From contig NZ_LT707409.1 of the NCBI RefSeq assembly GCF_900156875.1, positions 780,113 through 844,112 on the forward strand: a stretch of DNA of 64,000 nt, written 5' to 3'. Numbering within the stretch: the first letter of the stretch is position 1; each line of letters opens with the position of its first letter. The position numbers and the translations under genes are program-made. This document shows, one piece after another, positions 1 through 64,000 of this stretch. The notes beneath the pieces are model-generated. The model was not told where the DNA came from, made no database searches, and saw nothing but the letters and a program-made list of their open reading frames with translations. The DNA comes from Robertmurraya dakarensis (GTDB taxonomy: Bacteria > Bacillota > Bacilli > Bacillales > Cytobacillaceae).

Positions 1-2
1 CA

Positions 3-272
3 AACGGTAAGCTGTTTGTCCCTATTACAGGACCGGGTCCGTTTGTTACAGAAGAACCTTTGGGACCTGATACAGGTTCTGTACGTCGCTACAACGTAAA
101 GACCAAAACATTTGATGTGTTTGTGCGTCCTGCTCTTCAGGGAGGACCATTATCGGAGCCGTGGTATTTGACATTTGGTAAGACGGATCCCGCAACCCTA
201 GCTTACGGGCATAATCAGAAAAAAAACAGCGACCATGATAACCACCATGATGATGATGAAAGCAGTGACTAG
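3..272 (+). CDS. C-terminal end of a truncated, probably secreted beta-propeller-like protein
   Basis: The reading frame is open from the window edge to TAG and encodes about 89 residues, so the start lies outside. It has Gly/Pro-rich turns (PITGPGPF), a strand-like RRYNVKTKTFDVFV segment and a LTFGKTDPATLAYG stretch, which suggests the last blade of a beta-propeller or NHL-like extracellular protein. The tail is rich in His and Asp (HDNHHDDDESSD) and could bind metal. The family name (ScyD/ScyE-like) is only a guess. The frame ends about 30 bp before a strong terminator. Confidence 0.5.
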   Translation, partial: NGKLFVPITGPGPFVTEEPLGPDTGSVRRYNVKTKTFDVFVRPALQGGPLSEPWYLTFGKTDPATLAYGHNQKKNSDHDNHHDDDESSD

Positions 273-302
273 TATAGTAGTTAAAATTTGAATATGTAAG
301 GA

Positions 303-338
303 AAGACCGCTATTTGTGAGTAGATAGCGGTCTTTTTT
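303..338 (+). terminator. Rho-independent terminator
   Basis: An 11-bp stem AAGACCGCTAT / ATAGCGGTCTT with a 10-nt loop is followed by a T run. It ends the truncated gene at 3-272. Confidence 0.85.
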
Positions 339-404
339 GGACAAGCTGCATTGTTAAAGGTACAATTTGAATTCTATTTTTACATAATAACAATTTAATA
401 GGAA

Positions 405-566
405 AACTGCCGTTTCCATCCTCCATTAAATTCATTTACTATTGCCAAAGCAAATGAAAATCTTGCAGGAACTGAAAATACTAATTTACCATTGGTTATT
501 ATGGGTGATTTGAATGCTCCTACGAATAGCAGTACCTATAATTTATTCATGCATTATGGTGCTTAA
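405..566 (+). pseudogene. Remnant of an endonuclease/exonuclease/phosphatase (EEP) family gene
   Basis: One frame reads IAKANENLAG, then LPLVIMGDLNAPTNSSTY and stops at 564-566. The hydrophobic strand plus GDLNAP is the metal-binding signature of the EEP (DNase I-like) superfamily, where Asp and Asn bind the catalytic metal. Only about 50 residues of a domain that is normally about 250 remain. There is no start codon or ribosome site, so this is a decayed fragment. Confidence 0.6.
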
Positions 567-811
567 CGATTGGCAGATGACACAGGGCCCGAAGCCTTAG
601 AGCGTTTACTCCGTGAATGGGAAAAACGACAGCTGCCAAAGGAGCAATTGAAGGTCTTATCAATAGGGGAAACGGTGCTGTAATGTTAATGTATCTCCAA
701 TAATTCTATCAACATCACCACCTTCTTTCGCTTGCTGATGCTTTAACAAGGCAGGAGGTCTACTGGGCAGCTCAGTTTAAGTAAATATGTTATATTTGTA
801 GCGAATAAAAA
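567..811 (+). other. Decayed coding debris, no intact gene
   Basis: Past the stop at 566 the same frame stays open to 683 and reads like protein (EALERLLREWEKRQ). A second short stretch ending near 784 reads LADALTRQEVYWAAQFK. Neither has a start, and I do not recognise the parents. The stretch looks like a graveyard of small gene fragments. Confidence 0.4.
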
Positions 812-838
812 GTGTGTTTCAGTACGGGGGTGGGATTG

Positions 839-1291
839 TTGAAAGCAAAAATTGGAATAGCAGTGGTTGTTCTAATTTTCTTAGGAGCAATGTATAATTT
901 TATAGTCAATCCAGAAGGAGTAGACCAAACATATTTATTACCTTCGGGTTTTGAAGGTTGTGTAGTCATTAACTACAGTGTGGATGGTGCAAAACCATTA
1001 AAAATAGAAAACAATGAAATTGTTTATAAAGTTCCAAAGAGCGGAATTCTAAATACTTCTTCACCTTTTGATTTTGGATGGGTTAATGAAAAACATTCTG
1101 GGGCTTATCAATTACGTGCGTTTTATGTTAACGAAAAAGGAGAAATAATAGAAGAACTACCTCAAGAAAAAATTAGGTTTGGAGCGACCGGAGCTAGTCA
1201 GGAGGAAGGAAAACCAGAAAAACATTATTTCTATCAGATTTTTGGTGCAGAAGAAATCGAAAACAAAGGTTGTCCAGCACTTGGTTTATAG
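839..1291 (+). CDS. Small secreted or membrane-anchored protein, DUF6843-like
   Basis: The product is about 150 residues. It starts with a hydrophobic N-terminal anchor (KAKIGIAVVVLIFLGAMYNF), followed by a predicted beta-rich extracytoplasmic domain with LPSGFEGCVVINY and KIENNEIVYKVPKSG. The TTG start at 839 is chosen because GGGGGTGG lies 6-7 nt upstream; an ATG further upstream at 812 lacks a ribosome site. The wording of the central domain resembles the DUF6843 family from Bacillus, function unknown. Two cysteines (FEGC and ENKGC) could form a disulfide outside the cell. It is monocistronic and ended by a terminator. Confidence 0.6.
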   Translation: MKAKIGIAVVVLIFLGAMYNFIVNPEGVDQTYLLPSGFEGCVVINYSVDGAKPLKIENNEIVYKVPKSGILNTSSPFDFGWVNEKHSGAYQLRAFYVNEKGEIIEELPQEKIRFGATGASQEEGKPEKHYFYQIFGAEEIENKGCPALGL

Positions 1292-1330
1292 ATATAACTT
1301 TTATTGCAACCGGGTGCAATAGTTAAAGAT

Positions 1331-1353
1331 GATCGCTGCGGCGGTCTTTTTTT
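1331..1353 (+). terminator. Short Rho-independent terminator
   Basis: Stem GATCGC / GCGGTC with a short loop, followed by seven T. It follows the gene ending at 1291. Confidence 0.6.
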
Positions 1354-1461
1354 CTTGTTGTACAACGAGGCTGGTTTGTTGAAGATTATCTACATAGAAG
1401 TTACATGTTTGGATATTTTATCAATTGGGGAGTGTGTTTAATCAGAAGGGATGTTGTAACT

Positions 1462-1938
1462 ATGTCTAAAAATATTCAAAGATATATAAATTTTGCAATG
1501 GTCATATTAGCGTGGATAACACTTCCTTTGATGGGATCTAATAACATAAAAAGGTTTTTCCCAGCTTCATTGCTTATTTTTCTTATAGAATTACTTACGA
1601 CACTAATTGGGAAAAGACGAAAATGGTGGGTTTTTTATAATAAACCGAATTCCGTCTTAATTGGTGAATTTCCTTTTCTTGTCGGTCCATTTATGGCGAG
1701 CTCATTATGGATATTAAAATGGACGTATGGAAAACTTAAAATGTTTTTATTGATTAATGCAATTTTTGAAGCATTCTTTGCGTTTCTGTTTGCGAGGTTT
1801 GCAAAAAAAATAAAATATTGGCGATTAGTTCGATTTAATGGATCTCAATTTTTCATTTATTATTTTTTAAAGGCATTTTTACTTTATGGTTTTCAATATT
1901 ACTTTGAAAATAAAAAAAACAATCTTAATCAAGAATAA
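1462..1938 (+). CDS. Polytopic membrane protein, CBO0543-like family
   Basis: The 158-residue product has about five hydrophobic segments, including one around VILAWITLPLMG and another around FLVGPFMASSLWILKW. Charged turns such as KRRKWW and KKIKYW separate them. The pattern resembles the CBO0543 family of small Firmicute membrane proteins, whose function is unknown. The ATG at 1462 is preferred over the upstream ATG at 1405 because AGAAGGG lies before it and hydrophobicity begins right after MSKNIQRYIN. No partner gene or terminator is obvious. Confidence 0.55.
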   Translation: MSKNIQRYINFAMVILAWITLPLMGSNNIKRFFPASLLIFLIELLTTLIGKRRKWWVFYNKPNSVLIGEFPFLVGPFMASSLWILKWTYGKLKMFLLINAIFEAFFAFLFARFAKKIKYWRLVRFNGSQFFIYYFLKAFLLYGFQYYFENKKNNLNQE

Positions 1939-2263
1939 ATTTGATAACAAGTATACGGCAAAGGTTGAATATGGTTAATAATTGATTTCACTGGAAATTC
2001 TGATGGAGCTAACGGGGCGTTTATAAAGAAAAATTAATTGATGTTAGGTTTGAGAACATTCATCACCTACCCAAAGTTCTGCATAAAGGCATGGAACAGT
2101 AAAATTCTTTCCGTTCTTCATTCGGGAGTTGTTTTTCTTTACAGGTTATATTGCCAGCCTCCCTTTTAGGTAATTAATAGATCTTCAACAATCGTGGCTC
2201 ATTCTCTAAGAAATGCGTCGCTTTTCATTTAAGATCCATTTTCTGGAATAGGAATCTACTATA

Positions 2264-2292
2264 TTGACAAAGTTTAATAACGTAGATAAAAT
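2264..2292 (+). promoter_or_regulatory. Sigma-A promoter for the Tyr T-box/tyrS transcript
   Basis: TTGACA (2264-2269), a 17-nt spacer and TAAAAT (2287-2292). Transcription would begin near 2299, giving a leader of about 390 nt before tyrS. Confidence 0.75.
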
Positions 2293-2298
2293 CAATAA

Positions 2299-2628
2299 CA
2301 TTAATATCTGCATAACGAAGATTTGTTTCAAACATTTCGGAGTATAAGAACAAAGGCTATGATAAGAAAGAGTAGCAATCATGTAGACAGACAGAAAGTT
2401 ACCGGTTGATGAGAGGTGCATGTTGAACGATTGTGAATACATCTTGGAGCTGTGTACCGAACAGGATTTCCTTAGTAGGCTGCACCGGTTAAGCACCCGT
2501 AATCATGTGCTAAAGTATCGTCGTCAAATGACTGTACTTACGAAGATAAGCAATGTGAGTTGCTTATGAATTAAAGGTGGTAACACGAGATAAATCGTCC
2601 TTTTGGTTAATCCAAAAGGGCGTTTTTT
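2299..2628 (+). promoter_or_regulatory. T-box leader, tyrosine specific, with terminator
   Basis: The leader has the landmarks of a tRNA-sensing T-box: an AAGAAAGAGTAGCA-like stem I loop (about 2363), a GATGAGAGGTG segment, and a specifier loop containing the Tyr codon TAC at 2455-2457. The T-box sequence AAGGTGGTAACACG at 2574-2587 has TGGT to pair with the tRNA acceptor end. The terminator (CGTCCTTTTGG / CCAAAAGGGCG, 2596-2622, plus T run) follows. Uncharged tRNA-Tyr should block the terminator and switch tyrS on. The T-box motif is slightly degenerate (TAACACG rather than the usual TACCGCG). Confidence 0.9.
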
Positions 2629-2690
2629 ATTATCCTTTGCTTCTTATAGAACTTGCAATATTAGAAATAATATTTCAAGGAGATGTTAGT

Positions 2691-3905
2691 ATGTTAGTAA
2701 AACCTGAAGAACAATTAAAGATTATTATGAAGGGTGTTCAAGAAGTCGTAAACGAGGAAGAATTACTAGCTAAATTAGAGAAGTCATACCAGTTACAGAG
2801 TCCGCTTACGATTAAATTAGGGCTTGATCCTTCCGCACCTGATATTCACTTAGGTCATGCAGTTGTATTAAGAAAAATAAAGCAGATGCAAGATCTAGGT
2901 CATAAAGTTGTCATTATTATCGGTGATTTTACTGGCCGTATTGGGGATCCAACAGGAAAAGCAAAAGGACGGGCTGCTTTAAGTGACGAGCAGGTTAAAG
3001 CAAATGCAAAAACATACTTTGAGCAAATCTTTAAAGTTTTAGACTCAGAAAAAACAACGGTCCGCTTTAACAGTGAGTGGCTATCAAAATTAACATTCGA
3101 GGAAGTCATTAAATTAGCAGCAACAACATCAGTTGCAAGAATTCTAGAACGTGATGATTTCCAAAACAGATATAAAAATCAAGTACCAATCGGAATTCAC
3201 GAATTTTTCTACCCACTCATGCAAGCGTATGATTCGGTAGAGGTACAAGCGGATATTGAATTAGGCGGTACAGATCAGACATTTAACATTCTAATGGGTC
3301 GTACTCTTCAAAAACATTGGGGATTAGAAAAGCAAATTGCGATTTTTATGCCATTGCTCGAAGGTCTTGATGGTGTAGAGAAAATGAGTAAAAGTCTTGG
3401 CAATTATATCGGAGTAAATGAAGCGGCAGAAGTCATGTTTAAGAAAGTGATGGAAGTACCCGATAGCCTAATTATTAAATACTTTGAGTTGGCAACGGAT
3501 GAACATCCAGATGAAATACACAACATGAAACAGCTTCTTGAAAAAGGCGTTAATCCGAGGGATATTAAACTTCAATTGGCTAAAATCATTACAAGTTTAT
3601 ACTGGGGAGAAGAAGAAACGAAAAGAGCGGCTGCATATTTTGAAAGTGCTTTTAGTAAAAAAGAAATACCGGATGATATTCCTGAAATTTTAATAGAAAT
3701 TGGTGCAGAAACAGTTGAAGCCGTCATTCCGCAGTTAATTGAAAATGGATTTGTAAAGAGTAAAAGTGAGTTTATCCGTTTAGTTAAACAAAATGGTGTA
3801 CAGCTCAATAAAGAAAAAATCAAGGTAGATGATTTAGACCGTGTATTAATGAACCAAGACGTATTACAGATTGGTAAAAAGCGATTTATCCGTTTCATTA
3901 AATGA
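2691..3905 (+). CDS. tyrS: Tyrosyl-tRNA synthetase
   Basis: This class I aminoacyl-tRNA synthetase (404 aa) charges tRNA-Tyr in the cytoplasm. The HIGH motif appears as HLGH within DPSAPDIHLGHAV, the KMSKS motif is intact (EKMSKSLGNYIG), and the last 65 or so residues form an S4 RNA-binding domain (NGVQLNKEKIKVDD). The ATG at 2691 is preceded by AAGGAGAT; reading further upstream would run back into the T-box terminator. The sequence type resembles Bacillus TyrZ more than classical TyrS. The upstream T-box indicates induction by tyrosine starvation. Confidence 0.97.
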   Translation: MLVKPEEQLKIIMKGVQEVVNEEELLAKLEKSYQLQSPLTIKLGLDPSAPDIHLGHAVVLRKIKQMQDLGHKVVIIIGDFTGRIGDPTGKAKGRAALSDEQVKANAKTYFEQIFKVLDSEKTTVRFNSEWLSKLTFEEVIKLAATTSVARILERDDFQNRYKNQVPIGIHEFFYPLMQAYDSVEVQADIELGGTDQTFNILMGRTLQKHWGLEKQIAIFMPLLEGLDGVEKMSKSLGNYIGVNEAAEVMFKKVMEVPDSLIIKYFELATDEHPDEIHNMKQLLEKGVNPRDIKLQLAKIITSLYWGEEETKRAAAYFESAFSKKEIPDDIPEILIEIGAETVEAVIPQLIENGFVKSKSEFIRLVKQNGVQLNKEKIKVDDLDRVLMNQDVLQIGKKRFIRFIK

Positions 3906-3921
3906 TATAGAATTTTTGGGA

Positions 3922-3959
3922 GCGATAATAAGATATTCTAATATTATCGCACTTTTTTA
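3922..3959 (+). terminator. tyrS terminator
   Basis: Perfect 9-bp stem GCGATAATA / TATTATCGC followed by ACTTTTTT. It separates tyrS from the convergent gene at 3995. Confidence 0.85.
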
Positions 3960-3994
3960 CTTACTGTACCAACAATGTGGTCCACCAGCCTTAT

Positions 3995-5035
3995 TTACCA
4001 CAAAACCTCTGTAATATCGGCATTAAAAAGATTCGTATCAATATTACACTCTTCGGCATCAATTCCATACTGCCATCCTCCGACCAGGGCGTTTTTTGGA
4101 GCATCCGGTTGGTATTCAGGAGCTTCGGACTCTGGTGTGATGCCAACGTTCGGGGCAGCTGTCCAAAGATACGTGTTCTCTAAAATTTCTTGATCAGCTG
4201 ATGCCGCTTCATTAAAGGCATGATATAATGCTTGTTCAGTATCAAAAATCCCGTAGATACCTGAGGCATAATTCGATTGATTCATGACTTCAGACCATCC
4301 TCTGATAAACTCTGAATCTACTGGATAGGTCGGTTCAATATCGGCGAAGATGGCCACACCTTCAGGAATTCCTAGTTCCTCAGCTTTAGCGATGGCTTGC
4401 TGGGCTTCATTTTTTCCATTATCATAGCCGGTGGCGTCGGTAAAATGATTCCAAATGACAAGTACCTGGATATCATTGGAGTGAAGCATCTCAACTTCCT
4501 CGGACGTTAAGCCCACCGATACACCTTCCTTCTCTCCTAAATAACGGCCCCATATTTGGGGGTCCCCGAAGTTCTCCCTCACGCATGCAAGCAGTTCAGA
4601 GGTCGTGAGATTAGCAGAATCGACACCCCAGACGACTTCATCGCCGCCTGCAGTGCCGTCCTTGTTAGTGTTCCCTTGCTCTTGATCTTCCTGGTCTCCA
4701 TTACTATTACCAGAGTTTGGATCATCTACATCGTTATCAATATTGTTATTCACATTAACATCCACGTTCACATTGATATTGTTGGTTATATTGTTTTCAA
4801 TTTGATTGTTGTTGCTTCCGTTCAAATTATTCTTAATTGAATTATTGATATCTGCTTTATCTCCATTGACGTTATTTTCAACATTGTTTGTAACACCGCT
4901 ATCGCCATTTTCCTCATGTACTCCATTTCCTGCGGCTGGCTCAGGTGGAGTTGAATTCATAACGGTGAAAGAGAAGATGGCAAATGTCGCGAAAAATGCT
5001 GCTACAATCCAGGGAATTATCCTGTCCTTATACAT
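3995..5035 (-). CDS. Secreted DUF1906 (Rv2525c-like, glycoside-hydrolase-like) protein with Asn-rich linker
   Basis: The 346-residue protein has an N-terminal membrane anchor or signal (IIPWIVAAFFATFAIFSF), then a low-complexity linker of about 80 residues made mostly of Asn alternating with Val/Ile and Asp. A C-terminal domain of about 210 residues follows. That domain has VVWGVDSANLT, QIWGRYLG and AIFADIEPTYPVD, which match DUF1906 proteins with a TIM-barrel glycosidase-like fold found on cell walls. The start at 5035 follows AAGGAGGGTATGAC; the in-frame ATG 24 nt upstream has no ribosome site. The acidic pair in FADIEP sits where a catalytic acid is expected. It probably acts on or binds cell wall; substrate unknown. 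Confidence 0.75.
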   Translation of the reverse strand: MYKDRIIPWIVAAFFATFAIFSFTVMNSTPPEPAAGNGVHEENGDSGVTNNVENNVNGDKADINNSIKNNLNGSNNNQIENNITNNINVNVDVNVNNNIDNDVDDPNSGNSNGDQEDQEQGNTNKDGTAGGDEVVWGVDSANLTTSELLACVRENFGDPQIWGRYLGEKEGVSVGLTSEEVEMLHSNDIQVLVIWNHFTDATGYDNGKNEAQQAIAKAEELGIPEGVAIFADIEPTYPVDSEFIRGWSEVMNQSNYASGIYGIFDTEQALYHAFNEAASADQEILENTYLWTAAPNVGITPESEAPEYQPDAPKNALVGGWQYGIDAEECNIDTNLFNADITEVLW

Positions 5036-5384
5036 GTCATACCCTCCTTGTTTTAACACGACATTTTATGCAACAAAGAGTTGTTGTGCTTGTACTTAGA
5101 GGGCAGGTAATGTTTTCCAAACAAGTAGGGAATTATCGTTGTGTGGGAGTTCAATTCTTTTACGACAAGAATGTGTCGAACTATGACGAACGTTTCTTCT
5201 TTGAGTTGTAAACGTTTTCATATATAATAAATGTAGGCGGATGGCACGCGTGGCTGTCATGGTATATTGCGTAGGCGGGGCAAATACCGAATAGAATAGT
5301 AGGAAAAAGATAAATACATATTGAAAATAGTACAAGCTTGGAAAAATAAAAATCAACAAGGGAGTACACGAGGAGGAGTAAGAA

Positions 5385-5543
5385 ATGGAACAGAGAACGC
5401 AGTCATTAACTGATTTTATCCAAAAAGAACAATTCGAGTTAACCAAATATATCGCTCATTTATTTGATCATTATAAAATTGGATTTAAGAAAGAGCACAC
5501 ACCGAAGAAAAGCTACCAACCTATGAACTTAGGGCAATCGTAA
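5385..5543 (+). CDS. Small protein of 52 residues, unknown function
   Basis: An ATG at 5385 follows a near-perfect AGGAGGA at 5371-5377. The frame runs 52 codons to TAA and is closed by a strong terminator 6 bp later, which together make a convincing monocistronic small gene. The peptide (MEQRTQSLTDFIQKEQFELT at the start) looks helical and amphipathic, with a basic, Pro-containing tail. It has no signal peptide or membrane segment. I do not recognise the family. The 300 bp between it and the divergent DUF1906 gene may hold promoters for both. Confidence 0.65.
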   Translation: MEQRTQSLTDFIQKEQFELTKYIAHLFDHYKIGFKKEHTPKKSYQPMNLGQS

Positions 5544-5548
5544 TCAAG

Positions 5549-5588
5549 ACCTTACCATTCTAGCTTAGAATGTTTAAGGTTTTTTTTT
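5549..5588 (+). terminator. Rho-independent terminator
   Basis: Stem ACCTTACCATTCT / AGAATGTTTAAGGT (one bulge) followed by nine T. Confidence 0.85.
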
Positions 5589-5667
5589 ATGTAGAAGAAT
5601 TGGTCCAAAGTAAATATGCATTGATTTGTACAAGGACTCGGATGAGGTATGGAAGCTCCAAAGTTTA

Positions 5668-5731
5668 TTTAATTAATCATTATCTTGTTACGTAAAAGCA
5701 ACCGACCTGGGTTGTTTTTTTTGCGATCGGG
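5668..5731 (+). pseudogene. Orphan copy of the 3' end of a sleL-like gene with its terminator
   Basis: AATTAATCATTATCTTGTTA, then CGTAAAAGCAACCGACCTGG and GTTGTTTTTTTT closely match the last codons and terminator of sleL at 11581-11641. No coding sequence precedes it. It is the tail of a lost paralogue, and its hairpin (CAACC / GGGTTG) may still terminate transcription. Confidence 0.55.
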
Positions 5732-5867
5732 TCATTTATTGTTTAATGATTTCATTTTCATGATCAATAAACAATACTACAAAATTTAATTTTGTCTATG
5801 TAAATGATCTAATTAATTTCATAATAATTGGTTTTTTGTGAAAAATAATCTAGAAGCAAAAACTTTG

Positions 5868-5898
5868 TGAATACAGTTAAATTTTTATACTCATATTC
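5868..5898 (+). promoter_or_regulatory. Probable sigma-G (forespore) promoter of the ger operon
   Basis: TGAATA (5868-5873), an 18-nt spacer and CATATTC (5892-5898) fit the sigma-G consensus TGAATA-N17/18-CATACTA, as expected for germinant receptor genes expressed in the forespore. Confidence 0.6.
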
Positions 5899-5939
5899 AA
5901 CCGGTAGAATATATCCTTTCTCCTAGGAGTTAACGAACC

Positions 5940-7478
5940 ATGAGGAATTCATTTTTTAAAAAAAGTAAAATGTTTACACTAGAAATGAGTAAAGAATGTC
6001 TAGATGATCCTATTCTCCAAAAAGGGGAATTTTTCTCTGGAGATATTAGCCTGGATTCAACTATTATCAAACAAATTTATTCATATCCTACAAACATTGA
6101 TTTTATGATAAGGGAATTAACTATTCATGCGATGGAGCAAAAGGCTGTTCTGTTCTACATTCCATCATTGGCCGATCCAAAGCTGATTGATGAAGGAATT
6201 ATAAAACCATTAATTACAACGGGGAATGTCATTGAGGATGTACGTTCAGCTATCAGTGCAAGTGGTGTCTCAGAGGAAAGGGAAATAAATAACGCGATAA
6301 AAGAATTAAATACAGGAGACACCCTGTTATTGGTTGAAGGACAAGCACAAGGTTATCTTATTAGAACCTCAAAGGCAGCAGGGAGAAATGTAGAAAAGCC
6401 CCAAAACGAAACGACCTTGCTTGGACCGAAGGAATCCTTTGTTGAAAAAGCAGATGTAAACATTTCTCTGATTCGAAAGAAAATACACAGTGAAGACTTC
6501 ACGGTAGAAAAGATGGTAATTGGGGAACGTTCAAAGAATGAAGTATATATTATCTACAATAGAGAATTAGCGGGTGTTGAAGTAGTAAGTGAAGTAAAGG
6601 CACGCATAGGGGCGATTACAAAAGATGCTGTACAAAATTTAAGCCTATTAGTACAGCATATAGAGGATCGGAAAAGGGGCTTGCTTCCTACGATACTGCA
6701 AACGGAGAGACCTGACCGTGCAGCCACTTTTATTGAAGATGGGTACGTGGTCATTGCCATGAATAACTCTCCGTTTGCGCTAGTTACACCAGCCACTTTT
6801 TGGTCCTTTTTTCATACTGGGGATGATCATTATTTACGTTTTGTTTATGGGAATTTTACTAGAATTCTGCGTATTTTAGCAATGTTTATAACATTATTCA
6901 CTCCATCCATTTACATTGCGATCACGAATTATCATATGGAGATGCTTCCAACCGATTTATTACTAGCCATTGCAGGGGCGCGGGAAATGGTGCCGTTTCC
7001 TGCCATAATAGAATTACTATTACTAGAAACGGCTTTTGAACTGATTCGGGAAGCAGGAATACGTGTTCCTGTTCCAATTGGTCCGACTATCGGTATTGTT
7101 GGTGCGTTAATTTTAGGTCAAGCCGGGGTGGAAGCGAATGTTTTTAGTCCTATTGTGGTTATTGTTGTGGCATTATCAGGGTTATCCTCTTATGCAATCG
7201 GTGATGTCAATCTTAACTATTCGATAAGAATTGCAAGGTTTGGTTTTCTCGTAGCAGCAGGCTTATTTGGAATATTCGGGATGGTAAGCTGTTTTATCGT
7301 TTGTTTAGCTTATCTAACGACATTAAAAAGTTTCGGAGTACCTTATTTAGCGCCGCTAACACCAAAATACAAGTCATCAGACGATACGATTTTCCGAAAG
7401 ATATTGTCAAACGAAAATTTAAGACCTGGATTTACAAAAACGAAGGATATAACAAAGGATGTCATTCGGAACAAGTGA
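5940..7478 (+). CDS. Spore germinant receptor A subunit (GerA/GerKA family)
   Basis: This 512-aa protein is the A subunit of a Ger-type germinant receptor in the spore inner membrane. The N-terminal soluble half (about residues 20-290) has family landmarks such as VRSAISASG, LLLVEGQAQGYLI and TERPDRAATFIEDGYVVI. The C-terminal half has about five membrane helices, with the conserved REMVPFPAIIELLLLE and GPTIGIVGALILGQAGV blocks. ATG 5940 follows TAGGAG. The B, C and a small D-type gene follow in one operon, and a probable sigma-G promoter lies 42 bp upstream of the start. The germinant cannot be read from sequence. Confidence 0.95.
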   Translation: MRNSFFKKSKMFTLEMSKECLDDPILQKGEFFSGDISLDSTIIKQIYSYPTNIDFMIRELTIHAMEQKAVLFYIPSLADPKLIDEGIIKPLITTGNVIEDVRSAISASGVSEEREINNAIKELNTGDTLLLVEGQAQGYLIRTSKAAGRNVEKPQNETTLLGPKESFVEKADVNISLIRKKIHSEDFTVEKMVIGERSKNEVYIIYNRELAGVEVVSEVKARIGAITKDAVQNLSLLVQHIEDRKRGLLPTILQTERPDRAATFIEDGYVVIAMNNSPFALVTPATFWSFFHTGDDHYLRFVYGNFTRILRILAMFITLFTPSIYIAITNYHMEMLPTDLLLAIAGAREMVPFPAIIELLLLETAFELIREAGIRVPVPIGPTIGIVGALILGQAGVEANVFSPIVVIVVALSGLSSYAIGDVNLNYSIRIARFGFLVAAGLFGIFGMVSCFIVCLAYLTTLKSFGVPYLAPLTPKYKSSDDTIFRKILSNENLRPGFTKTKDITKDVIRNK

Positions 7479-7493
7479 AGATAGGTGATTTTT

Positions 7494-8582
7494 TTGAGGA
7501 AAGATGAAAAAGACAAAGTGGGATTTAGAGAGGTCCTTGCCATAATGGTGTTCACACTTGGCTTAAAGGGGACTGACATAAGTACGGTACTGTTATTAAG
7601 AGAGGGACTAAATGCTGCATGGATGATTATCATCGGCTCTTTTTTATTTATTATCCCATCACTACTTATATTAAGTAGCGTATTAAAAAAACATCAAACT
7701 AAAAATTTGCTGGAGATTACGCAACTAACAATGGGGAAACCTTTCGCCTTTCTGATTGCTTTGTCTCTGTTGTTTTTCACATTAATGAATACAGCAACAG
7801 ATTCTAGGAGCTATATGACACAATTGATTTCTGTTAACTTTCCGAATACACCTTTGTTCATCTTGTACTTATGCTTTTTAGCACTTTGTATGTGGGTAGC
7901 CAAGAAGGGATGGGAAGCGATTGGCTCTATTGCATGGGCAGTCTTTCCATATCTAATGATAGCATTAGCGATGTTATATGTATTAATGTTTAAGGAAGCT
8001 GTCTTTTATCGGATTTTCCCCTTATTTGGTAATGGAAAGTGGGAAATTGTTAAAGCAAGTTTTAATTTCTCTTCATTATTTGCAGAACTGTTGGCCATGA
8101 TGTACCCATTTGTAAAAAATCATAAAACCTATACAAGAAGCTTATACAGTTCTTTATTATTAACTGTCTCCCTTATGGCATTGATGTATTTATCATATAT
8201 ATGGATGTTTGACTACAGAAGTGTAGGGAAAATTACCTACCCCTTTAATGAAGCCATCCGGATCGTCTCACTAGGAAGAAATATTACCAATATAGAAACA
8301 TTTTTTATCACACTTTGGCTCGTAGGTGTTTTTGTAAAGTTTGTCGTATACATCTATTTCGTTAGTAAGATTTTTGGGTTCTTATTTCATATAAGTGAGT
8401 TTGAACATACCATCATACCTATTTCTATCCTTATCCTTGTTATCGGCATGATACCAGAAAACAATGAAATCAGTCTTTTTGTTATTAGAACGAACACATT
8501 GGCCTATTTTAAATACTTATTTCTATTTTTACCTCCGATGCTTTGGGTAGCAACAAAAATAAGGGAGGTAAGGGCAGCATGA
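7494..8582 (+). CDS. Spore germinant receptor B subunit (GerAB/ArcD/ProY family permease)
   Basis: This is a 362-aa integral membrane protein with about ten helices, of the APC-related GerB family that forms the germinant-binding channel-like subunit. Landmarks are REVLAIMVFTLGLKGTD near the N terminus, TDSRSYMTQLI and YPFVKNHK. I prefer TTG at 7494 as start because AGGTGA lies 6 nt before it; GTG at 7485 would add only three residues. It starts 15 bp after the A gene and overlaps the C gene by ATGA, so the three are probably translationally coupled. Confidence 0.93.
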   Translation: MRKDEKDKVGFREVLAIMVFTLGLKGTDISTVLLLREGLNAAWMIIIGSFLFIIPSLLILSSVLKKHQTKNLLEITQLTMGKPFAFLIALSLLFFTLMNTATDSRSYMTQLISVNFPNTPLFILYLCFLALCMWVAKKGWEAIGSIAWAVFPYLMIALAMLYVLMFKEAVFYRIFPLFGNGKWEIVKASFNFSSLFAELLAMMYPFVKNHKTYTRSLYSSLLLTVSLMALMYLSYIWMFDYRSVGKITYPFNEAIRIVSLGRNITNIETFFITLWLVGVFVKFVVYIYFVSKIFGFLFHISEFEHTIIPISILILVIGMIPENNEISLFVIRTNTLAYFKYLFLFLPPMLWVATKIREVRAA

Positions 8583-9841
8583 GAAGAAGGGCATTACCTT
8601 TTCTTCTATTTTCAATGGTTTTTCTCCTTACTGGTTGTTGGGATAAAAAGGAGGTAGAAGAGCGGTCTTATGTAGTCGCGATTGGTCTGGATCTTCCTAA
8701 AGGTGTTGATCTCGAAAAGGAGCAAGCTGTAGATGTCACCTTTCAATTTTCCAATCCCAAATTAAATGTTAAAGGAGCGAATCCGGCAGAGGGAGCAGAA
8801 ATGGAGGATATTATCACATTAACAGCACCAGACTTCGTAACAGCGAGAAACATGGCTAATTCATTTGTCACAAGGGAAGTTTCCTTTAGTCATAATAAAG
8901 TATTAATTATATCCGAAGAGTTAGCAAAAACGGAGATCTTTTACCGAATGCTAAGTACCGCTTTTAAAGACAGAGAGATGCGAAGAGAAGCAAATATTAT
9001 TGTCACTGAGGGAAAGGCTTCGGAATTCATTTCAAAAAATAAGCCTGAAATGATGGTAAGACCTCATCGATACTACCAATTTTTGATTGATCGTGCAACC
9101 GAGACGGGGATGGTTCCAGAATCGACAATTAACCGTTTTTTTGCCATAACAGATGGTGATGCGGATCTTTTTCTGGCTATGTACGGTTCTTACGATAAAA
9201 ATAATAAGGAGACCGGCTTCCAAGATGAAGATCAATATATAGCAGGTCAAGTACCAAAGAGAGGAGGAAATCCCATACAACTAATTGGGTCAGCAGTATT
9301 TAAGGAAGGGAAAATGATCGGCACACTGACAGGTGAAGAAACAAGAATCACAAGATTTCTTGATAATACTGCAGAACTTAGGGATTTATTCTCAAGCTTT
9401 CAAGATCCATTGGACAAAAGATATAAGATAGCAGTGAGGCTGAAGCAAACAAAAAAATTAAAGGTGAAAATTAAAAAAAGGAACGGCCCTCCTAAAATAG
9501 AAATAACCTATCCGCTTGATGTGAAAGTCTTATCGGTTCCCAGCATGATTAATTATGCAGACAATCTAGAAAACCAAGAAAAACTAAAAACAGCACTAAA
9601 AAACAAATTAAAAGAGAATGCCGAGAATCTTATTGAAAAGACACAAAAGGAATTCAAAGGTGAGCCGTTTTATTGGTCCTTAAACGTTCGTCCTCTATTT
9701 GATACTGTTAAAGAATACGAAGAATGGGATTGGATGAATAAAAATTATCCTCTTGCTGATATTCATATAACGATGGATGTGAATATCGTCGGGTTCGGTA
9801 AGCAATTAAAAGAAAGTAATATCGAAAAGGTACGTGATTAA
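8579..9841 (+). CDS. Spore germinant receptor C subunit (GerC family lipoprotein)
   Basis: This 420-aa lipoprotein begins with the signal MRRRALPFLLFSMVFLLTGC, whose lipobox LTGC marks Cys20 for diacylglycerol attachment. The body follows the GerC pattern: WDKKEVEERSYVVAIGLD right after the lipid anchor, FSHNKVLIISEELA in the middle domain, and a C-terminal domain ending in a long helix-rich segment (KTALKNKLKENAENLIEKTQ). It sits on the outer face of the spore inner membrane with A and B. The ATG overlaps the gerB stop (ATGA), which fixes the start; an upstream in-frame ATG lies inside gerB. Confidence 0.95.
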   Translation: MRRRALPFLLFSMVFLLTGCWDKKEVEERSYVVAIGLDLPKGVDLEKEQAVDVTFQFSNPKLNVKGANPAEGAEMEDIITLTAPDFVTARNMANSFVTREVSFSHNKVLIISEELAKTEIFYRMLSTAFKDREMRREANIIVTEGKASEFISKNKPEMMVRPHRYYQFLIDRATETGMVPESTINRFFAITDGDADLFLAMYGSYDKNNKETGFQDEDQYIAGQVPKRGGNPIQLIGSAVFKEGKMIGTLTGEETRITRFLDNTAELRDLFSSFQDPLDKRYKIAVRLKQTKKLKVKIKKRNGPPKIEITYPLDVKVLSVPSMINYADNLENQEKLKTALKNKLKENAENLIEKTQKEFKGEPFYWSLNVRPLFDTVKEYEEWDWMNKNYPLADIHITMDVNIVGFGKQLKESNIEKVRD

Positions 9842-9843
9842 CG

Positions 9844-10002
9844 GTGCAAATAGTCTTTTGGATGGTCATTTTGTTCGGTACTGGTTATAGTCTTTGGTAC
9901 TCCTATTATTTAATGAAAGACAAGAACAAATTAGGCTCATTTGGCATGGCATTAGTTGGGTTACTAATAGGTGTTTTGTCTTTTATGATAAGATTAAAGT
10001 AA
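9844..10002 (+). CDS. Small two-helix membrane protein of the ger operon (D-type)
   Basis: A 52-residue frame starts with GTG only 2 bp after the gerC stop. It encodes two membrane helices (QIVFWMVILFGTGYSLWYSY and MALVGLLIGVLSFMI) joined by a charged turn (KDKNK), and ends at the operon terminator. Some Bacillus ger operons carry a fourth gene for such a D protein that modulates germination. The position and topology fit, although sequence conservation in D proteins is weak. The second ger operon in this window carries an analogous gene at 62546-62758. Confidence 0.65.
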   Translation: MQIVFWMVILFGTGYSLWYSYYLMKDKNKLGSFGMALVGLLIGVLSFMIRLK

Positions 10003-10039
10003 CTTTATATTTGATTATTAATGAAGTTTTAGAAAAGAG

Positions 10040-10069
10040 AGCGATTGTCCAAAAGGGGCAGTCGCTTTC
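10040..10069 (+). terminator. Terminator of the first ger operon
   Basis: Stem AGCGATTGTCC / GGGGCAGTCGCT around AAAA, followed by a short T-rich stretch (TTTCT). Confidence 0.65.
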
Positions 10070-10271
10070 TGTGCTAAAGGACCAAAATAGCAACAAGGGA
10101 ATAGGATCTTTTATCACTTAAAGAAGATAAAGTTCAACATGCATATGCAGAATATTTAGAGGAATTAAAGTGAACAGTTTTTTGAATTAACGGGTGCGTT
10201 TGTATAATAAGTCAAATAGGTGAAGAAGTACATTTTCTTTTAAGCAAAATTTCCTTTTCATTTTCTACGGA
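10070..10271. other. Intergenic stretch with a probable gene remnant
   Basis: A short frame ending in TGA at about 10171 reads DKVQHAYAEYLEELK with no start codon, so it is probably the tail of a lost gene. Nothing else is recognised before the hairpin at 10272. Confidence 0.3.
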
Positions 10272-10323
10272 GTTCCTAAGTTTTTAGTACTATTTAATGG
10301 TTTCAAGACCATAAACTAGGAAC
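10272..10323 (+). repeat. Nested inverted repeat in the sleL leader
   Basis: Outer arms GTTCCTAAGTTT / AAACTAGGAAC enclose a second hairpin ATGGT-TTCAAG-ACCAT. It lies just upstream of the sleL ribosome site and has no T run, so an mRNA structure or operator is likelier than a terminator. Confidence 0.5.
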
Positions 10324-10338
10324 AAGGGGTGAAAAGGA

Positions 10339-11604
10339 ATGAGTGTTCATGTTGTCCAGTATGGGGAATCTTTGTGGCTCATTGCAAATCAATATCAGGT
10401 TCCGATTTCTGCTATTATTGAAGTGAATGGTTTGCCTTCTGCAAATGCCATTATACCTGGTCTTGCGCTTTACATTCCAGATGAAGGAAGGCTGCAGATA
10501 AGACCTTATTTGGTCAAAGCAGGAGATACGATTTGGCTTTTGTCAAATCGTTTTAATACCTCGGTGGAAGCTATCGTGCAGGCGAATCCCAGGAATGATC
10601 TGAATCAATTATATATTGGCCAAAGGCTCCTGATCCCAACACCGTTGAAGCCCGAGATCGAAACGCTGGGATTTATTATTCCGTATTCACCACAAGATAG
10701 CTTACCTTTTCTTCGCACTTTAGCTAATTCACTTACGTATGTGGCAGTAGTATCTTATTCATTTACCACAGAAGGGTATGCTTATTTGTTATTAGATGAC
10801 ACAGAGGTCGTTCAGGAAAGCAATCGGCTCGGTGTCACACCTCTTTTAATGATTCGTAATTTTACATCCGAGGGTTTTAATGCTGAATTAGCCGGGAACG
10901 TGTTTGCTAATCCAGTCTATCGGAGAAATTTAATAGATAGTTTAATACGGTTTGTGAATGAAAAAGAATATGGCGGAGTGTCATTGGATTTTGAATTTAT
11001 TCCTCCTGCACGAAGAAGAGAGTTTACTATATTTTTAGACGAATTAAAAGCTGCTCTGGGTACGCGCATCCTGCATGTGAATGTCCATGCAAAAACAGAA
11101 GACCTGCCAACGAATCGGATTGTAGGAGCCTATGACTACCGTGCAATCGGAGAGATTGCAGATGTGGTAGCGGTTATGACAATAGATTATGGATACCCAG
11201 GCGGTCCGCCCGACCCGGTAGCACCGTTGTGGTGGATGTACCAGGTTGTCCGGTACGCAACGAGTTTAATTGATTCACGTAAGGTACAAATTGCTTTTCC
11301 ATTGTATGGCTATGATTGGAGGGTAAGCGATAATACGACCACGGCCTTATCCGTTAATGGCGCACAAAACCAAGCAATCTCTGCTGGCACAGTGATTCAA
11401 TATGACCAGGCAGCTGCCTCGCCATGGTATCGATACTGGAAGGGGATGGAAGAGCATATTGTTTGGTTTGAAGACATTAGGAGTTATCAGGGAAAATACA
11501 ATTTAGTAGATGAATATCGATTGTTAGGTGTAACATACTGGCATACGAACCTGTCAGCACCGCAGAATTGGGCCTATTTAAATAATCATTTTACTGTTAC
11601 GTAG
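10339..11604 (+). CDS. sleL: Spore cortex-lytic N-acetylglucosaminidase, LysM-LysM-GH18 (SleL/YaaH type)
   Basis: SleL cleaves cortex peptidoglycan fragments during germination and is bound to the spore coat/cortex. This 421-aa protein matches the family length. It has two LysM modules, residues 2-46 (VVQYGESLWLIANQY) and 53-99 (YLVKAGDTIWLLSNRF), followed by a GH18 barrel at about 107-418. The barrel motif GGVSLDFEFI places the likely catalytic Glu at 219, with Asp217 two residues before. There is no signal peptide, as is usual for proteins made in the mother cell. Start ATG 10339 follows AAGGGGTGAAAAGG. Fragments of a second copy lie at 5668-5731 and 16461-16592. Confidence 0.92.
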   Translation: MSVHVVQYGESLWLIANQYQVPISAIIEVNGLPSANAIIPGLALYIPDEGRLQIRPYLVKAGDTIWLLSNRFNTSVEAIVQANPRNDLNQLYIGQRLLIPTPLKPEIETLGFIIPYSPQDSLPFLRTLANSLTYVAVVSYSFTTEGYAYLLLDDTEVVQESNRLGVTPLLMIRNFTSEGFNAELAGNVFANPVYRRNLIDSLIRFVNEKEYGGVSLDFEFIPPARRREFTIFLDELKAALGTRILHVNVHAKTEDLPTNRIVGAYDYRAIGEIADVVAVMTIDYGYPGGPPDPVAPLWWMYQVVRYATSLIDSRKVQIAFPLYGYDWRVSDNTTTALSVNGAQNQAISAGTVIQYDQAAASPWYRYWKGMEEHIVWFEDIRSYQGKYNLVDEYRLLGVTYWHTNLSAPQNWAYLNNHFTVT

Positions 11605-11606
11605 AG

Positions 11607-11630
11607 CAACCGGATCAGGTTGTTTTTTTT
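11607..11630 (+). terminator. sleL terminator
   Basis: CAACC-GGATCA-GGTTG stem followed by eight T, starting 3 bp after the stop codon. Confidence 0.8.
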
Positions 11631-11698
11631 CTGTAATCAGGAACTGTGCGTTCTTTGAATAGTGAATTATAAGTGTTATATTTTGAAAGGGTGATAAC

Positions 11699-12130
11699 AT
11701 GAATATTAGAAAAAACAAGAAAACAGAAGTAAATAAATTAGTACATATATGGTACGAAGGATCCTTAATAGCACACGACTTTATTGATAAGGATTATTGG
11801 AAATCACAGCGAAAGGAGATGGAAGAAAAATATATCCCATTGTCTGAAACCTATGTGGTAAGTAACGGAAATGATATTGTTGGCTTCATATCAATGGTAG
11901 ATAACTATTTGGCTGCATTATTTATAGATGTGAAGCATCAAGGCAAAGGATATGGAAAAGCATTACTAAGTTTTATAAAAAGTCAAAGGGAAAATATTCA
12001 ATTAAAAGTGTACAAGAAAAATGATCATGCGGTTAATTTTTATTTAGAAAATGGATTTGAAATAAAAGAGAAATTGTTAGATGAACAGACCCTCGAGGAA
12101 GAATTTTTAATGGTACGGAAAAAGAGCTAA
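11699..12130 (+). CDS. GNAT-family N-acetyltransferase (YjaB-like)
   Basis: The 143-aa product has the acetyl-CoA binding loop of GNAT enzymes as HQGKGYGKALLSFI (consensus Q/RxxGxG/A) at about residues 80-95. The C-terminal NDHAVNFYLENGFE motif is typical of the fold's last helix. The N-terminal IWYEGSLIAHDFI and ALFIDVKHQGKG resemble E. coli YjaB and relatives of about 145 aa. Substrate is unknown. ATG 11699 follows GAAAGGGTGATAAC. It is a single gene after the sleL terminator. Confidence 0.85.
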   Translation: MNIRKNKKTEVNKLVHIWYEGSLIAHDFIDKDYWKSQRKEMEEKYIPLSETYVVSNGNDIVGFISMVDNYLAALFIDVKHQGKGYGKALLSFIKSQRENIQLKVYKKNDHAVNFYLENGFEIKEKLLDEQTLEEEFLMVRKKS

Positions 12131-12243
12131 ATACCGTTTTGTTAGTTAGGTTATTATATAAATATACCAAACCTTTAAAGGACATACTCTTGTAGTGAGT
12201 AGCAGACGTAACTATATGGTAAAGAATCGACATTCATTAAACA

Positions 12244-12270
12244 AAAAAGACAGATATGAATCTGTCTTAA
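12244..12270 (-). terminator. Terminator of sda (minus strand)
   Basis: AGACAGAT-ATGA-ATCTGTCT stem; on the minus strand it is followed by TTTTTTG. Confidence 0.75.
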
Positions 12271-12298
12271 GCAACTAGCACATATTGGGATGGTTAAG

Positions 12299-12457
12299 CT
12301 ATCCCATTTTTTGATAATAATTTTTCTCTTTAAGATGATGTTGTATACTTCTGCGCTTAATTTCGTCTAACAATAAATTTATAAAAGCATTGTCTAACTG
12401 GTGTTCTACTGCATTTCGATACGTAGATATTAATAATTCATCGGTTAATTTTTCCAT
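12299..12457 (-). CDS. sda: Sporulation histidine kinase inhibitor Sda
   Basis: A 52-residue frame on the minus strand begins MEKLTDELLISTYRNAVE and has the core FINLLLDEIKRRS, very close to the Sda signature (KLSDELLIESYxxA, then DFIxLIExEIKRRS). Sda is a helical hairpin that binds the sporulation kinase KinA and blocks Spo0A activation when replication is perturbed. The C-terminal tail HHLKEKNYYQKMG is slightly longer than in B. subtilis. A GGGGC ribosome site precedes the ATG and a terminator follows. In B. subtilis, DnaA controls sda; no clear DnaA box is seen in the 200 bp upstream here. Confidence 0.92.
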   Translation of the reverse strand: MEKLTDELLISTYRNAVEHQLDNAFINLLLDEIKRRSIQHHLKEKNYYQKMG

Positions 12458-12798
12458 TATAATAGCTAGCCCCTTTATTATAAAAATATTTTTTATGGTA
12501 GAAAATTAAACGCAAATATATTATCTGAATTTTTGTTCAAAAATTAAATAGATTCGACAAAATTTTTAAAAATAAATTTTCTATTCATTTGATCCCACGC
12601 TGTTCGAAATAATTTTTTAAATAGGGCTACTTTACTGTAACAAGGAACCAGCGCCTATTGCTATTTTTGGACCATTAAGTGGAAGTATCTGAAGACTCTT
12701 GTATGTTAAAATAATAGGATTCACTATTGAGAGTAAAGAGTAAGAGGTACATCATATCGAATCCGTACCACGTAATGTCTTTTCGGGGAGGGCTTACT
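12458..12798. other. AT-rich divergent intergenic region between sda and nagZ
   Basis: Very AT-rich and without a gene. GTATGTTAAAATAATAGG at about 12700 contains a possible -10 (TAAAAT) for nagZ. No good DnaA box (TTATNCACA) is visible on the sda side. Confidence 0.4.
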
Positions 12799-14058
12799 AT
12801 GAACAAGCGTATCACCATTTTAATCATCAGTGCTATCGCCGTACTTGGGATGGCTTTCTTTTTCATCCCATTTGATGATAATACAAAAGATAAACAAATA
12901 GACGAACAAACATCGTTGCATTTAAATGAAAAGATTCAGGATCCGGAATCAGGGGTGAACAACAAATTCAACTTGATTAGCGACACGAGGTTGAGCCTTG
13001 ATGAAAAAATAGGACAAATGATTTTCAGCGGAGTCGATGGCACGGAGATGACCGATGAGACAAAAAGAATTATTCAGAAGTATCATGTTGGAGGTATTAT
13101 TTTATTTGGAGATAACGTCAAAAGTATCACTCAAACTGTCAACTTTTTAAATGAGCTGAAAACTGCAAATGCGGACAACCCTTACCCATTGTTGCTGGGC
13201 GTTGATGAAGAAGGTGGAAGGGTGACAAGAATGCCTGATGAAGCAAAAAGCTTACCTTCGAGTCGTTCGATTGGTGAGTTGAACGATTCTAGTCTGTCAT
13301 TTGAGATCGGTTCAATACTCGGTGAACAGATGAAAGCACTCGGTTTCAATTTGGATTTCGCGCCTGTCCTAGACGTTAACAGCAATCCGGATAATCCTGT
13401 TATCGGGGATCGTTCATTTGGTAACAATCCGGAAGTCGTTACAGAGTTGGGGATCCAGACAATGAAAGGAATCCAGAATGAAGGGATTATTTCAGTTATA
13501 AAACATTTTCCTGGACACGGGGATACGAGCGAGGATTCCCATTTGGAACTTCCGAAGGTCGATAAAAGCTACGATGAGTTGTCAAAACTAGAACTTGTTC
13601 CATTCAAGAAAGCTATTTCGGAGAATGCCGATGTTAGCATGGTTGCACATATTTTGCTTCCAAAAATTGATGAAAAATATCCTGCATCCATGTCAGAAAA
13701 GATAATCACGGGTATTTTACGGGAGGATTATGATTTTGATGGTGTTGTGATTACCGACGACTTGACGATGGGGGCAATTACGGATCATTATAATGTCGCT
13801 GATGCTGCAGTACAGACAGTGAAAGCGGGTGGAGATATATTACTTGTTGCACATGATCCAAACCTGATTGCCACTGTTTTTGAAAAATTGAAAGCAGCAG
13901 TTGAAGCTGGAGAAATAAGCGAGAACAGGATAGACGAGAGTGTCGAACGCATCACAAATTTGAAAGCAAAATACCAGCTTTCAGATGAAAAGACGCCAGC
14001 ACCCGATTTCCAATATATCAATGAGAAAGTGGAAGCGATCATGCAAAAAATATCCTAG
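12799..14058 (+). CDS. nagZ: Beta-N-acetylhexosaminidase, GH3 family (NagZ type)
   Basis: This 419-aa enzyme removes N-acetylglucosamine from muropeptides in peptidoglycan recycling. An N-terminal hydrophobic segment (ITILIISAIAVLGMAFFFI) anchors or exports it, as for the Bacillus extracellular NagZ. GH3 landmarks are DEEGGRVTRMP, GDRSFGNNPEVV, the signature KHFPGHGDTSEDSHLELP containing the His-Asp general acid/base pair, and ITDDLTMGAI with the nucleophile Asp. The C-terminal half of the long Bacillus NagZ/YbbD (about 640 aa) is absent, so this is a single-domain version. ATG 12799 follows GGGGAGGG. Its neighbour 1.3 kb away, SleL, also acts on GlcNAc linkages. Confidence 0.9.
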   Translation: MNKRITILIISAIAVLGMAFFFIPFDDNTKDKQIDEQTSLHLNEKIQDPESGVNNKFNLISDTRLSLDEKIGQMIFSGVDGTEMTDETKRIIQKYHVGGIILFGDNVKSITQTVNFLNELKTANADNPYPLLLGVDEEGGRVTRMPDEAKSLPSSRSIGELNDSSLSFEIGSILGEQMKALGFNLDFAPVLDVNSNPDNPVIGDRSFGNNPEVVTELGIQTMKGIQNEGIISVIKHFPGHGDTSEDSHLELPKVDKSYDELSKLELVPFKKAISENADVSMVAHILLPKIDEKYPASMSEKIITGILREDYDFDGVVITDDLTMGAITDHYNVADAAVQTVKAGGDILLVAHDPNLIATVFEKLKAAVEAGEISENRIDESVERITNLKAKYQLSDEKTPAPDFQYINEKVEAIMQKIS

Positions 14059-14093
14059 TGGAAGAAACTTTCTATAATTGCAGGCAGTAGAAC

Positions 14094-14118
14094 GAGGAGT
14101 TGTCATTGTGGCAGCTCC
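14094..14118 (+). terminator. Hairpin after nagZ
   Basis: AGGAGTTGTC / GGCAGCTCCT stem with a 5-nt loop. The T run is poor, so termination is uncertain. Confidence 0.4.
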
Positions 14119-14278
14119 TATTGTTATGGAACTTAAAAACAAAATTTCTTAGGAGTTAATGCGTACTCTATTTGTATTTTCGATTTTTTTTTTTTGAAAG
14201 TGTGAAATGATTTGTAAGTTAAACCCGTTATACTTGTTGAAAGAGTTAATTAGTGAGCGGGTAGGAGGTTAATAAGAA

Positions 14279-14848
14279 ATGGAAGAAGAAAGGCAATGGA
14301 TAGAGGAAGTGCTGTCGGGCAATAAACAAGCCTACGCACAAATTATTAACAAATATAAAAATCCATTATATGCAACGATTTTAAGAATGACAGGAAACCA
14401 GCAGGATGCAGTTGATTTAGTTCAGGAATCCTTTATCAAAATTTATCGTCAGCTTGAAAAGTTTGATGGAAAAGGCTCTTTTTCAAGTTGGATGTATCGA
14501 GTAGCCATCAATCACTGTATGGATGAATTCAGAAAGAAGCGTTTTAAAATGGAACAGGTTGAAGTAAAAGAAAACGATGTAAAGGATTTCCATCATCCCG
14601 AAGTGATCTTTTTAAAGAAAGAGAAAAATAGACAACTAGAAAAACTAATTGGCAGCCTTCCAGAAGATGAACGAATGATACTTCTCCTCCGATATGTGAA
14701 TGAGCAAAGTTACAACGAAATCAGTGAATTCATGAATCTTTCTGTAGCAACCGTAAGAAATAAACTTCATCGTGCGAAGAAAAAATTAAGAGAAACGATC
14801 AATGAGGAAAAAGGGGGATATTTTCATGAAATGTCCAACGAAGGATAG
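14279..14848 (+). CDS. ECF-type RNA polymerase sigma factor
   Basis: The 189-aa protein has region 2 (residues 20-90: DAVDLVQESFIKIYRQL, then SFSSWMYRVAINHCMDEFRK), which binds core polymerase and the -10 element. Region 4 (about 118-175) holds LPEDERMILLLRYVNEQSYNEI plus the helix-turn-helix ATVRNKLHRAKKKLRE. ATG 14279 follows GTAGGAGG. The downstream gene overlaps by 23 bp and encodes a zinc-binding anti-sigma protein, so the pair is a trans-envelope signalling unit. ECF operons are usually autoregulated; I could not place a confident ECF promoter in the 220 bp upstream. Confidence 0.93.
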   Translation: MEEERQWIEEVLSGNKQAYAQIINKYKNPLYATILRMTGNQQDAVDLVQESFIKIYRQLEKFDGKGSFSSWMYRVAINHCMDEFRKKRFKMEQVEVKENDVKDFHHPEVIFLKKEKNRQLEKLIGSLPEDERMILLLRYVNEQSYNEISEFMNLSVATVRNKLHRAKKKLRETINEEKGGYFHEMSNEG

Positions 14849-16433
14849 ACTGGAACAATGGTTTGATGGGTTTGAACAAGTCGATGAACTCATTCAAACA
14901 CATGTAGAAACTTGTCAAGAATGTCAGCAAGTCATCAAGATGTACGCAGAAGAACAAGAATTGATTAAGGAGACGCTCAACATCCCAACATTACCTGATG
15001 ATTTTACCATTGGAGTGTTAAATCAACTTGAGCCATATGAACAAAAGAAAAGGAAGAAGAAATGGAAAATGGTGCTGCTTCCAGCCGCTGCTTGTGTACT
15101 TGCTGTGGGATTAACAACCACTTTGAATCCTAGTTTTGCAGAATGGATTGGTGGATTTTTTACTACTGAACAAGTTGATGAAGGGTTAAGAATGGCTTCT
15201 GAATCAGGATTAACAAAGCGTATCGACCAAGAAGTAACGGATCAAGGAATAACCTTTAAAGTAGAGGATGTATTAGCAGACACTTCAAGGGTTGCGTTAT
15301 CTTATCAAGTTGTAAAGGAAAATGGTAAAATACTTAATCCTCTATTAGAAAATAGAGATGGGAGAAATGTGATTTCAGCTTATGATCAAGATGGAAATGA
15401 GATTGATGGGTTTGGAATGAGTTGGTGGGCTGATGCGGATTACGGGTTGATCGAATTTTCCTTACGGGGGCTTGAATCAATTGATTCACTTACGATTAAG
15501 TTTGAGTTAACAGAATTAAATGGAAAGACAGGAAACTGGCAATTAGATATCCCGATTGATTTAAAAGAAATGAAGGAAATGACAACGAAGGTCGTTTTAG
15601 AAAATCAGAATACGAGTGATCACGGGGTAGGGATTCACTTAAAAGAAGTTCAATTTGCCCCATCTTCAAATGAAATTATGTATGATACGTATTTCACAGC
15701 TGAAGAAAAAGAGAAAGTGGAAGCACAAATTCAGGAGTTAGAAAATACGATTGGGAACAGAAATATTTTTACTTTTGCAAACTATGGAACAGCTATTCAG
15801 TATCATATTGAAAATAAGGAAGGAAAGACTTTGTATCGTCATAATATCTTCCAAGATCAAGGCCATCCAAGTGATTCTGGAATTATGCAAGGAACTGGTG
15901 AAGATACGGAGGAGCTTGGTTACATGAAATGGAATGAATCATTTATTCCTCAAAAAGAGGAAGAACAGCTTACTTTTGTTCTTGATGGGGTGATAAAAAC
16001 GGTCCCATCGGATTTTTCAATAAAGGTTAACCCGAAAGAATTAAAAAGGCATCCTCTATCAATTGAATATGAAGGGAATTTTATCACCATTAAAAAGGTG
16101 GATATGCAGACGGACTTTTCGTTTCAAAAGAAATTTCCTCCAGTTGAAACACAACAAGTTTTAACCATTGAGATGGAGGGTGGGAAGGAAGTTCCGTCAT
16201 CAGACCTGGTATCGTGGGCAATCGTTGATGATAAGGGAGAGACATATGAAGCTTTTCACAGCGGGTCCATTCTTGATGAGAAAGATGAAAATGGCCGTTA
16301 TAAGACAAATACGAAGCTTACCATATATGGAATGAAAGAGATACCTAAGGAACTCACTTTACATTTGGTATCTGTGACGCGCTATGAAGAAGTAGATAAA
16401 GAATGGAAAGTCCCGTTATATAAAGAGTCTTAA
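14826..16433 (+). CDS. Membrane anti-sigma factor with zinc-finger N terminus and DUF4179/DUF5643-like extracellular domains
   Basis: The 535-aa protein begins with a short anti-sigma zinc finger (CPTKDRLEQWFDGFEQVD, then HVETCQECQQ, the Hx3CxxC arrangement), which should hold the sigma factor encoded just upstream. One membrane helix follows (MVLLPAAACVLAVGLTTTL, about residues 80-100), then about 430 extracellular residues. These contain DUF4179-like (GGFFTTEQVDEGLRMASESG) and immunoglobulin-like segments. ATG 14826 lies inside the sigma gene after AAAGGGGG. A stress signal sensed outside, or regulated proteolysis, would release the sigma factor. The ligand is unknown. Confidence 0.88.
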   Translation: MKCPTKDRLEQWFDGFEQVDELIQTHVETCQECQQVIKMYAEEQELIKETLNIPTLPDDFTIGVLNQLEPYEQKKRKKKWKMVLLPAAACVLAVGLTTTLNPSFAEWIGGFFTTEQVDEGLRMASESGLTKRIDQEVTDQGITFKVEDVLADTSRVALSYQVVKENGKILNPLLENRDGRNVISAYDQDGNEIDGFGMSWWADADYGLIEFSLRGLESIDSLTIKFELTELNGKTGNWQLDIPIDLKEMKEMTTKVVLENQNTSDHGVGIHLKEVQFAPSSNEIMYDTYFTAEEKEKVEAQIQELENTIGNRNIFTFANYGTAIQYHIENKEGKTLYRHNIFQDQGHPSDSGIMQGTGEDTEELGYMKWNESFIPQKEEEQLTFVLDGVIKTVPSDFSIKVNPKELKRHPLSIEYEGNFITIKKVDMQTDFSFQKKFPPVETQQVLTIEMEGGKEVPSSDLVSWAIVDDKGETYEAFHSGSILDEKDENGRYKTNTKLTIYGMKEIPKELTLHLVSVTRYEEVDKEWKVPLYKES

Positions 16434-16435
16434 GA

Positions 16436-16461
16436 TTGGGTTGCTGCGGCAGCCCTTTTCC
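16436..16461 (+). terminator. Terminator of the sigma/anti-sigma operon
   Basis: GGGTTGC-TGCG-GCAGCCC type stem followed by TTTTCC, immediately after the stop. Confidence 0.6.
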
Positions 16462-16592
16462 TGGAGTACGGATATGATTGGAAGATAAGTGTTGTTACAA
16501 TCACGGCTTTATCCGTTAATGGTGCGCAAAACCAGGCAATCCTGGCTCAGACAGTGATTCAATTTGATCATGTGGATTATTTCCTTACATAA
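16461..16592 (+). pseudogene. Decayed C-terminal fragment of a SleL-like GH18 gene
   Basis: An in-frame stretch of 43 codons reads EYGYDWKISVVTITALSVNG, then AQNQAILAQTVIQFDH. It aligns with YGYDWRVSDNTTTALSVNG and AQNQAISAGTVIQYDQ of the intact sleL (10339-11604, residues about 323-355). Nucleotide identity is high as well. There is no upstream part and no start. It begins directly at the preceding operon's terminator. With the 3' tail fragment at 5668-5731 it shows that a second sleL-like gene existed and was broken up. Confidence 0.75.
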
Positions 16593-16653
16593 CAGATTTA
16601 GAAGATTGAATATTTATGAGGATTACTTAACCAAGCAAATAGCATGAAAAAAG

Positions 16654-16697
16654 CTTTCAGAATTAGCTGGAATTAGCTAATTCTGAAAGACTTTTTG
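16654..16697. terminator. Bidirectional terminator
   Basis: Stem CTTTCAGAATTAGCT / AGCTAATTCTGAAAG (15 bp) around GGAATT, with A/T tracts on both sides. The stop codon of the minus-strand transporter gene lies within it. Confidence 0.85.
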
Positions 16698-17626
16698 TTT
16701 TTTAGAGGTTTCTTAGTCTTTGAAGAAGACTTTTTGTTTAAAGATAGTAATAATATCATCCCAATGATACAGGCTGTACCAACATATTGGAAATATCCAA
16801 AAGGTTCTTTTAACCAAGTGACTGTTGTTAGAACAGCTGCTAGTGGTTCTAAACTACCTAAAAGGCTTGTTTCTTTAGGTGAAAGACTTTGTAAACTTTT
16901 TATATAAAACCAGAATGCAATCATTGTACCGAATATGATCACGAATACTAAATAAAAAATAGCTTCTGCGGTTAAGCTTGTAAAGTCCATTTGCCATGGT
17001 GGATGAATAAAACTTAATGCAAGACCGCCGATCATCATAGCCCAGCCAACAATGACAAGAGAATCATATTGCTTAAGAAGAGGAACTGCATACAAAGTGT
17101 AAAATGCTAACGCTACTCCAGACAATACACCCCAAACGATTGCAGTTGCCGGTACAGATAGGCTGGAGAGTGAACCGTTTGTTAATAAGAAAAAGCAACC
17201 ACCTAAAGCAAGCGAAACAGTTATAAAATCTTGTCGTGTTAGTGTTGTTTGCTTACGTAAGACCAAGTAAATGATAATCATTACAGGTGCTAAGTATTGT
17301 AATAGTGTAGCAACAGCAGCATTCCCATATTTAATAGATGCCATATATGTGTATTGAACCGCAAGCATTCCAAGTAAGCCGAATATAAACAGTTGAACAG
17401 CTGTCCTTTTATTTTTCCAGACATCAAAAACTTGAGAACGGTTTTTCCAAAAATATTGAACTGTTAAGAGTAAAAAACCAGCTATGAGCAATCGTGTCGT
17501 TACAAGCCAATTTACGTCGATGGCGTATTGTTGAAAAAGCTTCTGTGCAACTGTACCACCAACACCCCAAAATATCGCTCCCGTTATGACGAGAAATAAC
17601 CCTGTTCTTCTAGTAGGTCTATTCAT
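16673..17626 (-). CDS. EamA/DMT-superfamily transporter
   Basis: The 317-aa protein has about ten membrane helices in two EamA repeats. The first repeat ([20 protein letters not shown] to about residue 140) and the second ([20 protein letters not shown] to the end) show the usual internal duplication, with an SLEPLAAVL block near the end of repeat two. Such proteins export amino acids or other small metabolites; substrate unknown. ATG 17626 follows GGTGAG. It is transcribed divergently from an AraC-family regulator 105 bp away, which probably controls it. Confidence 0.9.
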
Positions 17627-17731
17627 GATCACTCACCACTTTAAATATAATAATAGTGTTATAATAAGTGAAAAATCGTCCTAATAATACTGAAATTGGA
17701 TGGAAAAATATAAATATATTGAGGTGGTTAT

Positions 17732-18622
17732 GTGCAGATAAAGAACTTCAGGGTTAATCAAAGTTTAAAAGAGCTAACCCAGCATCGTACAGTTGAGCTG
17801 CCGATTGCCTGTTATGAAACAACGATTAAGCAAAATATACATGGATATATCCCACTCCATTGGCATGAGGAAATTCAATTTGTTTTCATTGTAAAAGGGG
17901 AGGCTATTTTTCAAATAAATGAAGAGAGGATAGTGGTACGAGAAGACGACGGGCTATTTATAAATAGTGGCTGCCTGCATATGGCGGAAGAAAAGAAACA
18001 ATCGGACTGTGTCTATATTTGTTTAAATGTATCCCCTCACTTCGTTCTGTCACAAGAACTCCTCACAACCTATGTAACTCCTTATATCCAAGCAACTAAT
18101 TTACCATACGTTTTTGTAGATGCAAGTGAGCTTTGGGGAAAAACGGTAGTAGAGGCTATTTTAAAAATCAAACAGTTGATGGACGAAAAACCGCAGTACT
18201 TTGAAATTGATATAAGCATGCAACTAATGGGCATCTGGAAAAATTTAATTTTTAATGGTTTTCAACCAGAATACGTCCAAACGGAACTGTTAAAGAGTCA
18301 GCGAATGAAACAAATGTTAAATTGGATACATTCCCATTATGCGGAAAAAATCATGTTAGAGGATATTGCAAGAGCGGGCGGGTTGAGTCGATCTGAATGC
18401 TGTCGATACTTCAAACGAATATTAAAAACTACACCATTAAATTATGTTATGGATTATCGAATTCAAAAAAGCTTAGTATTATTGCAACAAGCAGAGTCTA
18501 ATGTTACTGAAGTTGCCTATAGTGTAGGCTTTAATAGTACAAGCTATTTTATCGAGAAATTTAGAAAGTCAATGAACATGACACCATTTGCATACAAAAA
18601 ATATAAAATGAATGATGACTAA
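17732..18622 (+). CDS. AraC-family transcriptional regulator
   Basis: The 296-aa regulator has an N-terminal cupin sensor domain (residues about 15-150; YIPLHWHEEIQFVFIVKGEA with the metal-type HWHEE) and a C-terminal double helix-turn-helix (about 190-290). Typical motifs are IMLEDIARAGGLSRSECCRYFK and VTEVAYSVGFNSTSYFIEKF. GTG at 17732 is the start because GAGGTGG lies 4-5 nt upstream. Its position, divergent from the EamA transporter gene, suggests a local activator responding to the exported compound. Confidence 0.92.
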   Translation: MQIKNFRVNQSLKELTQHRTVELPIACYETTIKQNIHGYIPLHWHEEIQFVFIVKGEAIFQINEERIVVREDDGLFINSGCLHMAEEKKQSDCVYICLNVSPHFVLSQELLTTYVTPYIQATNLPYVFVDASELWGKTVVEAILKIKQLMDEKPQYFEIDISMQLMGIWKNLIFNGFQPEYVQTELLKSQRMKQMLNWIHSHYAEKIMLEDIARAGGLSRSECCRYFKRILKTTPLNYVMDYRIQKSLVLLQQAESNVTEVAYSVGFNSTSYFIEKFRKSMNMTPFAYKKYKMNDD

Positions 18623-18693
18623 TTATATTATGTTGGCAAAATCAAGCTCTGACTGCTAATAGAAGTCAGAAGGGCGCAAAGATACCAACAACA

Positions 18694-18742
18694 AATAAAG
18701 GAGTGAAACATAGTTTAGCTGTAACTATGTTCACTCCTTTAT
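18694..18742 (+). terminator. Long hairpin terminator
   Basis: AATAAAGGAGTGA-ACATAGTT arms form about 20 bp with one bulge around TAGCT, followed by TTATTTTAT. Confidence 0.75.
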
Positions 18743-18780
18743 TTTATCTGTTTCTTACAAGTCTATTTTTATTCAAAAAG

Positions 18781-18857
18781 TGACAGCGTGTCATCTTATA
18801 ATTGACAAATGACACAGTGTCACGTATTATTAAAATATAAAAAGTGACACTATGTCA
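18781..18857. promoter_or_regulatory. Three palindromic operators TGACA-N3-TGTCA
   Basis: Perfect inverted repeats at 18781-18793 (spacer GCG), 18810-18822 (CAG) and 18845-18857 (CTA) lie directly before the gene at 18909. Centre spacings are 29 and 35 bp. They look like binding sites for a dimeric repressor or activator that is not encoded next door. Confidence 0.7.
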
Positions 18858-18908
18858 TAATTGTGTGGCAAAGGCTTATAAAATTAAAAACCAGTAGGAG
18901 GGTTTCTT

Positions 18909-19334
18909 TTGATACATTTCATGAACGACATGCCGAATACTGCAAAAAGAGAATTAGAAAAACTAGAAGAAATCATATCTCCATTTATGAAAAAAGCTTC
19001 TAAATATGCATTATTTTCGTTTCCTTTAGTCACTTTCTCTGTGATTAATCTGTTTCTATTATTATTTGCTGCATCAGATCAGCAATACTCGGCGACAACC
19101 ATTGTCATCTTTGCAGTTATTGGTGCAATTGGGTTGGCGTTATCAAAAGAGTCGAAGCTAAAGCAAAGAGAGATTCAAAAGATGAGTTCAGAATACATCA
19201 TTGAGAGAATTAAGAAGAGTGAATTAGCGTCAGACCATCTAAAAAAAGAGTATATTAACCTTGTAAAGGAACAGCCTCTATTGGCCATGCAGCACTTCAT
19301 CACATTTTTGAAGAAAGAAGATCAAGCAAATTAA
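18909..19334 (+). CDS. Small membrane protein, YwnF/DUF5392-like
   Basis: The 141-aa protein has a charged helical N terminus (TAKRELEKLEEIISPFMKKA), two adjacent membrane helices (ALFSFPLVTFSVINLFLLLF and TIVIFAVIGAIGLALS) and a C-terminal cytoplasmic helix bundle of about 60 residues. Organisation and wording resemble the DUF5392/YwnF family of Bacillus, function unknown. The TTG at 18909 is chosen because TAGGAGGG lies 6-7 nt before it; the ATG at 18921 is too far. Three TGACA-N3-TGTCA operators upstream imply tight regulation. Confidence 0.7.
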   Translation: MIHFMNDMPNTAKRELEKLEEIISPFMKKASKYALFSFPLVTFSVINLFLLLFAASDQQYSATTIVIFAVIGAIGLALSKESKLKQREIQKMSSEYIIERIKKSELASDHLKKEYINLVKEQPLLAMQHFITFLKKEDQAN

Positions 19335-19710
19335 GAAGAAGCATTACTCAATAAGTGAAGAACTTTTTGGGATTATAAAGTCTTATGTATAAAGAGCACT
19401 GGGATATAAAATCCCAGTGTAGAAATAATAAGATCAATGGCTTACCAACCAAATCTTATCTTATGTCTAATTATATAGAAGAACTATTACAATCTAATGT
19501 TAACCAACTTAATAAAAATAACAGTTTCATATCATATCTATATAATTTTGTAAAAAAGCGTGAATAATTTTCCAATATTACAAAAAATTCTTTGCTAAGG
19601 ATTTTTTATCTTTTAAAATCCTTACCTACTTATATTCGCACTTTCTCGACGAGATACATTAGAAACGAGCTGGCGATAAGTGATAAAAACCAAATATCGT
19701 CGTAAAGGAG
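19335..19710. other. Intergenic stretch with hairpins, no convincing gene
   Basis: Hairpins are seen at 19396-19418 (CACTGGGAT / ATCCCAGTG) and 19596-19625 (AAGGATTTT / AAAATCCTT). A possible 60-codon frame from 19385 has no ribosome site and starts inside the first hairpin, so I do not call it a gene. Confidence 0.4.
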
Positions 19711-20031
19711 ATGAGAACCGAAACAAACGAAACAAGAGAAGGAAACGGTCTTCATCATGGGGATGAGAACCGAAACAATAGAAGCAAGAGAAGGAAACGG
19801 TCTTCATCAAAGGGATGAGAACCGAAACAAACGAAACAAGAGAAGGAAACGGTCTTCATCAAGGGGATGAGAACCGAAACAAACGAAACAAGAGAAGGAA
19901 ACGGTCTTCATCAAGGGGATGAGAACCGAAACAACCGAAGGAAGAGAAGGAAACGGTCCTCATCAAGGGGATGAGAACCGAAAAAAACGAAACACGAAAA
20001 GGAAACGGTCTTCATTATGGGGATGAGAACG
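19711..20031 (+). repeat. Tandem array A, six 52-bp units
   Basis: Units begin at 19711, 19763, 19815, 19867, 19919 and 19971, with a partial one at 20023, exactly 52 bp apart. Each starts ATGAGAACCGAAAC and ends GGAAACGGTCTTCATCAAGG. The ends of a unit form an imperfect inverted repeat (ATGAGAACCG / CGGTCTTCAT). The period is not a multiple of three and the units have no variable spacer, so neither coding repeats nor CRISPR fits. A related array lies at 44788-45370. Confidence 0.9.
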
Positions 20032-20138
20032 ATTCTTCAATGGACGCCATTGTTGAATTCTACAAACCTAAATTTTCCTAGTGGTACAAAGAGGTAGAGG
20101 GCTAATTTCTAAATAGAGCGCTTTTATGAACAAACAAA

Positions 20139-20183
20139 AGCCTAATTTCTCTCTTACAATACTGAGAAATTAGGCTGTTTTTA
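20139..20183. terminator. Bidirectional terminator
   Basis: Stem AGCCTAATTTCTC / GAGAAATTAGGCT flanked by A- and T-rich tracts; it serves the minus-strand lipoprotein gene. Confidence 0.75.
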
Positions 20184-20190
20184 TTTTGGT

Positions 20191-20832
20191 TTAACCATCC
20201 ATCTCTACTTCTAGGATTTCTTCGGTTGTGGCGTTGATTTTGATTTCTATATCGGAGTTATTGTTGTCATATTCAATCGTAAACGTTTGTTTTCCATCGT
20301 CAGCTTCCAATGACCAGCCTGTTGGAGATAGTCCTTCTACTTCGGCTTTTGTAGCAGCGATTTCAATGGCTTTTGCTGGGTCAATAATGGTTGAAAAATC
20401 TAATGTTTCATCAGGATCTCTTTCTATTTCAACTTCATTTTCCTTAATTTCTTTTGTAGTGGCATCAATTTCTGTTTCATATTCTTTTGATGAATCAAAA
20501 CCGTCAATATCATAATGTAATCGACCCGAGTCGGTATCTAAGTCAACAGATTCTATTTCCGCGTCAGGATGAGCTTCTTTAAAAATGTTTACGGCCTCTG
20601 CCAGTGAGACAGTTGGATTTGTTATATCAACAGTTTTGGAATTGTTTGTTGTATCCGATTTGCTAGAATCTTGAGCAGCATTTTCATTCGTTGTACTTGT
20701 ATCGTCTGTATTAATGGCATTATTCGTAGTACTTGGTTGATTTGTACTTTTCACATTTTCTTCTGTTGTATCGGTACCACATGCTGTTAATAAAAGCAGA
20801 GTACATCCTGTTATCATTAATTTTTTTAACAT
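20191..20832 (-). CDS. Lipoprotein with two PepSY domains
   Basis: The 213-aa protein has a lipoprotein signal MLKKLMITGCTLLLLTACG with Cys18 as lipidation site. A Ser/Thr/Asn-rich linker (to about residue 70) is followed by two PepSY-like modules (SLAEAVNIFKEAHPDAEIES and IDPAKAIEIAATKAEVEGLS). Each module ends in a TTKEI/TTEEI-type strand motif (ATTKEIKENEVEI, ATTEEILEVEMDG). PepSY domains often inhibit or hold secreted proteases; here no protease gene is adjacent. ATG follows GAGGAGAG. It is monocistronic with its own terminator. Confidence 0.85.
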   Translation of the reverse strand: MLKKLMITGCTLLLLTACGTDTTEENVKSTNQPSTTNNAINTDDTSTTNENAAQDSSKSDTTNNSKTVDITNPTVSLAEAVNIFKEAHPDAEIESVDLDTDSGRLHYDIDGFDSSKEYETEIDATTKEIKENEVEIERDPDETLDFSTIIDPAKAIEIAATKAEVEGLSPTGWSLEADDGKQTFTIEYDNNNSDIEIKINATTEEILEVEMDG

Positions 20833-21100
20833 ATTAAATCTCTCCTCATCTATTGTTTGGAATTGACTTCCTGTTCTTTAATCATGCTACTCTTTGATCA
20901 TAAAGATTAAACATTAGAAAATGATGAGAAATAGATTAGATTTACATAACTTTGATTGATGAAGTATGGCGAGGGAGGTTATCGTGTTCCTAAAACTCAA
21001 TTTTTGGCATAGCGCTTTGAGTTTGCCATGTTTCCTTACCTAGCCCAATATGCTCAATTGTGATAGGGTGATAGTATCTCAAATAAAGGATGTTAATAGA

Positions 21101-22051
21101 TTGAATCATAAAAATAAAGAACAAATGCCTTATATATACACTTTTTCCTACCGTAAGGGTGAAGAAGAATCCTTATGTACCTTAGAAATGCGATCCCTTT
21201 TTAGAAAAGTCTCTGAAACTAGTATCTTGGAGAGTGAGATCAAAGTCGATCCAAGCCGAAGCCCTTTTATCAAAGAAAGGGTAGAAGTAGTCTGTGAATC
21301 AACGCATTTGGAAGAGATTTTCATGCAAATTGAGGCTTTACCATTAATGGGAGAAACCTTTAAGGTTATTTTTGTTAAAAATCCTGATCTGGAAAAAGTG
21401 GAGTTTGCGGAAAGACGTAAGATTGAACGAGAAGTTGGATTACGTATTCCAGGTGAAGCCGAACTGGTAAAACCTGAGAAAATGTTTGGCATTATGTTTG
21501 TAAATGGACGCTGGGTATTTGGTCCATACGTAAAGAATGAAGCGATATGGCACCAACACCAGCAGAAGCCAAATGGTTATTCAACCGCGCTCAGTACGCG
21601 TGTAGCGAGGGCGGTTGTTAATATTGCCGTACCGAACCCATCTGGCATTAAGGCGATAGATCCATGCTGCGGAATTGGAACGGTCCTTGTTGAAGCATTA
21701 TCGATGGGAATTGACATCGATGGAAGTGATATTAATCCACTGATCCTCCAAGGAACGAGGGAGAATATTGCCCATTTTGGATTCCAAGGGGAAGTAGTAA
21801 AAAGAGATGTAAGAAACGTGGAAAAAAATTATGACGTAGCCATCATTGATTTGCCGTACAATTTATGTTCTGTGATCTCACCAGAAGAACAGCTTGAAAT
21901 GCTCCAAAGTGCGCGCCGATTTGCGAAAAAGCTCGTCGTTGTAACCGTTGAACCCATCGATCCCATCATAGAGAAAGCTGGATTTGACATTGTTGACCGT
22001 GGAGTTGCTACAAAGTCCAGGTTTGTACGAGAGGTTATTGTTTGTGAATAA
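21101..22051 (+). CDS. TRM11-like SAM-dependent RNA methyltransferase
   Basis: The 316-aa protein resembles the bacterial TRM11/TrmG10-type family that methylates RNA guanosines. A THUMP-like N-terminal half contains MPYIYTFSYRKGEEES and LCTLEMRSLF. A Rossmann-fold methylase half has the SAM motif IDPCCGIGTVLVEALSMG and acidic strand end DIDGSDINPL. The catalytic tetrad appears as DLPYN, a variant of D/N-P-P-Y. The start is uncertain: TTG 21101 has AAAGGA upstream, while ATG 21050 has no ribosome site; ATG 21125 is also possible. The target RNA is not known. Confidence 0.75.
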   Translation: MNHKNKEQMPYIYTFSYRKGEEESLCTLEMRSLFRKVSETSILESEIKVDPSRSPFIKERVEVVCESTHLEEIFMQIEALPLMGETFKVIFVKNPDLEKVEFAERRKIEREVGLRIPGEAELVKPEKMFGIMFVNGRWVFGPYVKNEAIWHQHQQKPNGYSTALSTRVARAVVNIAVPNPSGIKAIDPCCGIGTVLVEALSMGIDIDGSDINPLILQGTRENIAHFGFQGEVVKRDVRNVEKNYDVAIIDLPYNLCSVISPEEQLEMLQSARRFAKKLVVVTVEPIDPIIEKAGFDIVDRGVATKSRFVREVIVCE

Positions 22052-22195
22052 CGAATGCGATGGCTATTTTTAAATAACGTAGCGGTGGAAATTTTTCCCC
22101 TCATGACTGGAGTTTAAGTATTTAAAATAAAGGATTTCAGTCATAAGCTGACGAATAACATGATAAAGTTATTCTTTTTTTAGAACGGTGGTGTA

Positions 22196-22987
22196 ATGAT
22201 GGAACGATTTACAATCCCTCCAGACGAAAAAACGATTGTCAGTACATCGAGCAAAGGTGATCAATCAAAATGGCTAGTCGGGGATAAATGGATTAAGGAG
22301 AATACGTTTGGCTACGAAAATATGGCTGAATATGTCGCTTCTCTAATACTAGAAAGCTCAACCCTTCCAAAAAACTCCTATGTTTCTTATACACCCTGCT
22401 TAATCGAAAAGCCTGATGGAACGGTTACAGAAGGCTGCTACTCAGATGATTTTCGCGGTTCCTTACAGGAAGTGACGCTTGAACGGTTATTTGAAGCGAA
22501 TTTTGAAACAACCGATGAAATCGTAAATCATCCTCGTTATTCAACAGAAGAGAAGTTCCAGACCCTAATAGAAAAAATATATACACTCATAGGATTAGAT
22601 GTTTCTTGTGAACTAGCCCAGATGTTAGCTTTTGATGCGTTGATACTAAATGAGGACCGGCATACCAATAATATTTTGTTCCTATTGGATCCTAAAACGG
22701 AACACTGGCAGCTAGCTCCGTTGTTTGATCATGGCTTAAGTTTGCTGTCAGATTTGAAGGATTACCCAATAAGTAAGCCTTTAAATATTATAAAAAGACA
22801 AGTAAAAGCAAAGCCATTTAGTGTGTCATTTGAGAAGCAATTAGCTTTGTATCAAGGACCGCCGTTTATCAAGCGTTCCTTACTCCTTGATAAATTAGAC
22901 ACAGCACCTTATGATTTAGGCAGAGCAAAGGATGTAGCGATTTTTCAATTAAATGAAGATTCACTGCAGCGACTCATGATTGATTAA
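22196..22987 (+). CDS. HipA-like protein kinase
   Basis: The 263-aa protein shows the C-terminal kinase lobe of the HipA/CtkA group. The catalytic loop reads LNEDRHTNN at residues 151-159 (Asp154 as catalytic base, Asn159 metal ligand). The DFG-equivalent is FDHG at 177-180, and the region KWIKENTFGYENMAEYVAS matches the N-lobe Lys and following Glu helix. It lacks the separate N-terminal domain of classical HipA (about 430 aa) and is not preceded by a HipB-type repressor. A small gene follows 13 bp downstream and probably forms its partner. It might be a toxin, defence or regulatory kinase; target unknown. Confidence 0.75.
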   Translation: MMERFTIPPDEKTIVSTSSKGDQSKWLVGDKWIKENTFGYENMAEYVASLILESSTLPKNSYVSYTPCLIEKPDGTVTEGCYSDDFRGSLQEVTLERLFEANFETTDEIVNHPRYSTEEKFQTLIEKIYTLIGLDVSCELAQMLAFDALILNEDRHTNNILFLLDPKTEHWQLAPLFDHGLSLLSDLKDYPISKPLNIIKRQVKAKPFSVSFEKQLALYQGPPFIKRSLLLDKLDTAPYDLGRAKDVAIFQLNEDSLQRLMID

Positions 22988-23000
22988 GGGGGTGCCAAAG

Positions 23001-23387
23001 TTGATCGATTATATGAAATTTGATGTCATGTTCTTTGATGAGGTCATTGCGAGTGTTGATTTAAAGCCGAAGGAGGGTGATAGTCCCTACGTGATTAATT
23101 ATATCAAAGGCTTTAACAAACAATTTTCCCCTAATCCAGAAGGTTATATTACGAAAGAGGAATTAGAAAGATGGCTGAAGTGGCGGGTGTTTCCCCCAAC
23201 AAGGGTCAACGCGGATGAATTACTTGCATCTCTTGGTCTAACCAGCTATAACCGTTGGGCGATTGTGCGAAAAACACATGGGGTCATGGCGGATGATGAA
23301 ATATGGCTGCGTTTTAAAGGAGAAAACTTGAAACATCGGGATATCACGTTGCGTAGTTACCTTTATTATCCTGATCAAGCACTGTAA
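23001..23387 (+). CDS. Small partner protein of the HipA-like kinase
   Basis: The 128-aa protein begins MIDYMKFDVMFFDEVIASVD and contains a conserved-looking block of NRWAIVRKTHGVMADDEIWL and RFKGEN. TTG 23001 is the start because AAGGGGG lies 8-9 nt before it; earlier candidates overlap the kinase stop. I recall similar blocks (KTHG-MADD-IW) next to HipA-like kinases in other Firmicutes, but no functional name. The tight spacing implies co-expression, perhaps as substrate adaptor, N-lobe or antitoxin. Confidence 0.6.
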   Translation: MIDYMKFDVMFFDEVIASVDLKPKEGDSPYVINYIKGFNKQFSPNPEGYITKEELERWLKWRVFPPTRVNADELLASLGLTSYNRWAIVRKTHGVMADDEIWLRFKGENLKHRDITLRSYLYYPDQAL

Positions 23388-23391
23388 CACA

Positions 23392-23440
23392 TAAGGGATA
23401 GCGATTGGGAATTCTATTCCTGGCGCTGCCCTTTTTTAAA
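23392..23440 (+). terminator. Terminator of the HipA-like pair
   Basis: AGGGATAGCG and GGCGCTGCCCT arms with a long loop, followed by TTTTTT. Confidence 0.5.
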
Positions 23441-23711
23441 AAAGTCCATTACCTTTTGGTACTGCTTCAAAATAGTTCCCACCTTTATGCCCCTTACATC
23501 CCTACAATCAGCTGCTGCTCGATTGCTCAATCATAAATCCTCAGTTTTCCATCATCAACAACAACGTCTGACATTATCATCCTAAGCTATTAAATTAATG
23601 TCATTTCCTGTATTTACGCGCTGATCTCTTCTAAAGCTAGGCACTTGGATTAAGTATATCTTTGATTTTCTCCACTTCTAATTTTGACAATCAAGTGAAC
23701 CATTCCGTTTC
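23441..23711. other. Non-coding stretch upstream of the hcp promoter
   Basis: No start codon with a ribosome site and no clear repeat is seen. It is simply the far upstream region of hcp. Confidence 0.3.
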
Positions 23712-23754
23712 TGTGAGCTACATCACATCTATATCGATTGATGGTTGTTACTAT
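23712..23754 (+). promoter_or_regulatory. FNR/CRP-type binding site and promoter of hcp
   Basis: TGTGA-GCTACA-TCACA at 23712-23727 matches the FNR consensus TGTGA-N6-TCACA perfectly. A -10 hexamer TACTAT lies at 23749-23754. With a start near 23761 the site is centred at about -41.5, the classical class II activator position. Confidence 0.8.
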
Positions 23755-23848
23755 TTATTTAGTTAATAAATTCACAAACCTATTAATCAGTTATTGATTC
23801 GAAAAATTAAGGACAACCAAGAAGGTTTAGAATGTAGGAGGAAGTAAA

Positions 23849-25507
23849 ATGAGTATGTTTTGTTTTCAATGTCAAGAAACAGCAAATGGAACTGGATGCA
23901 CAGTAGCCGGAATTTGTGGGAAAAAAGATGATTTAGCAAATATGCAGGATTTATTGGTTTATGTAGTAAAGGGAATTGCGATTGCTCTTACAGAAGCTAG
24001 AGAACTAGGAATTAAGAACAGCAAAGCTGATGAGTTTATCGTTAATAGTCTATTTATGACAATCACAAATGCAAATTGGGATAAAAATGATTTTTATAAT
24101 AAAGTTAGACAAGGTTTGGAAATTCGTGAAGAGATAAAATCATCGATTCAAAATAATGGCTCTGAATTATGTAATAGCAGTGATTATGTTAATTGGCATG
24201 GTGAGTCCAATTTTGATTTCGAAACGAAAGCAGCTTCACAAGAGGTAAGCGTTCTTGCGACAAAAGATGAAGATATTCGTTCATTAAGAGAACTAATCAC
24301 GTATGGATTAAAGGGAATGGCTGCGTACCTTAAACACGCATCACATTTAAGCTATAAAGATGACACTCTTTATGCATTTATGCAAAAGACATTGACGCAA
24401 ATAACAGATGATAATGCTACAATGCAAGAATTAATTGACCTTTCAATGGAAGTTGGAAAATATGGTGTTCACGCGATGGAATTATTAGATACTGCAAACA
24501 CTTCCACATATGGCCATCCGGAGGTTACGAAAGTAAACATCGGTGTTCGTCAAAATCCTGGAATTTTAATTAGTGGACATGACCTTAAAGATATCGAACA
24601 ATTATTAAAGCAAACTGAGGGCACGGGTGTTGATGTGTATACACATAGTGAAATGCTTTCTGCCAATTATTATCCAGCATTTAAAAAATATGATCACTTT
24701 GTTGGAAACTACGGAAATGCTTGGTGGGAACAAAAACGTGAATTTGAAAGCTTTAATGGTCCGATTCTTATGACAACCAACTGTATTGTGCCACCAAAAG
24801 CTTCTTACAAAGATAGAATGTACACCACTGGCGCGACAGGAGTAGAAGGTGTCACTTATATTGAAGAGCAAGAGGATGGAACAAAAGATTTCTCTGTGAT
24901 TATTGAACATGCGAAACAATGTGAGCCTCCTATTGAAATTGAAAAAGGAGAGATTGTTGGAGGATTTGCACATAATCAAGTAGCTCAAGTTGCCGATCAG
25001 GTAGTGGATGCAGTGAAAAATGGAGATATTAAGCGATTCTTTGTTATGGCAGGATGCGATGGACGCCATAAGAGTAGAACTTATTATAAAGAATTTGCAG
25101 AAGAACTTCCGAAGGATACGATCATCCTAACAGCAGGTTGTGCTAAATATCGATACAATAAGCTTGAGTTGGGTGATATCAATGGTATTCCGAGGGTGCT
25201 TGATGCTGGTCAATGTAATGATTCATATTCACTTGTCATGACAGCATTAAGATTAAAAGATGCTTTCGGTTTGGAAAGTGTTAACGATCTTCCGTTGTCT
25301 TATAATATCGCTTGGTATGAGCAAAAGGCAGTCATCGTATTCTTATCACTACTTTACCTAGGTGTGAAAAACATTCATGTTGGGCCTACATTACCAGCAT
25401 TCCTATCACCAAATGTAACAAACTTCTTAGTAGAAAACTTTGGTGTAGGAGGCATTACGGATACAAAAGAAGATATCGATATGTTCATGGGTGCAGTTTT
25501 GAACTAA
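23849..25507 (+). CDS. hcp: Hybrid cluster protein (hydroxylamine reductase, prismane protein)
   Basis: The 552-aa cytoplasmic iron-sulfur protein is known for NO and hydroxylamine reduction under anaerobic or nitrosative stress. The N-terminal cluster cysteines are Cys5, Cys8, Cys17 and Cys23 (Cx2Cx8Cx5C, the class I/III spacing). Hybrid-cluster ligands appear in order in [30 protein letters not shown] and [13 protein letters not shown] 23849 follows TAGGAGGAAG. An ideal FNR site sits at the activating position upstream, so expression should rise without oxygen. No adjacent hcr reductase is present. Confidence 0.97.
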
Positions 25508-25521
25508 AAATATATAGAGCA

Positions 25522-25563
25522 CACCTCGTTTTCTTAGAAATAAGAAAGCGGGGTGTTTTTTTT
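25522..25563 (+). terminator. hcp terminator
   Basis: CACCTCGTTTTCTT / AAGAAAGCGGGGTG stem with six-base loop, followed by nine T. Confidence 0.9.
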
Positions 25564-25660
25564 CTATCAAAATGTGTGCCCCACACACGCTGGACACATA
25601 GCTTAAATTAGGATAGATTGAAATAATAGCACTAGCACACAGATACAGGGGATAATGAAT

Positions 25661-26368
25661 ATGATACATACGTACTTAGGGAAGACAATCCGGTATGAGG
25701 TAAAGTATAAAAACCGAACTTCTATCGGAATTTCGATAGATTCCTATGGGAATATTGAAGTCCAAGCTCCGAAAAGGACATCTGATGAAAGAGTGATTCA
25801 GGTATTAGAGGCTAATTGGGATCTTATTTTGCAAAAGACAGAAGAAATGATGGATAGATTAGATGGTCCGCAGGAAAAGGTTTACGAAAATGATGAGAGT
25901 TTTCTATATTTGGGTCGTCACTACCCAATAAAAATCTACCAAGATAAGAATAGAGCGCAAGATCATGTTGCGTTTGTTGGTGAAAATCTTCATATATACG
26001 TGAAACAGCTTGATGATGAAAAAATGAAACAAGCTTTAAAACGATTTTACTATCAGCAGTGTAAGGCATTAGTCGAGACGAGCATCGCTTCTTTTCAACC
26101 TAACTTTAAAACAAAACCACGCTCAATCAAAATTACTGATAATAAACGCACATGGGGAACCTGTGATGCAAAGCATCATTTAACCTTTAATTGGAGGCTG
26201 GCTATGGCACCAAAAGAGGTAATCGACTATGTTGTCGTTCACGAAATGTGTCATATGGTACATCTGAATCACGACCGCTCTTTCTGGCGCCTTGTTGGAA
26301 AAATAATGCCTGACTACAAGGAAAAAGAAAAATGGCTGGCTTTATCGAACTGGAAAATGACTGTATAG
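25661..26368 (+). CDS. YgjP-like zinc metalloprotease (M48/DUF45, SprT-type)
   Basis: The 235-aa protein has an N-terminal beta domain (SIGISIDSYGNIEVQAPKRT) and a C-terminal protease domain with VVHEMCHMVHLNHDRSFW. HEMCH is the HExxH zinc site and the later HDRSFW supplies the third ligand region. SIKITDNKRTWGTCD and FNWRLAMAPKEVIDYVV are family blocks of YgjP/DUF45. ATG 25661 has AGGGG 9 nt upstream; ATG 25655 would be too close. Its substrate is unknown. A repeat element lies directly downstream. Confidence 0.88.
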   Translation: MIHTYLGKTIRYEVKYKNRTSIGISIDSYGNIEVQAPKRTSDERVIQVLEANWDLILQKTEEMMDRLDGPQEKVYENDESFLYLGRHYPIKIYQDKNRAQDHVAFVGENLHIYVKQLDDEKMKQALKRFYYQQCKALVETSIASFQPNFKTKPRSIKITDNKRTWGTCDAKHHLTFNWRLAMAPKEVIDYVVVHEMCHMVHLNHDRSFWRLVGKIMPDYKEKEKWLALSNWKMTV

Positions 26369-26386
26369 GTGTGCACGAGAGATGAT

Positions 26387-26598
26387 TTCCCTATGTAAAA
26401 TAAAGGGAGAAATTCCACTTAAATAGGGAAATAGCCATATTTCCCTAAAAATAAGGGGAGAAATTCCAGTTATTTGAGCCAAAATCTTTGGATTTTGTCT
26501 CATTTAGACTAGTTAACGGGAAATTCTCCGCTTATATCTGCTTCTTAAGCCTCCTCCCTGTCCGTTAAGGGGAAATTCTCCTCTTATGAATTGTTCGA
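26387..26598. repeat. MITE-like element, copy 1
   Basis: About 210 bp that match 45887-46097. The left end AAATAAAGGGAGAAATTCC is the inverse of the right end GGGGAAATTCTCCTCTTA, so the copy has imperfect terminal inverted repeats of about 20 bp and further GGGAGAAATTCC repeats inside. No coding sequence. Confidence 0.75.
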
Positions 26599-26776
26599 AT
26601 ACCTGATGTGCAGTCCATTTTTCTTTAAAAAGGGTAAACGGTGCCGTGATCAGATTTATTCATCTCAGAAAATTGTAATAAAAGCTTCAGACGATGATAA
26701 CCAATCGTTCATTTTTTGCAGTTTCAAAAAACCATAGATGAACATAATAAAAAGAATAAGCCTAGGAGTGGTAATA

Positions 26777-28009
26777 ATGAATGATTTTCTTCAAGTGGGT
26801 GCAAATACAGTGTTAAGTTCACCAAAAGGTACTGTCACTGTTAGCTACGAAATGTCTAATGCTATCGATATTTCCTTAACAGCTTTCCTTTTAACTGCTT
26901 CAGACAAGGTACAGGGAGATAGCGGGATCATCTTTTATAATCAACCAGAGAGTGCTTCTGGTGCGGCTACTCTTTTACCGGAAGAAATAACAGGGAATAC
27001 AAAAATACATAAAATCAATTTTGACATGAGTAGAGTGCCTGAAGGTATTACGAAAATAGCGATAACTCTAACAGAGGATAATAGCAGGGGTTTTTCAAAT
27101 GTAAAGAATTTAAAGGCCGAGATCTCTACCGATCATAGTACTTTCCAATTAACCCCATCGAGTTTCACAAATGAAAATGGAATTGTAGTATTAGAATTAT
27201 ATTTAAGGAATGGTCAGACGAAGGCAAAATCAATTTGGCGCGGGTTTGAATCTGGGCTTGAGGGGCTATGTAAAAATTACGGTGTTGAGGTTGAAGCTGA
27301 TGAGCAATCACCTAACACTATTCAAAAACAAACCCAAAATAAACCCGAGCCTCTAAATGTTCCTGAAGATCAATCTAGCCAAAACACAATGTCAACGATA
27401 AGCCTTGAAAAGGTAAAGGGGAAGGTAAGTCTCGACAAAGGGCAAAAACCAGTGATCATTGATAAAACACCAGAAATTACTGCCACGGTTTCTTGGAAGA
27501 CTGGGACCGATTATGATATCTATGCTTTAGTTTATACAAAGGATGGCAGGCAGGTAGATGTAGCGATGTTTGGGGCGAATGGAACACCTCCCCTCAGGAG
27601 TTATGGCAACGGAGCAGTAGAACATATGGGGGATGTCAGAAGAGATAACCGGTCCACAAAGACAGAAGTCATTAAATTAAGATTAAATGATGATATTCTC
27701 GCAGTGGTTCCTGTGGTATATTCTGCTCAGTCAAATGGAACAGGTTCATTCTACAGATACAAAGTGTCTATGAGTATCGATAATCAAAGTGGAACATCCG
27801 TTACCATCTTCGCCAAGAATGCGAATAATAATGACAGAATCTATTCCTGTGTACCCGGTATCCTTCATAATACCCCAGATGGAGTTATGATAAGTCCATT
27901 GGAGCTTTATAGTAAACCAGACTCGGAGCGTAGACCTAAACTTAGAATGGGGTCTTCAAATATGGTGGAAGTTATTATGGATGAAGGACCAATAAATGAT
28001 TATAAGTAG
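26777..28009 (+). CDS. TerA/TerD-family tellurium-resistance/stress protein
   Basis: The 410-aa protein has two TerD-like beta-sandwich domains. The first is at residues 1-175 (DFLQVGANTVLSSPKG, LTASDKVQGDSGIIFYNQPE), including the acidic metal-binding DKVQGDSG loop. The second is at about 225-400 (VSWKTGTDYDIYALVYTKDG). A Gln/Pro/Asn-rich linker (about 180-220) joins them. The two-domain design fits TerA. ATG 26777 follows AGGAGTGG. Most Bacillus keep terA with terD-type genes; here it stands alone, though a TerC-family gene lies 3 kb downstream. Role is calcium-linked stress resistance by family knowledge. Confidence 0.82.
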   Translation: MNDFLQVGANTVLSSPKGTVTVSYEMSNAIDISLTAFLLTASDKVQGDSGIIFYNQPESASGAATLLPEEITGNTKIHKINFDMSRVPEGITKIAITLTEDNSRGFSNVKNLKAEISTDHSTFQLTPSSFTNENGIVVLELYLRNGQTKAKSIWRGFESGLEGLCKNYGVEVEADEQSPNTIQKQTQNKPEPLNVPEDQSSQNTMSTISLEKVKGKVSLDKGQKPVIIDKTPEITATVSWKTGTDYDIYALVYTKDGRQVDVAMFGANGTPPLRSYGNGAVEHMGDVRRDNRSTKTEVIKLRLNDDILAVVPVVYSAQSNGTGSFYRYKVSMSIDNQSGTSVTIFAKNANNNDRIYSCVPGILHNTPDGVMISPLELYSKPDSERRPKLRMGSSNMVEVIMDEGPINDYK

Positions 28010-28121
28010 ACGACAATAAAATAGAAGATTATAACCCTATCTGATACATAAGGTAAAAGTAGGAGGGTTCCTTTCTGTGTTTTTGAAGTTTGACAAACGA
28101 GACACAAGTCTTATCAGACCA

Positions 28122-28164
28122 AAAAGAAAGGACATTACCTATAATGAGTAAAGTCCTTTCTTTT
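28122..28164. terminator. Bidirectional terminator
   Basis: AAAAGAAAGGAC / GTCCTTTCTTTT, a 12-bp stem with a 19-nt loop between convergent genes. Confidence 0.8.
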
Positions 28165-28222
28165 ACTAAGCACTAGATTTTGTATTATTCATGAGCATAA
28201 TCATCTCTTTAAGTTTACTTTG

Positions 28223-29230
28223 TTATCTTTCTAGATTCGCGCGTGGCCGGGTATAAATTCGTCCTGTTATTTTACCTTCTATAAATTGTTGTAATGCCAG
28301 ATCAAGTTCTTCAAATGGAACTTCTGTTAATGTAAGGGGGAGTTTGCCTTCAGATAGTAGTTCATAAATTTGATCTAATTCTTCTTTAGTAGATCCTAAA
28401 GAACCTTTTAGTTCAACACGTTTTGTCACTAATGCCGCTGTATTAATCGTGGCTTTATTTTTACCCATCCCTACTTGCACGACGCGTCCTCCGTCCACAA
28501 CAGCTTTTATCGCTTCTGCCGTTGTCGTACCGAAACCAGCAAAATCAATGATCACATTAGGTTTTAAGTGTTTTAATTCCCGAACCTCTGTGAAACAAGC
28601 TTTTGCACCATTTTGTATAGCTGTATCAAAGGTACTTTCATTAATATCGACTCCATATACAGTTGCTCCAGCCATTGCCGCGATTATAAGTCCATTCATC
28701 CCAAGGCCGCCAAGACCAATAATCCCCACTACATCGCCAATACGAATATCTGCTGTGTCTCTAACTGCATGGTAAGCGGTAGCAATGGCATCAACAGCGA
28801 CTGCAGCTTCCTCAAATGAGACATTATCTGGAATATGTACTAGTCTTTCGGCACGAACTAAAGCTTTCTCTGCATATCCGCCATCTACATATAAGCCAGG
28901 GGCACTTCCAGCATTTGGTCCTTCATGAGACCCAAGGCCTTTTTTAGTTTCACCAGGAATACGAAAAAGTCCCACGCCAACACGGTCACCAACGTTAAAG
29001 CCCGAAACTCCTTCACCGATATCCGTTATGGTACCAGCGACCTCATGTCCAAGAACAATCGGAATTTTAGAAATCCAGCCTTGTCCTGTACCATCCACAA
29101 TCCCTACGTCTGAGTGACACATACCTGCTGCCTCTACATTAATGACGACCCATCCTGGCTTTACTTCAGGTTCAGGTATATTTACTAGTTCAATCGTATT
29201 AGGTTGTCCAGTGTAATGCCATGCTTTCAT
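28223..29230 (-). CDS. Zinc-type alcohol dehydrogenase (MDR, AdhT/AdhA-like) without the structural-zinc lobe
   Basis: The 335-aa medium-chain dehydrogenase has catalytic zinc motifs GMCHSDVGIVDG and VLGHEVAG, and the NAD motif VGIIGLGGLGMNGL. Homologous bacterial propanol/ethanol dehydrogenases carry four closely spaced cysteines for a structural zinc near residues 95-115. Here that segment reads FRIPGETKKGLGSHEGPNAG and has none, so it probably lacks the second zinc. ATG 29230 follows GGGGTGTG. Likely reaction is NAD-dependent alcohol/aldehyde interconversion; substrate unknown. Confidence 0.88.
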   Translation of the reverse strand: MKAWHYTGQPNTIELVNIPEPEVKPGWVVINVEAAGMCHSDVGIVDGTGQGWISKIPIVLGHEVAGTITDIGEGVSGFNVGDRVGVGLFRIPGETKKGLGSHEGPNAGSAPGLYVDGGYAEKALVRAERLVHIPDNVSFEEAAVAVDAIATAYHAVRDTADIRIGDVVGIIGLGGLGMNGLIIAAMAGATVYGVDINESTFDTAIQNGAKACFTEVRELKHLKPNVIIDFAGFGTTTAEAIKAVVDGGRVVQVGMGKNKATINTAALVTKRVELKGSLGSTKEELDQIYELLSEGKLPLTLTEVPFEELDLALQQFIEGKITGRIYTRPRANLER

Positions 29231-29423
29231 GTAACACACCCCTTTTTGAAAATTCAGATTTTTATTTTAAAACAACTATATGAAAGTTATTCAGAATTGT
29301 CAAATAATTTAATAGTGAGTCATTTCTCAAGGGAAATATATCTATGATAATATTTTGATAGATACTGTTAAAATGAAACTATGAGCTTCGTGCGGAATAG
29401 GAACTTAAAAGGAGAGTGAAATT

Positions 29424-30044
29424 GTGAACGATAAAGAGATAATAGCTGCCTTTGAACAGGCAGAGATCAATTTGCTCGTTGAACTGCGAATGGGAAATGG
29501 TTTCCATGAAAAGGAATATGATAAGTTAGTTGAGGCACTTACCGTTTGTGCGAATGAATGGGAGAGTCGTGCAAGTATACCGGGCGAAGTCGTTCATACT
29601 TTAGTTGGACTATATGATGAGTTGTACAACTTTTCATTAATATATGATGATGAAGAATCAGCCCGTATAAAAAAAGCAGCACATACTACCAAAAAGCTTA
29701 TACAAAGATGTACGAAAGAAAAGGGAGAAACAGAACCTGAAAAAGCGGAAGTGATTGCTGGGTTGATTGAGAAAATCAACGAGGACGGAAACTTTTTTAA
29801 AAAACTTCAAAATGGCAAAGGAATGGATGAACAACAATTTGAAAGAATCTATCATGAATTAAAGGATATGATCGACGAGGTGTATTCGTGGGAAGAAATT
29901 CCAAAGGTTATGGTAAATATTTTGATTGATCTTCGTGAATTAGATTTGTTTGTCGGTCAATATCGAGATGAGTACAAACAACAGGAAGAGGCAAATAAAA
30001 TTTATGATGCGTACGAACGTATATTTAGTTTGATTTTTGGTTGA
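29424..30044 (+). CDS. Helical protein with two internal repeats, unknown function
   Basis: The 206-aa soluble protein consists of two similar halves. The first runs GNGFHEKEYDKLVEAL to IKKAAHTTKKLI; the second runs GKGMDEQQFERIYHEL to ANKIYDAYERIF. Both have the order acidic helix, short loop with VPGE/WEEIP-like turn, LxxLYDEL/LIDLREL helix and a final basic or aromatic helix. This points to an ancient internal duplication. No membrane segment or signal is seen. GTG 29424 follows AAAAGGAGAG. I do not recognise the family. Confidence 0.7.
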   Translation: MNDKEIIAAFEQAEINLLVELRMGNGFHEKEYDKLVEALTVCANEWESRASIPGEVVHTLVGLYDELYNFSLIYDDEESARIKKAAHTTKKLIQRCTKEKGETEPEKAEVIAGLIEKINEDGNFFKKLQNGKGMDEQQFERIYHELKDMIDEVYSWEEIPKVMVNILIDLRELDLFVGQYRDEYKQQEEANKIYDAYERIFSLIFG

Positions 30045-30187
30045 ACGATAGGACGGTTCTCGGAATATGACGTTTCGAGAATATATTTGATTGAACGAGA
30101 ATAAGCCGGTTGTTTTCGCGAAAAAAAACAATTTATCGCGAATATCTAGCAATGAACGAGAATATCCAGCTCACGAACGAGAATAAA
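30041..30187. repeat. Degenerate repeats of about 20.5 bp built on CGAGAATA
   Basis: Related motifs (CGAGAATA, TCGCGAATA and TCGCGAAA) are at 30076, 30096, 30116, 30137, 30157 and 30178, so steps are 20, 20, 21, 20 and 21 bp. The block directly follows the gene ending at 30044. Confidence 0.6.
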
Positions 30188-30371
30188 TAAACCTCAATTA
30201 AAACCGATCCAGATTTGTAAAATTAAGAAATTGGATACGATGCATTTTGAGAGGATTTGAAGTGATCTATGCTTTTTATCATCAGGCATCTGTATCAATT
30301 TTTTTTATAAATAGATATTCATTGACAAAAGCATAAAGAATAGTGTAAATTTTAACTATACATTTGAATAG

Positions 30372-30496
30372 TTCTCCTAAAGGGGAGTAGCTTTTACAGC
30401 AAAGTCGTCATTACGGAGATGCATATCTCTCGGCTTTGTTGGCAGCATAATTGTTGTTAGCAAGACCTTTACCAAAAAACGGTAAAGGTCTTTTTG
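30372..30496 (+). promoter_or_regulatory. yybP-ykoY manganese riboswitch with terminator
   Basis: The aptamer shows its conserved parts in order: AAAGGGGAGTAGC (30379-30391), GTCGTCATTACGGAGA, CTCTCGGCTTTGTTGGCAGC and TTAGCAAGACCTTT. The P1 3' strand (CCTTT, 30466-30470) is also the 5' strand of the terminator GACCTTTACC / GGTAAAGGTC plus T run (30464-30496). Mn binding would stabilise P1, break the terminator and turn expression on, as known for this class. Downstream lie fbpB-like, spo0M-like and terC genes. Confidence 0.95.
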
Positions 30497-30510
30497 TTTT
30501 CTTCAGGGAA

Positions 30511-30548
30511 AAAGCCTTTACCGGCATACGGTAAAGGCTTTTTTGTTT
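30511..30548 (+). terminator. Second terminator after the riboswitch
   Basis: AAAGCCTTTACC / GGTAAAGGCTT stem followed by TTTTTG, a near copy of the riboswitch terminator 40 bp upstream. Confidence 0.85.
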
Positions 30549-30590
30549 TTTGAACAAGAAATTGTACTAAAAAAAGAGAGGATGAGAGAT

Positions 30591-30728
30591 TTGAGGAAAA
30601 AGCATAACCTTGTAGAGTTGGTCAAAAGCAATAAAGAGGATCTGTTAAACGATAAAAAACAGCTGGAAAAGTTAGAACAACGCCTAGAAGAAAGACGCTC
30701 GCTAGGGTCAAAAAAAGTTAATAAATAA
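30591..30728 (+). CDS. Small basic protein, FbpB (Fur-regulated basic protein) family
   Basis: The 45-residue peptide MRKKHNLVELVKSNKEDLLN, then DKKQLEKLEQRLEERR, has the pattern of the FbpB family: a basic start, ELVxxNKEQLLxDK and a following helix IExRLExR. The TTG start at 30591 is inferred because AGAGAGG lies about 9 nt upstream, while the ATG at 30582 directly abuts it. In B. subtilis FbpB acts with an iron-regulated sRNA. Here the gene sits under a manganese riboswitch instead, and no Fur box is visible. Confidence 0.7.
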   Translation: MRKKHNLVELVKSNKEDLLNDKKQLEKLEQRLEERRSLGSKKVNK

Positions 30729-30744
30729 AGGGGGAATAAAAATA

Positions 30745-31134
30745 ATGCTATTAAGAAAGTATATGTCACTCATAGGGATAGGATCTGCAAAAGTGGACCT
30801 TATACTCGAAAAAGACGTATATCGTGCTGGTGATGCAGTAGAAGGATATTTTGTCATAACGGGAGGGACCATTTCACAACAGTTAAAACGAATTGACTGT
30901 GATCTAGTTATGGAGGAATTGAAAACAGATAAAAGAGAAGTAATGGATTCTGTCACAATCCTAACAAAGCAATCTATACAGTCAGGGGCAGAAACTCGGA
31001 TAGACTTTAATTTTCATATCCCAAAGACTGCTAGTCTATCAACAAATTCGCTACAATACCACTTTCACACGATTCTTAACTTTGATAAAGGTGTACAAAG
31101 CGTAGATCACGATGTCATTCGAATTGTTAAGTAG
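30745..31134 (+). CDS. Spo0M-like arrestin-fold protein (short form)
   Basis: The 129-aa protein matches the N-terminal arrestin-like beta-sandwich of Spo0M (VDLILEKDVYRAGDAVEGYF, then HIPKTASLSTNSLQYHFHT). Full-length Spo0M is about 260 aa, so this is a single-domain version and not obviously truncated, since the frame ends cleanly. It begins 16 bp after the fbpB-like gene, with AAAGGGGG as ribosome site, and is followed 50 bp later by terC. All three are probably expressed from the Mn riboswitch leader. Role in sporulation control is inferred only from the family. Confidence 0.8.
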   Translation: MLLRKYMSLIGIGSAKVDLILEKDVYRAGDAVEGYFVITGGTISQQLKRIDCDLVMEELKTDKREVMDSVTILTKQSIQSGAETRIDFNFHIPKTASLSTNSLQYHFHTILNFDKGVQSVDHDVIRIVK

Positions 31135-31184
31135 AAAATTAACTTTATAGAAAATATTGGGTAACTTAAAAGGAGGACGATGTT

Positions 31185-31955
31185 ATGGAGTTTTCACTGA
31201 TATTAGAATATGGCTGGGTTTTATTATTATTAGTTGGTCTTGAGGGGCTGCTTGCTGCTGATAATGCACTTGTGTTAGCCATTATGGTTAAGCATCTACC
31301 TGAAAAAGAAAGAAGAAAGGCCTTGTTCTACGGGCTTGCTGGAGCATTTGTCTTCAGGTTTCTTTCCTTATTTATCATTTCTTTCTTAATAGATGTATGG
31401 CAAATACAAGCAATTGGTGCCCTTTATCTGTTATTTATTGCAATCAATCATATTGTCAGAAAGCTGATTAGTAAAGGACATGTGGAGGAGTCTGAAAAAA
31501 AGAAAAAGAAGGAATCTGGTTTTTGGGTTACCGTATTGAAAGTGGAATTAGCCGATATCGCTTTTGCGATAGACTCTATTCTTGCAGCTTTTGCATTGGC
31601 GATGACATTATCACCAACACCTCTTCCGAACATTGGAGGTATGGATGGCGGTAAATTCCTTGTTATCTTTATTGGAGGATTATTAGGAGTCATTCTTATG
31701 CGTTTTGCCGCTGATATCTTTGTAAGGTTGTTACATAAAAAACCAGGTTTGGAAATTGCGGCTTTTGCTATAGTCGGATGGGTTGGGGTAAAGCTCGCTG
31801 TCTTAACATTAGGGCATGAAGCAATCGGAATTATTCCTCATGAATTTGCCCACTCCACAACATGGAAGGTGATCTTTTACGTTGTATTAATTGTAATTGC
31901 TACAGCTGGCTGGTTCCTATCTAAGGAAAAAGAAGTACAGGAAAACGCCGCTTAA
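31185..31955 (+). CDS. TerC-family membrane protein (YceF/YkoY-like, Mn-associated)
   Basis: This 256-aa protein has seven or so membrane helices, with the TerC hallmarks LEGLLAADNALVLAIMV (Asp and Asn in the membrane) and LADIAFAIDSILAAFAL. A Lys-rich cytoplasmic loop (SEKKKKKES) lies between helices. Proteins of this family are proposed to export Mn2+ or load it onto secreted proteins, and yybP-ykoY riboswitches typically precede them. That agrees with the aptamer 690 bp upstream. ATG 31185 follows AGGAGGA. A terminator ends the operon. Confidence 0.93.
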   Translation: MEFSLILEYGWVLLLLVGLEGLLAADNALVLAIMVKHLPEKERRKALFYGLAGAFVFRFLSLFIISFLIDVWQIQAIGALYLLFIAINHIVRKLISKGHVEESEKKKKKESGFWVTVLKVELADIAFAIDSILAAFALAMTLSPTPLPNIGGMDGGKFLVIFIGGLLGVILMRFAADIFVRLLHKKPGLEIAAFAIVGWVGVKLAVLTLGHEAIGIIPHEFAHSTTWKVIFYVVLIVIATAGWFLSKEKEVQENAA

Positions 31956-31980
31956 CATTTTGAGAATAAGTTTTAATCGA

Positions 31981-32007
31981 AGGTACCATAATCTATGGTA
32001 CCTTTTT
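31981..32007 (+). terminator. terC terminator
   Basis: AGGTACCATA-ATC-TATGGTACCT with following T run; perfect 10-bp stem. Confidence 0.9.
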
Positions 32008-32112
32008 GCCTATTGGGGGACAACTATGATTTTGGCCACGTAACATCTCAACTTAAAGTGATAATACTATATAAATTGGAAAAACTACTCCTTAGGAAGG
32101 GAGGGATTGAAA

Positions 32113-32490
32113 ATGTCTGTAAAAAAATGTTTAACACGAATAGTCGCTTTGTTTGCAATGTTTGTGGTTATGACAAATTCAGGTTCACTCGGTGTATTTG
32201 CGGAAGTAAAACCTTTGGAGACGACTAAAGCGATTGAAATCGAATTGAACGATAATTACTTTAATCCGAAAGAAATCACAATTCCCAATGGAAAAACGAC
32301 AATGTTAATATTGAAGAACAAAGGTAGAAAAGAACACACCTTCACAGTGGAAGAGCTGAAAATTGATGAGGAAGTCCAGCCTGGAAAAGAAAAAACCATT
32401 TCCGTGAAACCTCAAAAATCCGGTACATATGAACTGATCTGTCGGTACCATCTTCAGGAAGGCATGGTTGGAAAAGTAATAGTCGAATAA
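32113..32490 (+). CDS. Secreted cupredoxin-domain protein
   Basis: The 125-aa protein has a signal peptide (to about residue 30, ending GVFAEV) and a plastocyanin-like beta-sandwich. The type 1 copper ligands are present: His75 in KEHTF, then Cys110, His113 and Met118 in the CRYHLQEGM loop. It should bind one copper ion outside the membrane and may shuttle electrons or buffer copper. ATG 32113 follows GGAGGGATTG. It is a single gene with its own terminator, so no redox partner is indicated. Confidence 0.87.
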   Translation: MSVKKCLTRIVALFAMFVVMTNSGSLGVFAEVKPLETTKAIEIELNDNYFNPKEITIPNGKTTMLILKNKGRKEHTFTVEELKIDEEVQPGKEKTISVKPQKSGTYELICRYHLQEGMVGKVIVE

Positions 32491-32493
32491 GAA

Positions 32494-32522
32494 GCAGGGC
32501 TAATTGAGCCTTGCTTTTTTTA
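32494..32522 (+). terminator. Cupredoxin gene terminator
   Basis: GCAGGGCT-AATT-GAGCCTTGC stem and T run. Confidence 0.75.
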
Positions 32523-32573
32523 TGGGTCAACGGTAGTAGTGTTATTAAATATTAATAAAGGTTGTGAAATTCT

Positions 32574-32597
32574 GAGCAATTTATTGGAAATTGCTCA
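32574..32597. repeat. Inverted repeat in the SDR promoter region
   Basis: GAGCAATTT-ATTGGA-AATTGCTC, eight or nine base pairs, 80 bp upstream of the SDR start. Operator or leader hairpin; no T run. Confidence 0.45.
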
Positions 32598-32678
32598 TTA
32601 TTTTCAGTAAATTATAAGGTGTAAAGCATATTAATTATAATTTTGATTGAATGAATACATAGATTGGAGGTCATCTTT

Positions 32679-33431
32679 ATGAAGCCATTACATAATAAAG
32701 TGGCAATTGTAACCGGAAGCAGCAGAGGGATTGGTGCAGCAACGGCTGTTTTACTAGCGAAAGCTGGAGCCGATGTTGTGATTAATTATCAAAGCTCTGA
32801 AAAAGAGGCTTTAGCTGTTCTTACAGAGGTAGAAACAACTGGACAAAAAGGGAAGGTTGTACAAGCTGATGTCAGAACAACAGAAGGCGTAAAGACTCTT
32901 GTTGATGAGACGATTCGTGAGTTTGGGAAGGTTGATATTCTCATAAATAATGCAAGTATTAACTTTGCATTCAAACCATTTACGGAAATGAGCTGGGAGG
33001 AATTTTCCTATAAGTTAAATAACGAGATGAGTTCAGCTTTTCATTTATGCCAAGAGGTCGTTCCCCATATGGAGAAACAAGGAGGAGGAAAAATTGTATT
33101 AATATCTAGTTCTCTATCTCGAACTCCTTCACATGGATTCATTGCTCATGGCACAGCCAAAGCAGCTCTTGCAACATTTGCTAAATACTTAGCACAAGAA
33201 CTAGGACCGAAAAATATTGTAACCAATGTTATTTCTCCTGGTTTGGTCATAACAGATGCAACAAAGGATCAAGCTCCAGAAACGCAAGAGATGCTTAGAA
33301 ACTTAACACCATTGCAGCGTCTAGCAGAGCCTGAGGATATTGCAGGGGCCATTTTAAGTCTGGTAGCTAACTGGAATGGGCATATAAATGGTGCTTATAT
33401 TCCTGTTAACGGTGGAATTGATATGAGCTAA
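32679..33431 (+). CDS. Short-chain dehydrogenase/reductase with His in place of the catalytic Tyr
   Basis: The 250-aa SDR has the Rossmann motif VTGSSRGIGAATAV, the NNAS motif, the catalytic Ser region ISSS (about 143-145) and the PG motif NVISPGLV. The active-site YxxxK position reads HGTAK, so Tyr is replaced by His157 while Lys161 is kept. A subset of SDRs carries this change. Activity may be altered or use another proton donor. ATG 32679 follows TGGAGG. It ends at a terminator shared with the convergent nitroreductase. Confidence 0.85.
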   Translation: MKPLHNKVAIVTGSSRGIGAATAVLLAKAGADVVINYQSSEKEALAVLTEVETTGQKGKVVQADVRTTEGVKTLVDETIREFGKVDILINNASINFAFKPFTEMSWEEFSYKLNNEMSSAFHLCQEVVPHMEKQGGGKIVLISSSLSRTPSHGFIAHGTAKAALATFAKYLAQELGPKNIVTNVISPGLVITDATKDQAPETQEMLRNLTPLQRLAEPEDIAGAILSLVANWNGHINGAYIPVNGGIDMS

Positions 33432-33484
33432 TGTGGAAACAAGAAATATGAAACAGTAAGAAATCTTTTAACTAACTTAATGAT

Positions 33485-33527
33485 TCAAGGAGCAGTCTCA
33501 AAATAAGAGGCTGCTCCTTGAATTTTT
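33485..33527. terminator. Terminator between convergent SDR and nitroreductase genes
   Basis: TCAAGGAGCAG / CTGCTCCTTGA with a 15-nt loop and AATTTTTT after it. Confidence 0.8.
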
Positions 33528-34150
33528 TAATGAAACGTTACGATCTTTTCTAGGCTAAAACGATGATGCTCATAGCCTTCTTGATCAGCAATGCCAAATG
33601 GAACCATGGATGCAAATTTCACGTGTTCTTTTAAGCCTAGTATTTCTTTGACTTTTTCTTGATCAAAACCAAGCATTGGGACACTTGCATAGCCAAGACC
33701 TTGAATCGTTACTAAAAGAACTCCAAGAGCAATATTTGTTTGGGTTAATCCCCATTGTCCTCTTTCTTCCACACTCATTCCTCCAAAAAATGAGGAAAGG
33801 TTGGCTACCTCTTCTTGTTGTCGATCTGGTGACAAACCAGGGTGGACCGTTTCAGGTAAGTTTTCAATGACGTCTTCCATATCACTAATCACCATTACAA
33901 CAGCAGGGGCAGATGTTACTTGCTGTTGTCCATAGGCAGCTTCTTTCAGTTTTTCTTTAACCGTTGTATCGGTGACAACATGAAATCGCCATGGTTGAAG
34001 ATTCCAAGCACTTGGAGATAAGCGGACAAGTTCAAAAATTTTATTGAGATCTTCCTGCGGTATTGGTTCTTGTTTAAACTTTCTTATACTGTGCCGAGAT
34101 TCTATAGCCTCTGGTACGGAAAGAATGTTTTGCATGGTTTGAGTTGCCAA
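33527..34150 (-). CDS. Nitroreductase-family FMN enzyme
   Basis: This 207-aa flavoprotein of the NfsB/YdgI type has the FMN-phosphate binding SRHSIRKFKQEPIP, the LSPSAWNLQPWRFHVV block and GLGYASVPMLGF. It would reduce nitro or quinone compounds with NAD(P)H in the cytoplasm. TTG 34150 is preferred because AAGGAGAGGG lies just upstream; ATG 34174 would place this ribosome site inside the gene. No regulator is adjacent. Confidence 0.88.
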   Translation of the reverse strand: MATQTMQNILSVPEAIESRHSIRKFKQEPIPQEDLNKIFELVRLSPSAWNLQPWRFHVVTDTTVKEKLKEAAYGQQQVTSAPAVVMVISDMEDVIENLPETVHPGLSPDRQQEEVANLSSFFGGMSVEERGQWGLTQTNIALGVLLVTIQGLGYASVPMLGFDQEKVKEILGLKEHVKFASMVPFGIADQEGYEHHRFSLEKIVTFH

Positions 34151-34363
34151 ACTACCCTCTCCTTTGAACTTCATTTTGTAGAGAATTCTACGGATTTAGT
34201 ATTCGCATTGAATCATTTCTGGATAGGTGTAAATTATTTGAAATAGTAGGGAGCAGATTCTGGTATCTTTCTTGAACTTTTTTAGTGGAAATTGCATTTA
34301 GAGTTATTGGGAATACTAAAGCGTACGGAAGCATGAAAATATAAGTAAAACAGGGGCGGAAAA

Positions 34364-34981
34364 ATGACAATCAAAATTAAAATTTATTCTGATTATGTTT
34401 GACCATTTTGCTTTATAGCGGAGGCTCCGCTAGAAGAGGCAATTAAGGGAAAGGATGTTGAAGTAGAATGGATGCCCTTTGAATTGCGCCCTTATCCCAC
34501 GGAAACGTTAAAACCAGAAGGAGATTATCTCCAAACAACTTGGAGAAATTCCGTTTATCCAATGGCTGACCATTTTGGTGTGAAAATCACTTTACCAAGT
34601 GTTTCACCCCAGCCGTATACACATTTAGCATTTGAAGGGTATCAATATGCGAAGGAACTAGGGAAAGGAAATGAATACAATCATCGTATGATGAAGGCTT
34701 TTTTTCAAGAAGAACAGGATATAGGTGATATAGAGGTCTTAACAAAGTTAGCAGGAGAGTTGGGACTTGATCAACAGGAATTCCGAAAGGTGCAAGAATC
34801 GAGGAAGTACAGAGATGCACATCAAAAGGCCCTTCAGCATGCGTATACTGAAGCGAATATCCAGGCTGTTCCAACCTTTATTATTGGGGAAACTGAGGTT
34901 AGAGGTATGCGTTCAAAAGGTGAATTAGCAGAAATAATAGATAAGGAATTATCGAAAGGACAAGAAGGAAAAAGCCTTTGA
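34364..34981 (+). CDS. FrnE/DsbA-family thiol oxidoreductase with in-frame UGA, candidate selenoprotein
   Basis: Read through one TGA, the frame encodes 205 residues of a thioredoxin-fold DsbA/FrnE protein. It starts at ATG 34364 behind AGGGGCGGA. The N terminus is MTIKIKIYSDYV, then TGA (34400-34402, codon 13), then PFCFIAEAPLEEA. Relatives have CPFC or CPWC here, so the UGA replaces exactly the first active-site Cys, giving UxxC. Everything downstream is intact: MPFELRPYPTETLKPEGDY, the Pro loop AVPTFIIGE (cis-Pro) and a helical insert. A GC-rich hairpin follows the UGA (34416-34432). Either it is a Sec protein or the gene carries a precise nonsense mutation; without readthrough, only a start downstream (for example 34472) would be translated, and that product lacks the active site. 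Confidence 0.7.
34400..34432 (+). promoter_or_regulatory. Candidate bacterial SECIS element after the UGA codon
   Basis: TGA at 34400-34402 is followed by TAGCGGA (34416-34422), loop GGC (34423-34425) and TCCGCTA (34426-34432), a perfect 7-bp stem. The loop begins about 20 nt after the UGA and contains guanines, which fits the bacterial rule of a small apical-loop hairpin 16-37 nt downstream. The loop is only 3 nt, tighter than in E. coli fdhF. Confidence 0.5.
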
Positions 34982-35180
34982 ATATGTAATTGGGTTTCTT
35001 TCTAATTTAGGAATCACTGGTTATGGTTCGGGGCTATCATCAACCATGCGTAGAGATATAAGTGCAATGTAAGCAAATTTTATAACCAAAATTGGCGCAT
35101 TTGTGGAAGATGGGATGAATTTAATGATTGAAAGAGAATGGTTAGAACAACCTCCAAAGGTAGGGGACCGAGAGAAGTGA
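34977..35180 (+). pseudogene. Decayed C-terminal fragment of a DUF3231-like gene
   Basis: One frame reads FEYVIGFLSNLGITGYGSGL, then STMRRDISAM, a TAA (35070-35072), then FITKIGAFVEDGMNLMIERE and WLEQPPKVGDREK with TGA at 35178. The end resembles the DUF3231 ferritin-like family (MRRDL, AEDGxNIMIKxGWLEQPP). The front half is missing and an internal stop is present. It begins inside the end of the FrnE-like gene in another frame, so a deletion probably joined them. Confidence 0.65.
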
Positions 35181-35313
35181 TCTTCTAAAAGGATATTACT
35201 TGTGAGATATGTAATTGTAATGAGCCTACTTGCATCATAAACATGGTGCTGTTTTACCTTTCAATATATGGGACAAAAGCTTGACACGTTAAATGAAATG
35301 ATCATGAATGGAC

Positions 35314-35338
35314 GGACTGCGACGAGCAGTCCTTTTTA
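35314..35338 (+). terminator. Short terminator
   Basis: GGACTGC-GACGA-GCAGTCC followed by TTTTTA; probably belonged to the decayed gene upstream. Confidence 0.7.
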
Positions 35339-35402
35339 CATTAAATTTTGTTATAATTGCTAAGAGAAAATTTGCTAAACAGTAAAGGAGATTATTAGTT
35401 AA

Positions 35403-35840
35403 ATGGAGAATAAAATACAACCGCAGCAGCTTGGTTTGGTGTCAGATTTAATGAAGGCTATCGACAATGATGATGTTGAATTATTTTTAGAAACCCTATG
35501 TAGAGAGGACCGTTCTTACATATATGGCGCTTTTAAAGCGTTGCAAAGCAATGGGTATGAGGAGTTAACGCTGGAGAATTGGGAAAAAGAGAGTTTTAGA
35601 AAAATCAAAGAGAAATTTAAAGACAATAAAGGTGATTATGGGGTTGTACCACAGGTAAGATATCATGATAAATTAACAGGTGACATTTTCTTGCAAAAAG
35701 CTTCAAAGGATGGCAGTCCTAACATAGAAGAGACAGAGATAAAGTATATTACCTTACCTGTCATCTTACAAACAAGCTTAACCGAAGATGATGAAATTGT
35801 TGGTGAGTGGAAATTATCTTTATTTGTGAGTGAAGCTTAA
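35403..35840 (+). CDS. Cytoplasmic protein of unknown function, 145 residues
   Basis: The product has no signal or membrane segment. The N-terminal half is helical (LGLVSDLMKAIDNDDVELFL), while the rest alternates charged strands (KYITLPVILQTSLTEDDEIVGEW). Composition is acidic and the frame is well closed. ATG 35403 follows AAAGGAGATTATTAGTTAA. It stands alone and has a 21-bp repeat block just after its stop. I do not recognise the family. Confidence 0.6.
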   Translation: MENKIQPQQLGLVSDLMKAIDNDDVELFLETLCREDRSYIYGAFKALQSNGYEELTLENWEKESFRKIKEKFKDNKGDYGVVPQVRYHDKLTGDIFLQKASKDGSPNIEETEIKYITLPVILQTSLTEDDEIVGEWKLSLFVSEA

Positions 35841-35850
35841 GTTGGTCAAT

Positions 35851-35970
35851 TTAATGCTAGTACTAGCATTATCTTCACGCTTACCAGCATTAAATCGCGT
35901 CTAACCAGCATTATATTAACTCTTACCAGCATTAAATGTATATTTAATACTAGTACTAGTATTATTTAAT
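35851..35970. repeat. 21-bp tandem repeats around TTACCAGCATTAAAT
   Basis: TACCAGCATTA-type cores begin at 35861, 35882, 35903 and 35924, exactly 21 bp apart. The block is bounded by two palindromes, AATGCTAGTACTAGCATT at the left and AATACTAGTACTAGTATT at the right. Confidence 0.7.
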
Positions 35971-36309
35971 ACCCCTTGCAGGTATATCGCTACAAAAAGT
36001 CACAGGAAAAATACTTCCTCTTCAATGTATGATTGACTCAAATCGAAAAAGGAGGGCTCATTTTTGATTGAGTTCTCTTTTACTGTGCACTTATTGCAAG
36101 CTTGAACCCCAATCACCCGAAAAGTCCTCAATTAGAAAACGATATTCGCAAATTTACGGAAGGGTATCGCGCAAATACCATCTTGCACTCGAAACAAAAT
36201 CATTTTAGTTTAGACCAATTTAGTCAAACCAACGATTCTCCATGTGTAAATGAAGGGCGTGGGGGCGCGGTTGGAATAGATAAGCTTTCTTCACCAAGGG
36301 GAATCATGA
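35971..36309. other. Intergenic region before the bio operon
   Basis: A possible 73-codon frame from TTG 36102 has no ribosome site or recognisable motif. Otherwise nothing is seen, apart from the hairpin that follows. Confidence 0.3.
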
Positions 36310-36347
36310 CAGGCACCATCTAGAAATTAGATGGTGCCTGCTATTTT
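36310..36347 (+). terminator. Rho-independent terminator upstream of the bio promoter
   Basis: CAGGCACCATCTA / TAGATGGTGCCTG, 13 bp, with ATTTTTTA after it. Confidence 0.85.
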
Positions 36348-36352
36348 TTATA

Positions 36353-36418
36353 TTGACAAAATATACAGAAATATTTTAATGTTTTATATGTAAACCAAAT
36401 TAATAAATAGGTTAACAT
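36353..36418 (+). promoter_or_regulatory. bio operon promoter and BirA operator
   Basis: TTGACA (36353-36358) and TTTAAT (36375-36380) form the promoter. The inverted repeat ATGTAAACC (36388-36396) / GGTTAACAT (36410-36418) matches the BirA operator with half-sites TGTAAAC-N15-GTTAACA. It overlaps the expected start of transcription, so biotinoyl-AMP-loaded BirA would block it. Confidence 0.85.
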
Positions 36419-36460
36419 TTAAACCTACATAAGCCTTATTCATCAATCGGGGGGAGAAAA

Positions 36461-37819
36461 ATGCAGTCGAGTTTAATTGAGAAAAGTAAAAAGTATCTTT
36501 GGTTACCGTTTACACAAATGAAAGATTATGATGAGAATCCAATCATTATTGAGAGCGGTAACGGTATAAAAGTGAAGGATATCGAGGGGAAAGAGTATTA
36601 CGATGGATACTCTGCCCTATGGTTGAATGTTCATGGTCACCGAAAAAAAGAATTGGATGACGCCATAAAGGCCCAGCTTGATAAAATTGCTCATTCTACT
36701 TTGCTGGGGATGTCCAATGTTCCCGCAACTGAGCTTGCAGAAAAACTGATTGAAATAAGTCCCGAGAAACTAACGCGAGTTTTTTATTCAGACAGTGGAG
36801 CAGAGGCGATGGAAATTGCTCTTAAAATGGCCTATCAATACTGGATGAATATAGGCAGAACCGAAAAGAAGAAATTTATTGCCATGCAAAATGGCTACCA
36901 CGGCGATACGATTGGGGCGGTTAGTATAGGGTCCATCGATCTCTATCATCAAGTATATGGTCCATTAATGTTTGAGAGTTTTAAAGCACCGATCCCAGAT
37001 GTCTATCATTCAAAAAGTGGAGATCCTGTTCAGTGCAGAGAGGAATGCTTGGCTATTCTTGAAAAGTTGTTAGAGGAACATCACCATGAAATCGCAGCTC
37101 TAACGATCGAATCGATGGTACAAGGTGCTGGTGGAATGATTGTGATGCCAGAAGGATTTTTATCAGGGGTAAGGAAGCTTTGTACAAAATACGAGGTTCT
37201 GATGATTGTCGATGAGGTCGCTACTGGTTTTGGACGAACAGGTAGGATGTTTGCCTGTGAATATGAAGAGGTTCAGCCTGATTTAATGGCAGTTGGAAAA
37301 TGTATTACCGGCGGCTATTTACCGATTGCAGCTACTTTAGCAACAGAAGATCTTTATCAAGCCTTTTATGATGATTTTGATCAGCGAAAAACGTTATTCC
37401 ATGGCCACTCCTATACTGGTAATCAGCTAGGTTGTGCGGTTGCAGTTGAAAACCTAAGATTGTTTGAAAAGGAAAATATCGTCGAAGAAGTAGCGAAAAA
37501 AGCGGAATATCTTTCTTCTCTTTTTGAAGAATTAAAAACTCTTCCACATGTTGGGGATATCAGGCAGCTAGGGTTTATGTGTGGAATTGAACTGGTTTCA
37601 TCCAAGGAAACGAAGGAGCCTTTCCCTTTTACAGAACGTGTCGGATATCGGACAACCTTAAAGATGCGGGAGTTCGGGATGCTGACAAGGCCGCTTGGAG
37701 ATGTTCTTGTCTTTATGCCACCGCATGTGAGTACAAGAGCTGAGCTTAAAGCCATGGTTGAGATTATGAAAAAAGCGATCATCGAGGTTACAGACGAGGT
37801 GATGAAGGTTGGTTCTTGA
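36461..37819 (+). CDS. bioA: Adenosylmethionine (or lysine)-8-amino-7-oxononanoate aminotransferase
   Basis: The 452-aa PLP enzyme aminates KAPA to DAPA in biotin synthesis. Family blocks are [25 protein letters not shown], the PLP-pocket [18 protein letters not shown] and the Schiff-base lysine in [12 protein letters not shown]. The amino donor is uncertain: B. subtilis uses lysine (BioK) and this protein looks closer to that type than to E. coli BioA. ATG 36461 follows GGGGGGAG. It is first in bioA-F-D-B behind a BirA site. Confidence 0.95.
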
Positions 37820-38981
37820 TCAATATGTCAGCGATCGGATGAATAAAACAAGAGATGTTGGTTTGTATCGGGAGCTGCGAACGATGAACACACCGCCGGG
37901 TCCTGAAATGTGGATCGATGGGCGTAAAATGCTTGTCTTTTCCTCAAATAATTACTTAGGGCTGGCAAATGAGGAACGATTGGTTCATTCAGCTGAAAAG
38001 GTTCTTCGTGAGTTTGGGGTTGGCAGCAGCGGATCGAGGTTAATCACCGGTCACACCGACTGGCACCATCGTCTCGAAGTAAAGATTGCCAGCTTTAAGG
38101 AAACAGAGGCAGCACTTCTCTTTTCCAGCGGCTATCTAGCAAATGTTGGGGTCCTTTCTTCTTTACCTGAAAAAGGGGATGTCATTTTAAGTGATCGCTT
38201 AAACCATGCGAGTATTATTGACGGATGCCGGCTGTCTCAAGCGGATACGGTGGTTTATCAGCATATTGACATGGAGGATCTTGAAAAAAAATTAATGGCA
38301 TCATCTTCTTATCGGCGGAGATTCATTGTGACAGATGGCGTTTTTAGCATGGATGGAACGATTGTCCCGCTTGATGTACTGATGTCATTGGCAAAAAAGT
38401 ATGATGCGTGCGTCATTATAGATGATGCTCACGCGACAGGTGTTCTAGGGGAAAATGGAAAGGGGACATCTGAATATTTCGGTGTCCAGCCTGATATCGT
38501 GATTGGAACATTAAGCAAAGCGATTGGAACAGAAGGGGGATTTGTTGCCGGATCGAATGAGCTGATTGAATTCCTTCTAAATCATGCGAGAACCTTTATT
38601 TTTCAAACGGCCATGCCGCCTGCGATCTGTGCTGCTTCTTGTACGGCTTTTGAGATCATCGAAGAAGGAAATATAAAGCAGAAGGTATTACTATCAAATG
38701 TGAAAAAAATTCAAACAAGTTTACGAGAAATGGGCTATACCGTCATTGGAGATTGTACACCGATTATACCGGTGATGATTGGGGGGTCTCATGAAGCCGT
38801 TCTTTTTGCAGAAAAGCTCCAGGAAAATGGAATCTTTGCCCCAGCGATTCGCCCGCCGACCGTACCGGATGGAGAGAGCCGTATTCGTCTGACAGTAACT
38901 TCTGACCATCAACCAGAACATATTGATTACTTACTAGAATGCTTTTATTCCATTGGAAAAGAGTTGAACATTATTTTATGA
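37809..38981 (+). CDS. bioF: 8-amino-7-oxononanoate synthase
   Basis: The 390-aa PLP enzyme condenses pimeloyl thioester with alanine to KAPA. Motifs are [44 protein letters not shown] (after IIDDA) and the PLP lysine in [17 protein letters not shown] start at 37809 overlaps the bioA stop by 11 bp, with GAGGTG upstream, so translation is probably coupled. Length is normal. Confidence 0.95.
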
Positions 38982-39679
38982 ACGGATTCTTTGTAACAGG
39001 AACAGATACAGATGTAGGAAAAACAGTGATCTCCAGTGGACTTGCAGGCGTATTAAAAGAAATGGTGATCGATGTCGGGGTGTTTAAGCCGATGCTAAGC
39101 GGTATTCCTCGTGAGGATGCTGCTAGTGATACCAGCTTATTAAAGGAACTCTCGCAAACTTCTTTGACACATGAGGAAATTACCCCTTTTGAATTCAAAG
39201 AACCGCTAGCTCCTTATATGGCAGCAAAGCTTGAGGGTAAGCAGGTCAGGTTGGAAGAGATCAAAGATCATTGGGAAAAGATACGGGGAAAACACGAATT
39301 TTTTATTGTTGAAGGAGCTGGCGGAATTTCCGTTCCATTAGGAGAAGAGTATCTGGTCAGTGACGTAATCAAGGCCTTGGAGCTTCCAATCGTGATCGTC
39401 GCCCGACCAAATCTAGGAACCTTTAATCATACGTATCTAACGATTCAATACGCAAAAAGCATGGGGCTGGCGATTGCTGGTATTGTGATTAATGGTCAAA
39501 GTGAGGAACCCGACATTGCCGAGATGACAAACTCGGAGTTGATGGGAAAGTGGTGTGGTGTCCCCATTTTAGGAGTTACCCCAAAGCTTGAGGTAGTGAC
39601 GAAGGAAAGCGTTAAAAACATGGTGAAAGAACATATCGATATTACTTTATTATTAAATCAATTGGAGGTAGTAAGATGA
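38978..39679 (+). CDS. bioD: ATP-dependent dethiobiotin synthetase
   Basis: The 233-aa enzyme closes the ureido ring of dethiobiotin from DAPA, CO2 and ATP. The P-loop is GTDTDVGKT at residues 8-16, the catalytic Lys region is VFKPMLSG, and the second nucleotide motif is VEGAGGISVPLG. The ATG overlaps the bioF stop as ATGA and the bioB ATG overlaps its own stop in the same way, which fixes both ends. Confidence 0.96.
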   Translation: MNGFFVTGTDTDVGKTVISSGLAGVLKEMVIDVGVFKPMLSGIPREDAASDTSLLKELSQTSLTHEEITPFEFKEPLAPYMAAKLEGKQVRLEEIKDHWEKIRGKHEFFIVEGAGGISVPLGEEYLVSDVIKALELPIVIVARPNLGTFNHTYLTIQYAKSMGLAIAGIVINGQSEEPDIAEMTNSELMGKWCGVPILGVTPKLEVVTKESVKNMVKEHIDITLLLNQLEVVR

Positions 39680-40674
39680 ACAAGTGGATGGATCTCGCTG
39701 ATAAGGTGTTAGAGGGAAGGGGAATTTCCAATGAGGAGGCACTCTCCATCTTGGATTGTCCAGATGATGATGTACTATTGCTGATGCATGCTTCTTTTAA
39801 AATAAGAAAGCGTTATTACGGGAAAAAAGTAAAGCTAAATATGATTATGAATGCGAAATCCGGGCTTTGTCCAGAAAATTGCGGATACTGCTCGCAATCA
39901 TCTATTTCATCAGCACCGGTTAACACTTATAGAATGGTAGATAAAGATACCCTGCTAGCGGGAGCCAAACGGGCATATGATTTAAATGTCGGTACTTATT
40001 GTATTGTTGCAAGCGGCAGAGGACCTTCCAATAAAGAGGTTGATCATGTGGTTGAAGCGGTCAAAGAAATAAAAGATACCTATGGATTAAAAGTATGTGC
40101 CTGTCTGGGCATATTGAAGCCGGAGCAGGCTTCCCGCCTAAAAGAAGCCGGGGTGGATCGTTACAATCATAATATTAATACATCAGCTAACAATCATGCC
40201 AATATCACCACCTCTCATACGTATGATGACCGCGTAAATACAGTGGAGATGGTGAAAGAATCTGGTATGTCCCCATGCTCGGGGGTAATTGTAGGGATGA
40301 GAGAAACAAGGCAGGATGTAGTGGATATGGCGAATAGCTTAAAGGCGATTGATGCTGATTCGATCCCGATCAATTATTTACATGCGATTGACGGAACTCC
40401 GCTAGAAGGGGTAAAGGAATTAAACCCATTATATTGTCTAAAAGTCCTCGCATTATTCCGTTTTATCAATCCAACAAAAGAAATTCGGATCTCCGGGGGC
40501 CGGGAAGTGAATCTTCGTTCTCTTCAGCCAATGGGGCTATATGCAGCTAATTCCGTCTTTGTTGGTGATTACTTAACAACAGCAGGACAAGAAGAAACGG
40601 ATGATTATAAAATGCTGCGCGATCTCGGATTTGAAGTAGAAACCGTGGATGAAATGAATTCGAGCTTAGTATAA
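39676..40674 (+). CDS. bioB: Biotin synthase (radical SAM)
   Basis: The 332-aa radical SAM enzyme inserts sulfur into dethiobiotin. The [4Fe-4S]-SAM motif CPENCGYC gives Cys65, Cys69 and Cys72. Later blocks include HNINTSANNHANITTSHTYD and RISGGREVNLRSLQPMGLYA, which hold ligands of the second cluster. It is the last gene of the operon. The pimeloyl-forming genes (bioW, bioI or bioC/H) are not in this window. Confidence 0.97.
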   Translation: MNKWMDLADKVLEGRGISNEEALSILDCPDDDVLLLMHASFKIRKRYYGKKVKLNMIMNAKSGLCPENCGYCSQSSISSAPVNTYRMVDKDTLLAGAKRAYDLNVGTYCIVASGRGPSNKEVDHVVEAVKEIKDTYGLKVCACLGILKPEQASRLKEAGVDRYNHNINTSANNHANITTSHTYDDRVNTVEMVKESGMSPCSGVIVGMRETRQDVVDMANSLKAIDADSIPINYLHAIDGTPLEGVKELNPLYCLKVLALFRFINPTKEIRISGGREVNLRSLQPMGLYAANSVFVGDYLTTAGQEETDDYKMLRDLGFEVETVDEMNSSLV

Positions 40675-40689
40675 AAAATGCATTTATGA

Positions 40690-40752
40690 ATAAAAAAGGG
40701 CCAAAATACGCAAGTAGGGCATAAAAGCTTGTGTGTTTGAGGCTCTTTTTTA
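40690..40752 (+). terminator. bio operon terminator
   Basis: AGGGCC-AAAATACGCAAG and CTTGTGTGTTTGAGGCTCT arms form a long imperfect stem followed by TTTTTT. Confidence 0.6.
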
Positions 40753-40906
40753 ATAGATGTATTAGTTTTAAGATAAATAGGCAATCATAATTGGAATTGG
40801 AGGAAATCAAAAGATTGTTTTGAAACTTTAGATAGAATTCTGACTGAATGGGTAACTTTTCATTGCTTAATGAAAGGGGTAAACTTTGAATTTTATTCAT
40901 AATATT

Positions 40907-40936
40907 CTGACAACGAACTGACAAAAAGTGTATAAT
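40907..40936 (+). promoter_or_regulatory. Sigma-A promoter of the SDR-MDR-ThDP operon
   Basis: CTGACA (40907-40912), an 18-nt spacer and a perfect TATAAT (40931-40936), 70 bp before the first start codon. Confidence 0.75.
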
Positions 40937-41005
40937 TAAATAAATTTAGAATATCAATTAGTGAATTCATTTCATTTTTTAATGGAAAAGGGGGATGTGG
41001 TACGG

Positions 41006-41806
41006 ATGAAGAAACTTCAAGGAAAAGTTGCGCTCGTTACTGGTGCAGCTAGAGGGTTAGGAAGAGAATACGCTCTTAGACTGGCCTCCTTAGGAGCAGA
41101 TGTAGCAATCATCGATATCGACCTGAAATCTTATCGCCATTTTGATAGAGAAAAGATTGGTGAACAATATGACAGTGTAGTAGATGAAATTAAGGACCTT
41201 GGCGTAAATTCGCTTGGGGTAGAGGCAGATATATCAAATGAAGAGGAAGTCAATAACGCTATCAATAAAATAAGAGAAAACTTAGGTGAAATTGATATTT
41301 TAGTAGCGAATGCAGGTGGCGGCTCGGGATCTATGAGGGGGAATGCTGCATCATCTATGGATGCAGAACACTTAAAGCTGGTCATGGAAAGAAACTTATA
41401 TGGGACAATCTATAGTGTTAAAGCTGTAGCAGAACATATGAAACAGAAAAAATATGGAAAAATCGTCACTGTGACTTCTGTGGCTGGCATTAAAGCCAAT
41501 GTGACTGGCACTTATTCACATTATGGTGCTGCAAAAGCCGCGATCATTAATTATACAAAAAATTTAGCTCAAGATCTGGGTCCGTATAATATTACCGTGA
41601 ATGCGATTGCACCGGGTTATATCGGGACTGGAAGATTAATGGAACAATTTGAAAAAGCGGGCGTACATACATATGCTGAACAAACTGCCTTGAAACGTCT
41701 GGGCACACCAGAAGATTGCGCAAATGTGATTGAATTTTTAACAACGGATTTATCTGATTATGTAACAGGGACTGTGATTGATGTGACTGGAGGACTAGTT
41801 CATTAA
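41006..41806 (+). CDS. Short-chain dehydrogenase/reductase
   Basis: The 266-aa SDR has NAD motif VTGAARGLGREYALRL, DIDL acidic residues after strand two (preference for NAD), the NAGG motif VANAGGGSGSM, catalytic Ser in VTSVAG and the intact YGAAK active site. ATG 41006 follows GGGGGATG. It starts a three-gene operon with an MDR alcohol dehydrogenase and a ThDP enzyme, which suggests oxidation of a hydroxyl group in a small carbon substrate. Specific substrate unknown. Confidence 0.88.
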   Translation: MKKLQGKVALVTGAARGLGREYALRLASLGADVAIIDIDLKSYRHFDREKIGEQYDSVVDEIKDLGVNSLGVEADISNEEEVNNAINKIRENLGEIDILVANAGGGSGSMRGNAASSMDAEHLKLVMERNLYGTIYSVKAVAEHMKQKKYGKIVTVTSVAGIKANVTGTYSHYGAAKAAIINYTKNLAQDLGPYNITVNAIAPGYIGTGRLMEQFEKAGVHTYAEQTALKRLGTPEDCANVIEFLTTDLSDYVTGTVIDVTGGLVH

Positions 41807-41818
41807 GGTGGTGGAAGA

Positions 41819-42820
41819 ATGAAGGCATTAGTAAAGACGGAAGTAAAAGATGAATTTAGAATAGAAAACAGGGATATTCCCAACATCAGTGCAGATGAAC
41901 TATTGATAAAAGTAGAGTATTGCGGAATCTGTGGAAGTGATCTTCATGCCGCCAGCCATGCGAAAGGATATGAATTTGTACCGAAACCGATCATTCTCGG
42001 TCATGAATTTTCCGGCATTGTTGCTAAGGTAGGATCAGAAGAAAATAAATCACTACTAAATCAAAGAGTTATCATTATGCCAGGAGTTTTTTGTGATGAA
42101 TGTGAGCAATGCAGAAATGGAAGAGAAAATATTTGTTCAAACATCACTGGAATCGGATTGCGGACAGATGGGGGAATGGCGGAATATGCAAAAGTGAAAG
42201 CTCAGCAAGTGTTGCTGAAACCTGATGAGTTACCTTCTGATATTGCAGCTTTAACGGAACCGCTTTCCGTTGCTATCCATGCCGTTGGACGAATTGGTGA
42301 TGAAATGCTCGGAAAAAAAGTATTGGTCCAAGGCTGCGGGATTATCGGTATGTTTACCGCCATTGCAGCAAAAAACAGAGGTGCTGACGTAACGATTTCT
42401 GGACTTCAAAGAGATTGGGAACATAGACTAAGTCTTGCTGAAAAGTTTGATATAAATACCGAAATTTTTGAAAACGTTGATGTTCGTGATAACAGATTTG
42501 ACTATATCTACGAATGTTCAGGATCTTCCATTGCGGCAGAAAATGCGATTAAAAGGTTAAAAAAAGGTGGAATGATGGTAGTAGTAGCACTTTATGAACA
42601 AAAAGTGGAACTGCCAATGAACGTGATCGTCAGAAGTGAAATAAATGTTTTATCAAGTTACGGATCTACTAGAAAAGACTTTCATAGCGCCATCGATGTA
42701 TTAACAACTAACAAGGAACAGATGAGAAAGCTTTTTCGTATCTATTCCTTAAATGATGGTCACGCGGCTTTTAGAGATGCTAAAAGTCAAAAGGTATTAA
42801 AACCTATATTAAAGCCCTAG
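41819..42820 (+). CDS. Zinc-dependent MDR dehydrogenase (butanediol/threonine/sorbitol dehydrogenase-like)
   Basis: The 333-aa enzyme has catalytic zinc motifs CGICGSDLH and ILGHEFSG. The structural zinc cysteine cluster is present in CDECEQCRNGRENIC, in contrast to the dehydrogenase at 28223. The nucleotide motif is VLVQGCGIIGMFTA. It starts 12 bp after the SDR stop, behind AAGGTGGTGG. The substrate is probably a polyol, hydroxyketone or amino alcohol, in a pathway with the flanking SDR and ThDP enzymes. Confidence 0.88.
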   Translation: MKALVKTEVKDEFRIENRDIPNISADELLIKVEYCGICGSDLHAASHAKGYEFVPKPIILGHEFSGIVAKVGSEENKSLLNQRVIIMPGVFCDECEQCRNGRENICSNITGIGLRTDGGMAEYAKVKAQQVLLKPDELPSDIAALTEPLSVAIHAVGRIGDEMLGKKVLVQGCGIIGMFTAIAAKNRGADVTISGLQRDWEHRLSLAEKFDINTEIFENVDVRDNRFDYIYECSGSSIAAENAIKRLKKGGMMVVVALYEQKVELPMNVIVRSEINVLSSYGSTRKDFHSAIDVLTTNKEQMRKLFRIYSLNDGHAAFRDAKSQKVLKPILKP

Positions 42821-42872
42821 TTTCGCTATTGTTTTTTGAAAATTCAATCTACTATATAAAGGAGTGGTTTGA

Positions 42873-44612
42873 TTGGCTCTAAAGTCAACGATTAACGAAA
42901 AAATGAAGACGATGGCTGCTGTCGTAAAAGTTCTTGAGGAAATAGAAACGGAATACGTCTTTGGTATTCCGGGAGGCTATATGGGTGGATTATATGATGC
43001 CATGTTAGAATCCTCCGTGAAGCCCATTCTTGTCAGACACGAACAAGTTGCCAGTATTATGGCAGAAACATATGGGAGATTGACAGGAAAGCCTGGTGTA
43101 TTTACCGCACAAGGTGCATGGACCATTACGAACGGCATGATGGGACCAATTGAAGCGATTCAAGGGAGTTCACCGATGTTGATTTTAACAGATATGACCG
43201 ATAATGCACCTTATTCACACCATGGATCATATCAAGCGGGAACAGGGGAATACGGCGGCTATGATGTGAAAAAAGTGATGGAAGCAGCTACCAAATATTC
43301 TACTGTAGTTCATCATCCAGCGCAGGCTGTACAAAGTGTGCAACTGGCCATCAAACATGCCACAGAAGGAAATCAAGGGCCTGCAGCCGTCGTTTTTCAT
43401 AGTTCTGCAATCAATGGAAAAGTTGACCCTGAAGGATCACCAAGCATTTATCATACAAAGAAATATCTTGTCAATCAAAATAATACGCAGGATAAACAGC
43501 TATTAATCGATGCATTAAACAAACTCGTTCATGCGAAAAACCCATTCATTATTGCGGGGAATGGAGTAAAAGTGGCTAATGCTTATGAAGAACTTCAGCA
43601 GCTCGCTGAATTAATAGGAGCCCCGGTAGGTACAACCGCAAGTGGAAAAAGTGCTATTAAAGAAACTCATCAGAATGCAGTCGGCGTTATTGGAAACTGG
43701 GGACTTCAAGTTAGTAATAAATTATTATCGGAATCTGATGTGATATTAGTGATCGGTTCAAAATTAGCACCGACCGATACTTGTAATCATGCTAAAAAGT
43801 TGATAGACCCAGAACGACAAACCTTGATTCAAATTGATATTGAACCTAAGCATACTAGTTGGACTTTCCCAATTGACCATCCAATCGTGGGCGATGCCAA
43901 ACAGATTTTGACAGATATGATACAGCTGCTAAATGGAGAAGTACAGGCTGATCAGGAAACTGTCAGAGAACGAGTAAATCAGATTGTAAAGTTAAAAAAT
44001 GAACTGAATTATATGTATGCGGAAGAAATGGAGTCAAATGATACGCCAATCAAACCGCAGAGATTATTGAAAGAAATTAATGATTATATTGATGAAAATA
44101 CCATGATTACGTTAGATGCGGGGGAAAACAGAGTATTTACCGTTCATTACTTTCAGTCAAAATCTCCCGGCAGTATCATTCTGCCAGCCTCGGCTGGAGG
44201 AATGGGCTATGCAATTCCTTCTGCGTTAGCTGCTAAACTAGTATATCCTAACAAGAAAGTAATCGCCATCGCAGGTGATGGAGGCTTTGCGATGACCATG
44301 AATGGTTTAATGACTGCGGTTCAATATAGTATTCCAATCGTTACAATCATCATGAATAATTCCGTATTAGGATGGGTGAAGAATGCCCAGAAAGACCGTA
44401 TAATCGCTTCAGAATATGAAGATACCAATTTTGCAGAAATTGCAAAAGCCATGGGCTGCTTAGGTTTTAAGGTTGAGGATCCAAATGATTTGCAGTCAAC
44501 ACTGGACGAAGCTTTTGCATCCGGCAAACCAGTTGTCATTGACGTTAGAACAACCGATAAGGAAAGTTATAAAAAGGTCATGTTTAATTTAGCAACTTCT
44601 TTGGAGGATTAA
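42873..44612 (+). CDS. ThDP-dependent enzyme (acetolactate synthase-like superfamily)
   Basis: The 579-aa protein has the three domains of the decarboxylase/lyase superfamily. The N-terminal Pyr domain has the catalytic Glu in VRHEQVASIMAETYGRLTGK and FGIPGGYMGG. A central domain contains KNPFIIAGNGVKVA. The C-terminal PP domain has the ThDP/Mg motif GDGGFAMTM to NNSVLGWV. Members include acetolactate synthase, benzaldehyde lyase and sulfoacetaldehyde acetyltransferase, and the exact reaction cannot be read. TTG 42873 follows AAAGGAGTGG. With the two dehydrogenases upstream it may cleave or form a C-C bond in an alpha-hydroxyketone. Confidence 0.85.
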   Translation: MALKSTINEKMKTMAAVVKVLEEIETEYVFGIPGGYMGGLYDAMLESSVKPILVRHEQVASIMAETYGRLTGKPGVFTAQGAWTITNGMMGPIEAIQGSSPMLILTDMTDNAPYSHHGSYQAGTGEYGGYDVKKVMEAATKYSTVVHHPAQAVQSVQLAIKHATEGNQGPAAVVFHSSAINGKVDPEGSPSIYHTKKYLVNQNNTQDKQLLIDALNKLVHAKNPFIIAGNGVKVANAYEELQQLAELIGAPVGTTASGKSAIKETHQNAVGVIGNWGLQVSNKLLSESDVILVIGSKLAPTDTCNHAKKLIDPERQTLIQIDIEPKHTSWTFPIDHPIVGDAKQILTDMIQLLNGEVQADQETVRERVNQIVKLKNELNYMYAEEMESNDTPIKPQRLLKEINDYIDENTMITLDAGENRVFTVHYFQSKSPGSIILPASAGGMGYAIPSALAAKLVYPNKKVIAIAGDGGFAMTMNGLMTAVQYSIPIVTIIMNNSVLGWVKNAQKDRIIASEYEDTNFAEIAKAMGCLGFKVEDPNDLQSTLDEAFASGKPVVIDVRTTDKESYKKVMFNLATSLED

Positions 44613-44631
44613 GATAATAGCAATTGCTTTT

Positions 44632-44732
44632 AGGATACTTTCAAAAGAGGTATGGCTTTGCAGTTTGCATATTGAAGTAACGGGGCAATCCTTCAAATAA
44701 GAGGGATCGCCTTTTTTTGTTGGTGGCTAGGG
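44632..44732 (+). repeat. Direct repeat 1 flanking array B (contains a terminator)
   Basis: About 100 bp, closely matching 45374-45473. It includes GGGCAATCC-TTCAAATAAGA-GGGATCGCC and a T run, a terminator-like hairpin. This copy follows the ThDP gene. Confidence 0.8.
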
Positions 44733-44787
44733 CAGGAATGTTCTAAAGAATTTTTTCCAATAAAGGGAAGGTAATGATGTTGAAGAA

Positions 44788-45370
44788 ACGAAAACCGAAA
44801 GAGGATTAGCGAAGGCAGTAAATGGTCTTCATAGAAGAGATGAAAACCAAAAGAGGTTCAGCCGGAAGCGGCAAATGGTCTTCATAAAAGGAATGAGAAC
44901 CGAAAGAGGATCAGCGGAAACAGTAAATGGTCTTCATAGGAGGAATGAAAACCAAAAGAGGATTAGCGGAAACAGTAAATGGTCTTCATAGAAGGAATGA
45001 GAACCGAAAGAGGATTAGCGGAACCAGTAAATGGTCTTCATAGAAGGAATGAAAACCGAAAGAGGATCAGCGGAAGGGGCAAATGGTCTTCATAGAAGGA
45101 ATGAGAACCGAAAGTGGATTAGCGGAAACAGTAAATGGTCTTCATAGAAGGAATGAGAACCCAAAGAGGATTAGGGGAAGCTGCAAATGGTCTTCATAGA
45201 AGGAATGAGAACCGAAAGAGGATCAGCGGAAGGAGCAAATGGTCTTCATAGAAGGAATGAAAACCAAAAGAGGATTAGCGGAAGCAGTAAATGGTCTTCA
45301 TAAAAGGAATGAGAACCGAAAGAGGATCAGCGGAACCAGTAAATGGTCTTCATAGAAGAGGTGAAAACCC
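44788..45370 (+). repeat. Tandem array B, eleven 52-bp units
   Basis: Units begin at 44788, 44840, 44893, 44945, 44997, 45049, 45101, 45153, 45205, 45257 and 45309, with a partial one at 45361: 52 bp apart with a single 53-bp step. A unit starts ATGAGAACCGAAAGAGGATC and ends AAATGGTCTTCATAGAAGGA. The ends are shared with array A (19711-20031) while the middle differs. Confidence 0.92.
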
Positions 45371-45373
45371 GAT

Positions 45374-45473
45374 AGGATACTTTTAACAGAGATATTCCTT
45401 TACAGTTTGCATAGTGAAGTAACCGGGCAATCCTTCAAATAAGAGGGATTGCCTTTTTTGTTGGTGTCTAGGG
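45374..45473 (+). repeat. Direct repeat 2 flanking array B
   Basis: Second copy of the 100-bp sequence at 44632-44732, again with the GGCAATCC / GGGATTGCC terminator hairpin and T run. Confidence 0.8.
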
Positions 45474-45558
45474 TCTGCTTAATACAGGAAGGGATTCTAG
45501 TTGTTTTTTGTCGAAGTCAAGAAGTTAACGTGTTAAGAAAAAACGAAGGTGGTAAAAT

Positions 45559-45831
45559 ATGAAAAAACATATTTTAGAGATTATCGTAAGTTTGTTTTTA
45601 AGTTTAATTATTCTAGGTATTGGTTTATATATAATTGAACCGGACATCATTGCATTTTTTATGTTTACCTTTTTTATGTTCATACTATCGATTATTTTTT
45701 GTATTATCTTTGAGAGAAAACCGCTAATTAGACGTACTTTTAAGATTTTAAGTATTTCAGGATTAATTAGTTCAGTTTATCTATCGACCATATTTTATAT
45801 AATCGCCTCCCGGATTGAATCAGGCATTTAA
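45559..45831 (+). CDS. Small membrane protein, three helices, unknown function
   Basis: The 90-residue protein is almost entirely hydrophobic: ILEIIVSLFLSLIILGIGLY, then IIAFFMFTFFMFILSIIFCI, then ISGLISSVYLSTIFYIIA. The charged loop ERKPLIRRT faces the cytoplasm by the positive-inside rule. ATG 45559 is preceded by GAAGGTGG. No recognisable family. It lies between two repeat elements with no close partner gene. Confidence 0.6.
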   Translation: MKKHILEIIVSLFLSLIILGIGLYIIEPDIIAFFMFTFFMFILSIIFCIIFERKPLIRRTFKILSISGLISSVYLSTIFYIIASRIESGI

Positions 45832-45886
45832 TGAAGATATGTACTAAAATGATCTTTTCCCTGCTAGTGAATTTGTTAGATTTTCC

Positions 45887-46097
45887 TGTGTATAAAAATA
45901 AACGGAGAAATTCCCGCTAAATAGGGTAATATCCATATTTCCTAAAAAATAGAGGGAGTTTTTCCCGTTATATGATTCAAATCCTTGTATTTTGTCTTAT
46001 TTAGAGAATTTAAGGGGAATATCTCCCCTAATCTCAGCTTCTTTAGCCTACTCTCTATACTATAGGCGGAAATTCTCCCCTTATTCAATTCTCCGAT
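45887..46097. repeat. MITE-like element, copy 2
   Basis: Matches 26387-26598 across about 210 bp with many substitutions. Ends AAATAAACGGAGAAATTCCC and GGCGGAAATTCTCCCCTTAT are imperfect inverted repeats of each other. Confidence 0.75.
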
Positions 46098-46268
46098 TCA
46101 CAATGCGAATCACTATATTTTTTCATAAGTTATTTAAAAAGTTTTGTCCCCTTCAAAAGAGAACCCGTTAATCTAGAAGGATTAACGCTTATTTTTGTTG
46201 AAATTATTGTAACTATGTTAGGTGCTTGAATAAAGGGGTCGACGTTTTGAAGAATACAAAATTAAGGG

Positions 46269-46463
46269 TTGGGATGGATTATACCCAATGTAATTTGTTA
46301 CCTAATGTTTGCAACCTTTTCAATTTTCATTGCTTTAAATGTAGAAGGTTTACAAGAAATAAATGAATTAGGTATTTGGGTATTCTTAATGGGAATCCTT
46401 TTCTTAGTTTCCATTTTGGGTAGTTATCGAATTTGGTCATGGATCAAAGAAGGGAAAATGTAA
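46269..46463 (+). CDS. Small two-helix membrane protein, possibly frameshifted at its start
   Basis: The 64-residue product has two hydrophobic helices (IIPNVICYLMFATFSIFIAL and LGIWVFLMGILFLVSILGSY) and a basic C-terminal tail. The TTG at 46269 has no good ribosome site. In another frame, TTG 46247 behind AAAGGGG reads MKNTKLR and would join this protein after a one-base shift, so the gene may be damaged. Family unknown. Confidence 0.45.
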   Translation: MGWIIPNVICYLMFATFSIFIALNVEGLQEINELGIWVFLMGILFLVSILGSYRIWSWIKEGKM

Positions 46464-46599
46464 CAATAAAGGGTACCTATGTAAAAACTTACTTCACCGA
46501 ACCGGAGCAGGTCAATTGATGGAGGATTTTTTACTTCCAATAAAGAATATTATGAATTTAAAAAGTAACAAAGTTTTCTTATAAGGGAGTGAAAGGAAT

Positions 46600-46980
46600 A
46601 TGTTTAGTAAAGTCGGTCAAATTATGTTGTATGTTAATAACCAAGATGAGGCAGTGAAATTCTGGACAGAGAAATTAGGTTTTACTGTAGTAGCTGAAGA
46701 GAACAATAATCAGGGATTGAGGTGGATTGAAATTGCTCCAAAAAAAGGTGCAGAAACCAGCCTCATACTGCACGATAAGGATTTCGTTTCTAAAATGTCT
46801 CCTGGATTAAATCTCGATACTCCTTCTTTAATGTTTTTCACGGAGAATCTCGAACAATTACACAATGACTTATTGAATAAAAAAATTACAGTCGGAGAGA
46901 TTGTAAATATGCCATCCGGTAAGGTGTTTAATTTTGCTGATAATGAAGAGAACTATTTTGCTGTAATGGAACGAAAGTAG
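46600..46980 (+). CDS. VOC-family (glyoxalase/bleomycin-resistance fold) protein
   Basis: The 126-aa protein has the paired beta-alpha-beta-beta-beta modules of the VOC superfamily. It starts with KVGQIMLYVNNQDEAVKFWTEKLGFTVV and ends with GKVFNFADNEENYFAVME. Metal-ligand positions usually held by His/Glu are only partly obvious (the final Glu in YFAVMERK region), so activity is unclear. ATG 46600 follows AAGGGAGTGAAAGG. Single gene with a terminator. Confidence 0.85.
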   Translation: MFSKVGQIMLYVNNQDEAVKFWTEKLGFTVVAEENNNQGLRWIEIAPKKGAETSLILHDKDFVSKMSPGLNLDTPSLMFFTENLEQLHNDLLNKKITVGEIVNMPSGKVFNFADNEENYFAVMERK

Positions 46981-47032
46981 AGCCGTCCACCTTATTAGTA
47001 ATGGAAATGCAACAAAATTTATTGCCTGTCCC

Positions 47033-47070
47033 GTGTGAAGTGCAGCGTCACATGGGACAGGCATATTTTT
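47033..47070 (+). terminator. Rho-independent terminator
   Basis: TGCCTGTCCCGTGTGA / TCACATGGGACAGGCA, 16-bp stem, then ATTTTTA. Confidence 0.9.
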
Positions 47071-47242
47071 ATTCCCTTAAGGCAATATTCCCCCTCCATA
47101 ACAGTTAGTTCCGAAAAGAATGTGAGTTTTAGCGATAAGTATTTGCGGACTTCTTGCGGAAATACTGCGCTCTGAAGCAACGTTAAAAAAGGTAAGTTAA
47201 ATATAGAAAAGTTGGAATTAACGTTATGAGAGGGGTTATCAA

Positions 47243-49021
47243 ATGTTTAACAAACAGTTTCTACCTTATGTAAAAAAGGAAGCAAGGTTGTATTTCTGGG
47301 GGTTCATCGGGAGCGTGTTTCGCTTTTTGATTCCGCTGTCTGTTCCTTTGATCCTAAAATATATATTTGATGTTTTACTTCAAAGCGGCACGTATACAAA
47401 CTCTGAAAAAGCTGAAAAGCTCATACTAATTGCGATCGGTATGGTACTTATTTTCTTATTCATTCGCTATCCCATGGAGTATGTACGGCAATATTGTATC
47501 CACACCGCTAATAACCATATCCTCAAGAAACTTCGTCAGAATATTTTTGATAAAATTCATTCGCTGGATGCCAAATACTTTACAGATCATAAAAGTGGTG
47601 AGATAGGCACTCGTTTTTTTGATGATGTCGAGAAGGTCAAAGGGTATTTAACAGCAGTCTATGGAAATATTGTGATTGAAATGATGGTACTGGGAACAGT
47701 GGTTACCATTATGCTTGTTCTTAACCCAACACTTGCGATGATTTCTATTTTACTGATTGTTATTCAGTTTTTACTTGCACACTACTTTTCAAAAAGCTTT
47801 AAGACATCGACAAAGAATATGATGAATGAGCGTTCCAGCTTAAATGGATTTATTTTTGAAAAAATTCAAGGTGCTCTGCTTGCTAAATTATTTTTATCCG
47901 AGAAACGTGACAAACAGGAATTGGATCAACGTCTGGCAAAGTATGAAGGGCTAACGGATAAACATGCAAAAATTAATGCTATTTCTTTGGCCACCGTAAA
48001 TGTGTTGATTGATTTTACCCCACTTATCATTGCTCTTATTGCCAGTTGGTTTGTTATCGATGGCAGCCTAACGGTTGGCAGTCTCATAGCTTTCTTTGCT
48101 TATGTTGAAAAAATGCGAAGTCCTGTTGCGGCGCTTGTTCAAGCGTTACCTGTGATCACAGAGGGACGTGTGGCCCTTGGAAGGATCTTTGACTTTTTCA
48201 ATCTCTCTCAGGACATCAAAGAAAAAGAAAAGCCGACTGAATTAAATACGTTTTGTAAATCCATAACCTTTAATAATGTTTCATTTTCCTATCATTCTTC
48301 GAAACAAGTATTGAAAAATGTGAATTTTACTATGGATAAAGGGAAAACGTATGCATTTGTTGGGGAAAGTGGTGGAGGGAAAAGTACGATTTTACAGCTT
48401 CTCATGAGAATGTACGATGCTGATTCGGGTGAAGTGAACATCGATGGAAGGAATATTAAGGATTATTCCATTTCAAGTTTACGAAAGCAAATGGGGATTG
48501 TGACACAGGATCACTTTTTATATAGCACATCAATCAAAGATAATATTAAAATGGCGAAACCAAATGCAACAGATGAAGAAATTGAATTAGCGGCAAAGAA
48601 AGCATATGCACACGATTTTATCACGAAGCTTCCAGATGGATATGATACAGAAATTGGGGAAAGAGGAATCAAGCTTTCTGGCGGGCAAAAGCAAAGAATT
48701 GCCCTTGCTCGGGTGTTTCTAAAAGATTCTTCCATCTTTATATTAGACGAGGCAACAAGTGCGCTTGATAATGAAAGTGAAGAGCTCGTTCAACAATCGA
48801 TTCATCAGATTGGAAAGGATAAAACGGTGATCATGATCGCCCATAGACTTTCAACCATTGTCCACGCTGATACGATTTTTGTATTAAAGGATGGAAAAAT
48901 CGTTGAACAAGGAAATCATTATCATCTTCTTCAATTAAATGGAACCTATAAAGAGTTAATGGCAAAACAAAATCTAACACATGCCAATAATGAAAATGTA
49001 CGAAACATTCAAGCGGTCTAG
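47243..49021 (+). CDS. Half-size ABC exporter (multidrug/lipid type, permease-ATPase fusion)
   Basis: The 592-aa protein has six membrane helices in residues 15-300 (first around FWGFIGSVFRFLIPLSVPLI) and a C-terminal ATPase. Walker A is GESGGGKST, the signature is LSGGQKQR, Walker B is SIFILDEATSALD and the H-loop is in MIAHRLST. It should dimerise in the cytoplasmic membrane and export a hydrophobic or drug-like compound. ATG 47243 follows GAGAGGGG. It is monocistronic; the kinase cluster starts 200 bp downstream and might regulate it, but nothing in the sequence proves this. Confidence 0.93.
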   Translation: MFNKQFLPYVKKEARLYFWGFIGSVFRFLIPLSVPLILKYIFDVLLQSGTYTNSEKAEKLILIAIGMVLIFLFIRYPMEYVRQYCIHTANNHILKKLRQNIFDKIHSLDAKYFTDHKSGEIGTRFFDDVEKVKGYLTAVYGNIVIEMMVLGTVVTIMLVLNPTLAMISILLIVIQFLLAHYFSKSFKTSTKNMMNERSSLNGFIFEKIQGALLAKLFLSEKRDKQELDQRLAKYEGLTDKHAKINAISLATVNVLIDFTPLIIALIASWFVIDGSLTVGSLIAFFAYVEKMRSPVAALVQALPVITEGRVALGRIFDFFNLSQDIKEKEKPTELNTFCKSITFNNVSFSYHSSKQVLKNVNFTMDKGKTYAFVGESGGGKSTILQLLMRMYDADSGEVNIDGRNIKDYSISSLRKQMGIVTQDHFLYSTSIKDNIKMAKPNATDEEIELAAKKAYAHDFITKLPDGYDTEIGERGIKLSGGQKQRIALARVFLKDSSIFILDEATSALDNESEELVQQSIHQIGKDKTVIMIAHRLSTIVHADTIFVLKDGKIVEQGNHYHLLQLNGTYKELMAKQNLTHANNENVRNIQAV

Positions 49022-49030
49022 CTAAAAAAC

Positions 49031-49062
49031 TTGAGTCCATTCTCGAGAGAGGATGGGCTCAA
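49031..49062 (+). terminator. Hairpin after the ABC exporter gene
   Basis: TTGAGTCCATTCTC-GAGA-GAGGATGGGCTCAA, 14-bp stem without a T run; weak terminator or mRNA-stabilising hairpin. Confidence 0.5.
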
Positions 49063-49224
49063 TGCTATATTCAGTGCGATATTATACATAGTTGATCTAC
49101 CTCTTTTTCTTAACCCATTCTTGACGAAAAATAATTGAAAAAGAATGAAATATTCATCTATCCTCTTTTCCTTCTATCTTGTAAAATGGAATATATAGGT
49201 AAAATTTAAGCGGGTGATGAATAC

Positions 49225-50703
49225 TTGGAGAACAAGAGCTTTATAAACTGGGAGTTCGAAACGATCACGCAACACACACAAGATATTCTTGTCATTGTTG
49301 ACAAAAGCCAAATCGTACAGTTTGTCACACCTTCATTAGAAATGATATTAGGCTATCGACCCGATGAATTTGTAGGACAGAATGCATTTGAACCGGTTTT
49401 TCCTGAAGACCGCGATAGACTGATCACTTCGCACCAAGAAGTCGTTGCCCATAAGGAACCGAGGGTAGATGAATATCGAGTGCTGCATAAGAATGGTGAA
49501 ATAAAATACCTTGAATCAAGAGTCATGCCTGTTCCAAAAGATCCAGACGATCTGGTAGTCGTCTCAATAAGAGATATTACCTTACGCAAAGTGATGGAGT
49601 CTGAGCTTGAAATGCGGAAGAATCGCTATCAGCTCTTACAAAATCATTTAAAATATTATTCACAAGATTTATCCATGGTCTTAAAGGTATCTGATTTAAA
49701 GAGCAGGCTGATTCAAGAATTAAACACTGTCCTTCCAGACGCTGAACCTTCCATCGTCATCTATCATCATGAAACGAAAAGGTTTGAAGGGGATTGTCCT
49801 AATGGATTACTTAACTATTTGCCAGAATTGATGATTGGAAAGCCTCAGTATGATCACAATTTGTTACATATTTTAATAGGGGAACGCAAGGGAAGAGCTC
49901 ACATTCTCTCCATTAACGAATCATCACTCAAAGAATCCATGGATTCCATCTGGTTTGATACGCTCATTTTCTATACGGTGATGGTGTTTGAAAGTCTAAA
50001 CGTGATTGAAAATTTAATGAATCAGTTGGAAAATGCCCTTCAAAAAAACGAGAGACCACAATGGATGTTACGATTATTGTTTAATTTGTCTGAGAAGCAA
50101 AGGATGGAATTATCAAGTGATTTACATGATACGGTGCTGGAAGAACAAATGCTTCTTTATCGAAATCTTGAAGGTATTTTAGAAGAACATCATTTTGAGG
50201 GAGAAGCAAAATATCAACTTCAAGGTATGGTAAAAGGATTATTGGAATCTATCCACCAAATTAGAATGACTTGCCATGAGCTCCGACCGCCACTGTTAAG
50301 GGAAGTGGGTCTATTACATTCGTTAGAACAATTATTTGAATACATGCAGCTAACGTCATCTTTTAAAATTAGATTTACAATGGAACACACGGACGATCTT
50401 GTTTTAAATGAGGAAGAAACAATCGGGATTTACCGTATTATCCAGGAGTTACTTAACAATGCAGTGAAACACTCAGAAGCTAGCAATCTGCACTTTCATA
50501 TTAATAGAGTTGGAAATCTGTTTCATTTGCATTATAGCGATGATGGCAAAGGTTTCAAAGCTGAAAAATTGACACCTACATTCAAAAGTATAGGACTTAC
50601 AGGTATGAGAGAACGGGTTAAGAGCCTTGGCGGTAAAATAGAATTCGAATCTGAGCCAGGAAAAGGGGTCTGTGTTAGGTTGGAAATACCGACTAGTCTC
50701 TAA
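49225..50703 (+). CDS. Cytosolic PAS histidine kinase 1 (ComP-like HisKA_3), complete ATPase domain
   Basis: This 492-aa kinase has no membrane segment. Order: PAS domain (residues about 12-120, TQHTQDILVIVDKSQIVQFV), a GAF-like middle domain (about 135-265), HisKA_3 with the phospho-acceptor His301 in SSDLHDTVLEEQ, and an HATPase domain. That domain has an intact N box (QELLNNAVKHSEAS, Asn411/Asn412, Lys415, His416), G1 (DDGKGF, 439-444) and G2 (GLTGMRERV). TTG 49225 follows GGGTGATG. Two tandem paralogues and a ComA-like regulator follow. It is probably the only copy with full ATP binding. The signal for the PAS domain is unknown. Confidence 0.9.
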   Translation: MENKSFINWEFETITQHTQDILVIVDKSQIVQFVTPSLEMILGYRPDEFVGQNAFEPVFPEDRDRLITSHQEVVAHKEPRVDEYRVLHKNGEIKYLESRVMPVPKDPDDLVVVSIRDITLRKVMESELEMRKNRYQLLQNHLKYYSQDLSMVLKVSDLKSRLIQELNTVLPDAEPSIVIYHHETKRFEGDCPNGLLNYLPELMIGKPQYDHNLLHILIGERKGRAHILSINESSLKESMDSIWFDTLIFYTVMVFESLNVIENLMNQLENALQKNERPQWMLRLLFNLSEKQRMELSSDLHDTVLEEQMLLYRNLEGILEEHHFEGEAKYQLQGMVKGLLESIHQIRMTCHELRPPLLREVGLLHSLEQLFEYMQLTSSFKIRFTMEHTDDLVLNEEETIGIYRIIQELLNNAVKHSEASNLHFHINRVGNLFHLHYSDDGKGFKAEKLTPTFKSIGLTGMRERVKSLGGKIEFESEPGKGVCVRLEIPTSL

Positions 50704-50963
50704 AGTTCGACCCATATGATCGTTGAACCATAAGCCTCCAAAAGGGGTTTATTTTTTTGGCTTGACATAATCTCTTGAAAGTATTGCCAAAAAATCCGGG
50801 ATCCCCAAGAAGCTTTTTAGATTCGATGAAACTGTCTTTTAAAAAAGATTTCCCGGCCCCCTTTATCAATAAAAATGCACCCATCACGCAACATTTTTTC
50901 GGTTCAAAGCTTACCAAAATCAGGTAAACTAAGGACAGATAGATAAAGGTCAGGTGGTGTTTT

Positions 50964-52451
50964 ATGAAAGACAAAGACCAATTTTTTCAAACCGTTCTTA
51001 ACCATACAAGTGATGTACTTATGATCTGTGATCGAAATCGTCATGTGGTATACATTACCCCCAATGCATATGAGCTATCGGGTTATGGACCTGAAGAATG
51101 GAAGAATAGAGATACCTTTTTCTTTCTGCATCCCGAGGATAAGGAATACATGCTCAAAAGGCATCAAAACCTTCTTACCTCAAAACAAAAAAGTTCTTCA
51201 GAGTATCGAACCATTAAAAAAAATGGAGAAATCATGTATTGTGAGTGTAAAACAACCCCGCTGCCAGATACAGAGAATTACCTTCAGGTTGTGTCAATGC
51301 GGGATATTACGGAACGCAAGAAGATGGAGATGGATCTTGAATACCACAAGAGTCGTCATGAAGTCTTGCAAAATAGCCTGAAGAATTTTTCGAATGATCT
51401 GACTTCGGTTATGAAATTAGCTGACCTTGAAGATCGCATGCTGCAAGAGATCGAAGCGATTCTCCCAGGTTCAAATCCTATTATTCTGACTGCTTTTCCC
51501 AATCAAGCTACAGACTTAGATGATGGATATATCGTGACGAGTTCTACCAAGATGTTCATAAAAATAGGGGATCAAGGGGAGCATCCCTATATCCTTTCAC
51601 TGCAAGCAAGTGCTGTACGTGAATCCATGGAGACCATATGGCTGGAAACCCTCGTTCATTATGCCATGATGCTTTTTGAGAATCTAAGCATCATCGGAAA
51701 TCTTATGCACCAGGTAGAGAAAGCGGCACATAGAAAAGAAACACCACAGTGGATGCTGCGGATGATGTTTCAAATACAGGAGCAACAAAGATTGACGTTA
51801 TCAAGTGACCTGCATGACACAGTATTACAGGATCAAATTGATTTATATCGAAGACTTGCAACTCTTTTACAAGGAAATGAAATGGAAAAAGAAGCTAAAT
51901 CAAAGCTTATGAAGGTTGAACAGGGGCTGCTCGATATCATTCATGAGATAAGGATGACTTGCAATCATTTACGCCCTCCTCTTTTACGAGAGCTGGGACT
52001 TGAGAAGTCTTTGGTAATTATGTTTGAAAATATCCAGCTCTCTTCCACCTATAAAATTAATTTTACAGCAGAGGGACTTACAGCACTTTCGCTAAATGAG
52101 GAAGAAACGATTGGAATCTATCGAATCGTGCAGGAATTCCTCCATCATGCCGAAGAGGTTTCTAGAGCTGCTGTCGTTGCCTTTGATTTTCATTATAGTA
52201 ATGACATATTGAAAATGGTCTATCAGGATGATGGTGTTGGGATTGTTATAATCGATGATGACGGTTCCGCTAATATGAGATTAACAAGCGTTAGCCAGAG
52301 AGCACAAAGTCTTGGAGGTGAGATTGAAATGACTTCAAACCCCAGCGGAGGCTTTCATGCCGTTTTGACACTTCCTCTTAACCGTATCGCAGCCAACCTG
52401 CATCCACACAAAAATGGCGACCACACGCAAGATTATTTCGGTTCGAGATAG
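50964..52451 (+). CDS. PAS histidine kinase 2, paralogue with degenerate N box
   Basis: The 495-aa protein is a paralogue of the kinase upstream: PAS (residues 8-118), middle domain, HisKA_3 with His284 in SSDLHDTVLQDQ, and an HATPase-like domain. The N box is degraded: QEFLHHAEEVSRAA has His394/His395 where Asn is expected and lacks the Lys-His pair. G1 (DDGVG, 422-426) is still present, but G2 reads TSVSQRA rather than TGMRERV. It may be phosphorylated in trans rather than bind ATP well. A 30-residue tail after the ATPase domain is extra. ATG 50964 follows AGGTGGTG. Confidence 0.87.
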   Translation: MKDKDQFFQTVLNHTSDVLMICDRNRHVVYITPNAYELSGYGPEEWKNRDTFFFLHPEDKEYMLKRHQNLLTSKQKSSSEYRTIKKNGEIMYCECKTTPLPDTENYLQVVSMRDITERKKMEMDLEYHKSRHEVLQNSLKNFSNDLTSVMKLADLEDRMLQEIEAILPGSNPIILTAFPNQATDLDDGYIVTSSTKMFIKIGDQGEHPYILSLQASAVRESMETIWLETLVHYAMMLFENLSIIGNLMHQVEKAAHRKETPQWMLRMMFQIQEQQRLTLSSDLHDTVLQDQIDLYRRLATLLQGNEMEKEAKSKLMKVEQGLLDIIHEIRMTCNHLRPPLLRELGLEKSLVIMFENIQLSSTYKINFTAEGLTALSLNEEETIGIYRIVQEFLHHAEEVSRAAVVAFDFHYSNDILKMVYQDDGVGIVIIDDDGSANMRLTSVSQRAQSLGGEIEMTSNPSGGFHAVLTLPLNRIAANLHPHKNGDHTQDYFGSR

Positions 52452-52502
52452 CCATCATTAAGCTAAACTAATAGTAGGAAGACAAAAATAGGCGGTGTTT
52501 TT

Positions 52503-53945
52503 ATGAATTACGACCAACAATTCTTCGAAACCATTTTGAATCACAGTAGTGATATGCTCTTAATTGTTGATCAAAATCGTCATATTATCTACTGTACTCC
52601 TAGTGTATATGAAATTACAGGGTATAGCCCGGATGAATTAAAAGATGTGGGCGTATTTATCATTGTACATCCCGAAGATCGAGAATTTATGGAGCATAGA
52701 CATAAACACTTACTTGATTCTGGAAAAAATAATTCAACGGAATATCGCATGGTTAAAAAAAATGGGGAAATCCGGTATTTCGAGTGTAAGACAACACCGC
52801 TTCCTGGTACTGAACAATATCTCCAGGTTGTCTCGGCAAGAGATATTACGGAACGCAAGGAAATGGAGATGGATCTTGAATATCATAAGAATCGCCATGA
52901 AGTCTTACAAAATAGTTTAAAAAACTTTTCAAATGATCTTACTGCGGTGATGAAGCTGACCGATCTTGAAGATAGGATGATGAAAGAGTTAGTGACCATT
53001 CTGCCAGACTGCAATCCTAAGATTCTTACATCTCTCCCTAGGAGTGACATAAATCTTTCCGACGGCAAAATGGTAAGAGTCTGTAACTATATTTTCATCA
53101 AACTAGGTGACCGAAAGCAGCGTCCCTATATCCTATCACTTGAAGCGAATGCGGTTCGAGAATCAATGGAATCCACTTGGATTGAAACGTTGGTCCATTA
53201 TTCTGCCATGGTGTTTGAAAGCTTAAACATGATTGAACATTTAATGGAGCAGCTAAAAACAGCCTCAACAAGGAATGAAACACCGCAATGGGTGCTTCGC
53301 ATGATGTTTAACCTTCAGGAACAGCAGCGAATGACGTTATCAAGTGATTTACATGATACGGTTTTACAGGATCAAATAGACCTATATCGCAGACTTGAAT
53401 CACTATTAAAACAAAGTGAAATTGAAAAAGAAGCAAAATCCAAGCTAATACAAATAGAACAAGGATTGTTGGATATCATTCATGAAATACGCGCCACTTG
53501 TAATCGTTTACGTCCTCCTTTTTTAAGAGAGCTGGGGCTTAAAACTTCTCTAGAAAACTTGTTCGAGCATGTCCAACTTACTTCTACCTATAAAATCCTT
53601 TTTACATCAGCGGATCTCTCCAGGCTTTCGTTAAGTGAGGAACAAACGATTGGAATTTACCGAATTGTTCAAGAATTCCTTCAGCATGCAGAAGAATACG
53701 CGAAAGCTGGCGTTGTAAAATTTGATCTGTTCGCTGAATATGATCGATTGAAGCTGGTCTATCGCGATGATGGAGCTTGGTTCGACTTAGGTGAAGGGAG
53801 GTTAGACACCACCCATATAAGGTTAGCAAGCGTAAACCAACGAGCCCAAAGTCTTGGAGGGAATATCGTTCTCACCCCTACTGAAGGAAGCGGGTTATTA
53901 GCCCAATTGGAACTGCCTATCCATCTTGAAAGGAGTATAGTTTAA
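52503..53945 (+). CDS. PAS histidine kinase 3, paralogue with degenerate N and G1 boxes
   Basis: The 480-aa protein is closest to kinase 2: the linkers EMDLEYHKNRHEVLQNSLKN and GLLDIIHEIR are near identical. His284 in SSDLHDTVLQDQ is kept. The N box reads QEFLQHAEEYAKAG (no Asn, no Lys-His). G1 reads DDGAWF, with the second glycine lost to Trp426. It is therefore the most degenerate of the three and probably unable to bind ATP normally. ATG 52503 follows AGGCGGTG. The stop overlaps the ATG of the response regulator by one base, so they are coupled. Confidence 0.87.
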   Translation: MNYDQQFFETILNHSSDMLLIVDQNRHIIYCTPSVYEITGYSPDELKDVGVFIIVHPEDREFMEHRHKHLLDSGKNNSTEYRMVKKNGEIRYFECKTTPLPGTEQYLQVVSARDITERKEMEMDLEYHKNRHEVLQNSLKNFSNDLTAVMKLTDLEDRMMKELVTILPDCNPKILTSLPRSDINLSDGKMVRVCNYIFIKLGDRKQRPYILSLEANAVRESMESTWIETLVHYSAMVFESLNMIEHLMEQLKTASTRNETPQWVLRMMFNLQEQQRMTLSSDLHDTVLQDQIDLYRRLESLLKQSEIEKEAKSKLIQIEQGLLDIIHEIRATCNRLRPPFLRELGLKTSLENLFEHVQLTSTYKILFTSADLSRLSLSEEQTIGIYRIVQEFLQHAEEYAKAGVVKFDLFAEYDRLKLVYRDDGAWFDLGEGRLDTTHIRLASVNQRAQSLGGNIVLTPTEGSGLLAQLELPIHLERSIV

Positions 53946-54595
53946 TGGTTCATATTTTAATTGTAGACGATCATTTGTCGATCATCGAAGGTACGAAAAT
54001 GTTGTTAGAACAAGAACCGGATTTTGAAATTACGGTTGAGAATAGTTCATTAAATGCGATGAATTTAATCAAGCTCAAACATTATGATGTGCTGCTATTT
54101 GATTTATACATGCCGCATGTAAATGGGCTGGAGTTAGCCAAACAGGCGCTTAAGTTTAATCCTGATTTAACGGTCTTAATTTACACTGGCTTTGATATCA
54201 AGCCTCATTTTAATTTGTTGGTGGAAGCGGGGGTTTCTGGCTTTTTGTCCAAAACATCATCAAGGGATGAATTAGTTGCCGGGATTCGGAGCGCGCTAAG
54301 GAAGCAGGTCATCCTTCCACTCTCATTAGTTAGGGAATTACGAAGACCAGGAATCATCTCGGATCATTCGAATTCAAACGAAAAAGTAGTGTTAACAGCC
54401 AACGAAGAACAAATCCTTTCAGAGCTTTCGAAAGGGAAAAGTACACGAGAAATTGCGTCCACATTGGCCATGAGTCAAAGATCCTTAGAATATAATTTGA
54501 CGGCCCTATACCAAAAGTTTGGTGTGCGCACCAGAGTTGATACCATTGCAAAGGCCAAGAAACTGGGGTTAATACCAGAGGAAGAATTAAAATAA
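53945..54595 (+). CDS. ComA/NarL-type response regulator
   Basis: The 216-aa regulator has a receiver domain (residues 1-120) with acidic pocket Asp8/Asp9, phospho-acceptor Asp53 in LLFDLYMP, Thr81 and Lys103. A LuxR-type helix-turn-helix follows (about 148-212), TANEEQILSELSKGKSTREI and MSQRSLEYNLTALYQKF. The last block closely follows B. subtilis ComA (LSKRSIEYSLTSIFNKL). Its ATG overlaps the stop of kinase 3. It is the only regulator for three kinases, so their signals probably converge here. Targets unknown; no comX or comQ is adjacent. Confidence 0.92.
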   Translation: MVHILIVDDHLSIIEGTKMLLEQEPDFEITVENSSLNAMNLIKLKHYDVLLFDLYMPHVNGLELAKQALKFNPDLTVLIYTGFDIKPHFNLLVEAGVSGFLSKTSSRDELVAGIRSALRKQVILPLSLVRELRRPGIISDHSNSNEKVVLTANEEQILSELSKGKSTREIASTLAMSQRSLEYNLTALYQKFGVRTRVDTIAKAKKLGLIPEEELK

Positions 54596-54601
54596 ATACT
54601 A

Positions 54602-54634
54602 AAAACTATCAGGAAATCCTGGTAGTTTTTTTGT
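54602..54634 (+). terminator. Terminator of the kinase/regulator cluster
   Basis: AAAACTATCAGGA / TCCTGGTAGTTTT with short loop and T run. Confidence 0.85.
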
Positions 54635-54691
54635 GCATTCCAACATGCTTATCCTAACGCCGCAAAATCTCGTCGTGTCACCACATCAGAT

Positions 54692-54745
54692 TGCGGAATT
54701 CTTTCGAAAACTATGCGGTGGTCATCTAATGAGTTGCGGTTTTGC
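54692..54745. repeat. TGCGG repeats, period 21-22 bp, left of the hydrolase gene
   Basis: TGCGG cores at 54692, 54714 and 54735 (steps 22 and 21). Same family as 55853-55925 on the other side of the gene. Confidence 0.6.
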
Positions 54746-54856
54746 AAGGGTTGTATCTTAGTAGAATGAGGATATAGAAAACATTAACCAATGAGATGAG
54801 CGAGAGGGCATCGACTCCTCCCGAAACATCTTATTGGAAGGGAGAGAACATAACGT

Positions 54857-55822
54857 ATGAAGGAAAAGAAGAAGTGGAAGAAAACAAGAAAATTTTTCAA
54901 GGTTGCTTTTGTATTCCTGCTGCTCTTTTTTGCGGTAGGTTTTACCTATCAGGGAATCGGTGTCTCAAATGATAAGAAGACGAACAAGGCAGTTGGAGAG
55001 CTGCATGAGGTATTCGGAAATAACATGCATATTTACAAAGGAGGAGAAGGGGACTCTACTGTTGTGTTTCTTTCTGGATGGGGTACTGCCAATCCATATG
55101 TAGATTTCTACCCGCTTTATGAAAAGCTTGAAAAACACACAAAGTATGCCGTTATTGATAAATTCGGATATGGCTACAGTGAAATGACTGATCGAAAGCG
55201 AGAGATTGACAATATTGTAGAGGAAACTAGGGATTTGCTCCAAAAGTCGGGGGTAGAAGCTCCATATATTTTGGTAGGTCATTCCTTAGCATCCTTAGAG
55301 ACCCTAAGATATGCACAAAAGTATCCAGAGGAAGTGGAAGGAATTGTTTTACTGGATGCAGGTCATCCAGAATTTTATGCCGAGCAAAAACCAGCTACAT
55401 GGTTTTCGCAAGTCATTCAATCTCTCCGAACCTCCGGTGTTTTAAGAATGCTGGTATCGATTAACGAAGATTTGTTAAATGGAACACGAAACAACCTGGA
55501 GTTTGTTCCTGCTAAATTGCAAGAAATGGATAAGGCATCGAACCTAAGCCTGCTTGGGAATAAAAACGTAACCGATGAGATGCGGCAGATCAAAAACAAT
55601 GCGGCAAAAGTGTTAGAGCAAAAAAGTGTAAACGTCCCACTAACCGTATTAACAGCAGACAGTTTTGGGGAGGTCAAAGAAGATTGGCTTGAAAGTCAGA
55701 AAGAATTATCTACTTGGTCGCCGTCAGGGAAGCATATCGTTTTGGAAGACTCCAATCATTCAGTCCATCAATATCAACCGGGTTTAATTGCTAATGAAAT
55801 ATTGAGTTTGATAAAACAGTAG
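54857..55822 (+). CDS. Membrane-anchored alpha/beta hydrolase
   Basis: The 321-aa protein begins with a basic stretch and a membrane helix (KVAFVFLLLFFAVGFTYQ), then an alpha/beta hydrolase fold facing outside. The nucleophile elbow is VGHSLASLE, so Ser is present but the usual last Gly of GxSxG is Ala. The oxyanion strand is VVFLSGWG, the acid region is near LTADSFGEV, and His is in EDSNHSVHQY. Esterase, lipase or acyl transferase activity is likely; substrate unknown. ATG 54857 follows GGAAGGGAGAG. TGCGG repeat blocks flank the gene on both sides. Confidence 0.85.
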   Translation: MKEKKKWKKTRKFFKVAFVFLLLFFAVGFTYQGIGVSNDKKTNKAVGELHEVFGNNMHIYKGGEGDSTVVFLSGWGTANPYVDFYPLYEKLEKHTKYAVIDKFGYGYSEMTDRKREIDNIVEETRDLLQKSGVEAPYILVGHSLASLETLRYAQKYPEEVEGIVLLDAGHPEFYAEQKPATWFSQVIQSLRTSGVLRMLVSINEDLLNGTRNNLEFVPAKLQEMDKASNLSLLGNKNVTDEMRQIKNNAAKVLEQKSVNVPLTVLTADSFGEVKEDWLESQKELSTWSPSGKHIVLEDSNHSVHQYQPGLIANEILSLIKQ

Positions 55823-55852
55823 ACATTCTATTTATCAGTATACGTAAAACCT

Positions 55853-55925
55853 TGCGGGGGTTCTCAATCAGCTTGCGGTGTTCTTCAAAAACAGTGCGGT
55901 GGACCTCGTGAAAGAGTGCGGTTTG
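55853..55925. repeat. TGCGG repeats, period 21-22 bp, right of the hydrolase gene
   Basis: TGCGG cores at 55853, 55874, 55895 and 55917 (steps 21, 21, 22). Each core is followed by TG/GG and a CTC or CTTC. Confidence 0.65.
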
Positions 55926-56006
55926 ATAGGGACCGGTTCTTACTACAATGAAAATGTAGAGTTGAACAATGAAAATAAAATAATTCCTAATTGGAGGTAA
56001 ATTCAT

Positions 56007-56723
56007 ATGATTACAGTTTCAAATGTTTCAAAAGTGTATTCCTTAGAGTCAGGTGATTTCCATGCATTACAGGATAATCATCTTCACGTCCGTAAAGGAG
56101 AATTTATAGCAATCATGGGTCCTAGTGGATCTGGAAAAAGTACTTTGCTTCAGCTCTTAGGAGGACTCGATCTGCCGACAACTGGACAGATCGTGGTGGA
56201 TGGAGTTGAAATCAATACCTTAAATGAAAAAGAACGTACGTTATTCCGTCGTACCAAGATCGGATTTGTTTTTCAGAATTATCAGCTTCTGCCCATGATG
56301 ACGGTGGAAGAAAATATTGCCCTTTCACTAAATGCGAATAACGCTCCAAAAGCAAAATCGAAATCCGTTGTGAAACAGTTGCTTTCAGATGTAAACCTGC
56401 AAGGAAAAGAATTGGCATTTCCCTCTCAGCTAAGCGGCGGACAGCAGCAGCGGGTTGCGATTGCCAGGGCGCTAGCGATGAAGCCAGGTCTAATATTAGC
56501 AGATGAGCCGACTGGTAATCTCGATCAGAAAAATGGTGAAGACATATTAAGGCTTCTCTCAAAGCTTTGTAAGGAAGAACAAATAACAGTCGTGATGGTG
56601 ACTCATGACAGGCAGGCGGCTCTTGTGGCAGACCGAATCATTCATGTAAGAGACGGATTTATTGTAGAAGAAACCCATAAAGGAGGATACAGAAATGAAG
56701 AAATGGCAGATAGCTTGGCGTAA
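56007..56723 (+). CDS. ABC transporter ATP-binding protein (MacB/LolD type)
   Basis: The 238-aa ATPase has Walker [11 protein letters not shown]-loop VFQNYQLLP, signature [15 protein letters not shown], Walker [13 protein letters not shown] and H-loop VTHD. The [16 protein letters not shown] and TGNLD wording is typical of the MacB/LolD/FtsE type, which works with FtsX-fold permeases. ATG 56007 follows TTGGAGG. It overlaps the permease gene by 29 bp. The complex probably moves peptides or extracts something from the membrane rather than importing. Confidence 0.95.
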
Positions 56724-59181
56724 TTTAATGCGGCGAAAAATGCGGACGTTTCTGACGATTTTGTCCATCATGATTGGGGTTGCCTCGACATTTGGCGTTT
56801 TGGCAGCGGTGGATACAGCAGAAGAAGCGTTTCCTCTTTATTTAAAGGAAGCATTTTCGAAGGCAGATTTTACAATTGCAGGTACAGATACTTATTTTTC
56901 CGAAGATGTTCATAGGCAGATGTCCGAAAGCCAGAATTACTTATCGGTCGCTATTTTAAAAGAAAATGCAGAGTTCGTCACCGAGGAAAAGGGGATATCT
57001 GCTATTCAAAAAAGGGTGGTCATCACTGGCTACAGCCAGCTTGATACATCTGTTACAGGCTTTAAGGTGATGAAAGGGGACTTGAAAGCTGACGGTGCGG
57101 TGATTACCGATCGAACGGCAAAGGTTTGGGGAACTGACCTTGGCGATCGCATTACCTTTGATACCGACCTTGGAGTAAAAGAAATTGAGGTTACCGCCAT
57201 TGTCAGGTATACAAAAGAATTGATGGGTCCCTCCAGCTGGAATATGGCTAAATATCATCATTGGGCGGTGGCTTTTCCTTTGCCGGTCGTACAGGAATGG
57301 TTTGGTCAGCAAGGAAACATTCAAGGGATACAAGTGAAAGCAGATAACCCAACTCAACTCGATGATGTTGAGCATGAACTGGCTCACCTGGTTAAAAGTC
57401 ATACAGGGCTTTACATGCAGCCGATTGTCGTAAATTTCGATAGTGTGTTTAAGGATCTTAATACCTTCTTTTTAGCCCTTTATATTGCAGGATTCCTAGG
57501 AATCGCACTAAGTGCCTTTATTATATTCAACTCGTTATATGTCAGCGTCAAAGAAAGAAGAAACGAATTTGCTGTGTTGAAAACGATTGGCTATACCCCT
57601 GGACAATTACAAGGAATGGTTCTTACTGAAGTCATCCTTGTTGCGATCATTGGTACGGTGGGAGGACTTATAGCCGGTTTTGGTCTGGCACTTGGCTTAA
57701 AACAGCTCATCTTCATGGTATATGGTGTCCAAAGCAGCAGTTCCATGGAACTCGGGACCGGCTTCATGGTATCAGCGGCCGCCGGGTTAGTCGTTCCGAC
57801 CCTTGCAGCATGGTACCCGATTCAGCAGGTAGGCAAGGTTAGTGTAATTGAAGTATTGAAGGAGAACAAAGCCGGGGCACAGGGTACAAATAAGTGGTTT
57901 GGATTGCTTGGAGTATTGCTAATCTTCTCAAGTTTCTTTATCAAGCATTTGTTGTTAGTCTTACCGCTTATGATTGGAATCGTCTTACTGTTTCCATATC
58001 TGTTCAAACTATTTAGTTTGCTCTTAAAAGGATTTTATAGTCTTGTTTTCAAATTTTCAGGAGAGCTGGCGGTTCGAAATTTAAATCGGAATATCAGTCG
58101 TACTTCCATCACATCGGTGATCCTTTCTCTAGGAATTGCCATGATTGTTTTAATGAGCTCACTTAATTCGGCTCTGCTTCAATCGTACGAAAGAGAGATT
58201 CACAAGTCCTATGGCGGAAATCTAGACATTATGTTCCACCATATCGAAAAAGAGGATTTAGAAATGATTAAAAATACAGAAGGTGTTGCTGATGCAACGA
58301 CCTATTCTTTGCAGGGAATCATCTGGAACATGGAAGGTGAAAAACGGCTGCTTCCTATCTTTGGAGTAGGGGCAGAATGGATAGACCGATTCCAGTTATT
58401 TACGGTTTCAAGCGGCTCACATAGTGAATTAATAAAGAACCTAAAAAGTGATGAAATCATCCTTGATGAAACTTCCTTTGAAGTGTGGGGAGGGAAGATG
58501 GGGGACACCATCAGCTTAGATACGTTGGAAGGTGAAAAATCCTTTAAGGTTGTGGATGTGGTATACACCATGAAAAACAGCGGCTACAGCGCGTTTATGA
58601 ATGAGGACCATTTTAAAGAGAACTTTGGTGTCAAATTTGAGCGAAATGCCCTGGTGATCATAGATGAACAAACGAGTCCGCTTCAATTAAGAGAAAACAT
58701 TTATGACAGATTCGGTGAAAGAATTGAAGAAATGTGGGGCCCTGAGGATTGGGCGTCAATGGTCGGCAGCACGATAACAGGAGCTTTTAGCATCGTGAAT
58801 GTTCTTGTTATTCTAGGGATTATCGTCTCTGGTATTGGAATCACGAATACCCTGATGATTAACATTTTGGAAAGGGTACGGGAAATCGCGATGATGCGTG
58901 CAGTCGGGGTTACACGCGGTCAGATCATTAGAATGATTGTACTAGAAGGCCTAGGGATTGGCCTTTCCGCCACTACCATTGGAATTCTTTTTGGGATTCT
59001 CTTAATCTTTCTCACCTCGAGTTTTGTAGAGGTAAATTCATTAACATTTGAATTTGGAGTTTCACCGATAATTCTGGCCATTATTTTCTTGTTTGGAATA
59101 TTGATCAGCTTAATCTCAAGCTTCACACCATCAAGAAGAGCCGCAAAAACTAAATTGAACGAGGCGTTGCGTTATGAGTAA
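56695..59181 (+). CDS. FtsX-family ABC permease (MacB-like, long)
   Basis: The 828-aa permease has two FtsX domains. The first starts with a membrane helix at residues about 17-40 (RTFLTILSIMIGVASTFGVL), then a large extracellular domain and three helices (FFLALYIAGFLGIALSAFII on). The second repeats this from RTSITSVILSLGIAMIVLMS, and ends with three helices near VNVLVILGIIVSGIGITNT. The MacB_PCD-like extracellular parts sense or bind cargo. ATG 56695 follows AAGGAGGA inside the ATPase gene. It is followed by a lipoprotein gene overlapping by 8 bp, which makes a three-gene operon. Confidence 0.92.
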   Translation: MKKWQIAWRNLMRRKMRTFLTILSIMIGVASTFGVLAAVDTAEEAFPLYLKEAFSKADFTIAGTDTYFSEDVHRQMSESQNYLSVAILKENAEFVTEEKGISAIQKRVVITGYSQLDTSVTGFKVMKGDLKADGAVITDRTAKVWGTDLGDRITFDTDLGVKEIEVTAIVRYTKELMGPSSWNMAKYHHWAVAFPLPVVQEWFGQQGNIQGIQVKADNPTQLDDVEHELAHLVKSHTGLYMQPIVVNFDSVFKDLNTFFLALYIAGFLGIALSAFIIFNSLYVSVKERRNEFAVLKTIGYTPGQLQGMVLTEVILVAIIGTVGGLIAGFGLALGLKQLIFMVYGVQSSSSMELGTGFMVSAAAGLVVPTLAAWYPIQQVGKVSVIEVLKENKAGAQGTNKWFGLLGVLLIFSSFFIKHLLLVLPLMIGIVLLFPYLFKLFSLLLKGFYSLVFKFSGELAVRNLNRNISRTSITSVILSLGIAMIVLMSSLNSALLQSYEREIHKSYGGNLDIMFHHIEKEDLEMIKNTEGVADATTYSLQGIIWNMEGEKRLLPIFGVGAEWIDRFQLFTVSSGSHSELIKNLKSDEIILDETSFEVWGGKMGDTISLDTLEGEKSFKVVDVVYTMKNSGYSAFMNEDHFKENFGVKFERNALVIIDEQTSPLQLRENIYDRFGERIEEMWGPEDWASMVGSTITGAFSIVNVLVILGIIVSGIGITNTLMINILERVREIAMMRAVGVTRGQIIRMIVLEGLGIGLSATTIGILFGILLIFLTSSFVEVNSLTFEFGVSPIILAIIFLFGILISLISSFTPSRRAAKTKLNEALRYE

Positions 59182-59975
59182 ATTTATCGTATTCATAGGA
59201 TTACTAACCTTTCTGCTTACAGGCTGTGGTACCGAACCTTCCTGGGAAGAAGAGAAAAACATTGAAGTGAGTGATCGGATTATAACAGAAGATGTTACTG
59301 TGCAATGGGAGCTTGATGACCATCAGGCTTCCAAAAAAGGAACACTCATTCGTCTTACTGTCAAAAATCAAGATCAACCTATTGAGAGCTTTGACGTCAA
59401 TCATGAAAAATTGCTTCACTTAATCATTGTAAGCAAGGATCTTTCGTATTTTAACCATGTCCATCCTGAATACAAAGGTGATGGTGTGTTCGAGATTACA
59501 AATGATTTTCCTTCTGGTGGAGAATATCGAATGGTAGCCGATTTCAAACCGACAGATGGCAGTTCCATGAGTAAGATGGAATGGGTAAAGGTGGGAGGGG
59601 AAATTCCTAAGCCAACAGCTGTTGCTGAAGATAGCACTCTAGAAAAATCAGTGGATGGGAAAAAGGTTTCCCTAACGGTTGAATCAGATTTCGAAGCAGG
59701 GAAAGAACTGACTTTTAACGTTTACACTAAGTGATGAATTGACCAATCAGCCAATCTCCGACCTCGAACCTTATTTAGGATCGATTGGGCATGTGGTGAT
59801 TTTTTCAGAAGATGGTGAAAAGTATTTACATGTTCACGCACTGGAAAATCAAGGAAATGGACCTCAAGCGTCATTTGAGACTACATTTCCGGAAAGTGGA
59901 GTGTATAAGATATGGGGACAATTTCAAAAAGAGGGCAATGTGTTTACGATCCCTTTTGTTGTAGAAGTCCCTTAA
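59174..59975 (+). pseudogene. Lipoprotein gene of the ABC operon, split by a one-base frameshift
   Basis: ATG 59174 overlaps the permease stop. The product starts MSKFIVFIGLLTFLLTGCG (lipobox LTGC, Cys18), then a His-containing domain HEKLLHLIIVSKDLSYFNHV with HPEYKGDG. The first frame ends at TGA 59732-59734 after FNVYTK. The next frame continues without a gap as TLSDELTNQPISDLEPYLGS, then IGHVVIFSEDGEKYLHVHA, ending TAA 59973-59975. Both halves belong to a type of protein with HVHPE and YLG-GH-YLHVH motifs, seen near metal-handling systems. One extra base near 59720 (AACGTTTAC) explains it. It could be a real mutation or a sequencing error. Confidence 0.7.
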
Positions 59976-60079
59976 CATCATCGTGGAGTCTCTAGGAATG
60001 ATTATGACGATCAAAGTGGGGATTTTTTAGACACCAAGGAGTCAAACAAGCAAAAACGAGGTATTTAAGGCAGCAATAA

Positions 60080-60123
60080 GCAGTGTGATTCTTGAACCAT
60101 GAGCTCACACTGCTTTTCGTTTT
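60080..60123 (+). terminator. Terminator of the ABC operon
   Basis: AGCAGTGTGA / TCACACTGCT stem with an 18-nt loop, then TTTTCGTTTTA. Confidence 0.7.
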
Positions 60124-60184
60124 ATATAAAAACCATCGTATTTACTAATTAGAAAGTCTAAAGAACCGCTGCACAAACTGCTAT

Positions 60185-61297
60185 TCAAAAGTTTTCCGCA
60201 CTCCGTGGCTTTCTTTTTTTTATTTTATTTCGAACAAAAGTTACAACGCATAGTAATAAAGGAATATAGACCGCAAAGATCGGGTAGACATTTTTTAGTA
60301 CGAAATCACTTTGAGCATAATGGGCTGTATAACTTCCTGCAATAAAGATTGAAGTAATAAATACAATAAGCCCAGATGGGATAACCAGATAAGATTTAGA
60401 CACTTTGAATATCGTTGCTCCACCTATTACCGCAGCATACATAAAAACAGTTACTTTAAAATAGACGTTTACAATTAACCAAATCATAAAAAAAGCATCT
60501 AGTCTTTGGATAATGTCTCCAATATTTATTTTTTGAACCATTCTTAACAACGGTGCTATAGAGGTGTTTCTTGCTTCTGATCCTAAAACAGAAAAGATCA
60601 GAATATGAATCAATACTAGTACCAATCCACTAGAAACGACTCCAGCTACTCCAACTTTTAATATTAATTTTGGCTTTTTTAAATAAGCAAAGATCATCGT
60701 AAAGCAAATCATTTCACCAAAGGGAGCCATCCAAGCTTCTTTTCTTGTAGTTCGTAGTACGGTTTCCCAGCCTGGTTCTGTAATAGGGCGCAAATTTTCT
60801 ATTTTTACCAGATCAGAAAAAATTACAAAAACGACCACAAGAATGACTGTTAAAACGATATAGGGGAAAAAGATCTCGCTCGTCCTGCCTATAACTTCTA
60901 TTCCTAAATATAATCCATAAAGGATAGGAAGAATGAGCATAAATGCAATAGCCCAGCTCGGGGTTCCATATAAGAATAGAGGAGTAAGCTCCATTACATC
61001 TCTTACATCTCGTGCCGCACCATACAAAAAAAATAATATGTATAATATACCTATCATCGTCCCAATATATTTCCCAAGGATTTTTATACAGTATTCTGTC
61101 AGTAATAAATTGGTATATTGCTTATTTAAATAATAATACATTAACAAAAGAGGCAAGCCACTCAGCAATCCAAAAAATATAGAAATCCAAGCAGCTTGTT
61201 TCGCATCTGCTCCAACGGGAAAGATGACAGTAGTTCCTAAGATAAAAATGTAAATTAACGTAAATAATTGAAAGGAAGAAATCTTTACGTTCTCCAT
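60185..61297 (-). CDS. Spore germinant receptor B subunit, second copy in the operon
   Basis: The 370-aa GerB-family permease has about ten helices, starting with MENVKISSFQLFTLIYIFIL. Family landmarks are TPLFLYGTPSWAIAFMLILP and the region LKVGVAGVVSSGLVLVLIHI. It is the last gene of a minus-strand ger operon and follows another B gene by about 90 bp. The two B proteins are clearly different, so they may give alternate receptors sharing A and C. ATG 61297 has GAGAG upstream; the TTG 21 nt earlier is less likely. Confidence 0.92.
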   Translation of the reverse strand: MENVKISSFQLFTLIYIFILGTTVIFPVGADAKQAAWISIFFGLLSGLPLLLMYYYLNKQYTNLLLTEYCIKILGKYIGTMIGILYILFFLYGAARDVRDVMELTPLFLYGTPSWAIAFMLILPILYGLYLGIEVIGRTSEIFFPYIVLTVILVVVFVIFSDLVKIENLRPITEPGWETVLRTTRKEAWMAPFGEMICFTMIFAYLKKPKLILKVGVAGVVSSGLVLVLIHILIFSVLGSEARNTSIAPLLRMVQKINIGDIIQRLDAFFMIWLIVNVYFKVTVFMYAAVIGGATIFKVSKSYLVIPSGLIVFITSIFIAGSYTAHYAQSDFVLKNVYPIFAVYIPLLLCVVTFVRNKIKKRKPRSAENF

Positions 61298-61390
61298 TGT
61301 ATCAACTCTCTTTTGCAATAAATAAATCTGGCTACTTTGTATTTTGATTGTTCATTAACTGTCCTTTTTTTACTTTTATTTGCGTATATC

Positions 61391-62512
61391 CTAAATATTT
61401 TCAGTGTTTGACTGATTCTCGATAGCTCGTTTTTTTCGAATTACTCCAATCACATATACGAACAGGGGAAGAAAGAAACAAATGGTTAATGATAAAGGTG
61501 TCCATGTATGATCTAGAAATTCATGAAAATGAACGATATCCGGGTGTGAAAAGAGTGCTAAGCTAATAATCAAAAATGCTAAAGGAAAAAGCAGTATTTT
61601 ATAATTATTGAGTTTAAATACTTGAGCTAGTCCTAAAGCGAGACCGTAATAGCAAATGGTCAGTTTAAAATATATGGTGAATAACCATATGATGGCTACA
61701 ATGATTTCAATCCGTTGAACAAACTCTCCAATGCTTATTTTCTTTCCCAAAATGTAAGAAGGGTAGGTATTCCTCGCAGTAAATTCAGCCCCCATTACTA
61801 AAATGCTAATCGTAACTAGAAAAGAAAGAATGATTCCTCCAATAAATGTTCCTCTATAAAAGGCTTTCTTCACAGATTCTTTTTCAGTAACATATGGTGA
61901 AATCATTAAAAATATGGCAAGCTCTAAAAAGGGGAGTCCCAAACTATGATAAGAACCTTGTATAATCGGCACAATTCCACCTTCAAAGATGGGCTGTATA
62001 TGAACTAATTTGATTTCAGGGATTAAAAATAAAAACCACATAAGAAGAAAGCCAACAATCCAAGGGAAAAATATAACCGCCGTTCGGCAAATCACCTCTA
62101 AACCAAGTCGGACACCGAACAAACTGATTAATAAAAACATGATCATAATCATTTGAATGGGGGTTTCAACTAAAACTTGAGTGGTTAGAAAATCTCCAAT
62201 TTCTCTAACTAGGCCGGAGGAAAGGTAATAAAAATAAGAAAGAAATAAGATCGATACCATGTTTCCAATCCATTTGCCCAATATTTTTTCATTGCATTCA
62301 ACAAAGGTCAAGGAAGGATAAAGTGATGCTAAACGTATATATAAAAAAACAAAGCTTACACTGATCATCAAAGCCAAAGACGAGGCCATCCAAGCATCCT
62401 GTTTTGCAAACCTAGCAAGCAATCCAGGTCCAACAAGGATCGAACTTCCTATAGTAAATACAAGAACGATAACTTGAAAGTCAAATGCACTAATTTTCCC
62501 CTTTTCCAACAT
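61391..62512 (-). CDS. Spore germinant receptor B subunit, first copy
   Basis: The 373-aa GerB-family permease begins MLEKGKISAFDFQVIVLVFT and has ten predicted helices, with SGLVREIGDFLTTQVLVETP as a family block. An excellent ribosome site AAGGAGGTGAG precedes ATG 62512. It lies 33 bp after the small D-type gene. A second B gene follows. The structural role is the same as for the B gene at 7494-8582, and the germinant is unknown. Confidence 0.93.
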   Translation of the reverse strand: MLEKGKISAFDFQVIVLVFTIGSSILVGPGLLARFAKQDAWMASSLALMISVSFVFLYIRLASLYPSLTFVECNEKILGKWIGNMVSILFLSYFYYLSSGLVREIGDFLTTQVLVETPIQMIMIMFLLISLFGVRLGLEVICRTAVIFFPWIVGFLLMWFLFLIPEIKLVHIQPIFEGGIVPIIQGSYHSLGLPFLELAIFLMISPYVTEKESVKKAFYRGTFIGGIILSFLVTISILVMGAEFTARNTYPSYILGKKISIGEFVQRIEIIVAIIWLFTIYFKLTICYYGLALGLAQVFKLNNYKILLFPLAFLIISLALFSHPDIVHFHEFLDHTWTPLSLTICFFLPLFVYVIGVIRKKRAIENQSNTENI

Positions 62513-62545
62513 ATGAACTCACCTCCTTGCCAAGGACTCAACTGC

Positions 62546-62758
62546 TTAAAAAGTAAAAGGTTTATATAATTGGTTTAATAAATCTAAGGGGGTGGGGATT
62601 TCAATTCGTAAAACTAATAGAATATTTAATAGCAGTCCTATGGAAAGAAGGATAAAAAAAACCGTAACTTCTCTCCAATTTTTTTGCTTTATAAGAGGGA
62701 GGATTTCAAACAGTGAAATCACTCCCCCAATCATGAGTAAGCCAATGATTGCCCACAT
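62546..62758 (-). CDS. Small two-helix membrane protein of the ger operon (D-type)
   Basis: The 70-residue protein has two membrane helices (MWAIIGLLMIGGVISLFEIL and VTVFFILLSIGLLLNILLVL) with a basic loop (KQKNWRE) between, and a short tail rich in Leu and Pro. It lies 6 bp after the gerC stop and before the B genes. Topology and position match the D-type small ger proteins; compare the 52-aa gene at 9844-10002. Sequence similarity between the two is low. Confidence 0.65.
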   Translation of the reverse strand: MWAIIGLLMIGGVISLFEILPLIKQKNWREVTVFFILLSIGLLLNILLVLRIEIPTPLDLLNQLYKPFTF

Positions 62759-62764
62759 ATCATT

Positions 62765-63958
62765 TTACTCCCTGGTTTCATTCTGAAAGGATTCAGTGAT
62801 GGTCCCCAAACGCCGTATTTTGCCTTCAACTTGTACAGTAAATTCTAAATTTGAAAACTCTTCATCCCAGTTTTGTTCATAACGTTTCCACGCTTTCGGA
62901 TCAGACCGGTGAAAAACTTCACCGAAACCAAATATGTCACTATGGTATTCCTCTTGTACGTTCAGAATTGCTTCTTCCACTTTATCTTTTATATTGTTTT
63001 GATATTCCTCCTCTAATTTATGAAGGCTTTCCTGGTTAGATAAATCAATTTCGCACTGAACTTCCCCTATATTACCCTCTGAATTTATCGTAATGTGAAT
63101 TTTGGGTTTCCCATTCTCGATCTTCCCTTCGACACTTGTCTTGGAACGAACCGTTTCGATCGATACTTTACCATTTTGACATGGAACATTAACGACTGTG
63201 CTTTTTATATTATCTGTTATATAATTGAAGCCTTTGCTTGCATCTTCATTTAACCAGCCTATCAATTTGTCCTTTTTAAATACAGCAAGTTGGTTAATTC
63301 TTAATCCTATGTTCGGAGACACATTTTGTACATTTGTAAAATCTCCGCCTGCTTCATGATCACCATACACATAAATTCCAGTAATCACAGGTTCTTTGCC
63401 GTTACTTACTATACTGTCAATCAACTCATCCAATTTGACTGTCTTGGTTCGCGCCCAATTTTTCTCTGAGTTTTCTAAAGCACTAAATAATTTATTTGCG
63501 GGTATTTTCTCAAGAGCAGTCTGAACATTTAGTATTTCGGAAGCAGGGGATCCCTTTGCAACAGTTAAATAGAAATCCGTTCTTAGTTCATGGTCTCGGG
63601 AAAGAAAATCCAAAACCTTTCCAATTCCCTCTTTAGCAAGTGGTTCTCCAATGACTACTTCTCGTAGATGGGCAAGATAAAGTTTCCTTGGGACGTCTGT
63701 TGTTAGCTCTCTCAGAGCCTCAAAAACAGTCCCCGCATTTGCCGTGAATCTTACAACTTCTGTACGCCCCGTACTTGTTTTACCGGCAATTTCACCAGGA
63801 TTAATAATTTGAACTGAAATGATGTAGCCATCTTCAGATTTATCAATTCCTAAAGCGGTTACGATTGCTATTTCATTTAGTTCTTTCCTGCTCCAACAAC
63901 CCGTTAATAAACAAAGGACCACTATATAAAACATTAGGATCTTCCACTTTTTTTTCAT
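62765..63958 (-). CDS. Spore germinant receptor C subunit (GerC lipoprotein)
   Basis: The 397-aa lipoprotein has the signal MKKKWKILMFYIVVLCLLTG with lipobox LTGC (Cys21), then the GerC start WSRKELNEIAIVTALGIDKS. Middle landmarks are YLAHLREVVIGEPLAKEG and ISIN-like strands; the C-terminal domain is VEEAILNVQEEYHSDIFGFG. ATG 63958 follows GGGGAGTGG. The operon reads C-D-B-B on the minus strand, so a gerA gene is expected just beyond the right edge. A TAA at 63985-63987 in one minus frame may be its end. Confidence 0.94.
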   Translation of the reverse strand: MKKKWKILMFYIVVLCLLTGCWSRKELNEIAIVTALGIDKSEDGYIISVQIINPGEIAGKTSTGRTEVVRFTANAGTVFEALRELTTDVPRKLYLAHLREVVIGEPLAKEGIGKVLDFLSRDHELRTDFYLTVAKGSPASEILNVQTALEKIPANKLFSALENSEKNWARTKTVKLDELIDSIVSNGKEPVITGIYVYGDHEAGGDFTNVQNVSPNIGLRINQLAVFKKDKLIGWLNEDASKGFNYITDNIKSTVVNVPCQNGKVSIETVRSKTSVEGKIENGKPKIHITINSEGNIGEVQCEIDLSNQESLHKLEEEYQNNIKDKVEEAILNVQEEYHSDIFGFGEVFHRSDPKAWKRYEQNWDEEFSNLEFTVQVEGKIRRLGTITESFQNETRE

Positions 63959-64000
63959 AAAAAATCCACTCCCCGTAATCCCTGTTATTGATTGGCTTCA

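Follow-up and report, generated by a model that had tools for sequence, protein, structure and literature searches.

The gene considered here, a member of the DsbA family in Robertmurraya dakarensis, carries a UGA triplet exactly where the first active-site cysteine should be encoded, and this raises the question of whether the gene has been broken by a stop codon or encodes a selenoprotein. It lies within a 64 000-nucleotide stretch of DNA (the window; contig 11, positions 780113-844112, of a 5.48 Mb genome in 11 contigs). The reading reached here, with a probability of about 0.95, is that of an FrnE-branch selenoprotein, in which UGA13 would be decoded as selenocysteine (Sec) via SelB and a SECIS element inside the gene, and whose product is most likely a cytosolic disulfide reductase or isomerase. 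The argument refers to the following features.

34364-34981, forward strand: DsbA-family candidate selenoprotein gene (FrnE branch); 205 positions, with the TGA counted as one of them (U13).
34400-34402, forward strand: UGA, putatively read as selenocysteine; residue 13, the first active-site position of U-P-F-C; TGA in 29 and TGC/TGT in 62 of 91 distinct orthologues.
34409-34411, forward strand: Cys16 (TGC), the second active-site position; invariant in an alignment of 25 orthologues.
34409-34441, forward strand: SECIS-like hairpin, lower stem included; the core, TAGCGGA-GGC-TCCGCTA, spans 34416-34432 and its loop 34423-34425.
34871-34873, forward strand: P170, the proline within VPT; V169-P170-T171 invariant in an alignment of 25 orthologues.
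34472-34981, forward strand: standard-code view of the gene; 169 residues with the active site missing, the only open reading frame given for the frame by ORF search.

The initial annotation had described a frame of 205 codons with one TGA at the position of the first active-site cysteine, and this is what is found: the TGA at codon 13 is the single internal stop, and the frame closes with a terminal TGA at 34979-34981. The frame reads MTIKIKIYSDYV-TGA-PFCFIAEAPLEEA..., which places codon 13 in the context SDYV-TGA-PFC. The ribosome site that had been called good is indeed there (aggggcgg), but it is only fair, many orthologues having GGAGG. When all six frames of the window were scanned for genes with a single TGA to be read through, 14 candidates were obtained, two of which were left once those lying under longer ordinary open reading frames had been removed. 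The second of these (22953-23387) was set aside by reading alone and taken as the upstream extension of an ordinary open reading frame.

With C written for U, the read-through protein matches the Pfam DSBA domain (PF01323; 3.7e-26, residues 5-188), and its nearest solved relative by sequence is FrnE of Deinococcus radiodurans (2.4e-15); an NCBIfam search with the window protein gave nothing above the curated cut-off. An AlphaFold model computed from 25 orthologues, with the window protein (C for U) as row one, has a mean pLDDT of 88.6 and a pTM of 0.85, and its best structural match is FrnE 5cnw (TM 0.85, 28% identity). The FrnE-type motif CP(W/F)C is present with U at the first position, Cys16 would act as the resolving cysteine, and P170 of the VPT motif stands at what we take to be the place of the thioredoxin-fold cis-proline. 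No signal peptide is evident by eye in the window protein, which begins at the first strand (model strand 3-9).

A search for selA, selB, selC and selD had been proposed as a check, and all four are present in the genome. The tRNA-Sec scores 57.1 bits against an Rfam cut-off of 47, and ARAGORN reports a tRNA-SeC with anticodon tca; SelA scores 564.5 bits, SelB 361.9 bits (with SelB winged-helix domains) and SelD 400.2 bits. The SelD gene (C11:1158287-1159213) has one in-frame TGA, in TKAG-U-GCK, and from this context SelD itself looks like a selenoprotein. The initial annotation had also held that selenoproteins are uncommon in this group. This fails for the window's family, in which SelA and tRNA-Sec are each found in 172 of 193 genomes, and selenoproteins are therefore not rare there; the two sets of genomes differ, and a hand count of the lists places both genes in 170. 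Since the machinery is so widespread in the family, however, its mere presence is weak evidence within it.

More telling is the state of codon 13 in relatives. Of the seven genomes of the genus, only that of the window has an orthologue at E <= 1e-20, the matches in the six others reaching only about 30% identity; at the same threshold, 39 of the 193 family genomes have matches. The 30 best of the 40 matches, the window gene included, make up the family set, those left out being G036, G155, G134, the second copy of G015, G105, G106, G035 (TAA), the partial G033, G073 (31%) and the fragment G135 (two TGA). Codon 13 is TGA in 19 of these 30 loci and TGC/TGT in 11, and all 19 TGA genomes are on both the SelA and the tRNA-Sec lists. 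Named genomes yielded 317 confirmed loci, of which the best 80 were used and 79 read, giving TGA in 20 and Cys in 59. SelA is present in the genomes of 20/20 TGA loci as against 28/59 Cys loci (Fisher p 8e-6, uncorrected for kinship); independent, kinship-aware pairs relating TGA to SelA or the hairpin number from one (supported branches) to four (all branches), which is too few for significance. The two sets overlap, and removal of 18 identical sequences from their 109 loci leaves 91 distinct orthologues, in which the in-frame UGA, present in 29, aligns with the conserved redox cysteine (TGC/TGT) of the other 62.

Two kinds of record within the named set call for separate mention. Litchfieldia salsa has, alongside an intact TGA copy (L069), a second copy (L070, ~3001-3640) with two in-frame TGAs and the proline lost; it is apparently decayed and was left out of the counts on 79 loci. 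The loci recorded under Pseudomonas sp. ISL-84 (L113) and Chryseobacterium sp. ISL-80 (L117) have SelA at the same places as two genomes from the window's family, G063 and G088, and both records seem to be mislabelled.

A 7-bp hairpin with its loop about 20 nt past the UGA had been noted from the window, and it is found at 34416-34432 with a distance of 20 nt. Its core, GCGGAGnnnCCG, occurs at the same place after codon 13 in 29/29 TGA genes as against 2/62 Cys genes. The hairpin goes beyond chance: when the 17 residues were recoded 2000 times at random with synonymous codons, following the window's codon usage, a single trial gave an equally stable hairpin whose loop lay 16-24 nt past the UGA. 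Moreover, three synonymous codons of the stem are fixed in all 29 TGA genes, namely GCG for A19, GAG for E20 and CCG for P22, whereas the Cys genes use them in 12, 10 and 27 of 62 cases, respectively (the Fisher values for these codons ignore kinship). Within the family set, the UGA-to-loop distance is 20 nt in 18 of the 19 TGA loci and 19 nt in one, and the best hairpin energy averages -11.7 kcal/mol in the 19 TGA loci versus -6.2 kcal/mol in the 11 Cys loci, although at the border the two groups barely separate (-8.5 versus -8.4 kcal/mol). Some Cys loci of the named set fold stably via other hairpins (L096, for example, at -14.7 kcal/mol), and in the TGA locus L145 the best-scoring hairpin is another one, at 33 nt; energy alone is therefore not diagnostic. 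RNAalifold predicted nine pairs from the 29 TGA sequences, two of which fail in one or two sequences, and no compensatory double changes were found in these nine pairs, which is the weakest point of the hairpin case. Taken in silico, the window gene carries a hairpin of the SECIS type.

The locus L145 (3001-3606) combines TGA at the codon with the hairpin core and is 63% identical to the query, and SelA is present in its genome. Its contig is labelled Gemmataceae (a Planctomycetota MAG) and has 68.6% GC; the gene may have moved from one phylum to another, or the contig may be misbinned.

The codons past the TGA are under purifying selection. Compared with its nearest relative, L069 of Litchfieldia salsa, the window gene has a pN of 0.096 and a pS of 0.631 over 185 codons, and in 19 TGA-TGA pairs formed among the other orthologues, with dS up to 1.2, dN/dS lies at 0.04-0.12 in 18, the exception being a near-identical pair with a value of zero. 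Between the window gene and many relatives dS is saturated, so that those ratios mean little, and pairwise ratios from sequence comparison do not isolate the window lineage. In a protein tree computed without codon 13, much of whose backbone is unresolved, the TGA/Cys trait takes four changes, and the window gene clusters with the TGA genes of L. salsa and Salinibacillus xinjiangensis, with a support of 99/93. The two Cys genes that carry GCGGAGnnnCCG belong to Paenibacillus naphthalenovorans (L114) and Paenibacillus sp. CC-CFT747 (L119), neither of which has a SelA match in its genome; they are likely to be former Sec genes that turned to Cys upon loss of decoding.

Could the family be a true selenoprotein family and the copy in the window nevertheless be starting to decay, or be unexpressed? 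Within its genus the gene is an isolated case, it has no C-terminal CX4C motif, and a DUF3231 remnant (34980-35177), broken by a TAA, begins at its 3' end. The initial annotation was right that this neighbour is decayed: it consists of two fragments with the TAA between them, whose matches to PF11553 (0.044 and 4.4e-06) fall short of the curated cut-off. The window protein ends at the position where the CX4C tail stands in many orthologues. The motif is found in 59/91 orthologues (17/29 TGA, 42/62 Cys), however, and is absent too from 12/29 TGA and 20/62 Cys orthologues, including L069 and L090, the two closest to the window gene. The frame, active site and hairpin of the window copy are intact, and its low pN relative to L069 also speaks against decay, although this pairwise ratio cannot show constraint in the window lineage alone. 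Incipient decay, or a lack of expression, is considered improbable.

Less probable still is a plain nonsense mutation, TGC or TGT to TGA, in a Cys gene that is now a pseudogene, an objection that had been raised when the frame was first described. The DUF3231 remnant directly behind the gene, the missing CX4C tail and the decayed second copy in L. salsa would all be in keeping with it. Against this, the same codon is TGA in 29 of 91 orthologues, every one of them with the hairpin core, the frame has no other internal stop, constraint extends past the TGA, and the genome has a full decoding set. On these grounds the nonsense mutation was rejected. The initial annotation had also named the findings that would count against a selenoprotein, namely a genome without sel genes, or close relatives with Cys codons throughout and no purifying selection downstream. 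The sel genes are present and the relatives are not all Cys, and both tests therefore favour the selenoprotein reading; the alignment of homologues that had been suggested (TGA versus TGC/TGT, hairpin core, selection past the TGA) points the same way.

Two further readings are very improbable. A working product from the internal ATG at 34472, with the UGA a true stop, would correspond to all that a standard-code ORF search shows, but neither the first strand nor the active site would be part of it, and it was rejected because residues 1-36 are conserved like the rest (Y8, S9, D10, V12, C13, P14, F15 and C16 are invariant in 25 orthologues). UGA is read through at a low level in general, and a near-cognate tRNA such as tRNA-Trp could do so here without selenium, but the non-TGA orthologues have Cys in 62/62 cases and never Trp, and TGA goes with SelA and the hairpin core.

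Besides the window gene, the genome has another case of this kind, outside the window. A paralogue at C11:1256066-1256707 (L028/L149; PF01323, 2.7e-44) also has a TGA at the active site, in TDFA-U-PFC. It shares 33% identity with the window protein, differs from it in having another hairpin, further downstream, and is far commoner in the family, with matches at E <= 1e-60 in 182/193 genomes. Among the matches listed, a hand count gives TGA in 98 of the 99 best rows and in none of the other rows, and in 30 fetched family loci the active-site codon is TGA in 29 and TGT in one. A downstream hairpin is possible, with GGCGTCTGGAGGACGCC or GGCATCTGGAGGATGCC depending on the locus, a difference that by eye resembles a compensated pair change; the predicted folds agree on this hairpin in three of four loci.

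In the proposed mechanism for the window gene, Sec-tRNA-Sec brought by SelB would read the UGA at codon 13, and the hairpin whose loop lies 20 nt beyond would serve as a bacterial SECIS within the coding sequence. The U-P-F-C active site would open helix 1 of the thioredoxin fold; the selenolate would attack a mixed disulfide or a protein disulfide, with the bond then resolved by Cys16, and the most likely role is that of a cytosolic disulfide reductase or isomerase. Decoding as Sec is what the frame, hairpin, decoding genes, conservation and constraint, all read from DNA, jointly suggest. The redox role is modelled on published work with Deinococcus FrnE and Listeria Lmo1059, by analogy with which the product is likely to be a cytosolic disulfide reductase with Sec as its nucleophile.

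Standard annotation would shorten this gene or call it broken, yet it is very probably a working selenoprotein gene. More widely, Sec decoding together with DsbA-type UxxC proteins is common in a large Bacillaceae-like family, and the occurrence of Sec and Cys forms in related genomes, with two Cys forms that keep the hairpin where SelA is missing, amounts to a natural experiment on the gain and loss of selenium in a disulfide enzyme. It may be proposed, tentatively, that many Bacillota with Sec machinery, including most of the window's family, retain it for Sec-based cytosolic disulfide repair, in which two UxxC FrnE/DsbA paralogues, each under its own SECIS, would reduce disulfides, whether of proteins or of low molecular weight (bacillithiol, for example). 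If true, oxidative-stress defence in these organisms would depend on selenium supply, and both paralogues would likely be shortened in standard annotation.

How does the window gene compare with known systems? 'DsbA-like, UxxC' has been on record as a selenoprotein family since 2006, and the window gene belongs to this known kind, sharing the Pfam domain PF01323, U-x-x-C and the decoding with the predicted 'DsbA-like protein' selenoproteins (PMC1794560, PMC5029168, PMC9312934, PMC13188914, each as far as its available text goes). The available part of PMC1794560 gives four DsbA-like selenoproteins, and three selenoproteins in all for Bacillales; that of PMC5029168 gives 41 and 45, taken as organisms and selenoproteins; DsbA-like, PF01323, UxxC appears as predicted in the available text of PMC9312934 and PMC13188914, and DsbA groups with UxxC are described from ocean samples in that of PMC2398784. 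The likeness to the DsbA-like family (representative NIP15863.1) is by description, and the available parts of PMC1794560, PMC5029168, PMC9312934 and PMC13188914 mention neither FrnE nor this Bacillota clade. No FrnE-type selenoprotein of Bacillaceae was found in titles and abstract openings of the open-access literature, and an earlier listing in a supplementary table is possible. What is new here is this Bacillota clade, its hairpin, the two hairpin-bearing Cys genes and the second UxxC paralogue in the genome. Among Cys forms, Listeria monocytogenes Lmo1059, likened to the window protein by description, is a DsbA-family protein with CPFC that reduces GSSG, its first Cys being critical for GSSG reduction and diamide tolerance (PMC10715225, available part). 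FrnE proteins, a group within the DsbA family, are predicted to be thiol oxidoreductases of the cytoplasm, and many of them, not all, have the CX4C motif, with a proposed role in active-site regeneration (PMC8945050, available part). D. radiodurans FrnE (DR_0659; 5cnw, 5cp1), the best match of the window protein by sequence and fold, has Cys where the window protein would have Sec, and according to the same available text carries the C-terminal CX4C; the window protein does not, and would therefore be recycled otherwise.
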